DNA from: an uncultured Clostridia bacterium
Lineage (GTDB): Bacteria > Bacillota > Clostridia > Oscillospirales > Ruminococcaceae
Length of the DNA: 46,459 nucleotides
Assembly: GCA_947625615.1 (NCBI GenBank)
Contig: CANQPB010000018.1
Location: 1 to 46,459, forward strand
Reading direction: 5' to 3'
The notes beneath the pieces are model-generated. The model was not told the origin of the DNA. It saw only the letters and a list, made by a program, of their open reading frames with translations, and made no database searches. This document shows positions 1 through 46,459 of this stretch, piece after piece. The stretch's first letter is position 1. Every line of letters begins with the position of its first letter. The position numbers and the translations under genes are program-made.

Positions 1-237
1 GGCGCAGACGGCGCAGTCGGCCCGACGGGCGCAACGGGAGCTACCGGCCCCGCAGGCGCAGACGGCGCAGTCGGCCCTACCGGCGCTACTGGGGCTACCG
101 GGCCTGCAGGTACTAACGGTGCAGTTGGCCCAACGGGCGCGACGGGTGCCACCGGGCCTGCCGGCCCTATCGGCCCAACGGGTGCAACGGGTGCTACCGG
201 CCCAACCGGGCCAGCGGGGGCTATCGGTGCGACAGGG
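1..237 (+). repeat. Degenerate tandem repeat encoding collagen triplets
   Basis: Repeated units such as GGCGCAGACGGCGCAGTC and GGCGCAACGGGAGCTACC encode Gly-X-Y triplets. Units of 9 to 18 bp recur with synonymous changes. The repeat starts before the window. Confidence 0.85.
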
Positions 238-645
238 CCTGCGGGGCCGGAGCCGCAGCCGAGGGCGTTCGCCCAGCCGATAAGCACCTCGGGGCAGACC
301 GTCGAGGCGGGCTCGCCGGTGGCGTTCGACAGCTCGACCGCCGCCCGCGGAATAACCTCAGCCCCCGGCGCGACCGAAGTGACCGTCGACGAAGCGGGAA
401 CCTACGCGGTGTTCGCCTCGGTGACCTCGACCGACCCCGGCACGTTCGCCGTCGAGCTGAACGGCCAGCCCGTTCCGGGCGGGGTGCTTCCCGCCTCGGG
501 CAACACCTCGGCGGGCGCAGTGATTGTCAACGCCGCCGCGGGGGATCGCATAAGCGTGGTAAACACCGGCAGCGGCGCGGCAAACCTTCCCGCGCTGCCC
601 GACGGCGCCGCAAACGCCTCGGTCTTTATCCGGCAGCTCGCATAA
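1..645 (+). CDS. Collagen-like surface protein, C-terminal part
   Basis: The reading frame is open from the first base, so the start lies outside the window. Residues 1 to about 82 are Gly-X-Y triplets rich in G-P-T, G-A-T and G-P-A, the bacterial collagen-like pattern. About 130 residues follow that resemble the C-terminal jelly-roll (C1q/TNF-like, BclA-type) trimerisation head of exosporium or surface collagen proteins: small, hydrophobic and glycine-rich, ending at TAA 643-645. Such proteins form trimeric filaments on spores or cells. The DNA encoding the triplets is itself a degenerate 9-18 bp tandem repeat, so copy-number change by slippage is possible. No anchor motif is visible in this part. 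The family call is solid; spore versus cell-surface location cannot be decided here. Confidence 0.85.
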
Positions 646-651
646 CAAAAT

Positions 652-686
652 ACGGCGTGACCGCTTTCGGCCGCGCCGTTTTGTTT
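652..686 (+). terminator. Intrinsic terminator of the collagen-like gene
   Basis: A hairpin with outer arms ACGGCG and CGCCGT, an inner CCG/CGG pairing and a CTTT loop is followed by TTTTGTTTT, starting seven bases after the stop codon. Confidence 0.7.
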
Positions 687-694
687 TCGGGAGT

Positions 695-1192
695 TTACGC
701 CTTGCCGGCCTTTCTCTCGTCGGTGACGATATGTTCGATCCCGCTGTGAGAAGACGTCAGATACTCTTTCAAAAAAGTCGGGTAGGCCTTAAATTTGTCA
801 AGCTCTGAGATCGGGAGCCAGTGCATCGTCTCCCTGACGCCGACTGTGTAGCTGTTGCTGTTGAGCTCGCGCGTCCCCCTCGGCTTCATCAGAAAATAAA
901 AGGCCAGCTCGTGGCAGTCGAGGCCGTTTAGCGAGCCGTGATTCTCGCTGAAAAAGTTTTCGTGGATCACCGCGAGGCGATCGACCTCATATTCTACGCC
1001 GGTCTCCTCCAAAACCTCCCGCCTGACGGCGTCTTCGGCCGTTTCGCCCATGTGGACGGCACCGCCGATGGAGTAAAAATAATCGTCCGTTTCGTTTCCG
1101 GCAAATAGGGCGCAGCCCTCCTCGACGATGATAGCCGCCGCGCGATAGCGAAACCACCTGCCGCCGTCGGTAAACCCGCAGTTGTGTTCCAT
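695..1192 (-). CDS. Nudix hydrolase
   Basis: A 165-residue single-domain Nudix protein, a usual length for the family. The Nudix box is complete at residues 44-66: Gly44, Glu50, then REVLEETGV at 58-66, matching GX5EX7REUXEEXGU. These residues bind the metal and hydrolyse a nucleoside diphosphate linked to another moiety X. The substrate cannot be told from the sequence; the N-terminal part looks like generic MutT/YfcD-type enzymes. The ATG start is preceded by AAGGAGG at good spacing. It lies downstream of the nucleotidyltransferase gene on the same strand, separated by 73 bp that hold a hairpin, so joint transcription is possible but not certain. Confidence 0.88.
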   Translation of the reverse strand: MEHNCGFTDGGRWFRYRAAAIIVEEGCALFAGNETDDYFYSIGGAVHMGETAEDAVRREVLEETGVEYEVDRLAVIHENFFSENHGSLNGLDCHELAFYFLMKPRGTRELNSNSYTVGVRETMHWLPISELDKFKAYPTFLKEYLTSSHSGIEHIVTDERKAGKA

Positions 1193-1211
1193 GAGTAAGC
1201 CTCCTTACATT

Positions 1212-1252
1212 AAAGCGCTCCGACAGGGCAGCCCCGCCGGAGCGCATTTTTC
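1212..1252. terminator. Intergenic hairpin, possible terminator
   Basis: Arms GCGCTCCG (1214-1221) and CGGAGCGC (1238-1245) form a perfect 8-bp stem. The T-rich side is better on the plus strand (ATTTTTCGCTTTTTG) than on the minus strand (TTTAATG), although the flanking genes read on the minus strand. It may attenuate transcription between the nucleotidyltransferase and Nudix genes. Confidence 0.45.
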
Positions 1253-1265
1253 GCTTTTTGCCGAG

Positions 1266-2144
1266 TTACAGCACCTTTTCGGGATAGCAGCCCTTTGCGT
1301 GCAGCTCGCGGAGGTTTTTCTCGGTGTCCTCCTTGTCGGCCTTGTAGGTTATGCCGAACCACCTGTCGTGAGAGGGCTTTGCCAGCACCTCGTAGCCCTT
1401 TTCGAGCATCTCGTTGACCATTACCGGCAAAAGGCATTCCGCCTTTATCTGATCGGGTGTGAGGCCGCGCAGGAAGTCTTCGAAATATTTTTCCATGGCG
1501 GGCAGGGTTTTTTCGCTGAAGCCCCAGAAGTTCATCGAAACCTCTGCCTCGGGGTCTACCTCGCCGACGTCGCTGACGATTTTTCCGTCCTTCGGGAGGA
1601 TACCTCCCGTTTCGGTGACGCTTAAAAGCTTGCCGTTTTCGATCTTGCACACCCCGCGGGTTACGCCGCCGTTTTCCGAGACGGTGTTCTTGAGAATATA
1701 GGGCACCATCGCGCCGCGATCCTTATCCATCTTGTCAAGCATGCCGCGCATGATCTCGAAGCACTCGGCGCCGTAGTAGTCGTCGGCGTTGACGGTCACG
1801 AAAGGCTCGGTGAGATACTCCTTGGCGCAGAGCACCGCGTGAACGGTGCCGAAAGGCTTTGTCCTCTCGGCGGGGATATCATACCACCCTGGTATCGAGG
1901 AGTAATCCTGAACGGCATAGCATACCTCGGCGCGGCCGGCAAGCTTGTCGCCGACCTCCTGCTTTACCGTCTCCACCATTTCGCTCTTGAGAATGAATAC
2001 TACCTTGTTGAAGCCGGCCTTAAGGGCGTCGTGAATGGAATATTCCATCAGAAATTCGCCGTTCGGACCGACATGGGATATCTGCTTGTCGCCGCCGAAC
2101 CTTGAACCGAGCCCGGCCGCCAGAACCAAAAGTGTCGCTTTCAT
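1266..2144 (-). CDS. Sugar-phosphate nucleotidyltransferase family protein
   Basis: A 292-residue NTP-transferase protein. The N-terminal nucleotide-binding signature LAAGLGSRFGGDKQ begins at residue 8 and carries the conserved G-x-G-x-R...K pattern. A metal-binding VNADDYYG motif follows in mid-protein, where these enzymes usually carry the acidic residues that bind metal and sugar-phosphate. The family transfers a nucleotidyl group to a sugar 1-phosphate to make an activated sugar; the exact sugar and nucleotide are not evident, and the protein is closer to the general NTP_transferase group than to GalU or RmlA. AGGAGG lies 8 bases before ATG, and a strong promoter is present upstream. An activated-sugar enzyme fits the nearby polysaccharide module, although it is a separate transcription unit. 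Confidence 0.8.
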   Translation of the reverse strand: MKATLLVLAAGLGSRFGGDKQISHVGPNGEFLMEYSIHDALKAGFNKVVFILKSEMVETVKQEVGDKLAGRAEVCYAVQDYSSIPGWYDIPAERTKPFGTVHAVLCAKEYLTEPFVTVNADDYYGAECFEIMRGMLDKMDKDRGAMVPYILKNTVSENGGVTRGVCKIENGKLLSVTETGGILPKDGKIVSDVGEVDPEAEVSMNFWGFSEKTLPAMEKYFEDFLRGLTPDQIKAECLLPVMVNEMLEKGYEVLAKPSHDRWFGITYKADKEDTEKNLRELHAKGCYPEKVL

Positions 2145-2177
2145 TTAAATACCTCCTGTTGGCTTTTTTCTGATTTT

Positions 2178-2206
2178 AGTATAGTGCATATGAGACGAAA
2201 TGTCAA
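2178..2206 (-). promoter_or_regulatory. Sigma-A type promoter of the nucleotidyltransferase gene
   Basis: On the minus strand TTGACA (2206-2201), a 17-bp spacer and TATACT (2183-2178) lie about 35 bp before the start codon. Confidence 0.8.
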
Positions 2207-2244
2207 GGATAAATTCGCCGGCGTTTTGCCGCCAAAGGCAAAAT

Positions 2245-2276
2245 AAAAAAGTTTTCGCCGGCCTTTTTCAAAAGGC
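2245..2276 (+). repeat. R1-a, head fragment of the R1 hairpin repeat
   Basis: The 30-bp head of repeat R1 (AAAAGTTTTCGCCGG followed by the CCTTTTTCAAAAGG hairpin) is present without the rest of the element and runs straight into an R2 copy. The gene-free stretch 2145-2575 is made of this fragment, R2-a, a promoter and a terminator. Confidence 0.8.
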
Positions 2277-2283
2277 ATTTTAG

Positions 2284-2455
2284 CCTGTCTCACCCCCTGC
2301 CCCCTCTCCCTCGCGAAGGGAGAGGGGGTTACACCCCGTCACCCGGCTGTTCACCTTACGGCGAACGGCACGACCCCTCCCCTCGAGGGGAGGGGTGTGT
2401 TCCCAAAGGTGTCCCACAAAATCGAAGCCCGCGAGGCACTTTCGGTGCGGTGCTT
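2284..2455 (+). repeat. R2-a, copy of the R2 hairpin repeat
   Basis: One of three roughly 171-bp copies in the window (others at 7616 and 11732). In order: CCCCCTCTCCCT hairpin with loop CGCGA, a CTGTTC...GAACGG stem (CCGTTC in the other copies, so a G-T wobble here), an ACCCCTCCCC/GGGGAGGGGT hairpin with loop TCGA, the conserved GTGTTCCCAAAGG, about 20 variable bases, then GGCACTTTCGGTGCGGTGC. It contains no believable gene. Confidence 0.85.
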
Positions 2456-2499
2456 GCCGTCGATATATTCTACCCCTCTTGCCTTCATTTGAATTTACA

Positions 2500-2536
2500 C
2501 AAAAATTTCCGCCCCCTCCCCAATGGGGAAGGAGCG
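2500..2536 (-). terminator. Terminator of the LCP-gene operon
   Basis: Read on the minus strand, CTCCTTCCCC and GGGGAGGGGG pair around an ATT loop and are followed by CGGAAATTTTTGTG, 40 bases after the stop of the LCP gene. Confidence 0.75.
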
Positions 2537-2575
2537 GAGCTGTGTATGCACTATTTGTAATGACCTCAATAAATA

Positions 2576-3907
2576 TTACTTTTTGTAATAGAGGTCTCTT
2601 ACCGTCTGAACCTCTTCGGGTACGATATAGGTGCAGCGGGCGTTGTTCTTTCTCTCGCCCTCGAGACCCTCGACCTTGTAGAAGCCGGTGAACTGGTAGT
2701 CGTAGGCGGTCATTATCCACTTGGTTATATCGCCCTTGCCCATGTCGGTCATGACCATATCGAGAATGTCGGAGTAGAGATCGACGAGCTGCTGAGCGCT
2801 CATCTCGGTCTTTGCCTTGTTGATGAACGCCTGCATGAAGGTCATCTGCCTGTTCATTCTCAGCGAATTCTTGTTAGAATACTTCATGTTCATTCTTGAG
2901 CGGACGAAGTTTTCGGCGTGAATGCCGGTGAGATTTACAGTGGTGCCCATCTTCAGGGTGTCGTCAACTCCGCTGAAATCGTCCTCGATGTAGACCTCTA
3001 CGCCGCCGACCTTGTCGGCAACCGTAGAGACTATCGGTATCGGCGCGGCTATGTAGCCGAGGAAGTTGAGATCGTTGCCGAACAGCATGTTGAGCGACTT
3101 CAACACGTTCTTGCCGCTCGATCTTCCGCCGTCGCCGTAGGCATACGCAAGGGCGATCTGCTCGTCGACCCAGCCGTAGGAGCCGCCGTCTCTGGCGTAG
3201 TTCTCAACCGGCACCGAAAGATCGCGGTTGACGGTGACGATGAAATATTCCTTCGTCTTAAGGTTCATCGAGAGAATGAGTATGACGTCCGACTGGCCGC
3301 CGGTGCGGTAGGCGTCGTGCACGCCGAGCTGCTTCTCGTCGACGCCGATCAGAACGATGTTCTTGATATTGTTGTTATAGCCGGTCGCGGTGTAGCTGTC
3401 GGGGATCTCGTCCTCGGTCAGGGCGTTTTCGGGCTGGCCGTTGTCCTCCGGCATCTCAAGCTCCGAGACGTTCTCGGTCTCCTCCGTCTCCTCGATGTCC
3501 TCAGCCTCAGGCTCGGTAGTCACCTTTTCGGTCTTCGGCTTCTCCGTGGTCTTGGGGGCCTCGGTCGCAGGGGGAGCCGTCGGCTCGGTGGCCGGAACCG
3601 TGGTCGGGGTGGTCGCTTCGGTGGCGGTAGTTGTCGGCTCGGTCACGGGATCGGTGGCGGGCTGCGTCTCGGGAACCTGGGTGTCTTCGGTGGTGACCGC
3701 CGCGTCGGCGTCATCTGCGCTATCTGCGGGCTCGACGGCCTCCGTTGCGGGGGTGCCGTCGGCGGCGTTATTCTTCGCGCGGTTCGAGGGGAGATGCTCC
3801 ACCACCTCGGCCGCAATTACAACGGTCAGGAAGACGACCGCAACTATAACGGCGTAGATGAGAATGTCACGTTTTCTGAGCTTTATGGGCTTTTTGTCTT
3901 TTGCCAT
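2576..3907 (-). CDS. LytR-CpsA-Psr (LCP) family cell-wall glycopolymer ligase
   Basis: The 443-residue protein has a basic cytoplasmic N-terminus, one membrane segment (about 15-33), a long Thr/Pro/Glu-rich extracellular linker (about 50-170) and an LCP catalytic domain (about 182-425). Conserved LCP residues are visible: Asp207 in QSDVILIL, Arg228 in NRD, and Arg336, Arg338, Arg350 and Arg354 in the FVRSRMN...RMNRQ block. LCP enzymes move polymers such as capsule or teichoic acid from the undecaprenyl carrier to peptidoglycan. It is the last gene of the wzz, kinase, LCP operon, 13 bp after the kinase gene, which supports attachment of a tyrosine-kinase-controlled polysaccharide. The roughly 120-residue linker, which probably spans the wall, is longer than usual. 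The ATG has AAAGGGG upstream. Confidence 0.92.
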   Translation of the reverse strand: MAKDKKPIKLRKRDILIYAVIVAVVFLTVVIAAEVVEHLPSNRAKNNAADGTPATEAVEPADSADDADAAVTTEDTQVPETQPATDPVTEPTTTATEATTPTTVPATEPTAPPATEAPKTTEKPKTEKVTTEPEAEDIEETEETENVSELEMPEDNGQPENALTEDEIPDSYTATGYNNNIKNIVLIGVDEKQLGVHDAYRTGGQSDVILILSMNLKTKEYFIVTVNRDLSVPVENYARDGGSYGWVDEQIALAYAYGDGGRSSGKNVLKSLNMLFGNDLNFLGYIAAPIPIVSTVADKVGGVEVYIEDDFSGVDDTLKMGTTVNLTGIHAENFVRSRMNMKYSNKNSLRMNRQMTFMQAFINKAKTEMSAQQLVDLYSDILDMVMTDMGKGDITKWIMTAYDYQFTGFYKVEGLEGERKNNARCTYIVPEEVQTVRDLYYKK

Positions 3908-3920
3908 TTAAAACACCCCT

Positions 3921-4625
3921 TTAATAGCGGTATTCCGATCCGTATTTGCTGTAATATTTATACTTTCCGCCGTATCTCGTGTTCTCCTGTCCGACCTTGT
4001 TGAGCACGCACCCCAAAACATTGGCGCCTACGCGCAGAAGCTGGTTCTTCGCGTCGTTGACCTGGCGGTAGTCGACCTCGTTGGCGCCGACTACGATGAT
4101 AACTCCGCTGCAGTTGGGGGCGATGATGGCGGCGTCGATAACGCGGCCCAGAGGGGGTGTGTCGATGATGATGAAGTCGAACGCCTTCTTAAGCACGTCG
4201 AGCATCGCCGAAAACAGCTTTCCCGAGAAGAGGGGAGTGGGGTTAAGAACATAGTTTCCGACGGGCAGAACGTAGGCGTTGGGAATGTTTGTCTTATAGA
4301 CGGCGTCGTTTATCTCGCCCTTGCCGGAGAGAACGTCGGCAAGGCCGGTAAAGGGCAGGCCGTCGTCGACGGTGGCGCCGTGGCGCGCCGAGAAGACGGA
4401 TTTACGAAGGTCGGCGTCGATGAGCAGCGTCTTGAGGCCGGCGTTTGCGTAGTTGCGCATCATCTCAAAGGAGATGACCGATTTGCCGGCGTTTTCGTCG
4501 ACCGAGGTGATGGCGACAAGCTTTACGCCCTCGCCGGAATATGAGACGTTCGTCCTTAAAACGTTCATGGCCTCGCTCATCTCGTAAGAGGGCTCCTGCG
4601 AAATGTTAATGGTTATGCTTCTCAT
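3921..4625 (-). CDS. CpsD/CapB-type bacterial tyrosine kinase (BY-kinase)
   Basis: A 234-residue cytoplasmic P-loop kinase that couples to the preceding Wzz-type membrane modulator. Walker A is SVDENAGKSV (41-50, Lys48), Walker A' is LLIDADLR (67-74) and Walker B is FIIIDTPP (151-158). The last 18 residues hold seven tyrosines (218, 222, 224, 225, 228, 232, 234), the cluster that is autophosphorylated in this family to switch polymer length and export. Its ATG overlaps the modulator stop codon (ATGA), indicating translational coupling and matched stoichiometry. The split modulator/kinase arrangement is the Gram-positive form. The counteracting phosphatase of the PHP type is encoded upstream at 6455-7216. 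Confidence 0.92.
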   Translation of the reverse strand: MRSITINISQEPSYEMSEAMNVLRTNVSYSGEGVKLVAITSVDENAGKSVISFEMMRNYANAGLKTLLIDADLRKSVFSARHGATVDDGLPFTGLADVLSGKGEINDAVYKTNIPNAYVLPVGNYVLNPTPLFSGKLFSAMLDVLKKAFDFIIIDTPPLGRVIDAAIIAPNCSGVIIVVGANEVDYRQVNDAKNQLLRVGANVLGCVLNKVGQENTRYGGKYKYYSKYGSEYRY

Positions 4626-5482
4626 TTGCCGCTGCCTCCCTTACCGCGCTTTTCGTTTTTCTTTTCTACCTCGCCGGCGGAGGTGGAGCCGTAGCCATAG
4701 CCGTATCCGTAACCGTAGCCATAGCCGTAGCCGTGTTTCTTCTTCTTGCCGCCCTCGAAGTAAACCTTGGTGAGAGTTACCATGCCGCAGCGGTTCTCGA
4801 TATCCTCAGCAGTCTTGACGGTGGTATCCATAACCGCAATGAAGATTATAACGCCGCAGGCGATTACCGCGCCGAGAACAAACGCGATGACGACGGTCTT
4901 CGTCAGGCTCGGGAAGCTCGGCTCCTCGGCGACGACGGCGTCGTCGTAGGTGTTAGGTGTGGAGACTTCCATGATCTCGGCAATTCTCTCGACCGAATAT
5001 GCGGTGAGGGTGTCGGCAATATCCTTGGCAAGATATGGGCTTGCGTCGGTGACCGTAATTTTTATAATATGAGTATCTGTAGGGTTGGTGACCTCTACCT
5101 TCTCATACAGCTCGTCATAGTCATATTCAAGATCCATCATATCAATGATAGCCCCAAGGAACGACCGGCTTTTGATGATGTCAATATAGTCGGGTCCTAA
5201 GTTTGAGGAGATCTGAAGGTCGGCGATGTCAAGGAGCGAATTGCTGCTTACCGACACGATATAAGTAGACGTGGTGGCCTCGTAAAGGGGAGTTATAAAG
5301 AACTGCACGACGATTCCCGCGCCGAGCGCGAAAACCAGAGCCACCGCGATAATCACAAGAATGTGCTTTCTGAGCGCATTAAAGAGCAATAGAAGGTCAA
5401 TTTCCTGGGTGTCGTCGACGGCCGCCGCGCTCTGAGTTTTCTTAAGTGCTGCGGCGTCAGTCTGAAATTGATTTTGTTCCAT
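4622..5482 (-). CDS. Wzz/CpsC-type polysaccharide co-polymerase with a Gly-Tyr repeat tail
   Basis: A chain-length and kinase-activating membrane protein of about 286 residues. The membrane segments are near 39-60 and 195-216, with an extracytoplasmic Wzz domain between them containing the conserved YEATTSTYIVS stretch. The C-terminus returns to the cytoplasm and ends in a lysine run, seven consecutive Gly-Tyr pairs (about 250-265) and a basic tail. In CpsC homologues this tail docks and activates the kinase encoded next. The ATG at 5482 was chosen because GAGGT precedes it at good spacing; longer in-frame starts at 5500 (ATG) and 5518 (TTG) lack a ribosome site and the 5518 one lies inside an inverted repeat. 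The Gly-Tyr array is not usual for the family. Confidence 0.88.
   Translation of the reverse strand: MEQNQFQTDAAALKKTQSAAAVDDTQEIDLLLLFNALRKHILVIIAVALVFALGAGIVVQFFITPLYEATTSTYIVSVSSNSLLDIADLQISSNLGPDYIDIIKSRSFLGAIIDMMDLEYDYDELYEKVEVTNPTDTHIIKITVTDASPYLAKDIADTLTAYSVERIAEIMEVSTPNTYDDAVVAEEPSFPSLTKTVVIAFVLGAVIACGVIIFIAVMDTTVKTAEDIENRCGMVTLTKVYFEGGKKKKHGYGYGYGYGYGYGYGSTSAGEVEKKNEKRGKGGSGK
4688..4735 (-). repeat. Hexanucleotide tandem repeat encoding (Gly-Tyr)7
   Basis: Seven GGN-TAY units in a row with mixed third positions (TAC/TAT; GGC, GGT, GGA), at the 3' part of the wzz-like gene. Codon mixing suggests selection on the peptide, not recent slippage alone. Confidence 0.85.
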
Positions 5483-5508
5483 GTTTACCTCAAAATCCAT
5501 ACTTATTG

Positions 5509-5540
5509 AAATCAGCAAACCGTGGGGCTTGCTGATTTCA
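5509..5540. promoter_or_regulatory. Perfect 11-bp inverted repeat before the wzz-like gene
   Basis: GAAATCAGCAA and TTGCTGATTTC flank a 10-base loop. It lies between the NPKTG-protein stop (5578) and the wzz-like start (5482). No U-run follows it on the minus strand, so it is a poor terminator there; it could slow, process or protect the operon mRNA, or bind a dimeric regulator. Confidence 0.6.
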
Positions 5541-5577
5541 TAGTTGTTTTGTTTTTGTCAGAATTAACTGCCCGAAA

Positions 5578-6219
5578 TTATCTTCTCTTGGAGATAGCGA
5601 TAGCGGCAGCGGCAACGACCATAGGAACTACGGCCAGAGCCAGACCGGTCTTCGGGTTCTCTTCCTTAGCGGGCTCCTCGGTGTCGTCGACGGTGGTGGT
5701 ATCGCCTTCATCGTCGGTATCGGTGTTCTGAGTGGTGGTGTCGGAAGGTACTTCGACATCAATGGTATCAGCCTTTACGATAGCAAAGATGTTGCCGTCC
5801 TTCAGAGCGGAAGAGTTAAGGGTGATGATAGCTCTGTTGCCATCGGCCTTAACGGTAGCGCCTTCAACGGGAACCCAAGCGCCGTTTACATACTGAACGA
5901 GAACGTCGCCATTCTCAACGCCGGCGCAGTAGAGGTCAACGGTGAGAGCGCCATCAACGGCGGAGATGAGGTTAAGGGTGAAAGCTCTCTTGGCGGTGAT
6001 GCCGGAAGCAACGGCGTCGGAAAGAGCGATCTGAACAGGCCGACCGTTAACGGTAGCGCTGTAGGTGTTCTGGCTGGTAGCGGTAGTGCCGGTGCTGCTT
6101 ACGCCGCCGCCGGAAACGACAGGGCTGCGGTCAAGGGTGACACTTCCGTCAGCGAATACGCTGACAGTCAGAGCGAGAGCCAGGCAAAGAGCCAGTGCGA
6201 TTGAAAGAATTTTCTTCAT
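5578..6219 (-). CDS. Secreted protein with NPKTG-type sorting signal
   Basis: A 213-residue protein of no recognised family. It has a clear signal peptide (residues 1-23, cleavage predicted after VFA), a roughly 120-residue beta-rich middle with Thr/Val/Asn content, an acidic Thr/Asp/Glu-rich linker (about 153-186), then NPKTG (188-192), a hydrophobic run and a KRR end. That C-terminus is the layout of sortase substrates or of Clostridia proteins with an NPxTG-like membrane anchor; no sortase gene is in the window. It is transcribed from its own promoter at 6365-6394, and stands between the PHP phosphatase and the wzz-like gene, so it may be part of the envelope built by this operon. GGGGA precedes the ATG. 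Function unknown. Confidence 0.75.
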   Translation of the reverse strand: MKKILSIALALCLALALTVSVFADGSVTLDRSPVVSGGGVSSTGTTATSQNTYSATVNGRPVQIALSDAVASGITAKRAFTLNLISAVDGALTVDLYCAGVENGDVLVQYVNGAWVPVEGATVKADGNRAIITLNSSALKDGNIFAIVKADTIDVEVPSDTTTQNTDTDDEGDTTTVDDTEEPAKEENPKTGLALAVVPMVVAAAAIAISKRR

Positions 6220-6364
6220 GAGTAATTCCCCACTTTCATTTACAGTTTTTTAAAATTCTTCGGAGCATTGACGGCGCTCCGAGCCGTTTAATTCATTCGG
6301 CTTTGTCCGTTCGAACGCGCAAGCACGTTTTAATGAGATTACGCCTTGAAGTGAATCCACGCTT

Positions 6365-6394
6365 ATAATACACCCAATCACCCTCATCTGTCAA
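6365..6394 (-). promoter_or_regulatory. Promoter of the NPKTG-protein operon
   Basis: Minus-strand TTGACA (6394-6389), an 18-bp spacer and TATTAT (6370-6365). The predicted leader is about 140 bases and contains a CGGAGC/GCTCCG hairpin near 6260-6280, so post-initiation control is possible. Confidence 0.7.
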
Positions 6395-6454
6395 GCGGTT
6401 GAAGCAAATTTTATACAATTTCGTCAATCTTGCCAAAAATCGCAGGGGGTGTTT

Positions 6455-7216
6455 TTATGATATGTTCAAAATGTTCAACGGTCTGCGGATAAAAAGCGCT
6501 TCTGCGGCCCTTAATCCGAACTTTTTCGCTACAAATTCATAGGTTTCGGCAAGATTCGGCTCGCCGCGGTGGCGCGAATGCCGGTCGTCGGCGACGGCGT
6601 CGATGAGCCCCTCCTCGACAAGGCGGAAGATGAGCTTTTTCTTCTGGCAGTCGAACGCCTCGGTATTTATCTGGAACTTCACGCCGAGGCTTTTCAGCTC
6701 CATGATATCCTCCGGCTCGGTCAGGCGGTCATACCTTTCTATATGTGCGAGCAGAGGGATCTTCCCGCCGGAGAGAAGCTTGACGACGTACATGCGCATG
6801 TCGGAATAGGGGGTGGTGGGGTGAAATTCGGTGAGAACCACCCTTGAATCGCCGAGGGGCTTGCAGCTGCGGTCGCGAAGGCGGTCGACGGTGTCGGGGC
6901 GCATGAAGACCTCGTTGCCGAGGTAGAGGTTCATATCGGGGAGGTTCTCGGCGCAGAACTGCCTTGCCTTTTCGAAGGATTCGGCAATTTTTTCCGGCTT
7001 CGGCTCGAAAAGCGCGGGATTGTAGTGCGGCGTGAAGCAGAGGTGGCGCACCCCGCATTCGTATTCATAGCCGATAAGGTCGAACATGTGCTCGTCGTCC
7101 GGCGCTCCGTCGTCTACGCCGGCGAGAATGTGGCAGTGAAGATCGCAAAGCCCCGCCGGGATCTCGATAGGCTCCTCCCGGTGCTGCTTTTTGTCCTGTT
7201 TTTTTCCGAATAGCAC
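6455..7216 (-). CDS. CpsB/CapC-type PHP-domain tyrosine phosphatase
   Basis: A 253-residue PHP-family metallophosphatase. Metal-ligand motifs are visible: LCDLHCHILAGVDDG (His27, His29), FTPHYNP, LTEFHP, LLAHIERY and ADDRHSRHRGEP near the C-terminus. CpsB enzymes use a manganese cluster to dephosphorylate the C-terminal tyrosines of the CpsD kinase, here encoded at 3921-4625. The start is GTG at 7216 with AGGAGG 11 bases upstream. The gene has its own promoter and is separated from the kinase pair by the NPKTG-protein gene, so phosphatase and kinase levels could be set independently. Confidence 0.9.
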   Translation of the reverse strand: MLFGKKQDKKQHREEPIEIPAGLCDLHCHILAGVDDGAPDDEHMFDLIGYEYECGVRHLCFTPHYNPALFEPKPEKIAESFEKARQFCAENLPDMNLYLGNEVFMRPDTVDRLRDRSCKPLGDSRVVLTEFHPTTPYSDMRMYVVKLLSGGKIPLLAHIERYDRLTEPEDIMELKSLGVKFQINTEAFDCQKKKLIFRLVEEGLIDAVADDRHSRHRGEPNLAETYEFVAKKFGLRAAEALFIRRPLNILNIS

Positions 7217-7260
7217 GGTTCGCCCCGCCTCCTTTCTTTGCTCTATAATAATTCTATGAC

Positions 7261-7289
7261 ATTATAGCACAACCCGTCGAAAAATGCAA
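7261..7289 (-). promoter_or_regulatory. Promoter of the PHP phosphatase gene
   Basis: Minus-strand TTGCAT (7289-7284), 17-bp spacer and TATAAT (7266-7261), 45 bp before the GTG start. Confidence 0.8.
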
Positions 7290-7334
7290 GGCGGGTGGGG
7301 GTTATTTTTGGGGGAGTTCCCCCAACCGAGCGAT

Positions 7335-7570
7335 AAAAAAGTTTTCGCCGGCCTTTTTCAAAAGGCCGCGAGAGTCCAGAGGCGAGTAGCCTCTGGCCGC
7401 GACCGCAGTCGCGGAATCCCCCGGAGCGGGCCGAGCAGGCACGCTCCGGGATAATGCGAAGCGAAGCGCAGGACGGGGAGAAAAAATCTGTCCTGTGGAC
7501 AGTTTTTTCGCGGGGAGACCCTCGCCGGGGGTCTCCCCGATTTGCCGAGTGAAATGAGGCAAATAAAAAA
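7335..7570 (+). repeat. R1-b, full copy of the modular hairpin repeat
   Basis: Modules in order: AAAAGTTTTCGCCGG head; CGGCCTTTT/AAAAGGCCG stem; CCAGAGGC/GCCTCTGG with loop GAGTA; CCGCGAC/GTCGCGG with loop CGCA; CCGGAGCG/CGCTCCGG with GAGCA in the loop; the GCGAAGCGAAGCGC motif; CTGTCC/GGACAG flanked by A6 and T6; GGGGAGACC/GGTCTCCCC; and a TTTGCC/GGCAAA closing stem. It lies between the divergent promoters of the PHP gene and the pyruvate oxidoreductase gene. Together with R2-b it fills most of the gene-free stretch 7290-7970; the remaining 7788-7970 shows nothing recognisable. Confidence 0.85.
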
Positions 7571-7615
7571 GTCGTCTCAATATCAAACGCTTTTTCAAAA
7601 ACAAGGGCTTTTTAT

Positions 7616-7787
7616 CTGTCTCACCCCCTGCCCCCTCTCCCTCGCGAAGGGAGAGGGGGTTCCACCCCGTCACCCGGCCGTTCACCTTGCGGCGAACGGC
7701 GCGACCCCTCCCCTCGAGGGGAGGGGTGTGTTCCCAAAGGCATGCTGCAAAATCGGCGCCGGGTTCGGCACTTTCGGTGCGGTGCTT
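7616..7787 (+). repeat. R2-b, copy of the R2 hairpin repeat
   Basis: Same module order as R2-a and R2-c with a few paired changes. It follows R1-b by 45 bp in the same direction, whereas R2-a abuts an R1 fragment and R2-c stands alone. Confidence 0.85.
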
Positions 7788-7970
7788 ATCGAAATTGCGA
7801 AACTATAACCCTGTGCTCCTGCAAATGCCAAGAAGACGCTCCTTTGCACAACAACCGTCACGGCGCCCGGAAAAGAACGCATCGCGAGGCAACCTCAGCC
7901 TTTCCTGCCAATATGTGGCAAGCGGCGGCGCTGCCTCGCCCTCTTGCAATAAAAATTCCCCCTCTACCCC

Positions 7971-7999
7971 TTTACAAAATCCGAAAAGCGTGATATTAT
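7971..7999 (+). promoter_or_regulatory. Promoter of the pyruvate:ferredoxin oxidoreductase gene
   Basis: TTTACA (7971-7976), a 17-bp spacer and TATTAT (7994-7999), leaving a leader of about 65 bases before ATG 8072. Confidence 0.85.
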
Positions 8000-8071
8000 A
8001 TAGTGTGCAATGTTACGCGGATACCGTAACGCTCAGCTTTTTTATTTCCAAAATTTTTAAGGAGGATAAAT

Positions 8072-11000
8072 ATGGCAAGAAAAATGAAAACCATGGACGG
8101 TAACAACGCTGCCGCTTGGGCGTCATATCCCTTTACGGAAGTAGCTGCTATCTATCCTATCACCCCCTCCTCGGTAATGGCCGAGGTCACCGACGCATGG
8201 TCGGCTAAGGGCCAGACCAACCTGTTCGGCACCCCCGTCAAGATCGCCGAGATGCAGTCCGAAGCGGGCGCCGCCGGCGCGGTTCACGGCTCGCTCTCCG
8301 CAGGCGCGCTCACCACCACCTACACCGCATCGCAGGGCCTTCTTCTGATGATCCCGAATATGTACAAGATCGCCGGCGAGCTTCTGCCGAACGTAATCCA
8401 CGTCTCGGCCAGATGCGTAGCCTCCCACGCTCTTAACATCTTCGGCGACCACTCCGACATCTATGCCTGCCGCCAGACCGGCTACGCAATGCTCTGCTCG
8501 ACCGACCCGCAGGAGGTCATGGATCTCGGCACCATCGCCCACCTCGCCACCATCAAGGCAAGAGTTCCTTTCCTTCACTTCTTCGACGGCTTCAGAACCT
8601 CCCACGAGATCCAGAAGATCGAGACCTGGGACAAGTCCGACATCGAGGAAATGATAGACTGGGACGCCGTAGAGGCCTTCAGAAACCGCTCTATCAATCC
8701 TGAACACCCCGTTCTTCGCGGCTCGGCTCAGAACCCCGACATCTTCTTCCAGGCTCGCGAGGCCTGCAACACCTACTACGACGCCGTCCCCGGCATCGTC
8801 GAGGAATACATGGACAAGGTCAACAAGAAGATCGGCACCAACTACAAGCTCTTCAACTACTACGGCGCTCCCGACGCCGAAAAGGTAATCATCGCCATGG
8901 GCTCCGTCTGCGACACCATTGAGGAGACCATAGACTACCTCAACGCCAAGGGCGAAAAGTTAGGCCTCGTCAAGGTAAGACTTTACAGGCCTTTCCGCGC
9001 CGACAAGCTTCTTGAGGCCATTCCGAAGACCGTAAAGATGATAAGCGTTCTTGACAGAACCAAGGAGCCCGGCTCGATGGGCGAGCCTCTGTTCCTCGAC
9101 GTAGTCGCCGCCCTCAAGGGCACCGAGCTCGAAACCGTCCCCGTTGCCTCGGGCAGATACGGCCTCGGCTCGAAGGACACCACCCCCGACCAGATCAAGG
9201 CCGTTTACGACAACTGCGCCTGCTGCAAGGACACCTACAAGCCCCGCTTCACCATCGGAATCAACGACGACGTAACCCACCTCTCCCTCGAATCCAAGGG
9301 CACCCTCGATTCCGCCCCCGCGGGAACCGTTTCCTGCAAGTTCTGGGGCCTCGGCTCCGACGGCACCGTCGGCGCCAATAAAAACTCCATCAAGATCATC
9401 GGCGACCACACCGACAAATACGTCCAGGCTTACTTCAGCTACGACTCCAAGAAGTCGGGCGGCGTAACCGTTTCCCACCTCAGATTCGGCGACACCCCCA
9501 TCAAGTCGACATACCTTATAAATAGGGCGGATTTCGTCGCCTGCCACAACGAGTCCTACATCACCAAGTACGACATGGTTCAGGACGTCAAGCCGGGCGG
9601 CACCTTCCTGCTCAACTGCCAGTGGACTCCCGAGGAGCTTGAGGAGAGACTTCCCGGCCAGGTAAAGAGATACATTGCCCAAAACAACGTCAAGTTCTAC
9701 ATCATCAACGGCGTAGAGATAGGCAAGAAGATCGGCCTCGGCTCAAGGATCAACACCGTTTTGCAGTCCGCATTCTTCAGCCTTGCTAAGATCATTCCGA
9801 TAGAGGACGCCGTAAAGTATATGAAGGACGCCGCGCTTGCCTCCTACGGCAAGAAGGGCGAGGCCGTCGTTAAGATGAACTACGACGCCATCGACGCCGG
9901 CTATAAGGAAGTCGTCGAGGTCAAGGTTCCCGAAGAGTGGAAGAACGCCCCCGACACCGCCATGGGCATGCCCGCCGCCACCGGCGACAACAAGACCCTT
10001 GTCGATTTCATCAATAAAGTACAGATCCCCTGCAACGCCCAGCACGGCGACGCCCTGCCGGTTTCCACCTTTGTTGAGACCGCCGACGGCACCTTCCCGC
10101 AGGGTTCCGCCGCATATGAAAAGCGCGGCATAGCCATCGACGTTCCCGCCTGGAACGGCGACAACTGCATTCAGTGCAACTTCTGCTCTTACGTCTGCCC
10201 GCACGCGGTTATCAGACCCGTCATTATGACCGACGCCGAGCTTGAGGCTGCCCCCGAGCTTGCAAAGCAGAAGGCAAAGCCCGTGACCGGCATGCCCGGC
10301 TATCACTTCGTTATGACGATGTCCGCCCTCGACTGCACCGGCTGCGGCTCCTGCGTGAACGTATGCCCGGGCAAGAAGGGCGAAAAGGCTCTGAACATGA
10401 GACCTTTAGACGAGCAGCTCGCCGAGCAGGAGGTATTCAACTACGCGCTCACCCTCGCCGACAAGCCCGAGGTTCACGAGAAATTCAAGGAAACCTCCGT
10501 CAAGGGCTCGCAGTTCAAGCAGCCGCTGCTTGAATTCTCCGGCGCATGCGCGGGCTGCGGCGAAACTCCTTACGCCAAGCTGATCACCCAGCTCTTCGGC
10601 GACAGAATGTACATCGCCAACGCCACCGGCTGCTCTTCTATCTGGGGCGGCTCGGCTCCCTCCACTCCTTACACCACCAACAAGCTCGGCAAGGGCCCGG
10701 CCTGGGCTAACTCCCTCTTTGAGGACAACGCCGAATACGGCTACGGCATGTTCCTTGCCCAAAACACCATTCGCACCCGCACCATCGCCAAGGTTCTTGA
10801 GCTTGTCAAGACCGTCGAATGCGAGCACTGCAAGGGTGTTATAGAGCACTACCTCGAGACCGTAGACAACGGCGCCGAGAATTCCAAGGCCACCGACGAG
10901 CTCATCGAAGTCCTCGAAAAGATGGATAAGCCGGAGGCAAAGGCTATCCTCAAGGATAAGGACTACCTGAGAAAGAAGAGCGTCTGGGTATTCGGCGGAG

Positions 11001-11620
11001 ACGGCTGGGCCTATGATATCGGCTTCGGCGGACTCGACCATGTTATCGCCCAGAACGAGGATATCAACATCTTCGTCTTCGACACCGAGGTTTACTCCAA
11101 CACCGGCGGACAGTCCTCGAAGGCCACCCCGACCGGCGCCATCGCGCAGTTTGCCGCCGCCGGCAAGGTTACCAAGAAGAAGGATCTCGCGGGAATCGCT
11201 ATGACCTACGGCTATGTATACGTCGCTCACGTTGCAATGGGCGCCGACTACAACCAGTGCATCAAGGCAATTGCCGAGGCCGAGAGCTATCACGGCCCGT
11301 CCCTCATCATAGGCTACGCGCCCTGCATCAACCACGGCATCAAGGGCGGCATGTCCATCGCCATGACCGAGGAGAAGAAGGCCGTCGAGGCAGGATACTG
11401 GCACCTTTACAGGTACGATCCGAGGCTCGCCGCCGAGGGCAAGAATCCGTTCCAGCTCGATTCCAAGGCTCCGACCGCCGACTACAAGGACTTCATCATG
11501 GGCGAGGTAAGATACAACTCGCTGGCGCGCTCCAACCCCGAGAGAGCAGAAAAGCTCTTCGCAAGCGCTGTGGAGAACGCGAAAGAGACCTATGACATGC
11601 TTGTAGAAAAGGCAAAATAA
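8072..11620 (+). CDS. nifJ: Pyruvate:ferredoxin (flavodoxin) oxidoreductase, single chain
   Basis: The 1182-residue enzyme oxidises pyruvate and CoA to acetyl-CoA and CO2, reducing ferredoxin: the central step of anaerobic sugar fermentation. All domains of the homodimeric form are present: the N-terminal pyrimidine-binding part with YPITPSSVMAE, the gamma region, two ferredoxin-type clusters CIQCNFCSYVCP (from about residue 699) and CTGCGSCVNVCP (from about 754), the proximal-cluster and thiamine region with CAGCGETPY (about 825) and GCSSIWGG, and the thiamine-diphosphate motif GDGWAYDIGFGG (about 976). AAGGAGG lies before ATG. Codon choice is strongly biased (AAG, GAC, ATC, AAC), as expected for an abundant protein. 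It is monocistronic and points toward the origin. Confidence 0.97.
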   Translation: MARKMKTMDGNNAAAWASYPFTEVAAIYPITPSSVMAEVTDAWSAKGQTNLFGTPVKIAEMQSEAGAAGAVHGSLSAGALTTTYTASQGLLLMIPNMYKIAGELLPNVIHVSARCVASHALNIFGDHSDIYACRQTGYAMLCSTDPQEVMDLGTIAHLATIKARVPFLHFFDGFRTSHEIQKIETWDKSDIEEMIDWDAVEAFRNRSINPEHPVLRGSAQNPDIFFQAREACNTYYDAVPGIVEEYMDKVNKKIGTNYKLFNYYGAPDAEKVIIAMGSVCDTIEETIDYLNAKGEKLGLVKVRLYRPFRADKLLEAIPKTVKMISVLDRTKEPGSMGEPLFLDVVAALKGTELETVPVASGRYGLGSKDTTPDQIKAVYDNCACCKDTYKPRFTIGINDDVTHLSLESKGTLDSAPAGTVSCKFWGLGSDGTVGANKNSIKIIGDHTDKYVQAYFSYDSKKSGGVTVSHLRFGDTPIKSTYLINRADFVACHNESYITKYDMVQDVKPGGTFLLNCQWTPEELEERLPGQVKRYIAQNNVKFYIINGVEIGKKIGLGSRINTVLQSAFFSLAKIIPIEDAVKYMKDAALASYGKKGEAVVKMNYDAIDAGYKEVVEVKVPEEWKNAPDTAMGMPAATGDNKTLVDFINKVQIPCNAQHGDALPVSTFVETADGTFPQGSAAYEKRGIAIDVPAWNGDNCIQCNFCSYVCPHAVIRPVIMTDAELEAAPELAKQKAKPVTGMPGYHFVMTMSALDCTGCGSCVNVCPGKKGEKALNMRPLDEQLAEQEVFNYALTLADKPEVHEKFKETSVKGSQFKQPLLEFSGACAGCGETPYAKLITQLFGDRMYIANATGCSSIWGGSAPSTPYTTNKLGKGPAWANSLFEDNAEYGYGMFLAQNTIRTRTIAKVLELVKTVECEHCKGVIEHYLETVDNGAENSKATDELIEVLEKMDKPEAKAILKDKDYLRKKSVWVFGGDGWAYDIGFGGLDHVIAQNEDINIFVFDTEVYSNTGGQSSKATPTGAIAQFAAAGKVTKKKDLAGIAMTYGYVYVAHVAMGADYNQCIKAIAEAESYHGPSLIIGYAPCINHGIKGGMSIAMTEEKKAVEAGYWHLYRYDPRLAAEGKNPFQLDSKAPTADYKDFIMGEVRYNSLARSNPERAEKLFASAVENAKETYDMLVEKAK

Positions 11621-11640
11621 TTAAGGCATATTTTCGAACC

Positions 11641-11674
11641 GCCCTCTCCCCAAATCGGGGAGGGGGCTTTTTGT
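11641..11674 (+). terminator. Terminator of the pyruvate oxidoreductase gene
   Basis: CCCTCTCCCC and GGGGAGGGGG pair (one G-T) around AAATC and are followed by CTTTTTGTG, 20 bases past the stop codon. Confidence 0.85.
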
Positions 11675-11731
11675 GTTGTTCGGCGGGGAAGTGCCTCTAC
11701 ACTCCTTTTTATAGGGGCGTTTGATTTTTTG

Positions 11732-11903
11732 CCTGTCTCACCCCCTGCCCCCTCTCCCTCGCGGAGGGAGAGGGGGTTCCACCCCGTCACCCGGCCGTTC
11801 ACCTTGCGGCGAACGGCGCGACCCCTCCCCTCAAGGGGAGGGGTGTGTTCCCAAAGGCTTTCTGCTATGTTGAAGCTTGTCGAGGCACTTTTGGTGCGGT
11901 GCT
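11732..11903 (+). repeat. R2-c, stand-alone copy of the R2 hairpin repeat
   Basis: Third R2 copy, not next to an R1 element. The first stem reads CCCCCTCTCCCTC/GGAGGGAGAGGGGG with a shorter loop, and the third stem has loop TCAA where the others have TCGA. It fills much of the gap between the pyruvate oxidoreductase and CotH genes. Confidence 0.85.
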
Positions 11904-11991
11904 GCCCGAAATGCTCTTTTCCGGCTTTCATTTAACCGCATACTTTTTATTTCGCAAATTTTTCTATCTTCTATCCTCTAATTTCTATCCT

Positions 11992-12014
11992 CTTGACGCG
12001 CCGAGCGCGTCAAG
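11992..12014. promoter_or_regulatory. Perfect inverted repeat next to the CotH-gene promoter
   Basis: CTTGACGCGC and GCGCGTCAAG are separated by CGA and end five bases before the -35 element. The 10-bp perfect palindrome at that position looks like an operator for a dimeric regulator; the regulator is not identified in the window. A transcription terminator is less likely because no T-run follows. Confidence 0.55.
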
Positions 12015-12019
12015 GGTAC

Positions 12020-12048
12020 TTTACAAATTTACTCCGATATGATATAAT
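12020..12048 (+). promoter_or_regulatory. Promoter of the CotH-family gene
   Basis: TTTACA (12020-12025), 17-bp spacer, consensus TATAAT (12043-12048). Confidence 0.85.
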
Positions 12049-12079
12049 GTTTGTATCTATGTTTGAAAGGAGCCTTTTT

Positions 12080-14662
12080 ATGTCCACCCGTGAGACCTCC
12101 CGCGGCAAAAAAATTGCTCTTTTGCTCTGCGTTTGCGCAGTGTTCGCCGCCGCATGCCTTATAACCGCAGCGGCCGAACGCTTTGTCGCCGAGCACCCGC
12201 TTGAAACCGAAGACCTCTCGGCGATCTCTCAGACCCCCGGCGAGGGGCAGGACGCTTTTGCCGAGGAGGATACCGTTATAAATAATATAGGATCGACGGC
12301 GGGGGAGCCGGTGCAGTTTTCCCTCGACGCCGGCTTTTACGACGCGGCGCAGTCGCTGGCGCTTTCGGCCGAGGATTCCGCGGAGATCCTCTACACTCGC
12401 GACGGCTCGGATCCCGCCGACGGCGGACAGACCTACCGGCGGCCGATAAAGCTTAAGGCGCAGAGCGATAAAATAAACAGCTACACTATAACCGCGCGGG
12501 CGAAATATTCCGACGGCACCTTCTCCGAGCCGGTCACCCGCTCATATATTTTGGGCAAGGACATAAGCTCGCGGTTCGACTGCCTTGTGTTTTCGCTGAC
12601 AATAGACCCCGACATGCTCTATAACTACGAGGACGGCATTTTCATCGCCGGAAAGATGAGGGACGACTATCTTGCCACCAACCCCGAGCGGGAGATCCAG
12701 CCGACCGACCCCGCCAACTGGAACCAGCGCGGGCGCGCCGGCGAGCGCCCCTGCTATGTAGAGGTGTTCGAATACGACGGCACGCCGGTGATCTCGCAAA
12801 ACTGCGGAATGCGCATTTTCGGCGGGTGGAGCCGTTCGAACGAACAAAAAAATCTCAAGCTTTACGCCCGCACCGAATACGACGAAACAGACAACCGCTT
12901 CCGCTATGAATTCTTCCCCGACGCCTCAGATTCACAGGGGAACAAGATAGTTTCTTACAAAAAGCTTGCGCTTAGGGCCTGCGCAAACGACGCCGGCTCG
13001 CTTTATGCCCGCGACGACGCCATTTCGGCGCTGGCGCAGGCCACCGGCGTGGAATCGAAGTATTCCCGCCCGGCGGCGATATTCCTAAACGGCGAATATT
13101 ACGGCTTTGCGTGGCTTCAGCAGGTGTTTTCCGAGGATCTGTTGGATCACAAATATAACGTTGAGGACGGCTCCTGGGACATAATCAAGGGCTGCGAGTA
13201 TATGATGATAGAGGACGAGGACGACCCCGACTGGGCCCGCAAGAACGACGACTGGCGAAAGATGTATGAGTATGCATATACAGACCTCACCGACGACAAA
13301 AATTTCGACGAGCTTTCAAAGCTCTTAGACATAGACAACATGCTGACCTACTACGCGCTGAACTCCTATATAGGCAACGGCGACTGGCCTAACAATAATT
13401 ATAAGGTATACCGATACCGCTCGGGATCGGTGGAGATGTCGGACGAGGCTCCCTATGACGGCAGATGGCGGTTCATGCTTTACGACACCGACTTCGCCTT
13501 CGGGCTTTACGGAAACGACTTTCTGACCATACACATGCAGCAGCTTTTTGACGAGGACAGCTTCGGGATCTATCCCGAGGACTGGCGGGACGACGTCCAC
13601 GACAAGGGAGACCTTTACTACAAGCGCTCCGACCTTTTGATATCCCTCTGCAAGCGGGAGGATATCCGCGACAGGTTTGTCGAGAAGCTCTGCGCAATGG
13701 CGGGATACTATTTTAACGCGCAGCGCGTTGCGGATTACTTCGACGAATACTCGACGCTTAGGCTTCACGAGCTTGTGGCCGCCTCGGAGGAGGGAAAGGC
13801 GAACGTCTGGAGCGTTGGGCGTGAGCTTGAAAGCTGCAAGACCTGGGCCTCGAAGCGTCCCTACGCCATAAGAACGCAGATGTCGAGGGTCTTCCCCGAT
13901 GCGTTTAACAGAGACGAAATTTTCAGTGTGAAATGCGAGCCCGCCGAGGGCGCGATCATCAACCTCGGCAGCGCGGCGATAGTCTTCGACGACGGGATAA
14001 GCAGCGCCGGCTTCGACGGCTTCTATTTTAAAGGTATGGAGATACCCCTTTCCGCCGAACTCGAAAAGGGATATGTCTTCGAGAGCTGGGAGATAAACGG
14101 AAAGACCGTGACCGAGCCGCAGACCGTTATCACGGCGGATCTCGGGGAGAACGTGGAAATAAAGCTCAACCTGAGACCGGAGGGCGGCGCGGTGATATAC
14201 GAGGTCGCGTATAAGGCCACCGCCGGCGGGGATTATATCGTTCTGAAAAACACAGGGGCGGAATTGATAAGCACTTCGGGAATGACGGTTTCGGACGGCA
14301 CGAACGAATTCATTCTGCCGACTTTGAATCTTGAACCCGGCGCCACGGTAAAGCTCATCGGCAAGAACTACTCGAAGATGGACGCCATAGGCTGCATAGA
14401 GTGCGGCTTCAACCTTAAGGAGGGGGAGACCGTCACGCTTTACGGCCCCGACAAGGAGAAAATTTCGGAGGTTGAGCTGAGGCTCGCCCACAAAAAAACC
14501 GCCCTGAGATATGACGGCATGACCGGGGAGTACCGCGAGGTATCCTGCGGGTATAACACCAGGCTTCTCGAGGCAGAGATCCCGGAATTCAACTGGGGCA
14601 ACTGGGGCGACGGAGGAGGCTGGGGCGGCAACTGGGGCGGCAACTGGGGCGGCTGGGGATAA
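12080..14662 (+). CDS. CotH kinase-family surface protein with lamin-tail domain
   Basis: The 860-residue protein begins with a basic stretch and a hydrophobic signal or anchor segment (about 11-31), so it is exported. Then come a chitobiase/hexosaminidase C-terminal-like beta domain with the YTRDGSDP motif (about 80-160), a CotH domain (about 230-580) including MRIFGGWSRSNEQKNLKL and the acidic LYDTDFAFG motif (about 466-474), a beta repeat region, a lamin-tail-like domain (about 703-815) and a glycine/tryptophan-rich tail (837-860). CotH proteins are atypical protein kinases in spore coats or surface proteins of gut Firmicutes. The ATG at 12080 was chosen over upstream in-frame ATGs because AAAGGAG sits 8 bases before it and the promoter lies just upstream. 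The true substrate is unknown. Confidence 0.85.
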   Translation: MSTRETSRGKKIALLLCVCAVFAAACLITAAAERFVAEHPLETEDLSAISQTPGEGQDAFAEEDTVINNIGSTAGEPVQFSLDAGFYDAAQSLALSAEDSAEILYTRDGSDPADGGQTYRRPIKLKAQSDKINSYTITARAKYSDGTFSEPVTRSYILGKDISSRFDCLVFSLTIDPDMLYNYEDGIFIAGKMRDDYLATNPEREIQPTDPANWNQRGRAGERPCYVEVFEYDGTPVISQNCGMRIFGGWSRSNEQKNLKLYARTEYDETDNRFRYEFFPDASDSQGNKIVSYKKLALRACANDAGSLYARDDAISALAQATGVESKYSRPAAIFLNGEYYGFAWLQQVFSEDLLDHKYNVEDGSWDIIKGCEYMMIEDEDDPDWARKNDDWRKMYEYAYTDLTDDKNFDELSKLLDIDNMLTYYALNSYIGNGDWPNNNYKVYRYRSGSVEMSDEAPYDGRWRFMLYDTDFAFGLYGNDFLTIHMQQLFDEDSFGIYPEDWRDDVHDKGDLYYKRSDLLISLCKREDIRDRFVEKLCAMAGYYFNAQRVADYFDEYSTLRLHELVAASEEGKANVWSVGRELESCKTWASKRPYAIRTQMSRVFPDAFNRDEIFSVKCEPAEGAIINLGSAAIVFDDGISSAGFDGFYFKGMEIPLSAELEKGYVFESWEINGKTVTEPQTVITADLGENVEIKLNLRPEGGAVIYEVAYKATAGGDYIVLKNTGAELISTSGMTVSDGTNEFILPTLNLEPGATVKLIGKNYSKMDAIGCIECGFNLKEGETVTLYGPDKEKISEVELRLAHKKTALRYDGMTGEYREVSCGYNTRLLEAEIPEFNWGNWGDGGGWGGNWGGNWGGWG

Positions 14663-14799
14663 CCCGAGACGCGGCCTGAGCCGCATCAAGAAGCGGCTGT
14701 CAGAAGTCAGATATCGGAATCTCAAGTAAATGCAGGCTTTGCAGCGTGCCGCCGGCTTACGGCGGCGCCGCATTCAAACACCTGACGCATAAATTTAAA

Positions 14800-14932
14800 G
14801 GGGCGAAGCCCCGAGGCCCCGCCCGCGGCGGCGGGCGGGGCCGACGCGCCCCCCTGCGGGGGCGCGGTGCCGGCCCGAAGGGCCGGCCGGGGCTTCGCGC
14901 GCCCTTGGCGGACGCCGAAGCTTTTTTAAGCG
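14800..14932. repeat. R3-1, GC-rich hairpin array upstream of degV
   Basis: Consecutive perfect stems: GGGGC-GAA-GCCCC, GGCCCCGCCCGC paired with its complement, GCGCCCCC/GGGGGCGC, GCCGGCCC-GAA-GGGCCGGC, then GGGGCTTCGC. Triloops are GAA or its complement TTC. The stretch 14663-14799 before it shows only minor hairpins and no gene. No good promoter is seen before degV: TTGACA at 14983-14988 lacks a -10 partner. Confidence 0.75.
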
Positions 14933-15016
14933 CAGGGCGCCGCCTCCCGAAAAGGCACCGAGCGCCCGGGAAACCGGCGGCGCTTGACATATTCTACCCC
15001 CAAAGGAGCAAACCAC

Positions 15017-15868
15017 ATGGCAAAAATCAAAATTACCTGCGACTCAACCTGCGACCTCACAGCCGAACTCTACGGCCGCTGCTCGGTGGACGTTATCCCC
15101 TTGGGAATCGTCCTCGGCGACGACCTTAAGCACGACGGCGTCGACCTCGAGGTGTCCGAGCTTTACGACTACGTGGCCGAAACCGGCGTTCTGCCGAAGA
15201 CCTCCGCCATATCGGAGTATGAATATATCGACCGCTGGAAAAAGTATGTCGACGACGGCTATAAAGTGATACATATAAACATCTCGAGCGAGATATCGGC
15301 ATGCTACCAAAACGCCGTCTTCGCGGCCGGGGAACTTGGAAACGTCTACCCCATCGATTCACGCTCGCTTTCCTCCGGCTCGGGGATATTAGTGCTTGAG
15401 GCCGCAAAGCTCGCCGAACAGGGACTTGAAGCCGAGGAGATCGTTTCAAAACTCGAGGAGCTCAAAACCCGCATCGACGTCTCTTTCGTGCTGCAAACCC
15501 TTGAATATCTCCAGAAGGGCGGGCGCTGCTCGAGCGTTCTTGCGTTCGGGGCAAATCTTTTGAGGCTCCGCCCCGAGATCGTCATGGAAAACGGCTCGAT
15601 GGACGTAGGCAGAAAATACCGCGGAAGCGCCGAAAAGTCGATAATCGACTACGTCAGGGGGCGCCTTGACGGCCGCAGCGACATCGACAGAAGCTTCATC
15701 TTCGTGGTGCACTCCTACGCCGACCGAAACATAGTCGACGAGGTAAAGCGCATCGTCGCCGAGGAATACGGCTTCGGCACCGTCTATGAGACCCACGCCG
15801 GCTGCACCATTTCAAGCCACTGCGGCGCCGGCACCCTCGGCATAATGTTCGTGAAAAACCCGGCTTAA
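15017..15868 (+). CDS. DegV family fatty-acid-binding protein
   Basis: A 283-residue DegV/FakB-like protein. The N-terminal KITCDSTCDL motif, VIPLGIVLGDD, the ISSEISACYQNA block and the YLQKGGRCSS region match the family, which holds a fatty acid in a deep pocket and presents it to the FakA kinase for phosphorylation and entry into phospholipids. No fakA is in the window. AAGGAG precedes ATG 15017; an in-frame ATG 33 bp upstream lacks a ribosome site. The gene stands alone between two GC-rich hairpin arrays (14800-14932 and 15891-15977). Paralogues are usual in Firmicutes, so the bound lipid cannot be predicted. Confidence 0.9.
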   Translation: MAKIKITCDSTCDLTAELYGRCSVDVIPLGIVLGDDLKHDGVDLEVSELYDYVAETGVLPKTSAISEYEYIDRWKKYVDDGYKVIHINISSEISACYQNAVFAAGELGNVYPIDSRSLSSGSGILVLEAAKLAEQGLEAEEIVSKLEELKTRIDVSFVLQTLEYLQKGGRCSSVLAFGANLLRLRPEIVMENGSMDVGRKYRGSAEKSIIDYVRGRLDGRSDIDRSFIFVVHSYADRNIVDEVKRIVAEEYGFGTVYETHAGCTISSHCGAGTLGIMFVKNPA

Positions 15869-15890
15869 CGGGGCCTGCTGCTGTTTACGG

Positions 15891-15977
15891 CCTCGGGCCG
15901 CGGCCTGCGGCCGCGGCCCGAGGGGGCCTTCGGCCCCCTCGGCGGCCCCCGCGAAGCGGGGGCCGGGGCTTCGCCCC
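15891..15977. repeat. R3-2, GC-rich hairpin array downstream of degV
   Basis: A 15-bp perfect stem CCTCGGGCCGCGGCC with loop TGC, then GAGGGGGCC-TTC-GGCCCCCTC, GGCCCCCGC-GAA-GCGGGGGCC, and GGGGC-TTC-GCCCC. It shares design and loops with R3-1 but not stem sequence. There is no T-run, so it is not a standard terminator. The gap between degV and rsmI is otherwise empty. Confidence 0.8.
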
Positions 15978-16028
15978 CTTCCACAAGCCGCGCGCCCCAC
16001 AATCTTCGACCCGAAAAAAGGTGATAAA

Positions 16029-16871
16029 ATGCCCGGAAAGCTATATATTGTCGGCACGCCGATAGGCAACCTAAAGGATATTACCTACCGCGCCGTCGAG
16101 ACCCTCGGCCTTGTCGATTTCATCGCCGCCGAGGACACAAGGGTCACCCAGAAGCTGCTGACGCACTTCGGCATAAAAAAACCGCTCGTCAGCTACCACG
16201 AGCACAACCGCAAATATGCCGGCGAGGCCATAATCGCAAGAATCACCGCCGGCGAGACCTGCGCCGTCGTCACCGACGCCGGAATGCCCTGCATTTCCGA
16301 TCCCGGCGAGGACATCGTCCGCCTCTGCGCCGATCTCGGAATCCCCGTCGAAGTCGTCCCGGGGCCCACCGCCGCCCTCTCTGCGCTGGCGGTAAGCGGC
16401 CTCGACACCTCAAAATTCGTCTTCTTCGGCTTCCCCTCGACCGCCAAAAATTCCCGCGCAAAAATGTTTGAGGAGGCCGCCGCCCACACCGAAACCCTCA
16501 TCTTCTACGAGGCGCCCCACAAGCTTGAGGCCACCCTGAACGACCTTTTAAAGTACCTCGGCAACCGCAAAATCTCCCTCTGCCGCGAGCTCACAAAGCT
16601 CCATGAAGAGATAATCCGCACCACCCTTTCAGAGGCCGCAAATCTTTATAACGACGAAAACAAGCCCCGCGGCGAATACGTCCTAATAATCGAGGGCGCT
16701 GCCTGCCCGCCCGCAGCGGAGCTTAGACCCGAAGACGCCGCCGCCGAGGTGATGTCTCTTGTCGAGGGGGGAGCAAAGCTCTCCGAGGCATGCAAGGCGG
16801 TCGCCAAAAAGACCGGCTTCACAAAGGGCGAGCTCTACTCGCTCTGCACAAAAAACCGCAGCCCCGACTGA
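16029..16871 (+). CDS. rsmI: 16S rRNA (cytidine1402-2'-O)-methyltransferase
   Basis: The 280-residue SAM-dependent tetrapyrrole-methylase-fold enzyme methylates the ribose of C1402 in the 16S decoding centre. The N-terminal GTPIGNLKDITYRA and FIAAEDTR motifs, the glycine-rich VVTDAGMPCISDPG loop and EVVPGPTAALSALAVSG are diagnostic. Length is normal. AAAGGTG stands before ATG. It is the first gene of a tight rsmI-trmN6-rimI run: 19 bp separate it from the next start. Confidence 0.95.
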   Translation: MPGKLYIVGTPIGNLKDITYRAVETLGLVDFIAAEDTRVTQKLLTHFGIKKPLVSYHEHNRKYAGEAIIARITAGETCAVVTDAGMPCISDPGEDIVRLCADLGIPVEVVPGPTAALSALAVSGLDTSKFVFFGFPSTAKNSRAKMFEEAAAHTETLIFYEAPHKLEATLNDLLKYLGNRKISLCRELTKLHEEIIRTTLSEAANLYNDENKPRGEYVLIIEGAACPPAAELRPEDAAAEVMSLVEGGAKLSEACKAVAKKTGFTKGELYSLCTKNRSPD

Positions 16872-16890
16872 CCGCCCCGAAGGAAGATCT

Positions 16891-17625
16891 ATGCCGGAAC
16901 ACACAGTTGAAACCCTCGGCGGAGGGTTTTTTGCCGCCGTCTCAAAGGAGCACCGCTTTGGCACCGACGCCTTTTTGCTCGCCGAATTTTCCGCCGCAAA
17001 ACACCGCGACCGCGTGGCAGATCTCTGCTCGGGCTGCGGAATCGTAGGGCTTTTGCTCCTTCGCGACTTTCAGCCCGCCTCCGTCACCGCAGTCGAGCTT
17101 TTAGAGGACGCCCACTCCCTCGCGCTGATCTCAAAAGACCTCTCGGGCGCGGAAAATTTCTTCCCGGTGAACGCCGATCTTAGGCAGTGGCGCTCGCCCG
17201 AGCCCCTCGACCTGATAGTCTGCAATCCGCCCTACAAGGCCGACGGCGCGGGCTTAAAATCCTCGGGAGCAGCCGCAGCCCTCGCCCGCCACGAAATTGA
17301 ATGCACCCTCGGCGACGTCTGCGCGGCCGCAAAGAGAAACCTTAAATACGGCGGGCGGCTCTGCCTTTGCAACCGGCCCGAACGCCTTGCCGACTGCATT
17401 TCGGCGATGAGAGAAAACGGGATCGAGCCGAAGCGCCTGCAAACCGTCCACAAAAACGCCTCCTCGGGGGCGTGGCTTATTCTTGTCGAGGGGCGACTGG
17501 CTAAATCCTCCGCCTCGTTCATGAAAATCGAGCCGCCGCTCATCGTCGGCTCGGGCAGAAGCTATGCCGCCGAACATCTTAAAGGAGCAGCAAATGACGC
17601 TAAAAATCCGCCGAATGACGCTTGA
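16891..17625 (+). CDS. trmN6: tRNA1(Val) adenine-N6 methyltransferase-like protein
   Basis: A 244-residue class I SAM methyltransferase. The nucleotide-binding DLCSGCGIVGLLLL (motif I) and the catalytic NPPY of DLIVCNPPYKA mark a base N6-methyltransferase of the YfiC/TrmN6 family, which modifies A37 of valine tRNA in E. coli. In Firmicutes the homologue commonly lies beside rsmI, as here. The ATG at 16891 follows AAGGAAG; longer in-frame starts lie inside rsmI. The 3' end overlaps the rimI start by 32 bp. The exact tRNA substrate is inferred from the family. Confidence 0.87.
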   Translation: MPEHTVETLGGGFFAAVSKEHRFGTDAFLLAEFSAAKHRDRVADLCSGCGIVGLLLLRDFQPASVTAVELLEDAHSLALISKDLSGAENFFPVNADLRQWRSPEPLDLIVCNPPYKADGAGLKSSGAAAALARHEIECTLGDVCAAAKRNLKYGGRLCLCNRPERLADCISAMRENGIEPKRLQTVHKNASSGAWLILVEGRLAKSSASFMKIEPPLIVGSGRSYAAEHLKGAANDAKNPPNDA

Positions 17626-18052
17626 CGACGTTTCAGATGTCGTCGCGCTTGAAAAAATATGCTTTTCCTCCGACGCCTGGTGCGCCGACGACTTTATCTA
17701 CCGCCTAAACTTCGCTTCAAAAACCGGCGGCGACGGCTTTTTATCCCTCTGCGCCGAGGCCGACGGCCGCTTCTGCGGATATATCGCGCTTTACTCGCAG
17801 CTCGGCGAAACAAACATCGACAGCCTTGCCGTCTCTCCCGAGATGCGCAACCGCGGGGTCGCCCGAGCGCTGCTTCACGAGGCGGAGCGCCTCTGCCGCC
17901 CCGAACGGATTATTTTAGAGGTTAGAGAATCGAACGCGCCGGCGAAAAGCCTCTACGAATCGGAGGGATATAGGGTGATCGCGAAGCGCCGGGGATATTA
18001 CGACCTGCCGCCCGAGGACGCCCTCGTAATGGAAAAGCTGATTAAAAATTAA
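17594..18052 (+). CDS. rimI: Ribosomal-protein-alanine N-acetyltransferase
   Basis: A 152-residue GNAT acetyltransferase. Acetyl-CoA-binding motif A reads LAVSPEMRNRGVARALL and the RimI signature LEVRESNAPAKSLYESEGY ends in a RRGYY block. RimI acetylates the N-terminal alanine of ribosomal protein S18. ATG 17594 is preceded by AAAGGAG and overlaps the methyltransferase gene, indicating coupling. In many Firmicutes rimI sits beside tsaB, tsaE and tsaD; none of these is found here. Confidence 0.88.
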   Translation: MTLKIRRMTLDDVSDVVALEKICFSSDAWCADDFIYRLNFASKTGGDGFLSLCAEADGRFCGYIALYSQLGETNIDSLAVSPEMRNRGVARALLHEAERLCRPERIILEVRESNAPAKSLYESEGYRVIAKRRGYYDLPPEDALVMEKLIKN

Positions 18053-18132
18053 CCGAGTAATCTTTCGCCGGCGGCTTTTGTCGGGTAAACCGCGGAATTA
18101 CGCCGTTAGCGGGATTTTATCGTGTTTAGAAT

Positions 18133-18166
18133 TCGCGCATTAAAGCGCGCACGGGCTTTTTGTATT
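18133..18166 (+). terminator. Possible terminator after rimI
   Basis: CGCGC and GCGCG pair around ATTAAA, followed by CACGGGCTTTTTG. The stem is short. Confidence 0.4.
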
Positions 18167-18225
18167 GATTATCAACCTTTGGTTTGTAAATTTCGACGAA
18201 AACTGTTAAAATATTCATTTATTGC

Positions 18226-18254
18226 TTGACAAACGTAAATTATAATGTTATTAT
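18226..18254 (+). promoter_or_regulatory. Promoter of the SigH-like gene
   Basis: TTGACA (18226-18231), 17-bp spacer and TATTAT (18249-18254), 30 bp before ATG. Confidence 0.85.
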
Positions 18255-18284
18255 TAACTGGCAGAAAGCAAAAGGTGGAAGTTT

Positions 18285-18836
18285 ATGGATTATTCTCGCT
18301 CCGGCTCTGCAAACAGCGACATGCTCGCCGTCAAGGCAAGGACAGACGGCCGCGCCTTTTCCGAATTGTTCGCGGGGTTTTTGCCGTCGATAAGGCGTCT
18401 TGCGGGAATCTACACAAATTCTCCCGCCGACAGGGACGATCTTGTGTCGGAGGGGATCTTGGGCTTCATGAACGCGGTCTCCACCTTCGAGCTCGGCCGC
18501 GGCGCCTCGTTTTCAACATATGCGGGAAAGTGCATCAACAACCGCATGCTGACGGCTCTCAAAAAAAGCGCGAGGATACTCCGGGCAGAGGAACCGCTTG
18601 ATTCCGTCGGGGGGGAGGACATCTCGCCGGAAAAAATCATCATCGACCGCGAGGCGTTGAGCGAAATTTTCAGCGAGGTGTCTCAGAATCTCACCTCGAT
18701 GGAAAAAAAGGTGCTGGGAATGTATCTCAACGGCGCGGGCTATTCCGAAATAGCCGAAGCCCTCGGCACCGACAGGAAAGCCGTCGACAACGCGCTTTCA
18801 AGGCTGAGGCGAAAGCTCCGCCGAAAGTTCCGTTAA
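18285..18836 (+). CDS. SigH-like RNA polymerase sigma factor
   Basis: A 183-residue sigma-70 family protein with region 2 (RDDLVSEGILGFMNAV, then FSTYAGKCINNRM, the -10-binding helix) and region 4 with a helix-turn-helix (YSEIAEALGTDRKAVDNALS, then RLRRKLRRK). The AVDNALSRLRRKL ending resembles SigH of B. subtilis, which drives early sporulation genes; the region between domains is short and region 3 is minimal. It is not in the usual rlmB-yacP-sigH neighbourhood, so it may be a SigH paralogue with another regulon. AAAGGTGG lies before ATG. Monocistronic by promoter and terminator. Confidence 0.82.
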   Translation: MDYSRSGSANSDMLAVKARTDGRAFSELFAGFLPSIRRLAGIYTNSPADRDDLVSEGILGFMNAVSTFELGRGASFSTYAGKCINNRMLTALKKSARILRAEEPLDSVGGEDISPEKIIIDREALSEIFSEVSQNLTSMEKKVLGMYLNGAGYSEIAEALGTDRKAVDNALSRLRRKLRRKFR

Positions 18837-18857
18837 AGACCCTTAAGGGTTTTTATA
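18836..18857 (+). terminator. Short terminator after the sigma factor gene
   Basis: GACCCTTAAGGGTTTTTAT: a short CCC/GGG stem with a TTAA loop and a T-run, overlapping the stop codon region. Confidence 0.5.
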
Positions 18858-18947
18858 TAAATGCCATTGTGCTATTACCGATTATTTTTTAACGAAAAGG
18901 GTCGGTGACCGCCCGACGTGGTAAATAAACAAAGTGAGGGAGCACTT

Positions 18948-19223
18948 ATGTTCGAAGACAAAACACTCATTTGCCGCAATTGCGGCGCCGAATTCGTCTT
19001 CACCGCCGGCGAACAGGAATTCTACGCAGAAAAAGGCTTTGAAAACGAGCCGAAAATGTGCAAGGACTGCCGCCGCAAGAAGAAGGAGGAAGGCAAACAG
19101 TTCTACACAGCGGTATGTGCCGCCTGCGGAGGAGAGGCCAAAGTCCCCTTTAAGCCTCACGACGACCGTCCCGTATACTGCAGCGACTGCTTTGCGAAAA
19201 TGAAAAAGGAAGAGGAAGCTTGA
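18948..19223 (+). CDS. Small zinc-ribbon protein
   Basis: A 91-residue protein with four CxxC knuckles: CRNC, CKDC, CAAC and CSDC. The first pair and the second pair can each bind one zinc ion. The first half (ICRNCGAEFVFTAGEQEFY...CKDCRRKKK) is the probable zinc-binding domain found in many small proteins of Firmicutes and phyla beyond; the second half repeats the design (the CxxCGG element and YCSDCF). The lysine- and glutamate-rich linker suggests RNA or protein contact. Function unknown. ATG 18948 has GAGGGAG before it; an in-frame GTG 30 bp upstream has no ribosome site. Its place after a sigma gene is not shared by an operon since a terminator lies between them. Confidence 0.8.
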   Translation: MFEDKTLICRNCGAEFVFTAGEQEFYAEKGFENEPKMCKDCRRKKKEEGKQFYTAVCAACGGEAKVPFKPHDDRPVYCSDCFAKMKKEEEA

Positions 19224-19240
19224 CTTTTAGCTGAGAATCC

Positions 19241-19270
19241 GCCGGCTCCGCGTGGGCCGGCTCCTTTTTT
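19241..19270 (+). terminator. Terminator of the zinc-ribbon gene
   Basis: GCCGGC and GCCGGC pair around TCCGCGTGG and are followed by TCCTTTTTT. Confidence 0.75.
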
Positions 19271-19271
19271 G

Positions 19272-19304
19272 CACAAAAAAATCCGGGAGCATGTCCCGGA
19301 TTTC
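19272..19304 (-). terminator. Terminator of rplJ-rplL
   Basis: ATCCGGGA and TCCCGGAT form an 8-bp stem with loop CATGC, followed on the minus strand by TTTTTTTGTGC, about 30 bases past the rplL stop. Confidence 0.85.
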
Positions 19305-19330
19305 TGCATATTCGCGTGTTCGAGAAAATA

Positions 19331-19699
19331 TTACTTGATCTCGACGGTGGCGCCGGCAGCCTCGAGCTTTTCCTTGAGCTCGTCGGCCTCCGCCTTGGAA
19401 GCGCCTTCCTTAACGGTCTTGGGAGCGCCTTCGACAAATTCCTTGGATTCCTTGAGGCCGAGGCCGAGGATTTCCTTGACAGCCTTGATAACGCTCATCT
19501 TGTTGTCGCCGAAGGAGGCGAGAACAACGTCGAATTCGGTCTTCTCGGCGGGAGCGGCAGCAGCGCCGGCGGCGGGAGCGGCAGCTATAGCGGCGGTGAC
19601 GCCGAATTCTTCCTGGATAGCGTCGACAAGCTCCTTGAGCTCGAGGACGGAAAGGGTCTTGATATCTTCTACAAACTTGATGATCTTTTCAGATGCCAT
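19331..19699 (-). CDS. rplL: 50S ribosomal protein L7/L12
   Basis: The 122-residue stalk protein that recruits translation GTPases. N-terminal dimerisation helices ([20 protein letters not shown]), an Ala-rich hinge (about 35-52) and the C-terminal domain with [20 protein letters not shown] are all present. AAGGAG precedes ATG. It is 87 bp after rplJ in the same transcript and both depend on the L10 leader. rplK and rplA are not next to it in this window. Confidence 0.97.
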
Positions 19700-19786
19700 G
19701 ATGATTTTTCTCCTTTTCGTAATAATTAGTTGAGTTTTTACGCGCCGTAAAGTTTAATCGGCGCCGGAGCGAGGATCAGGCTGCGA

Positions 19787-20287
19787 TTACGCGACCTCCT
19801 CGTTCTTTTCGGCCAAAGCCTGGAGGGTTGCGGCCAGCTTCTGAATGGGGCCCTGGAGGGAGCCGACGAGCTGAGCCAGAAGGGTTTCCTTCGAGGGGAT
19901 CTTGGAAAGGGCCATGACGCCGTCGGCGTCGTAGAGCTCGGTTCCGATGAAGCCCGCCTTAAGGACGAAATTGGGGTGATCTTCGGCATATTTTCCGAGG
20001 ATTCTTGCGGCGGCGGTCTCGTCCGAAGAAAGGGCGATAGCGGTGGCGCCGGAGAGAACTTCGGTCAGGCCGTCGAGGCCCGCGTTCTGCATTGCGAAGC
20101 GAAGAAGGGTGTTCTTCTCGACGGCGTATTTAACGCCGGCCTCGCGGAGCTCCTTGCGGAGCTTGGTGTCGTCCTCAACAGTGATGCCGGAATAGTTGAC
20201 AAGAACGCCGGAGGCGGAATTCTTTATCATATCGGTGATTTCGGCGACCTTCTGCTTTTTAAGGTTGAGGATATTTTCGTTTGGCAT
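19787..20287 (-). CDS. rplJ: 50S ribosomal protein L10
   Basis: The 166-residue protein anchors L7/L12 dimers on 23S rRNA. The motifs VLVNYSGITVEDDTKLRKELREAG (in two parts) and EKNTLLRFA match L10; the C-terminal helix that binds L7/L12 is present. It is the first gene after the leader, and free L10-L12 complex is known to bind that leader to limit synthesis. GGGTGG stands before ATG. Confidence 0.96.
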   Translation of the reverse strand: MPNENILNLKKQKVAEITDMIKNSASGVLVNYSGITVEDDTKLRKELREAGVKYAVEKNTLLRFAMQNAGLDGLTEVLSGATAIALSSDETAAARILGKYAEDHPNFVLKAGFIGTELYDADGVMALSKIPSKETLLAQLVGSLQGPIQKLAATLQALAEKNEEVA

Positions 20288-20438
20288 TTAGGTTTTCACC
20301 ACCCATGTGTTGAATTTTTGCCCCGAAATTAAAATCAAAAATCCCTTTTCATGAGAAAAGGGACATGGAAAATCATGTATATCCTTTCCTCGGCAGGACT
20401 TACGCACTTACGGGCGCCTGCTGTCTTAAGATCGGTGC
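20288..20438 (-). promoter_or_regulatory. Ribosomal protein L10 leader
   Basis: The rplJ transcript starts with about 150 untranslated bases carrying CTTAAGACAGCAGGCG and CCTGCCGAGGAAAGG, the conserved parts of the Firmicutes L10 leader that bind the L10(L12) complex. A terminator hairpin follows (20343-20362: CCCTTTTC/GAAAAGGG, loop TCAT, then ATTTTTGATTTTAATTT on the minus strand), so binding probably decides between termination and read-through into rplJ. Confidence 0.88.
20325..20362 (-). terminator. Attenuator hairpin of the L10 leader
   Basis: Eight perfect pairs, CCCTTTTC with GAAAAGGG, loop TCAT, followed by a T-rich tail before the rplJ ribosome site. Confidence 0.85.
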
Positions 20439-20445
20439 GAGGGTT

Positions 20446-20474
20446 ATTATAGCACACCGCCGCTCGGCTGTCAA
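20446..20474 (-). promoter_or_regulatory. Promoter of rplJ-rplL
   Basis: Minus-strand TTGACA (20474-20469), 17-bp spacer and TATAAT (20451-20446): a consensus promoter, fitting a highly expressed operon. Confidence 0.9.
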
Positions 20475-20493
20475 GGGGTTTGAGAGTGGAAAA

Positions 20494-20780
20494 TTAAAAA
20501 GTTTTCGCCGGCCTTTTTCAAAAGGCCGCGGGGGTCGAGGGGCGAGTAGCCCCTCGTCGCAGCCCGCTGGCTGCGAAATCCTATGCTTCGCGCGCTCCGC
20601 AAGGGGTGAATTGCAAAAACAGTCCACCGGACTGTTTTTGCAAGAGGGGACGCCCTGCAAGAGGGCGTCCCCTTTGTGCGGCGCGGCGGCTTGACCGACG
20701 CGTCGCAGCCCGGAAAAGGGCGCGGGGAAAACCTCGCCGGGGTTTTCCCCGCTTTGCCGAGCGTAAGCGAGGCAAACAAA
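20494..20780 (+). repeat. R1-c, divergent copy of the modular hairpin repeat
   Basis: Head as in R1-b, then CGAGGGGC/GCCCCTCG with loop GAGTA, CGCAGCC/GGCTGCG with loop CGCT, a 15-bp stem ending ACAGTCC-ACC-GGACTGT, GGGGACGCCC/GGGCGTCCCC, GGGGAAAACC/GGTTTTCCCC with loop TCGCCG, and the TTTGCC/GGCAAA closing stem. The CCGGAGCG module is missing. It lies 20 bp behind the rplJ -35 element and 62 bp before the -35 of the VTC operon, which points the other way. The gap 20475-20841 holds nothing else. Confidence 0.85.
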
Positions 20781-20841
20781 TGCATTTCCTCTCTTCTAAC
20801 CCCCCATTCTTGCCTCCCCCAAAAATAATCTTCAAAACTCC

Positions 20842-20870
20842 TTGCCAAATACGGGGTTTTGATGTATAAT
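20842..20870 (+). promoter_or_regulatory. Promoter of the VTC-domain operon
   Basis: TTGCCA (20842-20847), 17-bp spacer, TATAAT (20865-20870). Confidence 0.75.
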
Positions 20871-20917
20871 GTAAATTACCGATAATTTTTCCGCAAAGCC
20901 GAGGTGACGCCCCGTAG

Positions 20918-21619
20918 ATGAACGGCTTCAGACATGAAATAAAAATACTCCTTACCGAGGCCGAGTGCGCGGCGCTTAGGCCCAAGCTTGCGGCGCTTTT
21001 GCAGGCAGATCCCAACGCCGGCGATTCGGGCGAATATTTTATCCGCAGCCTCTATTTCGACGACGTCAGCCGAAGCTCCTACTTCGAAAAGCTCTCGGGA
21101 GTTGCCGACAGAAAAAAATACCGCCTGAGAATTTATAATCTCTCGGATTCCGTAATAAAGCTCGAATGTAAGGAAAAGCGGGGCGACCGCATTAAAAAGC
21201 GCTCCGTCAGCGTTTCGCCGGAGTGCGCCCGCCTGATGTCCGAGGGGGATTTCTCTCTGCTTTACAACTATGACGACCCTCTCTCCCGCGAGGTCTGCTC
21301 GCTGGCCGGGGGAAAGGGGCTTAAGCCCTCGGTGATAGTCGACTACGACCGCGAGGTGTTTATCCACCCGGTCTCGAACGTCCGCCTGACCTTCGACAAG
21401 GCTCTCCACGCCGGGATATCCTCGAGCGACCTGTTCGATCCCTCGGCGCTCACCCTGCCGGTATTCGACGACGGCTCTGTAATCTTCGAGGTGAAATACG
21501 ACGACGTTCTGCCCGCGTTTTTGCGGGGGATCATCTCCTCGGCGCATGGGCCGAGGCTCGCCCTTTCAAAATTTACCCTCTGCCTTGATAAGCTTCAAAG
21601 CTTCAAGCCGAAGCTTTAG
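20918..21619 (+). CDS. VTC-domain polyphosphate polymerase-like protein
   Basis: A 233-residue soluble protein with a VTC (vacuolar transporter chaperone) domain, a triphosphate-tunnel fold. FRHEIKILLT, IRSLYFDD, KKYRLRIYN, KLECKEKR and VIVDYDREVF supply the alternating basic and acidic residues that line the tunnel. In yeast Vtc4 the domain polymerises polyphosphate from ATP. In bacteria the domain is often encoded next to DUF4956 membrane proteins and CotH proteins, which occur at 22301-22963 and 12080-14662 here. GAGGTGA precedes ATG. Polyphosphate synthesis itself is inferred, not shown. Confidence 0.85.
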   Translation: MNGFRHEIKILLTEAECAALRPKLAALLQADPNAGDSGEYFIRSLYFDDVSRSSYFEKLSGVADRKKYRLRIYNLSDSVIKLECKEKRGDRIKKRSVSVSPECARLMSEGDFSLLYNYDDPLSREVCSLAGGKGLKPSVIVDYDREVFIHPVSNVRLTFDKALHAGISSSDLFDPSALTLPVFDDGSVIFEVKYDDVLPAFLRGIISSAHGPRLALSKFTLCLDKLQSFKPKL

Positions 21620-21646
21620 CATAAATTTATTTAAGAGAGTGGTTTT

Positions 21647-22261
21647 ATGATCTCATACGACATCGCCGTTTTGGCTATAATAGGCTTCGCCGCGGCGATT
21701 ATCCTGCAAGCCGTGCAGCTCTCAAAGGCGAAAAAGCGCATTGTCAGGCTTCTGCCCGCGATCATATCCGCGGCCGCGGCTTTGATATCGGCCCTCGCGG
21801 CGGTTATAATGTTTATGACCCTCGGTCAGGACGCCGCCAAAAACGTCTACATTTTTATCCTTGCGGCAATATTTTTCGGCGCGGCGCTTTTGGGCTGCGG
21901 AATCGCGGCGGCAAGCTCGGCGCTGATGAAAACAAGGGCGGCGGTGATTGTTCCGATAGCCGCGGCGGCGATAGCCCTCTGCTCGGTGTTTGCGGCGGAA
22001 TGGGCCGGCGGGAGCTATCAGCACAAATGGGACTTGCGCGTATATGTCGACGAAATTTCGGCGTCGGAAAACGGCGACCTGAATATCAGGGCGAGCGGCA
22101 TATGGGACGACCCGGCCGAAGCTTCGGCGTATTCCCTTACAGTCCCGAAAAAGCTCGCCGAAAAATACAACCTCTTTGAGGGCATGACGCTCTCCTGCGA
22201 CGTCAAGGCGAGCGACGGCAAAACAACAGTCACAAAAATAGAGAAACTCTATAAAAAATAA
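21647..22261 (+). CDS. Unknown membrane protein in the VTC-DUF4956 operon
   Basis: A 204-residue protein of no recognised family. It has four likely membrane helices (about 5-24, 35-60, 66-90 and 97-118), a short loop and a C-terminal beta-rich domain of about 75 residues (KWDLRVYVDEISASENGDL... to the end) predicted outside the membrane or in the cytoplasm depending on topology. It starts 27 bp after the VTC gene and ends 39 bp before the DUF4956 gene, so all three are probably co-transcribed and may act together. AAGAGAG is the only ribosome-site-like stretch before ATG. Confidence 0.7.
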   Translation: MISYDIAVLAIIGFAAAIILQAVQLSKAKKRIVRLLPAIISAAAALISALAAVIMFMTLGQDAAKNVYIFILAAIFFGAALLGCGIAAASSALMKTRAAVIVPIAAAAIALCSVFAAEWAGGSYQHKWDLRVYVDEISASENGDLNIRASGIWDDPAEASAYSLTVPKKLAEKYNLFEGMTLSCDVKASDGKTTVTKIEKLYKK

Positions 22262-22300
22262 ACCGAAACCCGGCAAATACCCCATGAAAGGAACTTTACC

Positions 22301-22963
22301 ATGCAATCTATCCGTTCAGTCCTACGCGAATCTATCGAGCAGCTCGGCCTCGTCGAGCATTTAACCGTCGCCTACATACTGGTGTCGCTTCTCTGCGCCG
22401 CCGTCTGCGGGCTGATAATCTACCTGGTCTACAAATTCTTCTACCGCGGCGCGGTCTACAGCGAAAACTTCGCGGTGCTTATCGTCATGACGACGGTCGT
22501 CACGGCGTTCATAGTCATCACGATAGGCTCTAACCTCGTTCTGTCGCTCGGTATGGTCGGTGCGCTGTCGATAGTCAGGTTCCGCTCCGCCGTCAAGGAT
22601 CCTTTGGACGTAGGCTTTCTTTTCTGGGGGATCGCCGTGGGCATCACCGCCGGCGCGGGGCTTTATCCTTTCGCGCTTATCGCCACCGCCGCGATATCTC
22701 TTTTATACATTCTCTTCACCGTCTGCGGGCGGGGCAGAAGGACGTTTGTCATAGTTATCAAATATGAAGACGCCGCCGAGTCCGCCTTGGAGGAAGTCCT
22801 GAAAACGGCACACGGCCGCATGCGGGGCAAAGCGAAGTATAAGGGCGAAAACGAGCTGACCGCCGACGTGAGATATTCAAAGAAAAACGCCGACATTCTC
22901 GCGAAGATCACGGCCGTCGAGGGCGTGACAAGCGCCGTGATGGTGGAATACACCGGCGAGTGA
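22301..22963 (+). CDS. DUF4956 membrane protein
   Basis: A 220-residue protein with about four membrane helices (about 23-46, 57-84, 102-118, 121-140) and a cytoplasmic C-terminal ferredoxin-like domain (about 148-220). The signature ALSIVRFRSAVKDPLDV (88-104) identifies DUF4956; the arrangement recalls MgtC-like proteins with a C-terminal small-molecule-binding domain. The family is commonly encoded with VTC-domain proteins, as here, and may form the membrane part of a polyphosphate or phosphate-related system; this role is inference. AAAGGAAC precedes ATG. Confidence 0.83.
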   Translation: MQSIRSVLRESIEQLGLVEHLTVAYILVSLLCAAVCGLIIYLVYKFFYRGAVYSENFAVLIVMTTVVTAFIVITIGSNLVLSLGMVGALSIVRFRSAVKDPLDVGFLFWGIAVGITAGAGLYPFALIATAAISLLYILFTVCGRGRRTFVIVIKYEDAAESALEEVLKTAHGRMRGKAKYKGENELTADVRYSKKNADILAKITAVEGVTSAVMVEYTGE

Positions 22964-22981
22964 TTTTGACGAGAAATTTTT

Positions 22982-23010
22982 CCCTCTCCCGCTTGGGAGG
23001 GGGAGTTTTG
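22982..23010 (+). terminator. Terminator of the VTC-DUF4956 operon
   Basis: CCCTCTCCC and GGGAGGGGG pair around GCTT, followed by AGTTTTG. Confidence 0.65.
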
Positions 23011-23015
23011 TTAGG

Positions 23016-23270
23016 AAAGTTTTCGGTCAAGCCTTTTTCAAAAGGCTTGCGCAGTCGAGGGGCGCGCAGCCCCTCGTCGCGCTCCGCAGAGCGCGAAATC
23101 TCCCCGGAGCGGGCCGAGCAGGCGCGCTCCGGCTAATGCGAAGCAAAGCGCAGGACGGGGAGAAAAAACTGTCCGGTGGACAGTTTTTTCGCGGGGAGAC
23201 CCTCGCCGGGGGTCTCCCCGGCGAGGCGCCTGCGGCGCCTCGCACACGGAAAGGGGTATGGGGAAAACTT
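23016..23270 (+). repeat. R1-d, full copy of the modular hairpin repeat
   Basis: Its first stem is AAGCCTTTT/AAAAGGCTT (CGGCCTTTT/AAAAGGCCG in copies b, c and e), its second CGAGGGGC/GCCCCTCG with loop GCGCA, its third CGCGCTC/GAGCGCG with loop CGCA. The CCGGAGCG, A6-CTGTCC-GGT-GGACAG-T6, GGGGAGACC and GAGGCGCC-TGC-GGCGCCTC modules follow. It lies in the convergent gap between the DUF4956 gene and gyrA. The 361-bp gap holds this repeat and two flanking hairpins. Confidence 0.85.
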
Positions 23271-23284
23271 TTTCACTTAAACTA

Positions 23285-23320
23285 CCACCCCCTCGGCTTT
23301 CGCCTCGGGGGTGTGTTTTT
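23285..23320. terminator. Possible terminator at the 3' end of gyrA
   Basis: An imperfect hairpin with outer CACCCCC/GGGGGTG pairs lies directly past the gyrA stop. The following T-run is better on the plus strand (GTGTGTTTTTCG), so it may serve mainly read-through from the left. Confidence 0.45.
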
Positions 23321-23324
23321 CGCT

Positions 23325-25880
23325 TTATTCCTCGCTGTCGTCGGCGTCCTCCGGCTCCTCAATAACCTCGGCGCTCTCCTCGGCCGCTTCGGCCTCGGCT
23401 ATCGCCCTAAGCTCGTCGTCGGAAAGCTGCTCAACCTGCGAGATTTCCGCCTCGTCGTCATGCTCGGCCACCGTGAACGCCGCAACCTTGCGGTCGGGGG
23501 TATCCTTGGTGCGCATGATGGTAACGCCGCCGGAATATCTTCCCATTACCGAGATGTCCGCCGCGCGAACCCTGATAATTATGCCGTCGTTCGATATCAT
23601 GATGACGTCTTCGCCGTCGCCGACGACCTTTATTCCGCAGACGTCGCCCTTGGCGCCGCCCGTCTTGTAGTTCAGAATGCCGTAGCCGCCGCGCTTCTGC
23701 GCCCTGTATGCGTCAGGAAGCACCCGCCTGCCGTAGCCGCGGTCGGTGACAGTCAAAACATAAGAATCCTCCTTAAGGATCTCCATCGAGACGACTTCGT
23801 CGCCCTCGCGGAGCTTTATCGCCCTGACGCCGTGGGCCGAGCGGCCCATCTGCCTAAGCTCTGCCTCGTTGAATCTTATTATTCTGCCCTGCTTTGTGGC
23901 AACTAAAAGCTCGTCGCCGCCTGATGTTATCAGCGCCCCGCGGATCTCGTCGCCCTCGTCGAGGCCGATGGCTATAAGCCCCGATTTTCTCACGTTGCGA
24001 TAGTTTTCAAGGCCGGTTCTCTTTATCTTGCCCTCGCGGGTGACCATGGTTACATATCTGTCCTCGTCGAAATCGCGGCAATAAAGCATTGCGGCCACCT
24101 TTTCGCCGGCCTCAAGCGGCAGGACATTCACAACATTTGTGCCCCTGCTCGATTTTCCGCCCTCGGGGATCTCGAAGCATTTCAGCTTGAACATAACCCC
24201 TCTGTCGGTGACAAACAGCACATTGTCGTGGGTCGAGCAAACGTGCATCGAGGCGACAAAGTCCTCGTCCCGCTGCTTCATTCCGCTGACGCCCCTGCCT
24301 CCGCGGCGCTGAACGGCATATTCCGAGGAGCTCGTCCTCTTTATGTAGCCGTTGTTCGTCAGGGCTATCACGTTCATGTCCTCGGGGATAAGATCCTCTA
24401 TATCCACCTCGCCGCTTACCGTCTGGATTTCGGTGCGCCTCTCGTCGGAGAATTTCGCGGCGATCTCCTCGCTCTCGCTGACGACTATGTCTATAACCCT
24501 CTGCCTGTTGGCTAAAATATCCTCAAAATCGGCTATCTTCTCCTCAAGGGCGGCGAGCTCGTCGTATATCTTCTGCCTTTCAAGCCCCGAGAGCTGAATG
24601 AGCCTCATGTTCGCGATGTATTCCGCCTGCACCTCGGTTATCCCGAAGCGCTCGATAAGCGCGGCCTTTGCCTCGGCGGGGCCGGCCGACGCGCGAATTA
24701 TCTTTATGACCTCGTCGATGTAGTCGAGCGCGATGACAAGGCCTTGCAGAATGTGCTCACGCTCTTTTGCCTTTTTAAGCTCGAATTTCGTCCTGCGGGT
24801 GATCACCTCAATCTGAAAATCGAGGTATTCCTCTAAGATCTCCTTGAGGCTCATCACCTTCGGAACGCCGTTTACGAGCGCCAGCATAATAACGCCGACG
24901 GTGTCCTGAAGCTGGGTAAAGCTGAAGAGCTTGTTTAAAACGATCTGCGGGTTGGCGTCCTTTTTGAGCTCGATGACGATCCTCATGCCGGAGCGGTCGG
25001 ATTCGTCCCGGATAAAGTGGATACCGTCCAGCCTCTTGTCCTTTACAAGCTGGGCTATCGATTCTATCAGTCTGGCCTTGTTGACCATATAGGGGATCTC
25101 GGTGACGATGATGCAGTTTCTGCCGTGGATTTCCTCGATATTCGTCTTCGAGCGCAGGGTTATTTTTGCCCTGCCGGTGGCGTATGCCGCGCGAATGCCC
25201 GCCCTGCCCATGATGATGCCGCCGGTCGGGAAATCGGGGCCCTTTATCTTTTCCATGAGCTCGTCAAGGGTGCAGTCGGGATTTTCGGCGACAAGCTTGA
25301 GGCCGTCTATTACCTCCCCCAAATTGTGGGGAGGAATGTTCGTGGCCATACCTACGGCGATGCCAACCGAGCCGTTGACGAGAATGTTGGGATATCTTGA
25401 GGGCAGAACTACGGGTTCTTTAAGCCTGTCGTCGTAGTTGGGCGCCCAGTCGACGGTCTCCTTGTCTATGTCGGTGAGCATGTTCATGGCCATCTTGGCC
25501 ATTTTCGATTCGGTATAACGGTAGGCGGCCGGCGGGTCGCCGTCGACGGAGCCGAAGTTTCCGTGGCCGTCGACCAAAGGATATCTCATCGAGAACTTTT
25601 GCGCCAAACGCACCATAGCGTCGTAGACCGAGGCGTCGCCGTGGGGGTGGTAACGGCCCAGCGTGTCGCCGACGGTAGTCGCGCACTTTAAATATTTTTT
25701 ATCGGGGGTAAGCCCGTCCTCATACATTGTATAGAGAATTCTGCGGTGAACCGGCTTTAAGCCGTCGCGGACGTCGGGGAGGGCTCGCTGGATTATTACC
25801 GACATCGAATAGGCGAGAAAGCTTTGGCGCATCTCGTCGTTTATTTCGGTTAGCTTTACCTTTTTATCCTGTGCAAACAA
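23325..25880 (-). CDS. gyrA: DNA gyrase subunit A
   Basis: The 851-residue subunit cuts and rejoins DNA during supercoiling. The winged-helix QRDR is present with Ala83, Ser84 and Asp87 in [12 protein letters not shown]; the catalytic Tyr122 lies in AAYRYTE. Numbering matches E. coli exactly. The C-terminal beta-pinwheel contains the QRRGGRG GyrA box, which separates it from ParC, and the protein ends in an acidic tail. Ala at 83 replaces the Ser or Thr at this position in most quinolone-sensitive bacteria. The start is TTG at 25880 with AAGGAG 8 bases before it. Last gene of the dnaA-side cluster, 37 bp after the ycxB-like gene. Confidence 0.97.
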
Positions 25881-25917
25881 GATTACATCTCCTTATATTT
25901 TAATAGCTGAATGATAT

Positions 25918-26460
25918 CTATTTTTTCGCCTTCTGCGGCGCCGCCTTAAGAGCGTCCCGCAGGGTCTCGGTGTCGTAGACCGAAAGCCCGGCCTTTGGTA
26001 TCACCGCGCAGACCGCCTTTGTCACCGCCGCGAAAACCTTTTCCGTCTCGACGGCGCTGTAGGTCTTATCCGAAAATTCAATGACGGTGGGGGCAATCTT
26101 TTGGCCCTCCTCGGCGTCCTCCGCCTCGGGAATGACCGTTTCGACGACGAGCCTGTCGTCGCAGAGGGAGAGCTCGTAGCTGTCGTCCTTGATCTCGTCA
26201 AGGGCGCGTTCGGACATTCGCCTTTCCATCTTAGCGTTTGCGAAGATGCAGAAAATCGCGCCTATGCAGACCGCTATGCAGACCCAGCCCATCACGAATT
26301 TCGGGTCGAGCCATATCTGCTGAATAAACAAAAGCAGGGGAATGACAAATATCGCCGCGCGGAATATCATCGATTTTTTTCTGAATTTCGCGAAGTAGAT
26401 GTCATAGCCCTCAAGCCACTCCTCGGGCGCTATCTTGTAGGTAAGTTTCAGTTTTTCCAT
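25918..26460 (-). CDS. YcxB-like membrane protein between gyrB and gyrA
   Basis: A 180-residue protein with an N-terminal cytoplasmic stretch, two membrane helices (about 31-50 and 56-72) and a cytoplasmic beta-rich C-terminal domain, the layout of YcxB-family proteins, whose function is unknown. ATG 26460 was chosen because GGAG sits 6 bases upstream; a TTG 12 bp earlier is in frame but lacks a site. It lies 63 bp after gyrB and 37 bp before gyrA on the same strand, so it is probably carried on the gyrase transcript. An insertion between gyrB and gyrA is not the common Firmicutes arrangement. Confidence 0.72.
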   Translation of the reverse strand: MEKLKLTYKIAPEEWLEGYDIYFAKFRKKSMIFRAAIFVIPLLLFIQQIWLDPKFVMGWVCIAVCIGAIFCIFANAKMERRMSERALDEIKDDSYELSLCDDRLVVETVIPEAEDAEEGQKIAPTVIEFSDKTYSAVETEKVFAAVTKAVCAVIPKAGLSVYDTETLRDALKAAPQKAKK

Positions 26461-26523
26461 GCTTTGCTCCAATTTAAGGTATTTAAAATTTACTCTCAGT
26501 AAAATATCTTATAAAAATTACTT

Positions 26524-28503
<1,980 letters not shown>

Positions 28504-28547
28504 CTAAATTACAATTAGTATATAAATGCAAAGATATTACAAAATAA

Positions 28548-28808
28548 TCAATATTTTTCGCCGATCAGGCGCTGTCTCAGGGTGTCCGCGGCAGTCCCGC
28601 AGATGTAAACCGTCTCGGTTAAATCCTTATCAAGGCTGACTACAAAGCTTTTCGGCAGATCGTCGGTGCAGCTTACAACATGCTTGTGTCTGCCCGCCCG
28701 CGCCAGATATTCTCGGGTGTCCCGCGAGGTCGAGGCCTTTTCGATGTCGAACACCCCGATGACATGAGCCGTGTTGACGGAATATCCGCCGCCCAAATGA
28801 AGCGTCAT
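28548..28808 (-). CDS. remB: Extracellular matrix regulator RemB-like (DUF370) protein
   Basis: An 86-residue DUF370 protein. LHLGGGYSV at the N-terminus and VIGVFDIE match RemB (YaaB), which lies between recF and gyrB in B. subtilis in the same order as here. The RemA relatives form ring-shaped octamers that wrap DNA and activate matrix genes; whether this copy does so is inference. AAAGGA precedes ATG. It starts 22 bp after recF. Confidence 0.85.
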   Translation of the reverse strand: MTLHLGGGYSVNTAHVIGVFDIEKASTSRDTREYLARAGRHKHVVSCTDDLPKSFVVSLDKDLTETVYICGTAADTLRQRLIGEKY

Positions 28809-28830
28809 AATTTTCCTTTCGCAGCCGATG

Positions 28831-29937
28831 TTAAGATTTTAACCGGCCGCCCGACATTTCAAATTTTTTTCCGTTGAGTTTTCCGAGAGGCTCGCAGCAG
28901 GTGATGAATATCTGCATATCCTTAAGCTTAGAGATTATGAATTCCCGGCGGGGGCGGTCGAGCTCGGAAAGAACATCGTCCAAAAGTATCACCGGCATCT
29001 CTCCGGTCTCCTCATAGAGGATATACGCCTGGGCGAGCTTCATTGAAAGCGCGGCCGAGCGGTTCTGCCCCTGCGAGCCGAAATCTTTGGCCGAGACCGA
29101 ATTCACGGTGACTACAACGTCGTCGCGGTGAACCCCCAAGGCGGTAAACCCCGACTTTATGTCGTCCGCCCTTGAAGCCTCGAGCGCCGAGAGAAATTCT
29201 TTGTAAAGTCCGTCCTGCCAGTCGGCGCGGTCTTCAAGATCTTCATAGACCGTCGAGCGGTATTTCATATTCAGAATTTCGCGGCCGCCCGAAAGCTCGT
29301 GGTAAAGCCTGCCGGCAAAGATATTCAGTTTTTTGGTGTACTGATATTTTATCACCGAGATATACGCCCCGAGGCGGGCGAGCTGCTCGTCCCAGACGTC
29401 CAAAGACGCCGCCTCGGACGGAGAAAAGGGAATATTTTTTAAAAGCGCGTTTCGCTGCGCGAGCACGTTTTCATATTTTGCTGCCGTCCTTGAATAGGCC
29501 GGCTTTATCTGCGAAATGCAGAGATCTATAAAATCGCGGCGGTTTTCGGGCGGGCCCTTTGAAAGTCCCAAATCTTCGGGAGTGAACACCACGCACTTGA
29601 AAGTACCGAACAAAGAGGTGAGATATCGCTGCCTTACGCCGTTTAAAAGAATTTTTCTTTCCTTTATATTTTTTGAAAGCACAGCCTCTATTTTCTGCCT
29701 GCGCTCGGAATCCTCAAGTTCGAGCGTCAGGCGGGCGTAGTCGCTTTCAAAGGCTATCATGTCCTTTTCCTTTGAGCCGCGAAAGGATCTTGCCCCGGAA
29801 AGTATCCACATAGCCTCGATGAGGTTTGTCTTTCCCTGCGCGTTTTCCCCGTAGATTATGTTTACGTCGGAGGAGGGTATCATGGACACCGATTTTAAAT
29901 TTTTAAACCCGTCGGCGTTAAAACTGACTATTTTCAT
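28831..29937 (-). CDS. recF: DNA replication and repair protein RecF
   Basis: The 368-residue SMC-like ATPase loads RecA at gaps with RecO and RecR. Walker A is IIYGENAQGKTNL (28-40), the ABC signature appears in FGSQGQNRSAALSMKLAQA, and Walker B is MPVILLDDVLSELD. Length is standard. No good ribosome site is seen before ATG, which lies 17 bases after the yaaA stop, so translation probably depends on coupling to yaaA. Confidence 0.96.
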   Translation of the reverse strand: MKIVSFNADGFKNLKSVSMIPSSDVNIIYGENAQGKTNLIEAMWILSGARSFRGSKEKDMIAFESDYARLTLELEDSERRQKIEAVLSKNIKERKILLNGVRQRYLTSLFGTFKCVVFTPEDLGLSKGPPENRRDFIDLCISQIKPAYSRTAAKYENVLAQRNALLKNIPFSPSEAASLDVWDEQLARLGAYISVIKYQYTKKLNIFAGRLYHELSGGREILNMKYRSTVYEDLEDRADWQDGLYKEFLSALEASRADDIKSGFTALGVHRDDVVVTVNSVSAKDFGSQGQNRSAALSMKLAQAYILYEETGEMPVILLDDVLSELDRPRREFIISKLKDMQIFITCCEPLGKLNGKKFEMSGGRLKS

Positions 29938-29954
29938 ATCCGATATCTAAAATT

Positions 29955-30197
29955 TCAGAAACCCGTTCCGTCCGGCTTCGAAGCAACCTCTAATTCCTCT
30001 TCAAGGCCTTCGATCGACACGACGTCGCCCGGGCGGATCTTTTTTCCGCGCATAAGGCACACCTCGCCGTTTACCTTTACCTTTCCGAGCTTCACCAGTT
30101 CCTTGGCGATGCCGCCGGTATCGGTAACCCCGGCAAATTTTATCAGGGAATCGAGCTTTATGAATTCGCCCGTTATTTCAACAGCTTCTCTGTTCAA
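29955..30197 (-). CDS. yaaA: S4-domain RNA-binding protein YaaA
   Basis: An 80-residue S4 protein: [20 protein letters not shown] and [19 protein letters not shown] form the alpha-L RNA-binding fold. It occupies the conserved place between dnaN and recF; the B. subtilis homologue is linked to ribosome assembly. The start is TTG at 30197 with GGAGG 8 bases upstream. It lies 36 bp after dnaN. Confidence 0.92.
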
Positions 30198-30233
30198 CCG
30201 GCTTTCCTCCGTTTACCCGTTAATCGATTATCT

Positions 30234-31340
30234 TTATTCGTTCTTAAGCCGCACCGGCATTACAAGGTATGTATACTCGTCGCCCTTAAGAGGGATTATC
30301 TTCATGGGCAGCAGGCCGACGTTCATAACAAGCTTTATCTTGTCGTCCCGTATAACTCTCAGGGGATCCAAAAGGAATTTGCAGTTAAATCCCATCTCTA
30401 TCCTCGGCCCCGAGACGTCGGCGGGATTTTCGTCGACTATCTTTCCCAAAGAGGTCTTGCAGCTGACTTTCAGCGAATCGTTCTCAAACAAACATCTCAC
30501 CGGCATTTTAATTCTTTCGTTTATAAGAAGCGATGCTCTCTCTAAGCAGTCGATAAGATCCCGCTTGTTTATTATAACCTCGGTGACGCTGTTCTGGGGG
30601 ATAGACCCGCGGTAGTTGTGGAACTCGCCCGCAATAAGCCTTGAAAATACGACATAGCCGGAAAAATCGAATACCACCTGCTTTTTGGTGACCCTTATCT
30701 CGCAGGTCATTCCGTCCTCATCTTTCAACAGTCTTGAAACCTCTGTTAAAGTTTTGGCGGGAACGATGAATTTCATGTCGTTGTCGCATTTTATATTTTC
30801 CGTCCTGACTGCAAGCCGGAAGCCGTCTATAGCGACGACGTTGAGCTTAGAGCCGGAAATCTCAAACAGCTCGCCTTTTAAGACCGGCTTGGTGTCGTTC
30901 TGAGATACCGCGAAAACCGTTTCGTTTATCAGGCTTTTCAAAATCCCCTGCGAAAGTGAAATCTTATCTCCGCTGTCAAGCTCGGGTATGGCCGGATATT
31001 CCGAGGCGCTTATCGCTTTTATGGCGTATTCGGTCACGCCGCCGGTGACGGTGACGTTCAAATTATCCTCAATTTCAAGGGATATCTCCTCGGTCGGCAT
31101 TTTTCTTATGATCTCGGAGAAAAATCTTGTCGGCATGACGAATTCGCCGCTGTCCTCAGAAACTACCGGGATAGAGGTTTGAATACCTATTTCAAGGTCG
31201 TAGCCGGTCAGCGAAAGGTTGCCACCGCAAAGGCTTAATTTTACGCCCTGCAAAGCCATTATCGTGGATTTGTCTGCCGCTGCCTTTGAGACGTTCACCA
31301 ATGCCTCGTAAAGATTTTGCTTGTTGCAGATAAGTTTCAT
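30234..31340 (-). CDS. dnaN: DNA polymerase III beta clamp
   Basis: The 368-residue sliding clamp has the three repeated clamp domains and ends in YLVMPVRLKNE, where family members end in the conserved MPxRL motif that lines the partner-binding pocket. AGGAGG precedes ATG. It lies downstream of dnaA across the 373-bp origin region, and no clear promoter was found there, so read-through from dnaA is plausible. Confidence 0.97.
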   Translation of the reverse strand: MKLICNKQNLYEALVNVSKAAADKSTIMALQGVKLSLCGGNLSLTGYDLEIGIQTSIPVVSEDSGEFVMPTRFFSEIIRKMPTEEISLEIEDNLNVTVTGGVTEYAIKAISASEYPAIPELDSGDKISLSQGILKSLINETVFAVSQNDTKPVLKGELFEISGSKLNVVAIDGFRLAVRTENIKCDNDMKFIVPAKTLTEVSRLLKDEDGMTCEIRVTKKQVVFDFSGYVVFSRLIAGEFHNYRGSIPQNSVTEVIINKRDLIDCLERASLLINERIKMPVRCLFENDSLKVSCKTSLGKIVDENPADVSGPRIEMGFNCKFLLDPLRVIRDDKIKLVMNVGLLPMKIIPLKGDEYTYLVMPVRLKNE

Positions 31341-31416
31341 TTTGCAATCCTCCTGTTCAAAACGGGCTGAAAAACCCTTTTTTCAAAGTGAAAATATAGA
31401 AAGAGAAAATATAATA

Positions 31417-31434
31417 TTTTAGTATTAGTATTAG
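31417..31434 (-). other. Candidate DnaA-trio
   Basis: CTA-ATA-CTA-ATA-CTA-AAA on the minus strand; the opposite strand carries the 3'-GAT-5' type triplets to which DnaA filaments bind during opening in B. subtilis. It runs into ATAATATTTT. Confidence 0.6.
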
Positions 31435-31446
31435 AGAGCGTTGAAT

Positions 31447-31455
31447 TGTTGAAAA
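31447..31455 (-). other. Candidate DnaA box beside the trio
   Basis: TTTTCAACA on the minus strand. A degenerate box (AATTCAACG, 31447-31439) follows, then GC-containing CTCT and the CTA/ATA trinucleotides: box, spacer, trio, AT-rich DNA in that order. Confidence 0.65.
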
Positions 31456-31599
31456 CCGCCTTTCGGCCTTAAAGTACGCGAAATTTTGCGTCAACATGAA
31501 TTCAACCGAAAATATAAAAACCGTTGAAAGGAAAAATCGGGGTTAAAAAGTTGCGAGGCTGTGCGTTAGATGTTTAAAAATTTTTGAAAACGCGCGACG

Positions 31600-31608
31600 T
31601 GTTGAAAA
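31600..31608 (-). other. Candidate DnaA box
   Basis: Perfect TTTTCAACA on the minus strand, same direction as the other two boxes in this gap. Confidence 0.6.
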
Positions 31609-31667
31609 ATTTTTCGGCGAGATTTTTTTGAAATCTCCGCCCGGCGGTAAAACTCCGCGGTTTTCGG

Positions 31668-31676
31668 TGTTGAAAA
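31668..31676 (-). other. Candidate DnaA box
   Basis: Perfect TTTTCAACA on the minus strand, 38 bp beyond the dnaA coding end. Confidence 0.6.
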
Positions 31677-31713
31677 AAACGTTGAATCTGTTTGAAAATG
31701 CCGCCGAAAACTG

Positions 31714-33081
31714 TCAGACCACCTTGAGATTGTTAATAATTTCCTCTACGGTGTCCCTAATATCGGAATTTTTCTGCATCATTTCCTTGACGTCGCTGTG
31801 GCTTATCGTCATGGTGGAGTGGTTTCTCTTGAATTCCTCGCCGATAGCTGTGTAAGAAAGTCCCTTTACCTCGCGGATTATGTAAATAGCGACCTTTCTT
31901 GCAAGGGAGATCTGTGCGTTGCGGTTGGCGCCTCTGATGTCGTCGGGCTGAACCCCGAACACCGCCGCCGTGTCGTTGATTATTCTGTCGACGGTAATTT
32001 CGGCCGGCTGGGAATCTATCAGGGTTTCCTTTATAACCCTCTGCGCCATCGAGATCGACGGCGATTCGTTCGAGAACATCGTAAGGCCCTTGATTTTATT
32101 CACCGCGCCCTCAAGCTGCCTGATGTTGTTTTTGATCTTCTCGGAGATTATTCTTGCAACCGGGTCGGGTAAATTGAGATCCAAAAGCTCGGCCTTGCGC
32201 TTGACAATCGCCATTCTCGTTTCGAAATCCGGCGGCTGAACGTCGGCCTGAACGCCGAGGGCGAAGCGGGTCTTTATTCTTTCCTCCAGCTTTTTTATAC
32301 GGTTAGGAGAAATATCAGATGTTATTACAATTTGTTTACCGGCGTTGTAGAGCTCGTTGAAGGTGTGGAAGAATTCCTCCTGTGTCATCTCCTTGCCGGC
32401 GATGAATTGAATGTCGTCCATCAGAAGGTAGTCGGCGTTGCGGTATTTTTCGTGGAAGGAATAGGTGTCTTTATCCGAGACCGACTTTACAAGCTCGTTG
32501 GTGAAGCTTTCGCCGGTGGTGTAGATGACGTTCAAATCGGGGAAATTCTTTCTTACTTCGTGCTCGATGGCTTTTAAAAGGTGGGTTTTTCCGAGGCCGG
32601 AATCTCCGTAGATAAACAGCGGGTTGAAAACTATCCTGCCGTTGGCGCCCGAGAGATTGTTTTTTCTCGAAACCGCAATGCAGTAGGCGTAGGCGAGCTC
32701 GTTGGATTTTCCCTTGATGAAGTTTTCAAAGGTGAGCTCGTAATCGCTTCTCTGGTGGCTGGAAAGAAGATCGGCCATGCGCTGCTCGATCTCCGAGAAG
32801 CCGTCCTCCTCCTGATTCTGGGCGGCGCTGCCGCTTACCACGAATTCAACCTCTACCGGGAAGCCGAGCACCTGTTCAAAGGCGCGCTTAAGGGTGTCGC
32901 CGTAGGCCTCCTGGGTGGTGCGGCGCATAAAGTCGTTTGCGGTGCCCAAAACGGCCACGCCGTTTTCAAATTTTTGCGCCTCAAGACATTTTATCCATTT
33001 GTTGTAACCGATTTCGCTGACCTTGGGGTCGGCCTGACATACGCGCTTGACGCTTTCAAAGACTTCGAAGAACGAATCCAT
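31714..33081 (-). CDS. dnaA: Chromosomal replication initiator DnaA
   Basis: The 455-residue initiator has domain I (1 to about 80), a linker domain II (about 81-115), AAA+ domain III with Walker A GDSGLGKTH (159-167), Walker B LLMDDIQFI, and a DNA-binding domain IV with RNAQISLARKVAIYIIREVK. The recognition loop reads NHST (420-423) then MTISH, where E. coli has DHTT (433-436) and VxHA; the Arg equivalent to E. coli Arg399 is kept. ATG 33081 was chosen because AAAGGA sits 8 bases upstream and the N-terminus aligns with domain I; a 36-residue in-frame extension is arginine-rich and lies in the leader. The leader is about 110 bases. Confidence 0.97.
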   Translation of the reverse strand: MDSFFEVFESVKRVCQADPKVSEIGYNKWIKCLEAQKFENGVAVLGTANDFMRRTTQEAYGDTLKRAFEQVLGFPVEVEFVVSGSAAQNQEEDGFSEIEQRMADLLSSHQRSDYELTFENFIKGKSNELAYAYCIAVSRKNNLSGANGRIVFNPLFIYGDSGLGKTHLLKAIEHEVRKNFPDLNVIYTTGESFTNELVKSVSDKDTYSFHEKYRNADYLLMDDIQFIAGKEMTQEEFFHTFNELYNAGKQIVITSDISPNRIKKLEERIKTRFALGVQADVQPPDFETRMAIVKRKAELLDLNLPDPVARIISEKIKNNIRQLEGAVNKIKGLTMFSNESPSISMAQRVIKETLIDSQPAEITVDRIINDTAAVFGVQPDDIRGANRNAQISLARKVAIYIIREVKGLSYTAIGEEFKRNHSTMTISHSDVKEMMQKNSDIRDTVEEIINNLKVV

Positions 33082-33194
33082 ATTGACAATCCTTTCATAA
33101 AAGTAATATAATACGGCTGTGAGGGTTTTTAGCTCCGCTAAAAGGCGTCTTCGGCGGCGCGTGCCGTCAAAGAGCACATCATCATTCATTATCC

Positions 33195-33223
33195 ATTATA
33201 ACACAAATCGCCGCTTTTTTCAA
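33195..33223 (-). promoter_or_regulatory. Promoter of dnaA
   Basis: Minus-strand TTGAAA (33223-33218), 17-bp spacer and TATAAT (33200-33195). Candidate DnaA boxes lie 50-80 bp behind it, where bound DnaA could repress its own gene. Confidence 0.8.
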
Positions 33224-33271
33224 GCGTTTTATATTTATAATAGTATGTTTTCCCGGCCCGAATTTTTGTGT

Positions 33272-33303
33272 ATTTCAACAACAGTTTGATATGCTGTTGA
33301 AAA
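33272..33303. other. DnaA-box pair upstream of dnaA
   Basis: ATTTCAACA (33272-33280, one mismatch) faces a perfect TGTTGAAAA (33295-33303). Their extended arms (TTTCAACA-ACAG and CTG-TTGAAA) form an inverted pair between the divergent dnaA and rpmH promoters. The rest of 33082-33432 holds only those promoters. Confidence 0.6.
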
Positions 33304-33341
33304 AATGACGGGTCAAATTTAAAAAAATAATCTCACAGCTA

Positions 33342-33371
33342 TTGACAAGCGGCCTAAAAGTGATATATAAT
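33342..33371 (+). promoter_or_regulatory. Promoter of rpmH operon
   Basis: TTGACA (33342-33347), 18-bp spacer, TATAAT (33366-33371). Confidence 0.8.
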
Positions 33372-33432
33372 AACACTTTGTAGGACATCTGAAAATATTT
33401 CAGGTTTATAAATTAAAAAGGGGGTCAGGAAA

Positions 33433-33576
33433 ATGGCTCAGATTAAAAGAACCTACCAGCCCAAGAAGATCCATCGCAAGAAGGAGCACGGTTTCTTTAA
33501 GAGAATGGCGACCAAGAACGGCCGCAAGGTTTTGGCGCGCAGACGTGCAAAGGGCAGAGCCAGGCTCACTTATTAA
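33433..33576 (+). CDS. rpmH: 50S ribosomal protein L34
   Basis: A 47-residue, highly basic protein, slightly longer than the usual 44-46. It reads [20 protein letters not shown] at the start, then [20 protein letters not shown] and ends GRARLTY, an excellent match to L34. It occupies its conserved place between dnaA and rnpA and is read away from dnaA. GGGGGTCAGGA precedes ATG. Confidence 0.96.
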
Positions 33577-33709
33577 GTCGGGCTGCTCAGGGTAAAAGCT
33601 GAAGTTCAGAACAGAAGATAGAGACAGCCTAAAGACTTCTCTATCTTCTGACATTCGCTTCTGAGGGCGGCAGTAATGTTCGTCCTTTTATTTTAATCAG
33701 GGAGGCAGC

Positions 33710-34045
33710 ATGCTCTACACCGAGATACTAAAAGACCCAAAGGTCTTTTCCCGCCTTTATAAAAAGGGCGAGAGAACGGGCGGCGCGGGTCTTACGGCAT
33801 ATTGCCTTCCCAACAAAAGGCCTTATAACCGCCTGGGGATAACCGCGGGCAAAAAGGTCGGCGGCGCTGTGCAGAGAAACCGCGCCAAAAGAATAATCCG
33901 CGCGGCATACCGCAAAAACGAGCTGCTCCTGCCGATAGGCTACGACATCGTCATAGTCGCCCGGCCGGAGATAAACGGGAAAAAATCGGACGGGCTTGAC
34001 AGGTTCTATCAGCGCCTCGCCGCGCAGATCAAAAAGAGCGTATGA
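33710..34045 (+). CDS. rnpA: Ribonuclease P protein component
   Basis: The 111-residue basic protein binds RNase P RNA and the 5' leader of pre-t[13 protein letters not shown], the central [13 protein letters not shown] signature and DIVIVARPE are typical. Its stop overlaps the yidD start (ATGA). AGGGAGG precedes ATG. Confidence 0.95.
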
Positions 34046-34296
34046 AAAAGATCCTTATAGGGCTTATAAATCTTTACCGCCGCTTTATTTCGCCTTTAAA
34101 GAGGCCCTGCTGCAAATATTACCCCACCTGTTCGGAATATGCGATAAAGGCGATAGAGATTCACGGCGCGCTTAAGGGGAGCATTCTTGCAGCCTGGAGA
34201 ATTTTAAGGTGCAATCCCTTTTCAAACGGCGGGGTAGATCATGTCCCGGAAAAATTCTGCCTGTATACGTTAAAAAGCAGGCGCGGAAAAGTTTAA
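34042..34296 (+). CDS. yidD: Membrane protein insertion efficiency factor YidD
   Basis: An 84-residue protein with an amphipathic N-terminal helix and the [20 protein letters not shown] and GGVDHVP signatures of YidD, which helps membrane insertion and is conserved between rnpA and yidC. The ATGA overlap with rnpA indicates coupled translation. Confidence 0.94.
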
Positions 34297-34356
34297 GAGT
34301 ATTGGCAACCATGCAATCGGAGGGCGGACGCCGCCCGGCAGGAAAGTTGGATTATT

Positions 34357-35715
34357 ATGATGAGAATTTTGGCCATTCCGTTCGGATGGATCCTCAGGCT
34401 ATGCTACACGCTGGTCAAAAACTACGGCTTTGCGCTATTTCTGTTCACGATAGTCACAAAGCTCGTTATGATTCCCTCAAGCATAAAGCAGCAGAAATCC
34501 TCGGCGCAGATGAGAAAGATGCAGCCGAAGCTTGAGCAGATAAAGAAAAAATACGCAAACAACAAGGAAAAATTGAACGAGGCCACCATGGAGCTCTACA
34601 ACCAGGAGGGTGTTAGCTCCACAAACGGCTGCCTCGGAATGATACTGACATATGTTTTGCTCTTCGCGGTCATCGAGGTCGTATACGCCCCGCTCACCTA
34701 TATTTCGGGGCTGCCGTCGGAAAAGGTAAACGAATCAATTCAGACGGTTATAGACTACTACAGCATTTCGCAGGCCGTTAAAAACGACGTCGCCGAGGGG
34801 GAGACCGAAGCGCTCACACTTTCACAGCGCCTCGAGCTTTCCGGGAGCGAATCTGACGCCGATTACCTCACCGAGCTCTTCACCGGCTATAACGAAAAGC
34901 TCAGCGACAAATTAAAGCTCACCGACGAGCGCCTTGAAACCGTAGTCGCAGGATTTGAGGCCGACCCGACGATGGACGAATACTTCAACGACAACAAAAA
35001 GTTTTCAAGCAGGCTTGCGGCCGCCGGAGCCACCTCGAGGGTGGAGCTGTTAGTCCTCTCGGTGGCAAAGGATTACCCGCAGCTGTTTGACGCTGAGGTC
35101 GCCGAATTCTGCGAAGGCTTTAACTACACCTTCATGGGGCTCTACCTCGGCGCCTACCCGAGCTGGTCTTCTATCTACATTCTCATACCCGTTTTATCGC
35201 TGCTCTCTCAGCTGCTTCTGACGATAATCAGCACATTCATGATGAAGCGGCAGGGGATATCCCAGCAGGGCGGCATGATGACCGGCATGCTTTATGTGAT
35301 GCCGCTAATATCCTTCTGGATAGCGTTCAGTTTCCCGGCCGGCATAGGCATTTACTGGATATTCAGCTCGGTGCTCTCGCTGGTTCAGACAGTTGCGCTT
35401 CAGCTTTATTTCTCCCCCGAGAGAATGGATAAGATCCTCGCCAAGGACGCCCAGAAAAAGCGCAGAAAGCCATCTATCTATCAGCTTGCCCTTGAGCAGC
35501 AGAAGGCTCAGGCGGGCGGCGGACAGAGCTCGCTTTTGGACGATTTGGACGGCCCTCCGGCGGAGGTAAAGCTTTCAAAGAACGAGCGCAAGGAGATCGA
35601 GCGCCAGAAGATCAACGACGCGAGAAAGCGCCTTGTTGAAGACGACGCCGAAGACGACCCGAGGGTTATTGAGGCAAGGCGGAAGATGGCCGAGAAATAC
35701 GGCGACGACTACTGA
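34357..35715 (+). CDS. yidC: Membrane protein insertase YidC with a large outer loop
   Basis: The 452-residue YidC/Oxa1 insertase is much longer than the roughly 260-300 residues usual in Firmicutes. The conserved core is split: the first core helix and the cytoplasmic hairpin (about 20-90, basic with coiled-coil character), a second helix (about 92-117), then an inserted acidic, helical domain (about 120-252) outside the membrane, then the remaining helices (about 260-355) and a charged cytoplasmic tail (about 365-452). The core and operon place leave little doubt. AGGAAAG lies 10 bases before ATG. Confidence 0.92.
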   Translation: MMRILAIPFGWILRLCYTLVKNYGFALFLFTIVTKLVMIPSSIKQQKSSAQMRKMQPKLEQIKKKYANNKEKLNEATMELYNQEGVSSTNGCLGMILTYVLLFAVIEVVYAPLTYISGLPSEKVNESIQTVIDYYSISQAVKNDVAEGETEALTLSQRLELSGSESDADYLTELFTGYNEKLSDKLKLTDERLETVVAGFEADPTMDEYFNDNKKFSSRLAAAGATSRVELLVLSVAKDYPQLFDAEVAEFCEGFNYTFMGLYLGAYPSWSSIYILIPVLSLLSQLLLTIISTFMMKRQGISQQGGMMTGMLYVMPLISFWIAFSFPAGIGIYWIFSSVLSLVQTVALQLYFSPERMDKILAKDAQKKRRKPSIYQLALEQQKAQAGGGQSSLLDDLDGPPAEVKLSKNERKEIERQKINDARKRLVEDDAEDDPRVIEARRKMAEKYGDDY

Positions 35716-35778
35716 TGAGATCCCGTCCGCACAGGATTCAGGATAGATAAAAAGCAAATACCACAAGGAGGTTTCACA

Positions 35779-36597
35779 ATGAAACAAATCTTTACCGCAA
35801 AAACGGTCGACGAGGCAAAGGCGCTCGCGGCGGCGGAATTCAAGACCGAGATTGACAAGATTGTCTTTAATGTCATCGAAGAGCCTAAGAAGACCCTTTT
35901 CGGAGGTCTTAAGGGAGAGGCAAAGGTAGAAGCGGAATATGAAAAATCGAAGCCCGAGCTTGCCGCCGACTACATCGTGTCGGTCATGGAGGCCATGGGA
36001 TTTGAAACCCCCGAAATTGAAATTTCGGACATCGAGGGCGGCTCCCTGCTTGAAATAAAGGGCAACGGGGTCGAGGGAATAATCGGCCGCCGCGGCGAGA
36101 CCCTTGACGCGCTGCAATATCTCGCGTCGCTTGTTGCAAACCGCTCGGACAAGAGCTATTACCGCATAGCCACCGACTGCTGCGGCTTCAGGGCCAAGAG
36201 AAAAGTCCAGCTTGAAGAGCTCGCCAAGAAGATGGTGCAAAAGGCCAAGAGAACGGGCAGAACCGTCGCCCTTGAGCCGATGAATCCCTATGAGCGCAGA
36301 ATTATCCACGCCGCGGTTTCGGAGATAGAGAACGCAACAAGCCGTTCGGTCGGCGAGGAGCCCTACAGAAAGGTTCTAATTTCGTCTACCGAGAAGCCCG
36401 AGCGCCAAAACGGTTACAGAGGCCGCCGCGACAACAACCGCTACGGCAACAAGAACGGCCGCCGCAACGGCCGCCGCAGAGAGGATTTCAAGGCAAGGAG
36501 CCTTGATATATCCTCAAGCTTTGAAAAGGACTACAAAAAGCCGAAGCCCGAGGACGAAATGGGCAGCAGCGGCCTTTACTCAAAGATAGAATTTTAA
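35779..36597 (+). CDS. khpB: RNA-binding protein KhpB (Jag)
   Basis: A 272-residue protein: Jag_N domain (1 to about 52, ending in LFGGLKGEAKVEAEYE), KH domain with IIGRRGETLDALQYL, R3H domain with NPYERRIIHAAVSEI and GEEPYRKVLIS, and a basic, Asn/Arg/Gly-rich tail (about 210-245). KhpB binds RNA with KhpA and influences cell elongation and division in Firmicutes. The tail is longer than in B. subtilis and could add RNA contacts. AAGGAGG precedes ATG. Confidence 0.94.
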   Translation: MKQIFTAKTVDEAKALAAAEFKTEIDKIVFNVIEEPKKTLFGGLKGEAKVEAEYEKSKPELAADYIVSVMEAMGFETPEIEISDIEGGSLLEIKGNGVEGIIGRRGETLDALQYLASLVANRSDKSYYRIATDCCGFRAKRKVQLEELAKKMVQKAKRTGRTVALEPMNPYERRIIHAAVSEIENATSRSVGEEPYRKVLISSTEKPERQNGYRGRRDNNRYGNKNGRRNGRRREDFKARSLDISSSFEKDYKKPKPEDEMGSSGLYSKIEF

Positions 36598-36655
36598 CTG
36601 ATGAAATAGGCGGTTTCTTTTATGAAGCCGCCTGTTTTGAAAAGGAGGATCCGCC

Positions 36656-38011
36656 ATGGCGACAGTCGCGGCAATATCCACCCCGCCGGCAGTCGGCGGA
36701 ATTTCGCTGATAAGAATAAGCGGCGAGCGCGCCATAGAGATAGCCGCCAAGGTGTTTCACCCATTCGGCAGCACCGAGGTTGCAAAGATGAAGGGTCACA
36801 CCTGCGTCTACGGGAAGATCGTCTACGGCGGCGAGACGCTCGACGACGGCCTGCTCACCGTTTTTTTGGCGCCGAGATCCTATACCGGAGAGGACGTCGC
36901 GGAAATCTCCTGCCACGGCGGCATTTACGTCACCCGAAGGGTTCTCAGGGCTATTTATTCTTTGGGGGCCGAGCCCGCCCAGGCCGGAGAATTCACCCGG
37001 CGGGCCTTTATGAACGGCAAGCTCTCGCTCACCCAGGCCGAGGCAGTTGCAGACATCATCTCGGCCGAGGGGGAAAACGCCCTTAAAAGCGCCAACATGA
37101 TGCGTGACGGCGAGCTTTTCCGAAAGATAAAATCTGTCTCCGATTCTCTCGTGCATGTTTTAGGCAGCCTTGCCGCCTGGACGGACTATCCCGACGAGGA
37201 TCTGCCGGAGGCCGGGCCGGAAGCGGTGCTCCCCGCGCTTGAAGACTGCAAACAAAGGCTTGAAAAAATCATCTCGGACTACGACGCCGGAATGATCTTT
37301 CGGGAGGGGATCTCCTGCGCGATAGCCGGGCGGCCGAACGTCGGGAAATCCACCCTTATGAACGCGCTTTTGGGCTACGAGCGCTCGATAGTCACCTCCG
37401 CGGCGGGTACCACCCGCGACGTCGTCGAAGAGAGGCTTAAGGTGGGGGACGTGATTCTGCGCCTTCGCGACACCGCCGGCCTGCGGGATTCCGACAACGA
37501 GGCCGAAAAAATCGGCGTCAGGCTGGCCGAAAAAGCCATCGGCGAAGCGCAGCTTGTCCTTGCGGTCTTCGACGGCTCGGAACCCCTGAGCGAAAGCGAC
37601 CGCCTACTTCTTGAAAAAATAAAGGGCGTGCGTCATATCGTCGTGATAAATAAGGGGGATCTCCCCCAAAAAATAGACAAATCGTTATTTTCAGATGAAA
37701 TTATACTTGAAGTTTCGGCAAAAGAGGGGGACGGCCTGAAAAAAATCGCCGACGCGGTTTATGAGATGTTCGGCCTTAGCGGCTATTCGCAGCACCCCGA
37801 GGTGTTCGCGAACGAGCGCCAGAAGCTCTGCTGCGACCGCGCGCTGAAATATGTCTCTGAGGCTATCTCGGCGCTGAGCCTCGGCGAGACCCTCGACGCC
37901 GTCACCGTTCTTATCGACTGCGCCGCCGACGCCCTTCTGGAGCTGACCGGCGAAAAGGCGACCGACGCCGTCGTCGACGACGTTTTCTCCCGCTTCTGCG
38001 TGGGGAAATGA
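36656..38011 (+). CDS. mnmE: tRNA modification GTPase MnmE
   Basis: The 451-residue GTPase works with MnmG to add the aminomethyl or carboxymethylaminomethyl group at U34 of certain tRNAs. It shows the folate-binding N-terminal domain, G1 AGRPNVGKST, G3 DTAGLRD, G4 NKGD and the C-terminal FCVGK (a conservative form of CxGK). The gene starts 58 bp after khpB with AAGGAGG upstream. Confidence 0.96.
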   Translation: MATVAAISTPPAVGGISLIRISGERAIEIAAKVFHPFGSTEVAKMKGHTCVYGKIVYGGETLDDGLLTVFLAPRSYTGEDVAEISCHGGIYVTRRVLRAIYSLGAEPAQAGEFTRRAFMNGKLSLTQAEAVADIISAEGENALKSANMMRDGELFRKIKSVSDSLVHVLGSLAAWTDYPDEDLPEAGPEAVLPALEDCKQRLEKIISDYDAGMIFREGISCAIAGRPNVGKSTLMNALLGYERSIVTSAAGTTRDVVEERLKVGDVILRLRDTAGLRDSDNEAEKIGVRLAEKAIGEAQLVLAVFDGSEPLSESDRLLLEKIKGVRHIVVINKGDLPQKIDKSLFSDEIILEVSAKEGDGLKKIADAVYEMFGLSGYSQHPEVFANERQKLCCDRALKYVSEAISALSLGETLDAVTVLIDCAADALLELTGEKATDAVVDDVFSRFCVGK

Positions 38012-38045
38012 TCCGATTTCCGATTTTAGATAGGGGGCTATCGCC

Positions 38046-39914
38046 ATGACCTTCCTTGAAAACTATGATGTTGCCGTTGTCGGCGCCGGCCATGCCGGGG
38101 TCGAGGCGGCGCTTGCGGCCGCGCGGCTGGGTCTGCGAACGGCAATTTTTACCATTTCTCTTGATTCCATAGCCAACATGCCCTGCAACCCGTCGATAGG
38201 CGGCACCGCGAAGGGCCACCTTGTCAGGGAGATAGACGCCCTCGGCGGGCAGATGGCCAAGGCCGCCGACGCCACATTTTTACAGAGCCGCGTGCTGAAT
38301 CTGGGCAAGGGCCCGGCGGTGCACAGCCACCGCGTCCAGGCCGACAGGGTGAAATATCACACCTACATGAAAAAGATCCTCGAGAGCGAACCGTTGCTTG
38401 ATATCCGCCAGGGGGAGGTCACCCGAATCCTAACCGACGGCGACGGCGGGGTCTGCGGCGTTGAAACCCGCCTTGGCAGCCGCTTCGGCGCCCGCGCGGC
38501 GATAATCTGCACCGGGACGTACTTAAAGGGTGTCGTCCATGTCGGGGAGACCTCTTACGAAAGCGGGCCCGACGCCACCCTGCCCTCGAACGGGCTTTCG
38601 GCAAGTTTGCGCGAGCTGGGGGTAACCCTTCGCCGCTTCAAGACCGGCACCCCGGCGAGGGTGCACAAAAGAAGCATCGATTTTTCCAAGCTCGAGCGCC
38701 AGGACGGCGACAGCGATATATCGCCCTTTTCCTTTGAGACCGAGGGCGAGCTTGAAAACAGGGTCTCCTGCTATATAAGCTACACAAACGCCGAGACGCA
38801 CAGGATAATTCTGGAAAATCTCGACCGATCCCCCCTCTATTCCGGTAGGATCGAGGGGATAGGGCCGCGCTACTGCCCCTCTATCGAGGACAAGGTGGTG
38901 CGCTTTTCGGACAAGCCCCGCCACCAGCTTTTTATCGAGCCGATGGGGCTTGACACCGAAGAATACTATCTTCAGGGAATGTCTTCAAGCCTGCCGGAGG
39001 ACGTTCAGCTTAAGTTTTTGCGCTCCATCGAGGGGCTTGAGCATGTCGAGATAATGCGCAACGCCTACGCCATAGAATACGACTGCTGCGATTCATTGGA
39101 GCTTTACCCGATGCTTGAATTCAAGAAGATCCCCGGGCTTTACGGCGCGGGGCAGTTCAACGGCACCTCCGGCTATGAGGAGGCCGCCGCGCAGGGGCTT
39201 GTCGCGGGGATAAACGCCGCGATGAAAATTTTGGGCCGCGATCCCCTCGTTCTCGACAGGACGACATCTTATATTGGCACGCTTATTGACGATCTCGTCA
39301 CCAAGGGCGTGTCGGATCCCTACAGAATGATGACCTCGCGGAGCGAATACCGCCTTTTGCTTCGCGAAGACAACGCCGACGAGCGGCTTGTTCCTTTCGG
39401 CTACCGCGTGGGGCTTGTCTCGGAGGAGAGATACCTAAAGCTTCAAAAAAAGCTTGAAGCGGTCGAGAAAGAGATCGCCCGACTGAACGAAACGAAGCTT
39501 TCGCCCTCGCCCGAGGTTGACGGGTGGCTTGTTTCATGTGAAACATCGCCGATAACCGAGGCGACGCCGCTTGCGAAGCTGTTAAAGCGCCCGCAGGTGA
39601 CATATGCCGGCCTCGCGCGGTTTGACAGCGGGCGGCCGGAGCTTCCGAAAGAGGTGTGGGAGCAGGCGGAGCTGAGGATAAAATACGAGGGCTACATAAA
39701 GCTCCAGCAGGAACAGGTGGAGAAGATGAGCCGCCTCGAACAAAAGCTCCTGCCGGAAGATATCGACTACTCGGCGATAAAAGGGCTTCGGCTTGAAGCC
39801 GCCGAAAAGCTCGCGAAGATAAGGCCGCGGAGCCTGGGGCAGGCCTCGCGGATATCGGGGGTAAACCCCGCCGACATCGCGGTTTTGCTGATAAGGCTTG
39901 AAAGCAAGGGTTGA
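38046..39914 (+). CDS. mnmG: tRNA uridine 5-carboxymethylaminomethyl modification enzyme MnmG
   Basis: The 622-residue FAD protein is the partner of MnmE. The FAD motif is VVGAGHAGVEAALAAARLG, the signature CNPSIGGTAKGHLVREID follows, and the helical C-terminal domain is complete. A parS site lies inside the coding sequence at 39530-39545, where it encodes VSCET. GGGGGCT is the only ribosome-site-like sequence before ATG. It starts 34 bp after mnmE. Confidence 0.96.
   Translation: MTFLENYDVAVVGAGHAGVEAALAAARLGLRTAIFTISLDSIANMPCNPSIGGTAKGHLVREIDALGGQMAKAADATFLQSRVLNLGKGPAVHSHRVQADRVKYHTYMKKILESEPLLDIRQGEVTRILTDGDGGVCGVETRLGSRFGARAAIICTGTYLKGVVHVGETSYESGPDATLPSNGLSASLRELGVTLRRFKTGTPARVHKRSIDFSKLERQDGDSDISPFSFETEGELENRVSCYISYTNAETHRIILENLDRSPLYSGRIEGIGPRYCPSIEDKVVRFSDKPRHQLFIEPMGLDTEEYYLQGMSSSLPEDVQLKFLRSIEGLEHVEIMRNAYAIEYDCCDSLELYPMLEFKKIPGLYGAGQFNGTSGYEEAAAQGLVAGINAAMKILGRDPLVLDRTTSYIGTLIDDLVTKGVSDPYRMMTSRSEYRLLLREDNADERLVPFGYRVGLVSEERYLKLQKKLEAVEKEIARLNETKLSPSPEVDGWLVSCETSPITEATPLAKLLKRPQVTYAGLARFDSGRPELPKEVWEQAELRIKYEGYIKLQQEQVEKMSRLEQKLLPEDIDYSAIKGLRLEAAEKLAKIRPRSLGQASRISGVNPADIAVLLIRLESKG
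39530..39545. other. parS site inside mnmG
   Basis: TGTTTCATGTGAAACA differs from the B. subtilis parS TGTTTCACGTGAAACA by one base at the centre. It lies about 6 to 8 kb from oriC and has the same sequence as the site at 42005. Confidence 0.85.
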
Positions 39915-39932
39915 CGAAAACGGGGTGATTTT

Positions 39933-40643
39933 ATGCTGATTCCCTATAACGAATTTGCCGGGCTTTTCAAAAAGGCCGGGTTTGAGGTCGCAGAGGGGCA
40001 ATATAATCTTTTTGAGAGATATGCCGCGCTGCTCCTCGAAAAAAACGCGGTGATGAACCTGACGGCGATAGTCGAGCCGGGGGAGATAGCCGTGAAACAT
40101 TTTTTGGACAGCGTTCTGCCGCTGAAATTCTTTGAGATCCCCGAGTGTGCGGCGCTTGTTGACGTCGGCGCGGGGGCGGGGTTCCCGAGCGTTCCGATGG
40201 CGATTATCCGCCCCAACATCAGGCCGACGATGATTGACAGCCTTAAAAAGCGGGTGAATTTTCTTGAGGAGCTGACCGCTTCGCTCGGAATTGAGGCGAG
40301 GTGTCTGCATCTGCGCGCGGAGGAAGCCGGGCAGGGCGAGCTTCGGGAGGGCTTCGACGTCTGCGCGGCGAGGGCGGTTTCACGGCTGCCGGTGCTTTGC
40401 GAATACTGCCTGCCGCTCGTGAAGACGGGTGGGGTGTTTCTGGCGATGAAGGGCGGAAATTGCGCCGAGGAGATAAAGTCGGCGTATACGGCGATAAAAA
40501 CGCTCGGCGGCAAGCTGGAGAACGCGGTGGAATACTCGCTGCCGACCGGCGACGGCCGCATCCTTGCGGTGATAAGAAAGGTTTCACCCACCCCGGCGAG
40601 GTATCCGAGGCGACAGGCGAAGATAGCGGAAAAGCCGCTGTGA
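39933..40643 (+). CDS. rsmG: 16S rRNA (guanine527-N7)-methyltransferase
   Basis: A 236-residue class I methyltransferase. The SAM loop VDVGAGAGFPSVPMAI and the ARAVSRLPVL motif are diagnostic. It methylates G527 in the 530 loop; loss of it gives low-level streptomycin resistance in other bacteria. GGGGTGA precedes ATG, 18 bp after mnmG. A repeat element begins 8 bp beyond its stop. Confidence 0.95.
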   Translation: MLIPYNEFAGLFKKAGFEVAEGQYNLFERYAALLLEKNAVMNLTAIVEPGEIAVKHFLDSVLPLKFFEIPECAALVDVGAGAGFPSVPMAIIRPNIRPTMIDSLKKRVNFLEELTASLGIEARCLHLRAEEAGQGELREGFDVCAARAVSRLPVLCEYCLPLVKTGGVFLAMKGGNCAEEIKSAYTAIKTLGGKLENAVEYSLPTGDGRILAVIRKVSPTPARYPRRQAKIAEKPL

Positions 40644-40651
40644 TAAGTTAG

Positions 40652-40950
40652 AAAAGTTTTCGCCGGCCTTTTTCAAAAGGCCGCAGGGGACTCGGGGGCG
40701 GAGCCCACGAGCCGCGATCGCAATCGCGGAATCTCCCCGGAGGACGCCGAGCAGGCGTCCTCCGGATAATGCGAAGCGAAGCGCAGGACGGGGAGAAAAA
40801 ACTGTCCGGTGGACAGTTTTTTCGCGGGGAGACCCTCGCCGGGGGTCTCCCCGGCGAGGCGCCTACGGCACCTCGCATGCGGAAAGGGGCTATGGGGGAA
40901 ACCTTGTTAAGGGTTTCCCCCAATTTGCCGAGCGAAGCGAGGCAAATAAA
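40652..40950 (+). repeat. R1-e, full copy of the modular hairpin repeat
   Basis: The longest copy: CGGCCTTTT stem; CTCGGGGGC/GCCCACGAG; CCGCGAT/ATCGCGG with loop CGCA; a perfect 12-bp CCGGAGGACGCC stem with loop GAGCA; A6-CTGTCC-GGT-GGACAG-T6; GGGGAGACC; GAGGCGCC with TAC; GGGGGAAACC/GGTTTCCCCC; and ATTTGCC/GGCAAAT. It lies between rsmG and noc. The rest of 40951-41093 shows no feature. Confidence 0.87.
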
Positions 40951-41093
40951 AAGGCTTGACCTAAAACTTTTGTCACAAAATTTCCCCCAAAATTTGCTCA
41001 AATCCCCCAAAAAATCCTGCCGGATTCCGCCGTATTCGCTCACACCCGCGCAGTTTTTTGCGCACTCTGTCGGAATCGGGCGGAAAAAATATC

Positions 41094-41122
41094 TGGAAAA
41101 CCCTGTAAATAGCTGCTATAAT
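41094..41122 (+). promoter_or_regulatory. Possible promoter of noc
   Basis: TGGAAA (41094-41099), 17-bp spacer and TATAAT (41117-41122). The -35 is weak. Confidence 0.55.
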
Positions 41123-41153
41123 GTCATTAAATCACAAAAAGGACGTGACAAAA

Positions 41154-41966
41154 ATGGCAGTTATTTTTCAGCAAAAGCGCGAAAAGGCGGTCGCAAGGGT
41201 GGTGGAGATCCCCTGCGAGCAGATCGCGCCTAACCCCTATCAGCCCCGGCGGGAGTTCGACCGCGGCGAGCTTTTAAGCCTCGCTTCAAGCATAAAGTCG
41301 GACGGGATCCTTCAGCCGCTCACCGTTCGCCAGCTCGGCGACAGGTATGAGCTCGTCGCAGGGGAGCGCCGCCTGCGCGCGGCAATACTCGCCGGTTTGC
41401 AGGCCGTTCCCTGCATAATCTCCGACATCTCGGAGCGAAACTCGGCGCTCATGTCTCTCGTCGAAAATATCCAGAGAAAAGATCTTAACTTTTTCGAGGA
41501 GGCCGACGCCGTCGCCCGGCTCATCGATTTCTACGGCATGACCCAGGAGGACGCCGCCATCAGGCTGGGCTATGCGCAGTCCACCCTCGCGAACAAGCTT
41601 CGCCTGCGAAAACTCTCCCCCGAGGAGCGCCGCCTGATAACCGAAAATTCCCTCACCGAGCGCCACGCGCGCGCCCTTTTGAAGCTCGAGGATCCCGAAA
41701 AGCGCCTCGACGCCTTAAAGAAGATAATCGCCCGGAAGCTGAACGTCGAGGCCTCCGAGAGGCTTATCGACGGCATGCTCGAATACGACCGCTATAAGGA
41801 GCGGATCCGAAAGGGGAGCGCGATTTTTCGGGATCTGCGCCTGTTCATGAACACCGTCAACAAGGCGGTCGAGACCATGCAGATCGCCGGCGTAGACGTC
41901 AACGTCGATAAGACGCAGTCGGAGGAATTTTTGGACTATCACATAAGGATCCCCCTGAAAAAATAG
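41154..41966 (+). CDS. noc: ParB-family nucleoid occlusion-like protein
   Basis: A 270-residue ParB/Noc-type protein: ParB N-terminal domain (PNPYQPRREFD, the GERRLRAA CTP-binding motif), a helix-turn-helix (YGMTQEDAAIRLGYAQ) and a C-terminal dimerisation domain. A second ParB homologue (42987-43862) lies downstream, so this is the Noc position: between rsmG and parA as in Bacillus. Noc binds its own sites and blocks division over the nucleoid; the name rests on position and the paralogue. AAAGGA precedes ATG 41154; an in-frame ATG 33 bp earlier overlaps the -10 element. Confidence 0.83.
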   Translation: MAVIFQQKREKAVARVVEIPCEQIAPNPYQPRREFDRGELLSLASSIKSDGILQPLTVRQLGDRYELVAGERRLRAAILAGLQAVPCIISDISERNSALMSLVENIQRKDLNFFEEADAVARLIDFYGMTQEDAAIRLGYAQSTLANKLRLRKLSPEERRLITENSLTERHARALLKLEDPEKRLDALKKIIARKLNVEASERLIDGMLEYDRYKERIRKGSAIFRDLRLFMNTVNKAVETMQIAGVDVNVDKTQSEEFLDYHIRIPLKK

Positions 41967-41997
41967 CTCTCAGGTGTGAAAAACGCGCCGATTTCGC

Positions 41998-42026
41998 CCC
42001 CGCATGTTTCATGTGAAACATGCGGG
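41998..42026. other. parS site within a 13-bp-arm palindrome
   Basis: The core TGTTTCATGTGAAACA at 42005-42020 is the same as in mnmG. The palindrome continues outward with CCCGCA and TGCGGG, so the full arms are 13 bp. On the plus strand it is followed by TTTCTATATAT, so the RNA may also act as a weak terminator for noc. It lies between noc and parA. Confidence 0.87.
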
Positions 42027-42109
42027 TTTCTATATATGCCGCCGTGTGAGATCTCAAAATACAATATCTTGTATCGGATTTTCAGGAGTTAAAAATTTTT
42101 TCTAACCTG

Positions 42110-42137
42110 TTGCAATTCGCCGAAAATATGTTATACT
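42110..42137 (+). promoter_or_regulatory. Promoter of parA-parB
   Basis: TTGCAA (42110-42115), 16-bp spacer, TATACT (42132-42137). Confidence 0.7.
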
Positions 42138-42173
42138 AAAAGGTAGCAAATTTTATGGGAAAGGAGGCGGAGC

Positions 42174-42953
42174 ATGGGCAGGATAATAGCGGTCTCGAAT
42201 CAGAAGGGCGGCGTAGGAAAATCGACGACGGTGGTAAATCTTGCGGCGGCGCTCGGTGGGAAGGGCAAAAAAGTCCTCGTCGTAGACATCGACGCGCAGG
42301 GGAACACCACCACCGGGCTCGGCGTCCGCAAGAGAACCATCAGGCAGACCGTTTACGAGGTGATCATAGGGGCCTGCCGGGCGCCCGACGCCGTTGTTCC
42401 GACGGCATTCCGCGGGGTTTCGCTTATACCCTCGGCGCAAAAGCTCGCCGGGGCGGAAATTGAGCTTGCAAGCTTTGAAAACCGGCTTATGAGGCTGAAA
42501 ATGGAGCTTTTGACCGTAAAGGACAGGTACGACTACATACTGATAGACTGTCCGCCGTCGCTGAGTTTGATAACCCTTAATGCGCTGACGGCCTGCGATT
42601 CGGTGCTGATACCCATTCAGTGCGAGTTCTACAGCCTTGAGGGGCTCGTTCAGCTCATGGATACCATAAAAAGAACCAAGGACGGCTACAATCCGAAAAT
42701 GTATATAGAGGGTATACTCTTTACCATGTACGTCGGAAGATACAATCTTACGGCGCAGGTAGTTAGCGAGGTAAAGAAGTATTTCCCGAAAGAGGTCTAC
42801 GAAACGGTGATCCCGCGAAATGTCGCGCTATCCGAGGCGCCGAGCCACGGCAAGCCCATAATGTATTACGACCGCTCGTCGAGGGGTGCCGAGGCCTACG
42901 AAAGCTTTTGCGTGGAATTTTTGCAGAGAATACGCGAACGCGGAAAGAAATGA
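42174..42953 (+). CDS. parA: Chromosome partitioning ATPase ParA (Soj)
   Basis: The 259-residue deviant-Walker ATPase has SNQKGGVGKSTT as P-loop (signature lysine at KGGVGK), DIDAQGN and LIDCPPSLSL. It binds DNA as a dimer and is driven off by ParB near the origin; in B. subtilis it also controls DnaA. AAGGAGG precedes ATG. It lies 33 bp before parB. Confidence 0.96.
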   Translation: MGRIIAVSNQKGGVGKSTTVVNLAAALGGKGKKVLVVDIDAQGNTTTGLGVRKRTIRQTVYEVIIGACRAPDAVVPTAFRGVSLIPSAQKLAGAEIELASFENRLMRLKMELLTVKDRYDYILIDCPPSLSLITLNALTACDSVLIPIQCEFYSLEGLVQLMDTIKRTKDGYNPKMYIEGILFTMYVGRYNLTAQVVSEVKKYFPKEVYETVIPRNVALSEAPSHGKPIMYYDRSSRGAEAYESFCVEFLQRIRERGKK

Positions 42954-42986
42954 TCACGAAAAATCCGAGACGGGAGGCGGTATAAT

Positions 42987-43862
42987 ATGGCAAAATCAAA
43001 GAATCCGGCGCTGGGAATGGGCATGGACGCGCTGTTTATCGAAAACGACGGCGGCGGCATGGCCTCGCAGAAGCTGAGGATAACCGAGATATCACCGAAC
43101 CGCGACCAGCCCCGCCGCGATTTTGACGACGCGGCGCTCGGTGCGCTGGCCGATTCGATAAAGCAGCACGGCGTTCTGCAGCCCATACTTGTCAGGCCGA
43201 TGCCGGGCGGCGGATATCAGATAGTCGCGGGGGAGAGGCGCTGGCGCGCATCAAGGCTTGCCGGCCTCGAGGAGATGCCGGTGTATATAAAGGAGCTATC
43301 CGACAACGAAGCCGCGAGCCTTGCGCTGGTGGAAAACCTGCAGCGCGAGGATCTCAACCCGATAGAGGAGGCGCAGGGCTATAAGTCGCTTATGGAGCGC
43401 ACCGGCGCCACTCAGGAGGAGATCGCAAGGGCGGTGGGAAGATCCCGCTCGGCGGTGGCGAATTCGCTGCGGCTTTTGGGGCTCGATTCCGACACCCTCG
43501 AGCTTGTGAAGAAAGGGGAGATCTCAGCCGGCCACGCAAGGGCGCTTTTGGCGGTCGAGGATCTTTCGCTCCGGCAGGAGCTTGTCAGAAGGATACGCCG
43601 CGAGGGGCTCAACGTCCGGCAGATAGAGGAGCTTGCAAAGCGCCCGCCGAAAAAGGCGGAGGCAAAAGCGCCCGCCCGCCGCGAAAGCTGGTACCGCGAG
43701 GTTGAGCTTTCGCTTCGCGAATCGATGGGCAGGGTGTGCAGCGTCAAGGAGAACCGCTCGGGCGGGGGAAAATTCACCGTCGAGTTTTACGACCGCGACG
43801 ACCTCGCCGAGATAGCTAAGGCTCTCGAAAACATAAAAAACAAAAAACAGGCCGGGAAATAA
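42987..43862 (+). CDS. parB: Chromosome partitioning protein ParB (Spo0J)
   Basis: A 291-residue CTPase clamp. PNRDQPRRDFD, GERRWRASRLAG (CTP-binding), the ENLQREDLNPIEEA motif and the helix-turn-helix (TQEEIARAVGRSRSAVANSL) are present, with a C-terminal dimer domain. It loads at the two parS sites (39530, 42005), slides along DNA and recruits SMC. GGGAGGCGG precedes ATG. Confidence 0.96.
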   Translation: MAKSKNPALGMGMDALFIENDGGGMASQKLRITEISPNRDQPRRDFDDAALGALADSIKQHGVLQPILVRPMPGGGYQIVAGERRWRASRLAGLEEMPVYIKELSDNEAASLALVENLQREDLNPIEEAQGYKSLMERTGATQEEIARAVGRSRSAVANSLRLLGLDSDTLELVKKGEISAGHARALLAVEDLSLRQELVRRIRREGLNVRQIEELAKRPPKKAEAKAPARRESWYREVELSLRESMGRVCSVKENRSGGGKFTVEFYDRDDLAEIAKALENIKNKKQAGK

Positions 43863-43899
43863 TTCCCGCCCGATAATAGATCCGAAAGGAAGAGTAAGT

Positions 43900-45183
43900 A
43901 TGATAGATCTGAGATTTTTGCGCGAAAACCCCGAAATCGTAAAGGAAAACATCAAAAAGAAGTTCCAGGAGCAGAAGCTTCCGCTCGTCGACGAGGTAAT
44001 AGAGCTCGATCAGCGCAACCGCGCCGCCATTACCGAGGCGGACGGCCTTCGCGCCGAGCGCAACCGCCTCTCTAAGCAGATCGGCGGGCTTATGGCCAAG
44101 GGACAGAAGGAGGAGGCCGAAAAGGTCAAGAAGCAGGTGGCCGATTCGGCAAAGCGCCTTGAAGAGCTTGAAAAGCTTGAGGAGGAGCTCCAGAAAAAGG
44201 TGACCGACATCATGATGGTCATACCTAACATCATCGACGACGACGTGCCCATCGGCCGGGACGACTCGGAAAACGTCGAGATCGAGCGCTTCGGCGAGCC
44301 CAAGGTGCCCGACTTCGAGGTGCCCTACCACACCGACATCATGGAGAATCTCTCGGGCATCGATCTTGACAGCGCCCGCAGGGTGGCCGGAAACGGCTTC
44401 TATTACCTCACCGGCGACATAGCAAGGCTTCACAGCGCGGTTTTAAGCTATGCCCGCGATTTCATGATAGGCCGCGGCTTCACCTATTGCGTCCCGCCGT
44501 TTATGATCCGCTCGGCGGTTGCGCAGGGGGTAATGAGCTTCGCCGAAATGGACGCCATGATGTATAAGATAGAGGGCGAGGATCTCTACCTCATCGGCAC
44601 CAGCGAGCATTCGATGATAGGCCGCTTCATAGACAGGATAATCCCCGAGGAGGATCTGCCGCTCACCCTGACGAGCTATTCCCCCTGCTTCAGAAAGGAA
44701 AAGGGCGCCCACGGCCTTGAGGAGCGCGGCGTCTACCGCATTCACCAGTTTGAAAAGCAGGAGATGATAGTAATCTGCAAGCCGGAGGAGAGCCGCGAGT
44801 GGTTCAAAAAGATGCTCCAGAACACCGTCGATTTCTTCCGCACCCTCGATATACCCGTCCGCACGCTTGAATGCTGCTCGGGAGATCTCGCCGACTTAAA
44901 GGTAAAATCGGTCGACGTCGAGGCCTGGAGCCCGAGGCAGAAAAAATACTTCGAGGTCGGTTCCTGCTCGAATCTCTCCGACGCCCAGGCAAGGCGGCTT
45001 AAGATACGCGTAGACGGCCCGAACGGCAAATATTTCGCACACACTCTTAACAACACCGTCGTCGCGCCGCCGAGAATGCTGATAGCGTTTTTGGAAAACA
45101 ACCTCAATGCCGACGGTAGCGTGAACATTCCCGAAGCGCTGCGGCCCTATGTCGGCGGAATGGATAAAATTGTAAAAAGATAA
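43900..45183 (+). CDS. serS: Seryl-tRNA synthetase
   Basis: The 427-residue class II synthetase has the N-terminal coiled-coil arm that grips the long variable arm of tRNA-Ser (about 28-100), motif 2 (FRKEKGAHGLEERGVYRIHQ) and motif 3 (APPRMLIAFLENN). Motif 2 follows the clostridial variant, not the E. coli FRSEAGSAGRDTRG form. There is no T-box in the 37-bp gap to parB, so it is probably read through from parA-parB. AAAGGAAG precedes ATG. Confidence 0.95.
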   Translation: MIDLRFLRENPEIVKENIKKKFQEQKLPLVDEVIELDQRNRAAITEADGLRAERNRLSKQIGGLMAKGQKEEAEKVKKQVADSAKRLEELEKLEEELQKKVTDIMMVIPNIIDDDVPIGRDDSENVEIERFGEPKVPDFEVPYHTDIMENLSGIDLDSARRVAGNGFYYLTGDIARLHSAVLSYARDFMIGRGFTYCVPPFMIRSAVAQGVMSFAEMDAMMYKIEGEDLYLIGTSEHSMIGRFIDRIIPEEDLPLTLTSYSPCFRKEKGAHGLEERGVYRIHQFEKQEMIVICKPEESREWFKKMLQNTVDFFRTLDIPVRTLECCSGDLADLKVKSVDVEAWSPRQKKYFEVGSCSNLSDAQARRLKIRVDGPNGKYFAHTLNNTVVAPPRMLIAFLENNLNADGSVNIPEALRPYVGGMDKIVKR

Positions 45184-45252
45184 CGGCTTTGCCTCCCGAG
45201 GCCAAAAGTCACCCCATTTTCACATCAACCGAGACAACCGAAAGGAGACATT

Positions 45253-46320
45253 ATGAAGACCTTAAAAGAAGCCTATAAAAACTATTTTCAGGTCGGAGCC
45301 GCCGTGTCGGCCTATTGGCTCGACGAGGCCGCGGAGACGGTGAAGGCGCATTTCGACACCGTCACCTGCGAGAACGAGATGAAGTATAACAGCATTCACC
45401 CCCACGACTACCCCAAGCCGGATTTCAGGCATATGAGGCCGCCGAAGCCGGGCGAAAAGCGGGAACCCCCGCCGCCGCCAGAGATCACCCGCCGCGAGCG
45501 CTTTGTACACCCCTCGATGGAGACCGATTTCGCCCTGGCGGATAAGATCTACAACTTTGCTCTTGAAAACGGCATAGCCGTCCGCGGGCACAATCTTATG
45601 TGGCACGCAAGCTATCCTTGGGGGATCTTCGAGCAGCTCACCCCCGAGGAGATCCGCATAAACACCGAGGAGCACTATAAAATGGTCGCGGAGCACTTCC
45701 CGGAGGTCTACTGCTGGGACGTAGTGAACGAGGCCGTCGACGATCACGGGGGATATCTTAGGGAGACCGTCTTTAAAAACAAGCTCGGCGACGACTACCT
45801 CTTTGAGGCCTACGCCCTTGCGAGGAAATATTTCCCCGGCAAGCAGCTCGTCTGCAACGACTACAACGAATACAACCCCCAGAAGAGGGCGAGCATTCTT
45901 AAGCTTGTCGGCGAGCTTAAGGCGCGCGGACTCGTCGACGTGATAGGCTGCCAGTGCCACCTGAACGCCCTGATGGACGAAAAGGCGATCGACGGTATAA
46001 AGCGCTCGCTTGAGATGTATGCGAACACCGGCCTGAGGCTTCACATCACCGAGATGGACGTAAACGCCATCGACTGGAAGAACCCCGATCTTCTGCCCCC
46101 CGCCGACCTCTTAAACAAGGTGACCGAAACCTACCGCAAGGTCTTCGCGATTTTCAGAGACTTCAAGGAGGTCATCGATAACGTCACCCTTTGGGGAGTT
46201 TCGGACAGACACAGCTGGCTCAACCACTTCAAGAACCATGGCGGCCGCGAAAATTACCCGCTTTTGTTCGACGAGGAGTATAATCCCAAGGAAGCATTAC
46301 AGGCAGTAATTGATTTTTGA
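45253..46320 (+). CDS. Cytoplasmic GH10 endo-1,4-beta-xylanase
   Basis: A 355-residue glycoside hydrolase family 10 barrel. CENEMKYNS, RGHNLMWHASYP, WDVVNEAVDD with acid-base Glu160, and HITEMDV with nucleophile Glu267 are the GH10 hallmarks. No signal peptide or carbohydrate-binding module is present, so it should act inside the cell on imported xylo-oligosaccharides. A proline- and glutamate-rich insertion (about 60-88, including PPKPGEK and PPPPPE) lies between beta-strand 2 and the next helix, where family members usually have about 15 residues. AAAGGAG precedes ATG. A terminator follows. No xylose transport genes are in the window. Confidence 0.93.
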   Translation: MKTLKEAYKNYFQVGAAVSAYWLDEAAETVKAHFDTVTCENEMKYNSIHPHDYPKPDFRHMRPPKPGEKREPPPPPEITRRERFVHPSMETDFALADKIYNFALENGIAVRGHNLMWHASYPWGIFEQLTPEEIRINTEEHYKMVAEHFPEVYCWDVVNEAVDDHGGYLRETVFKNKLGDDYLFEAYALARKYFPGKQLVCNDYNEYNPQKRASILKLVGELKARGLVDVIGCQCHLNALMDEKAIDGIKRSLEMYANTGLRLHITEMDVNAIDWKNPDLLPPADLLNKVTETYRKVFAIFRDFKEVIDNVTLWGVSDRHSWLNHFKNHGGRENYPLLFDEEYNPKEALQAVIDF

Positions 46321-46355
46321 GTGATTTCCCGGTGCATGCTGCCGATATCACAAGA

Positions 46356-46392
46356 CCCCGCTTTCCCGAACAGGGAGGGCGGGGAGCTTTTG
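46356..46392 (+). terminator. Terminator of the xylanase gene
   Basis: CCCCGCTTTCCC and GGGAGGGCGGGG form a 12-bp stem (two G-T pairs) with loop GAACA, followed by AGCTTTTG. Confidence 0.8.
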
Positions 46393-46395
46393 CGG

Positions 46396-46459
46396 CAAAT
46401 TGGAGGAAACCCTTTTCAAGGTTTCCCCCATACCCCTTTCCGTGTGCGAGGCGCCATAG
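46396..46459 (-). repeat. R1-f, inverted R1 copy cut by the window end
   Basis: The reverse complement of the end of R1-e: the GAGGCGCC module, CGGAAAGGGGTATGGG and GGGGGAAACC/GGGTTTCC with loop TTGAAAA. It is the only copy in the reverse direction and runs past the window end. Confidence 0.8.

Follow-up and report, generated by a model that had tools for sequence, protein, structure and literature searches.

The window analysed here is the whole 46,459-nucleotide stretch of contig CANQPB010000018.1 (assembly GCA_947625615.1), from an uncultured Clostridia bacterium of the Ruminococcaceae, and it carries several copies of a multi-hairpin repeat that we call R1 (Table 1). Matches starting at 7338, 20498, 23016 and 40653, together with a head fragment at 2249, bear out the four full copies and the fragment described in an earlier sequence-only reading of this DNA. 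The inverted copy that it also listed is indeed R1 sequence on the minus strand, but proved to be a 3' fragment cut by the contig end. Of the two subtypes described below, the 20494 copy is type B and the other three full copies are type A. The ribosomal protein L10 leader (20327-20448, minus strand) is the single Rfam match in the window, and the type B copy starts about 20 bases upstream of a promoter-like site for this leader. A second dispersed repeat of about 187 nt, D2, occupies 2278-2464, 7609-7795 and 11726-11912; it adjoins several R1 copies at their 3' ends and directly follows the solo head at 2249. Positions 1-645 hold 9-nt-step repeats starting GGN within an open frame at the contig start, presumably a collagen-like coding repeat.

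Table 1. R1 copies in the window and the component parts of the 40652 copy.
Feature	Position	Strand	Basis
R1 copy under study	~40645-40957, plus partial inverted head to 40971	+	sequence, folding
A-rich 5' edge of the 40652 copy	40645..40655	+	motif common to 71 heads
Head GTTTTCG and hairpin H1 (H1 at 40664-40683)	40656..40683	+	folding; covarying helix 1
Hairpin H2	40691..40711	+	folding; covarying helix 2
Hairpin H3, CGCA loop	40712..40729	+	folding; covarying helix 3
Hairpin H4, a module absent from many relatives' copies (by eye)	40737..40765	+	folding
Conserved motif AAGCGCAGGA and G-rich linker	40779..40794	+	start of model R1
Hairpin H5, between A tract and T tract	40795..40823	+	folding; H5-H6 covariation
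Hairpin H6	40825..40853	+	folding; H5-H6 covariation
Hairpin H7	40854..40876	+	folding
Hairpin H8	40893..40922	+	folding
Hairpin H9, near the end of many long copies (GGCAAATAAAA; others by eye)	40923..40947	+	folding
Partial inverted head, right end of the 40652 copy	40948..40971	-	read from sequence
Type A copy between divergent genes 6455-7216 and 8072-11620	7330..7570	+	
Type B copy, upstream of promoter-like site and L10 leader	20490..20780	+	
Type A copy between convergent genes 22301-22963 and gyrA	23008..23275	+	
Solo head fragment, immediately followed by D2 (187-nt repeat)	2240..2277	+	
3' fragment of an R1 copy, cut by the contig end	46393..46459	-	

The 40652 copy consists of nine hairpins in series, with conserved unpaired motifs; H2 is imperfectly paired in this copy. 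Positions 40645-40960 fold far below shuffled sequences both as RNA (z -9.6) and as single-stranded DNA (z -10.7), and RNA folding of 20494-20775 gives a z of -13.0. The AAGCGCAGGA motif is conserved, with columns 2-10 of alignment A1 mostly at least 90% identical. H5 looks like a putative two-way intrinsic terminator; terminator pattern scans reported neither H5 nor the other R1 hairpins. Partial inverted heads like that at the right end of the 40652 copy are also found at two further copies (C45 and C53), making three in this genome. The stem variants quoted earlier for modules 1-3 read as claimed, and the module order is fixed as proposed, although the later modules that are present differ among copies: the 7338 copy passes from H6 directly to H9, and the 23016 copy ends within H8. 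The comparison drawn for module 7 does not stand, since the GGGGAAAACC hairpin of the 20494 copy lies at a later position and this copy, being of subtype B, has other central modules.

Within 300,685 bases around matches in the same genome we identified 76 R1 elements or fragments spanning 41-478 bp (middle half 204-302), eight of which score under 50 bits. A DNA search of the genome returned at least 98 matching pieces from the best 40 of 133 candidates scored. The covariance model of the central hairpins returned at least 80 rows from 150 of 1777 candidates scored, at least 38 of them at 73 bits or more and at least 27 between 35 and 54 bits. Seventy-two of the 76 elements are intergenic or overlap a called gene by at most 60 bases. 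The remaining four overlap by more than 60 bases: two at an apparent gene start, one (14.5 bits) within a gene and one within a frame whose coding score is low. Types A and B have the head and H1-H3 in common. Downstream of these, type A continues with AAGCGCAGGA, H5 and an H6 with a CCTCGCCGGGG loop, and type B with a CTCCGCAAGGGGTGAATT linker, H5 and a distinct H6. The label records the better-scoring query, and one B-labelled copy (C17:15864) has a type A core.

In an alignment of 48 copies from this genome, the stems of H1, H2 and H3 fall into roughly three types per hairpin, apart from a few left unclassified; these types reassort with one another and with both central types; modules have therefore been exchanged among copies. 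The nearest neighbour comes from the same genome for 58 of 88 sequences, which we read as partial homogenisation. Two kinds of additional module were also seen. An extra module of about 95 nt (length by eye), with ends GCAAGC-GGTTTTGT and ACAAAACCCCGCGTGCAT, sits between H1 and H2 at two loci of this genome (L008 and L017) and at one of another species (L052), so that two species share this kind of insert. A module GCAGCGCAACGCAAAA...TTTCGCGTTGCGC stands in place of part of H2-H3 at L026, L027 and L030 of this genome and at L031 of genome G007.

The 5' boundary of the element is abrupt. An alignment of 71 heads shows the A-rich motif from -11 to -1 before a conserved G, and immediately outside it (-12 to -20) the information is at most 0.08 bits per position. 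We considered whether the motif reflects a target-site preference or a neighbouring promoter. The A-rich edge recurs at both ends of the two-ended relatives described below, and both ideas were dropped for this reason. The 3' end is less uniform by eye: many long copies stop near GGCAAATAAAA, several short type B copies end just past H6, and some enter D2. No target-site duplication was seen by eye among copies of this genome, the two-ended relatives or the G125/G178 site discussed below. Several R1 matches among the listed contigs lie near the ends of contigs or of retrieved stretches, which suggests that short-read assemblies may break at R1.

Searches beyond this genome, including the covariance-model search that the sequence-only reading had proposed, found R1 to be spread patchily, in many copies, among relatives as well. 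Within the genus, 13 of 31 genomes match the H6 loop pattern exactly (34 times in the own genome, 61 times in one relative), and the reversed control matched in none of the 31. Among the matches listed, the carriers are metagenome-assembled Clostridia and Oscillospiraceae, from samples that include goat gut and 'Lapin'. Across the order, the H1-H3 covariance model matched 57 of 295 genomes, which represent 37 of 148 genera, often in multiple copies; up to 15 candidates were scored per genome, so that copy numbers per genome are lower bounds. The loops, spacing and order of H1-H3 are kept over these 37 genera, and the stem letters vary. A class-wide search with the same model matched 21 of 391 genomes, including ten that do not belong to the order. 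Matches in G474, one of these ten, are strong and multi-copy; the scores of the remaining nine stay under 57 bits, and these may represent hairpin arrays of another kind.

Applied to 100 loci, the H1-H3 model gave 141 matches. Neighbouring blocks within 1 kb of each other formed 23 inward-facing pairs, two of them the same place retrieved twice, against six tandem and two divergent pairs. Twenty-one of the 23 inward pairs span 233-692 bp; the two widest, L279 and L311, enclose open frames of 89 and 170 aa. Such an arrangement of inward-facing end blocks is that of a miniature inverted-repeat element. The left and right blocks of the two-ended relatives have the same layout and different stem letters, and one such 353-base stretch folds at a z of -12.0. 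By eye, the sequences in families f13 and f1 (genus g18) have inverted heads at both ends, and copies in g18 have a longer outer edge in common. In the own genome no inverted pair was found at 60 loci, apart from the partial inverted heads at three copies, which fits the copies there being one-ended, module-swapping derivatives of the two-ended form. Five wider inverted pairs (700-6000 bp) at the retrieved loci enclose open frames of 96-461 aa; these were considered as a possible autonomous partner and set aside, as by eye the frames do not look like transposases.

G178 has an empty site where G125 carries an R1-family copy; the flanking stretches of 173 and 1242 nt are 95% and 90% identical, respectively. 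The comparison of filled and empty sites, also suggested earlier, thus yielded one example, but it is not clean: within the 514-bp insert in G125 the R1 part is flanked on either side by other DNA, a third species (G061) has other DNA at the site, and loss in G178 is therefore possible. At another site G178 and G061 both carry an R1-family copy, which shows that copies can be retained in place. By eye, the spacer between rsmG and noc, which contains R1 in the own genome, lacks it in the nine relatives with a readable spacer among 15 tried. In three rsmG-noc spacers (L216, L219 and L221, from G003, G011 and G005) a different inverted repeat lies in R1's place. Two other ideas were considered and rejected. 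The reverse transcriptase profile RVT_1 was found in 10 of the 31 genus genomes (seven over the cut-off) and at two places in the own genome, and its distribution (6/13 carriers versus 4/18 non-carriers) is not significant. A virus or plasmid origin found no match in viral contigs (exact pattern) or in phages or plasmids (blastn).

The position of R1 relative to genes, judged from our codon-usage gene calls, differs between the subtypes. Among elements of at least 50 bits (eight of the 76 were excluded), the upstream gene of type A reads toward the 5' end in 19 of 43 cases, as by chance. Where both neighbours were called, the 37 type A spacers comprise 12 divergent, 9 convergent and 16 tandem ones, against 32%, 23% and 45% of spacer bases; type A is thus distributed in proportion to spacer length. 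For type B the upstream gene reads toward the element in 18 of 21 cases (binomial 0.0007; Fisher A versus B 0.0026), 15 of the 18 lying within 50 bases of the stop codon, and omission of the mixed copy C17:15864 leaves 17/20. In other families of the order, 66 matches were examined and 45 of 63 upstream genes read toward the element (two-sided p 0.0009). This bias is uneven: it amounts to 23/25 in G140, G154, G257 and G294, 2/7 in G120 and 4/9 in G061. By eye, several copies have a T run along with a GC-rich hairpin. Type B copies were probably retained at gene ends in the sense orientation, where they would form the 3' untranslated region and a terminator.

We scored covariation against shuffled and slid alignments. 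Alignment A1 was built from 177 core matches, which gave 121 distinct full-length sequences, 64 at less than 93% identity and 58 that were used; for the end blocks, 92 distinct sequences were thinned to 34, of which 29 entered A2 and the 18 with equal H3 length entered A3. In H1-H3 (18 sequences), 92.6% of cells pair, versus 79.3% in shuffles, and 15 of 25 pairs are changed on both sides. None of 500 shuffles reached either value, and two reached the observed further pair types. Sliding the partner by one base lowers pairing to 43-55%. In H5-H6 (52 distinct sequences), 98.8% of cells pair versus 89.9% in shuffles and 10 of 22 pairs are changed on both sides (0/500 shuffles); further pair types are not above shuffles there (337/500). 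Per covariation test, four of five measures were reached by none of 500 shuffles, a statistic that ignores shared ancestry. Covariation is strong and extends over many lineages once other species are added; within the own genome it comes down to the three or so reassorting types per hairpin, which represent few independent events.

We then considered whether the stems behave as RNA or as DNA. On the order-wide model-based alignment (2727 cells), 2638 cells are Watson-Crick, 28 G-U, 15 A-C and 46 other, and 600 are doubly changed; the own-genome counterpart has 1468 Watson-Crick, 18 G-U, 18 A-C and 69 other cells. G-U pairs make up about 1% of R1 paired cells versus 6.8% (21/311) in 15 tRNAs from the same set of loci. 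Alignments on the RNAalifold structure, which is chosen so as to allow G-U, gave 42 G-U versus 9 A-C cells for type A and 6 versus 4 for type B. The low G-U share favours a DNA-level palindrome over a strand-specific RNA, with the type A alignment dissenting. On balance, the stems act as nearly strict palindromes, which fits a DNA-level constraint or correction better than selection on one RNA strand. Rfam 15 placed no family at its gathering threshold on R1 in the window or at 20 relatives' loci, where the L10 leader was the only match in the window and in one relative locus. Permissive scans of two R1 copies gave sub-threshold matches throughout, the best being RNAI at 31 of 47 bits.

Taken together, we consider it likely that R1 represents an undescribed family of MITE-like, non-autonomous elements built of multiple hairpins, with one-ended copies in the own genome and type B partly kept as gene ends. 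Of the three guesses in the sequence-only reading, a non-autonomous mobile hairpin element is the one best supported, by dispersal, the sharp 5' edge, the two-ended inverted relatives and species-specific occupancy. A structured RNA was another, and the corresponding alternative is that R1 is primarily a cis-acting gene-end RNA, a multi-hairpin 3' untranslated region and terminator under selection in the transcript, with dispersal as a by-product. The orientation and proximity of type B to stop codons, the bias in other families, the hairpins with T runs and the G-U excess in the RNAalifold alignment of type A would all be expected of such an RNA. Type A, the kind to which the 40652 copy belongs, is however unbiased, G-U and A-C cells are equal in the own-genome model-based alignment and 28 versus 15 across the order, the G-U share lies below that of tRNAs, and Rfam offers no family. 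We regard this alternative as unlikely, and strand-specific RNA structure as the less favoured main constraint. The third guess, a chromosome-organising site, here extended to gyrase binding, could draw on the dispersal of the copies and on two window copies that adjoin gyrA and noc, but 18 of the 31 genus genomes lack an exact-pattern match, and we give it very little credence.

A different question is whether pairing could be kept without selection. Hairpin-templated correction during replication would copy one arm onto the other, and exchange between copies would spread the change. This fits the 600 doubly changed cells against 28 G-U cells, nearly all Watson-Crick, and the few, reassorting stem types of the own genome. 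The earlier statement that covariation implies selection was too strong, because correction could produce the same pattern. Correction alone leaves the loops, spacing and order kept over 37 genera unexplained, and we hold the idea tentatively, as a possibility of somewhat less than even weight. Were it to account for the covariation, the covariation would be uninformative on function; mobility would be unaffected, and the two readings do not compete. As to the enzyme involved, R1 might be a REP/BIME-type or other repeat moved by a Y1 (RAYT or IS200-type) transposase. It is intergenic, palindromic, mosaic and multi-copy like the BIMEs in the accessible part of PMC2817692, and Y1_Tnp is found in 7 of 13 carriers versus 1 of 18 non-carriers in the genus (Fisher 0.004). 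The carriers seem related, so this association is not independent and may reflect shared ancestry. Y1_Tnp, the one transposase family searched, had no match in the many-copy own genome; ten Y1 loci elsewhere are not bounded by R1 heads, two of them holding one head-like match; and the R1 head is not of the GTAG type given in that part of PMC2817692. A Y1-moved repeat is accordingly improbable.

The mobile-element reading suggests the following mechanism. The two-ended form, mostly 233-692 bp, carries an inverted end block at each end, composed of the A-rich edge, the GTTTTCG head and H1-H3 with kept loops and spacing and variable stem letters, around a middle of terminator-like hairpins. A putative trans-acting enzyme would identify the ends by their hairpin shape, probably in the form of folded single strands, and would copy or transfer the elements into intergenic DNA. 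In the own genome, one-ended derivatives would have multiplied and swapped modules, and type B copies would have been kept just downstream of genes in sense, probably as 3' untranslated region and terminator. Near-strict Watson-Crick covariation together with the kept loops predicts that the ends are recognised as folded DNA. A more far-reaching version, which is speculative and in our estimate doubtful, is that R1 is mobile DNA addressed by shape: the enzyme would read the loops, spacing and order of H1-H3 as folded DNA, unlike sequences in dozens of genera would serve one kind of enzyme, and the inner hairpins would be co-opted by hosts to mark gene ends. With a shape-reading enzyme, the stem sequence would be free to change as long as pairing holds. 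If the mobile-element reading is true, a group of Clostridia known mainly from assembled metagenomes carries an undescribed family of structured repeats, one that has become dispersed across an order and influences gene ends, and intergenic DNA that has no Rfam 15 entry gains a name.

The earlier impression that R1 fits no recognised repeat family agrees with the Rfam results and with our search of the open-licence PubMed Central literature, in which sequence strings returned no paper and none of the titles and abstract openings listed by topic described the family. Three known systems offer comparisons. Like REP/BIME sequences, for which the accessible part of PMC2817692 reports modified REPs that retain palindromes, R1 is palindromic, intergenic and mosaic, and Y1 is commoner in genus carriers; unlike them, as far as that text describes them, it has no Y1 match in its own genome, lacks a GTAG-type head and consists of unlike hairpins in a set order. 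Like MITEs, R1 is small, non-coding, intergenic, multi-copy and highly paired, with two-ended inverted forms in relatives (PMC10969869, in part). MITEs are described there as typically AT-rich, whereas the G+C content of the R1 end block ranges from 0.50 to 0.68 across all 61 matches in the own genome that score above 60 bits, and R1 differs further in showing no duplication by eye and in being one-ended in the own genome; the transposase search, made with the Y1_Tnp profile, found no parent insertion sequence. The third comparison is with the repeats of Streptococcus pneumoniae. In the accessible part of PMC3049150, BOX has a modular build, with modules at its ends and inner ones that vary in number, and BOX, RUP and SPRITE are short dispersed repeats with predicted stem-loop RNAs, SPRITE resembling a rho-independent terminator. 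R1 is likewise a short, dispersed, modular Bacillota repeat with stem-loops and a terminator-like part. It is set apart from BOX, compared by layout description rather than by alignment, by an end block of three covarying hairpins with lineage-specific stem letters that occurs in 37 of 148 genera, and from BOX, RUP and SPRITE as portrayed in that text by terminator-like hairpins carried within the same modular element.
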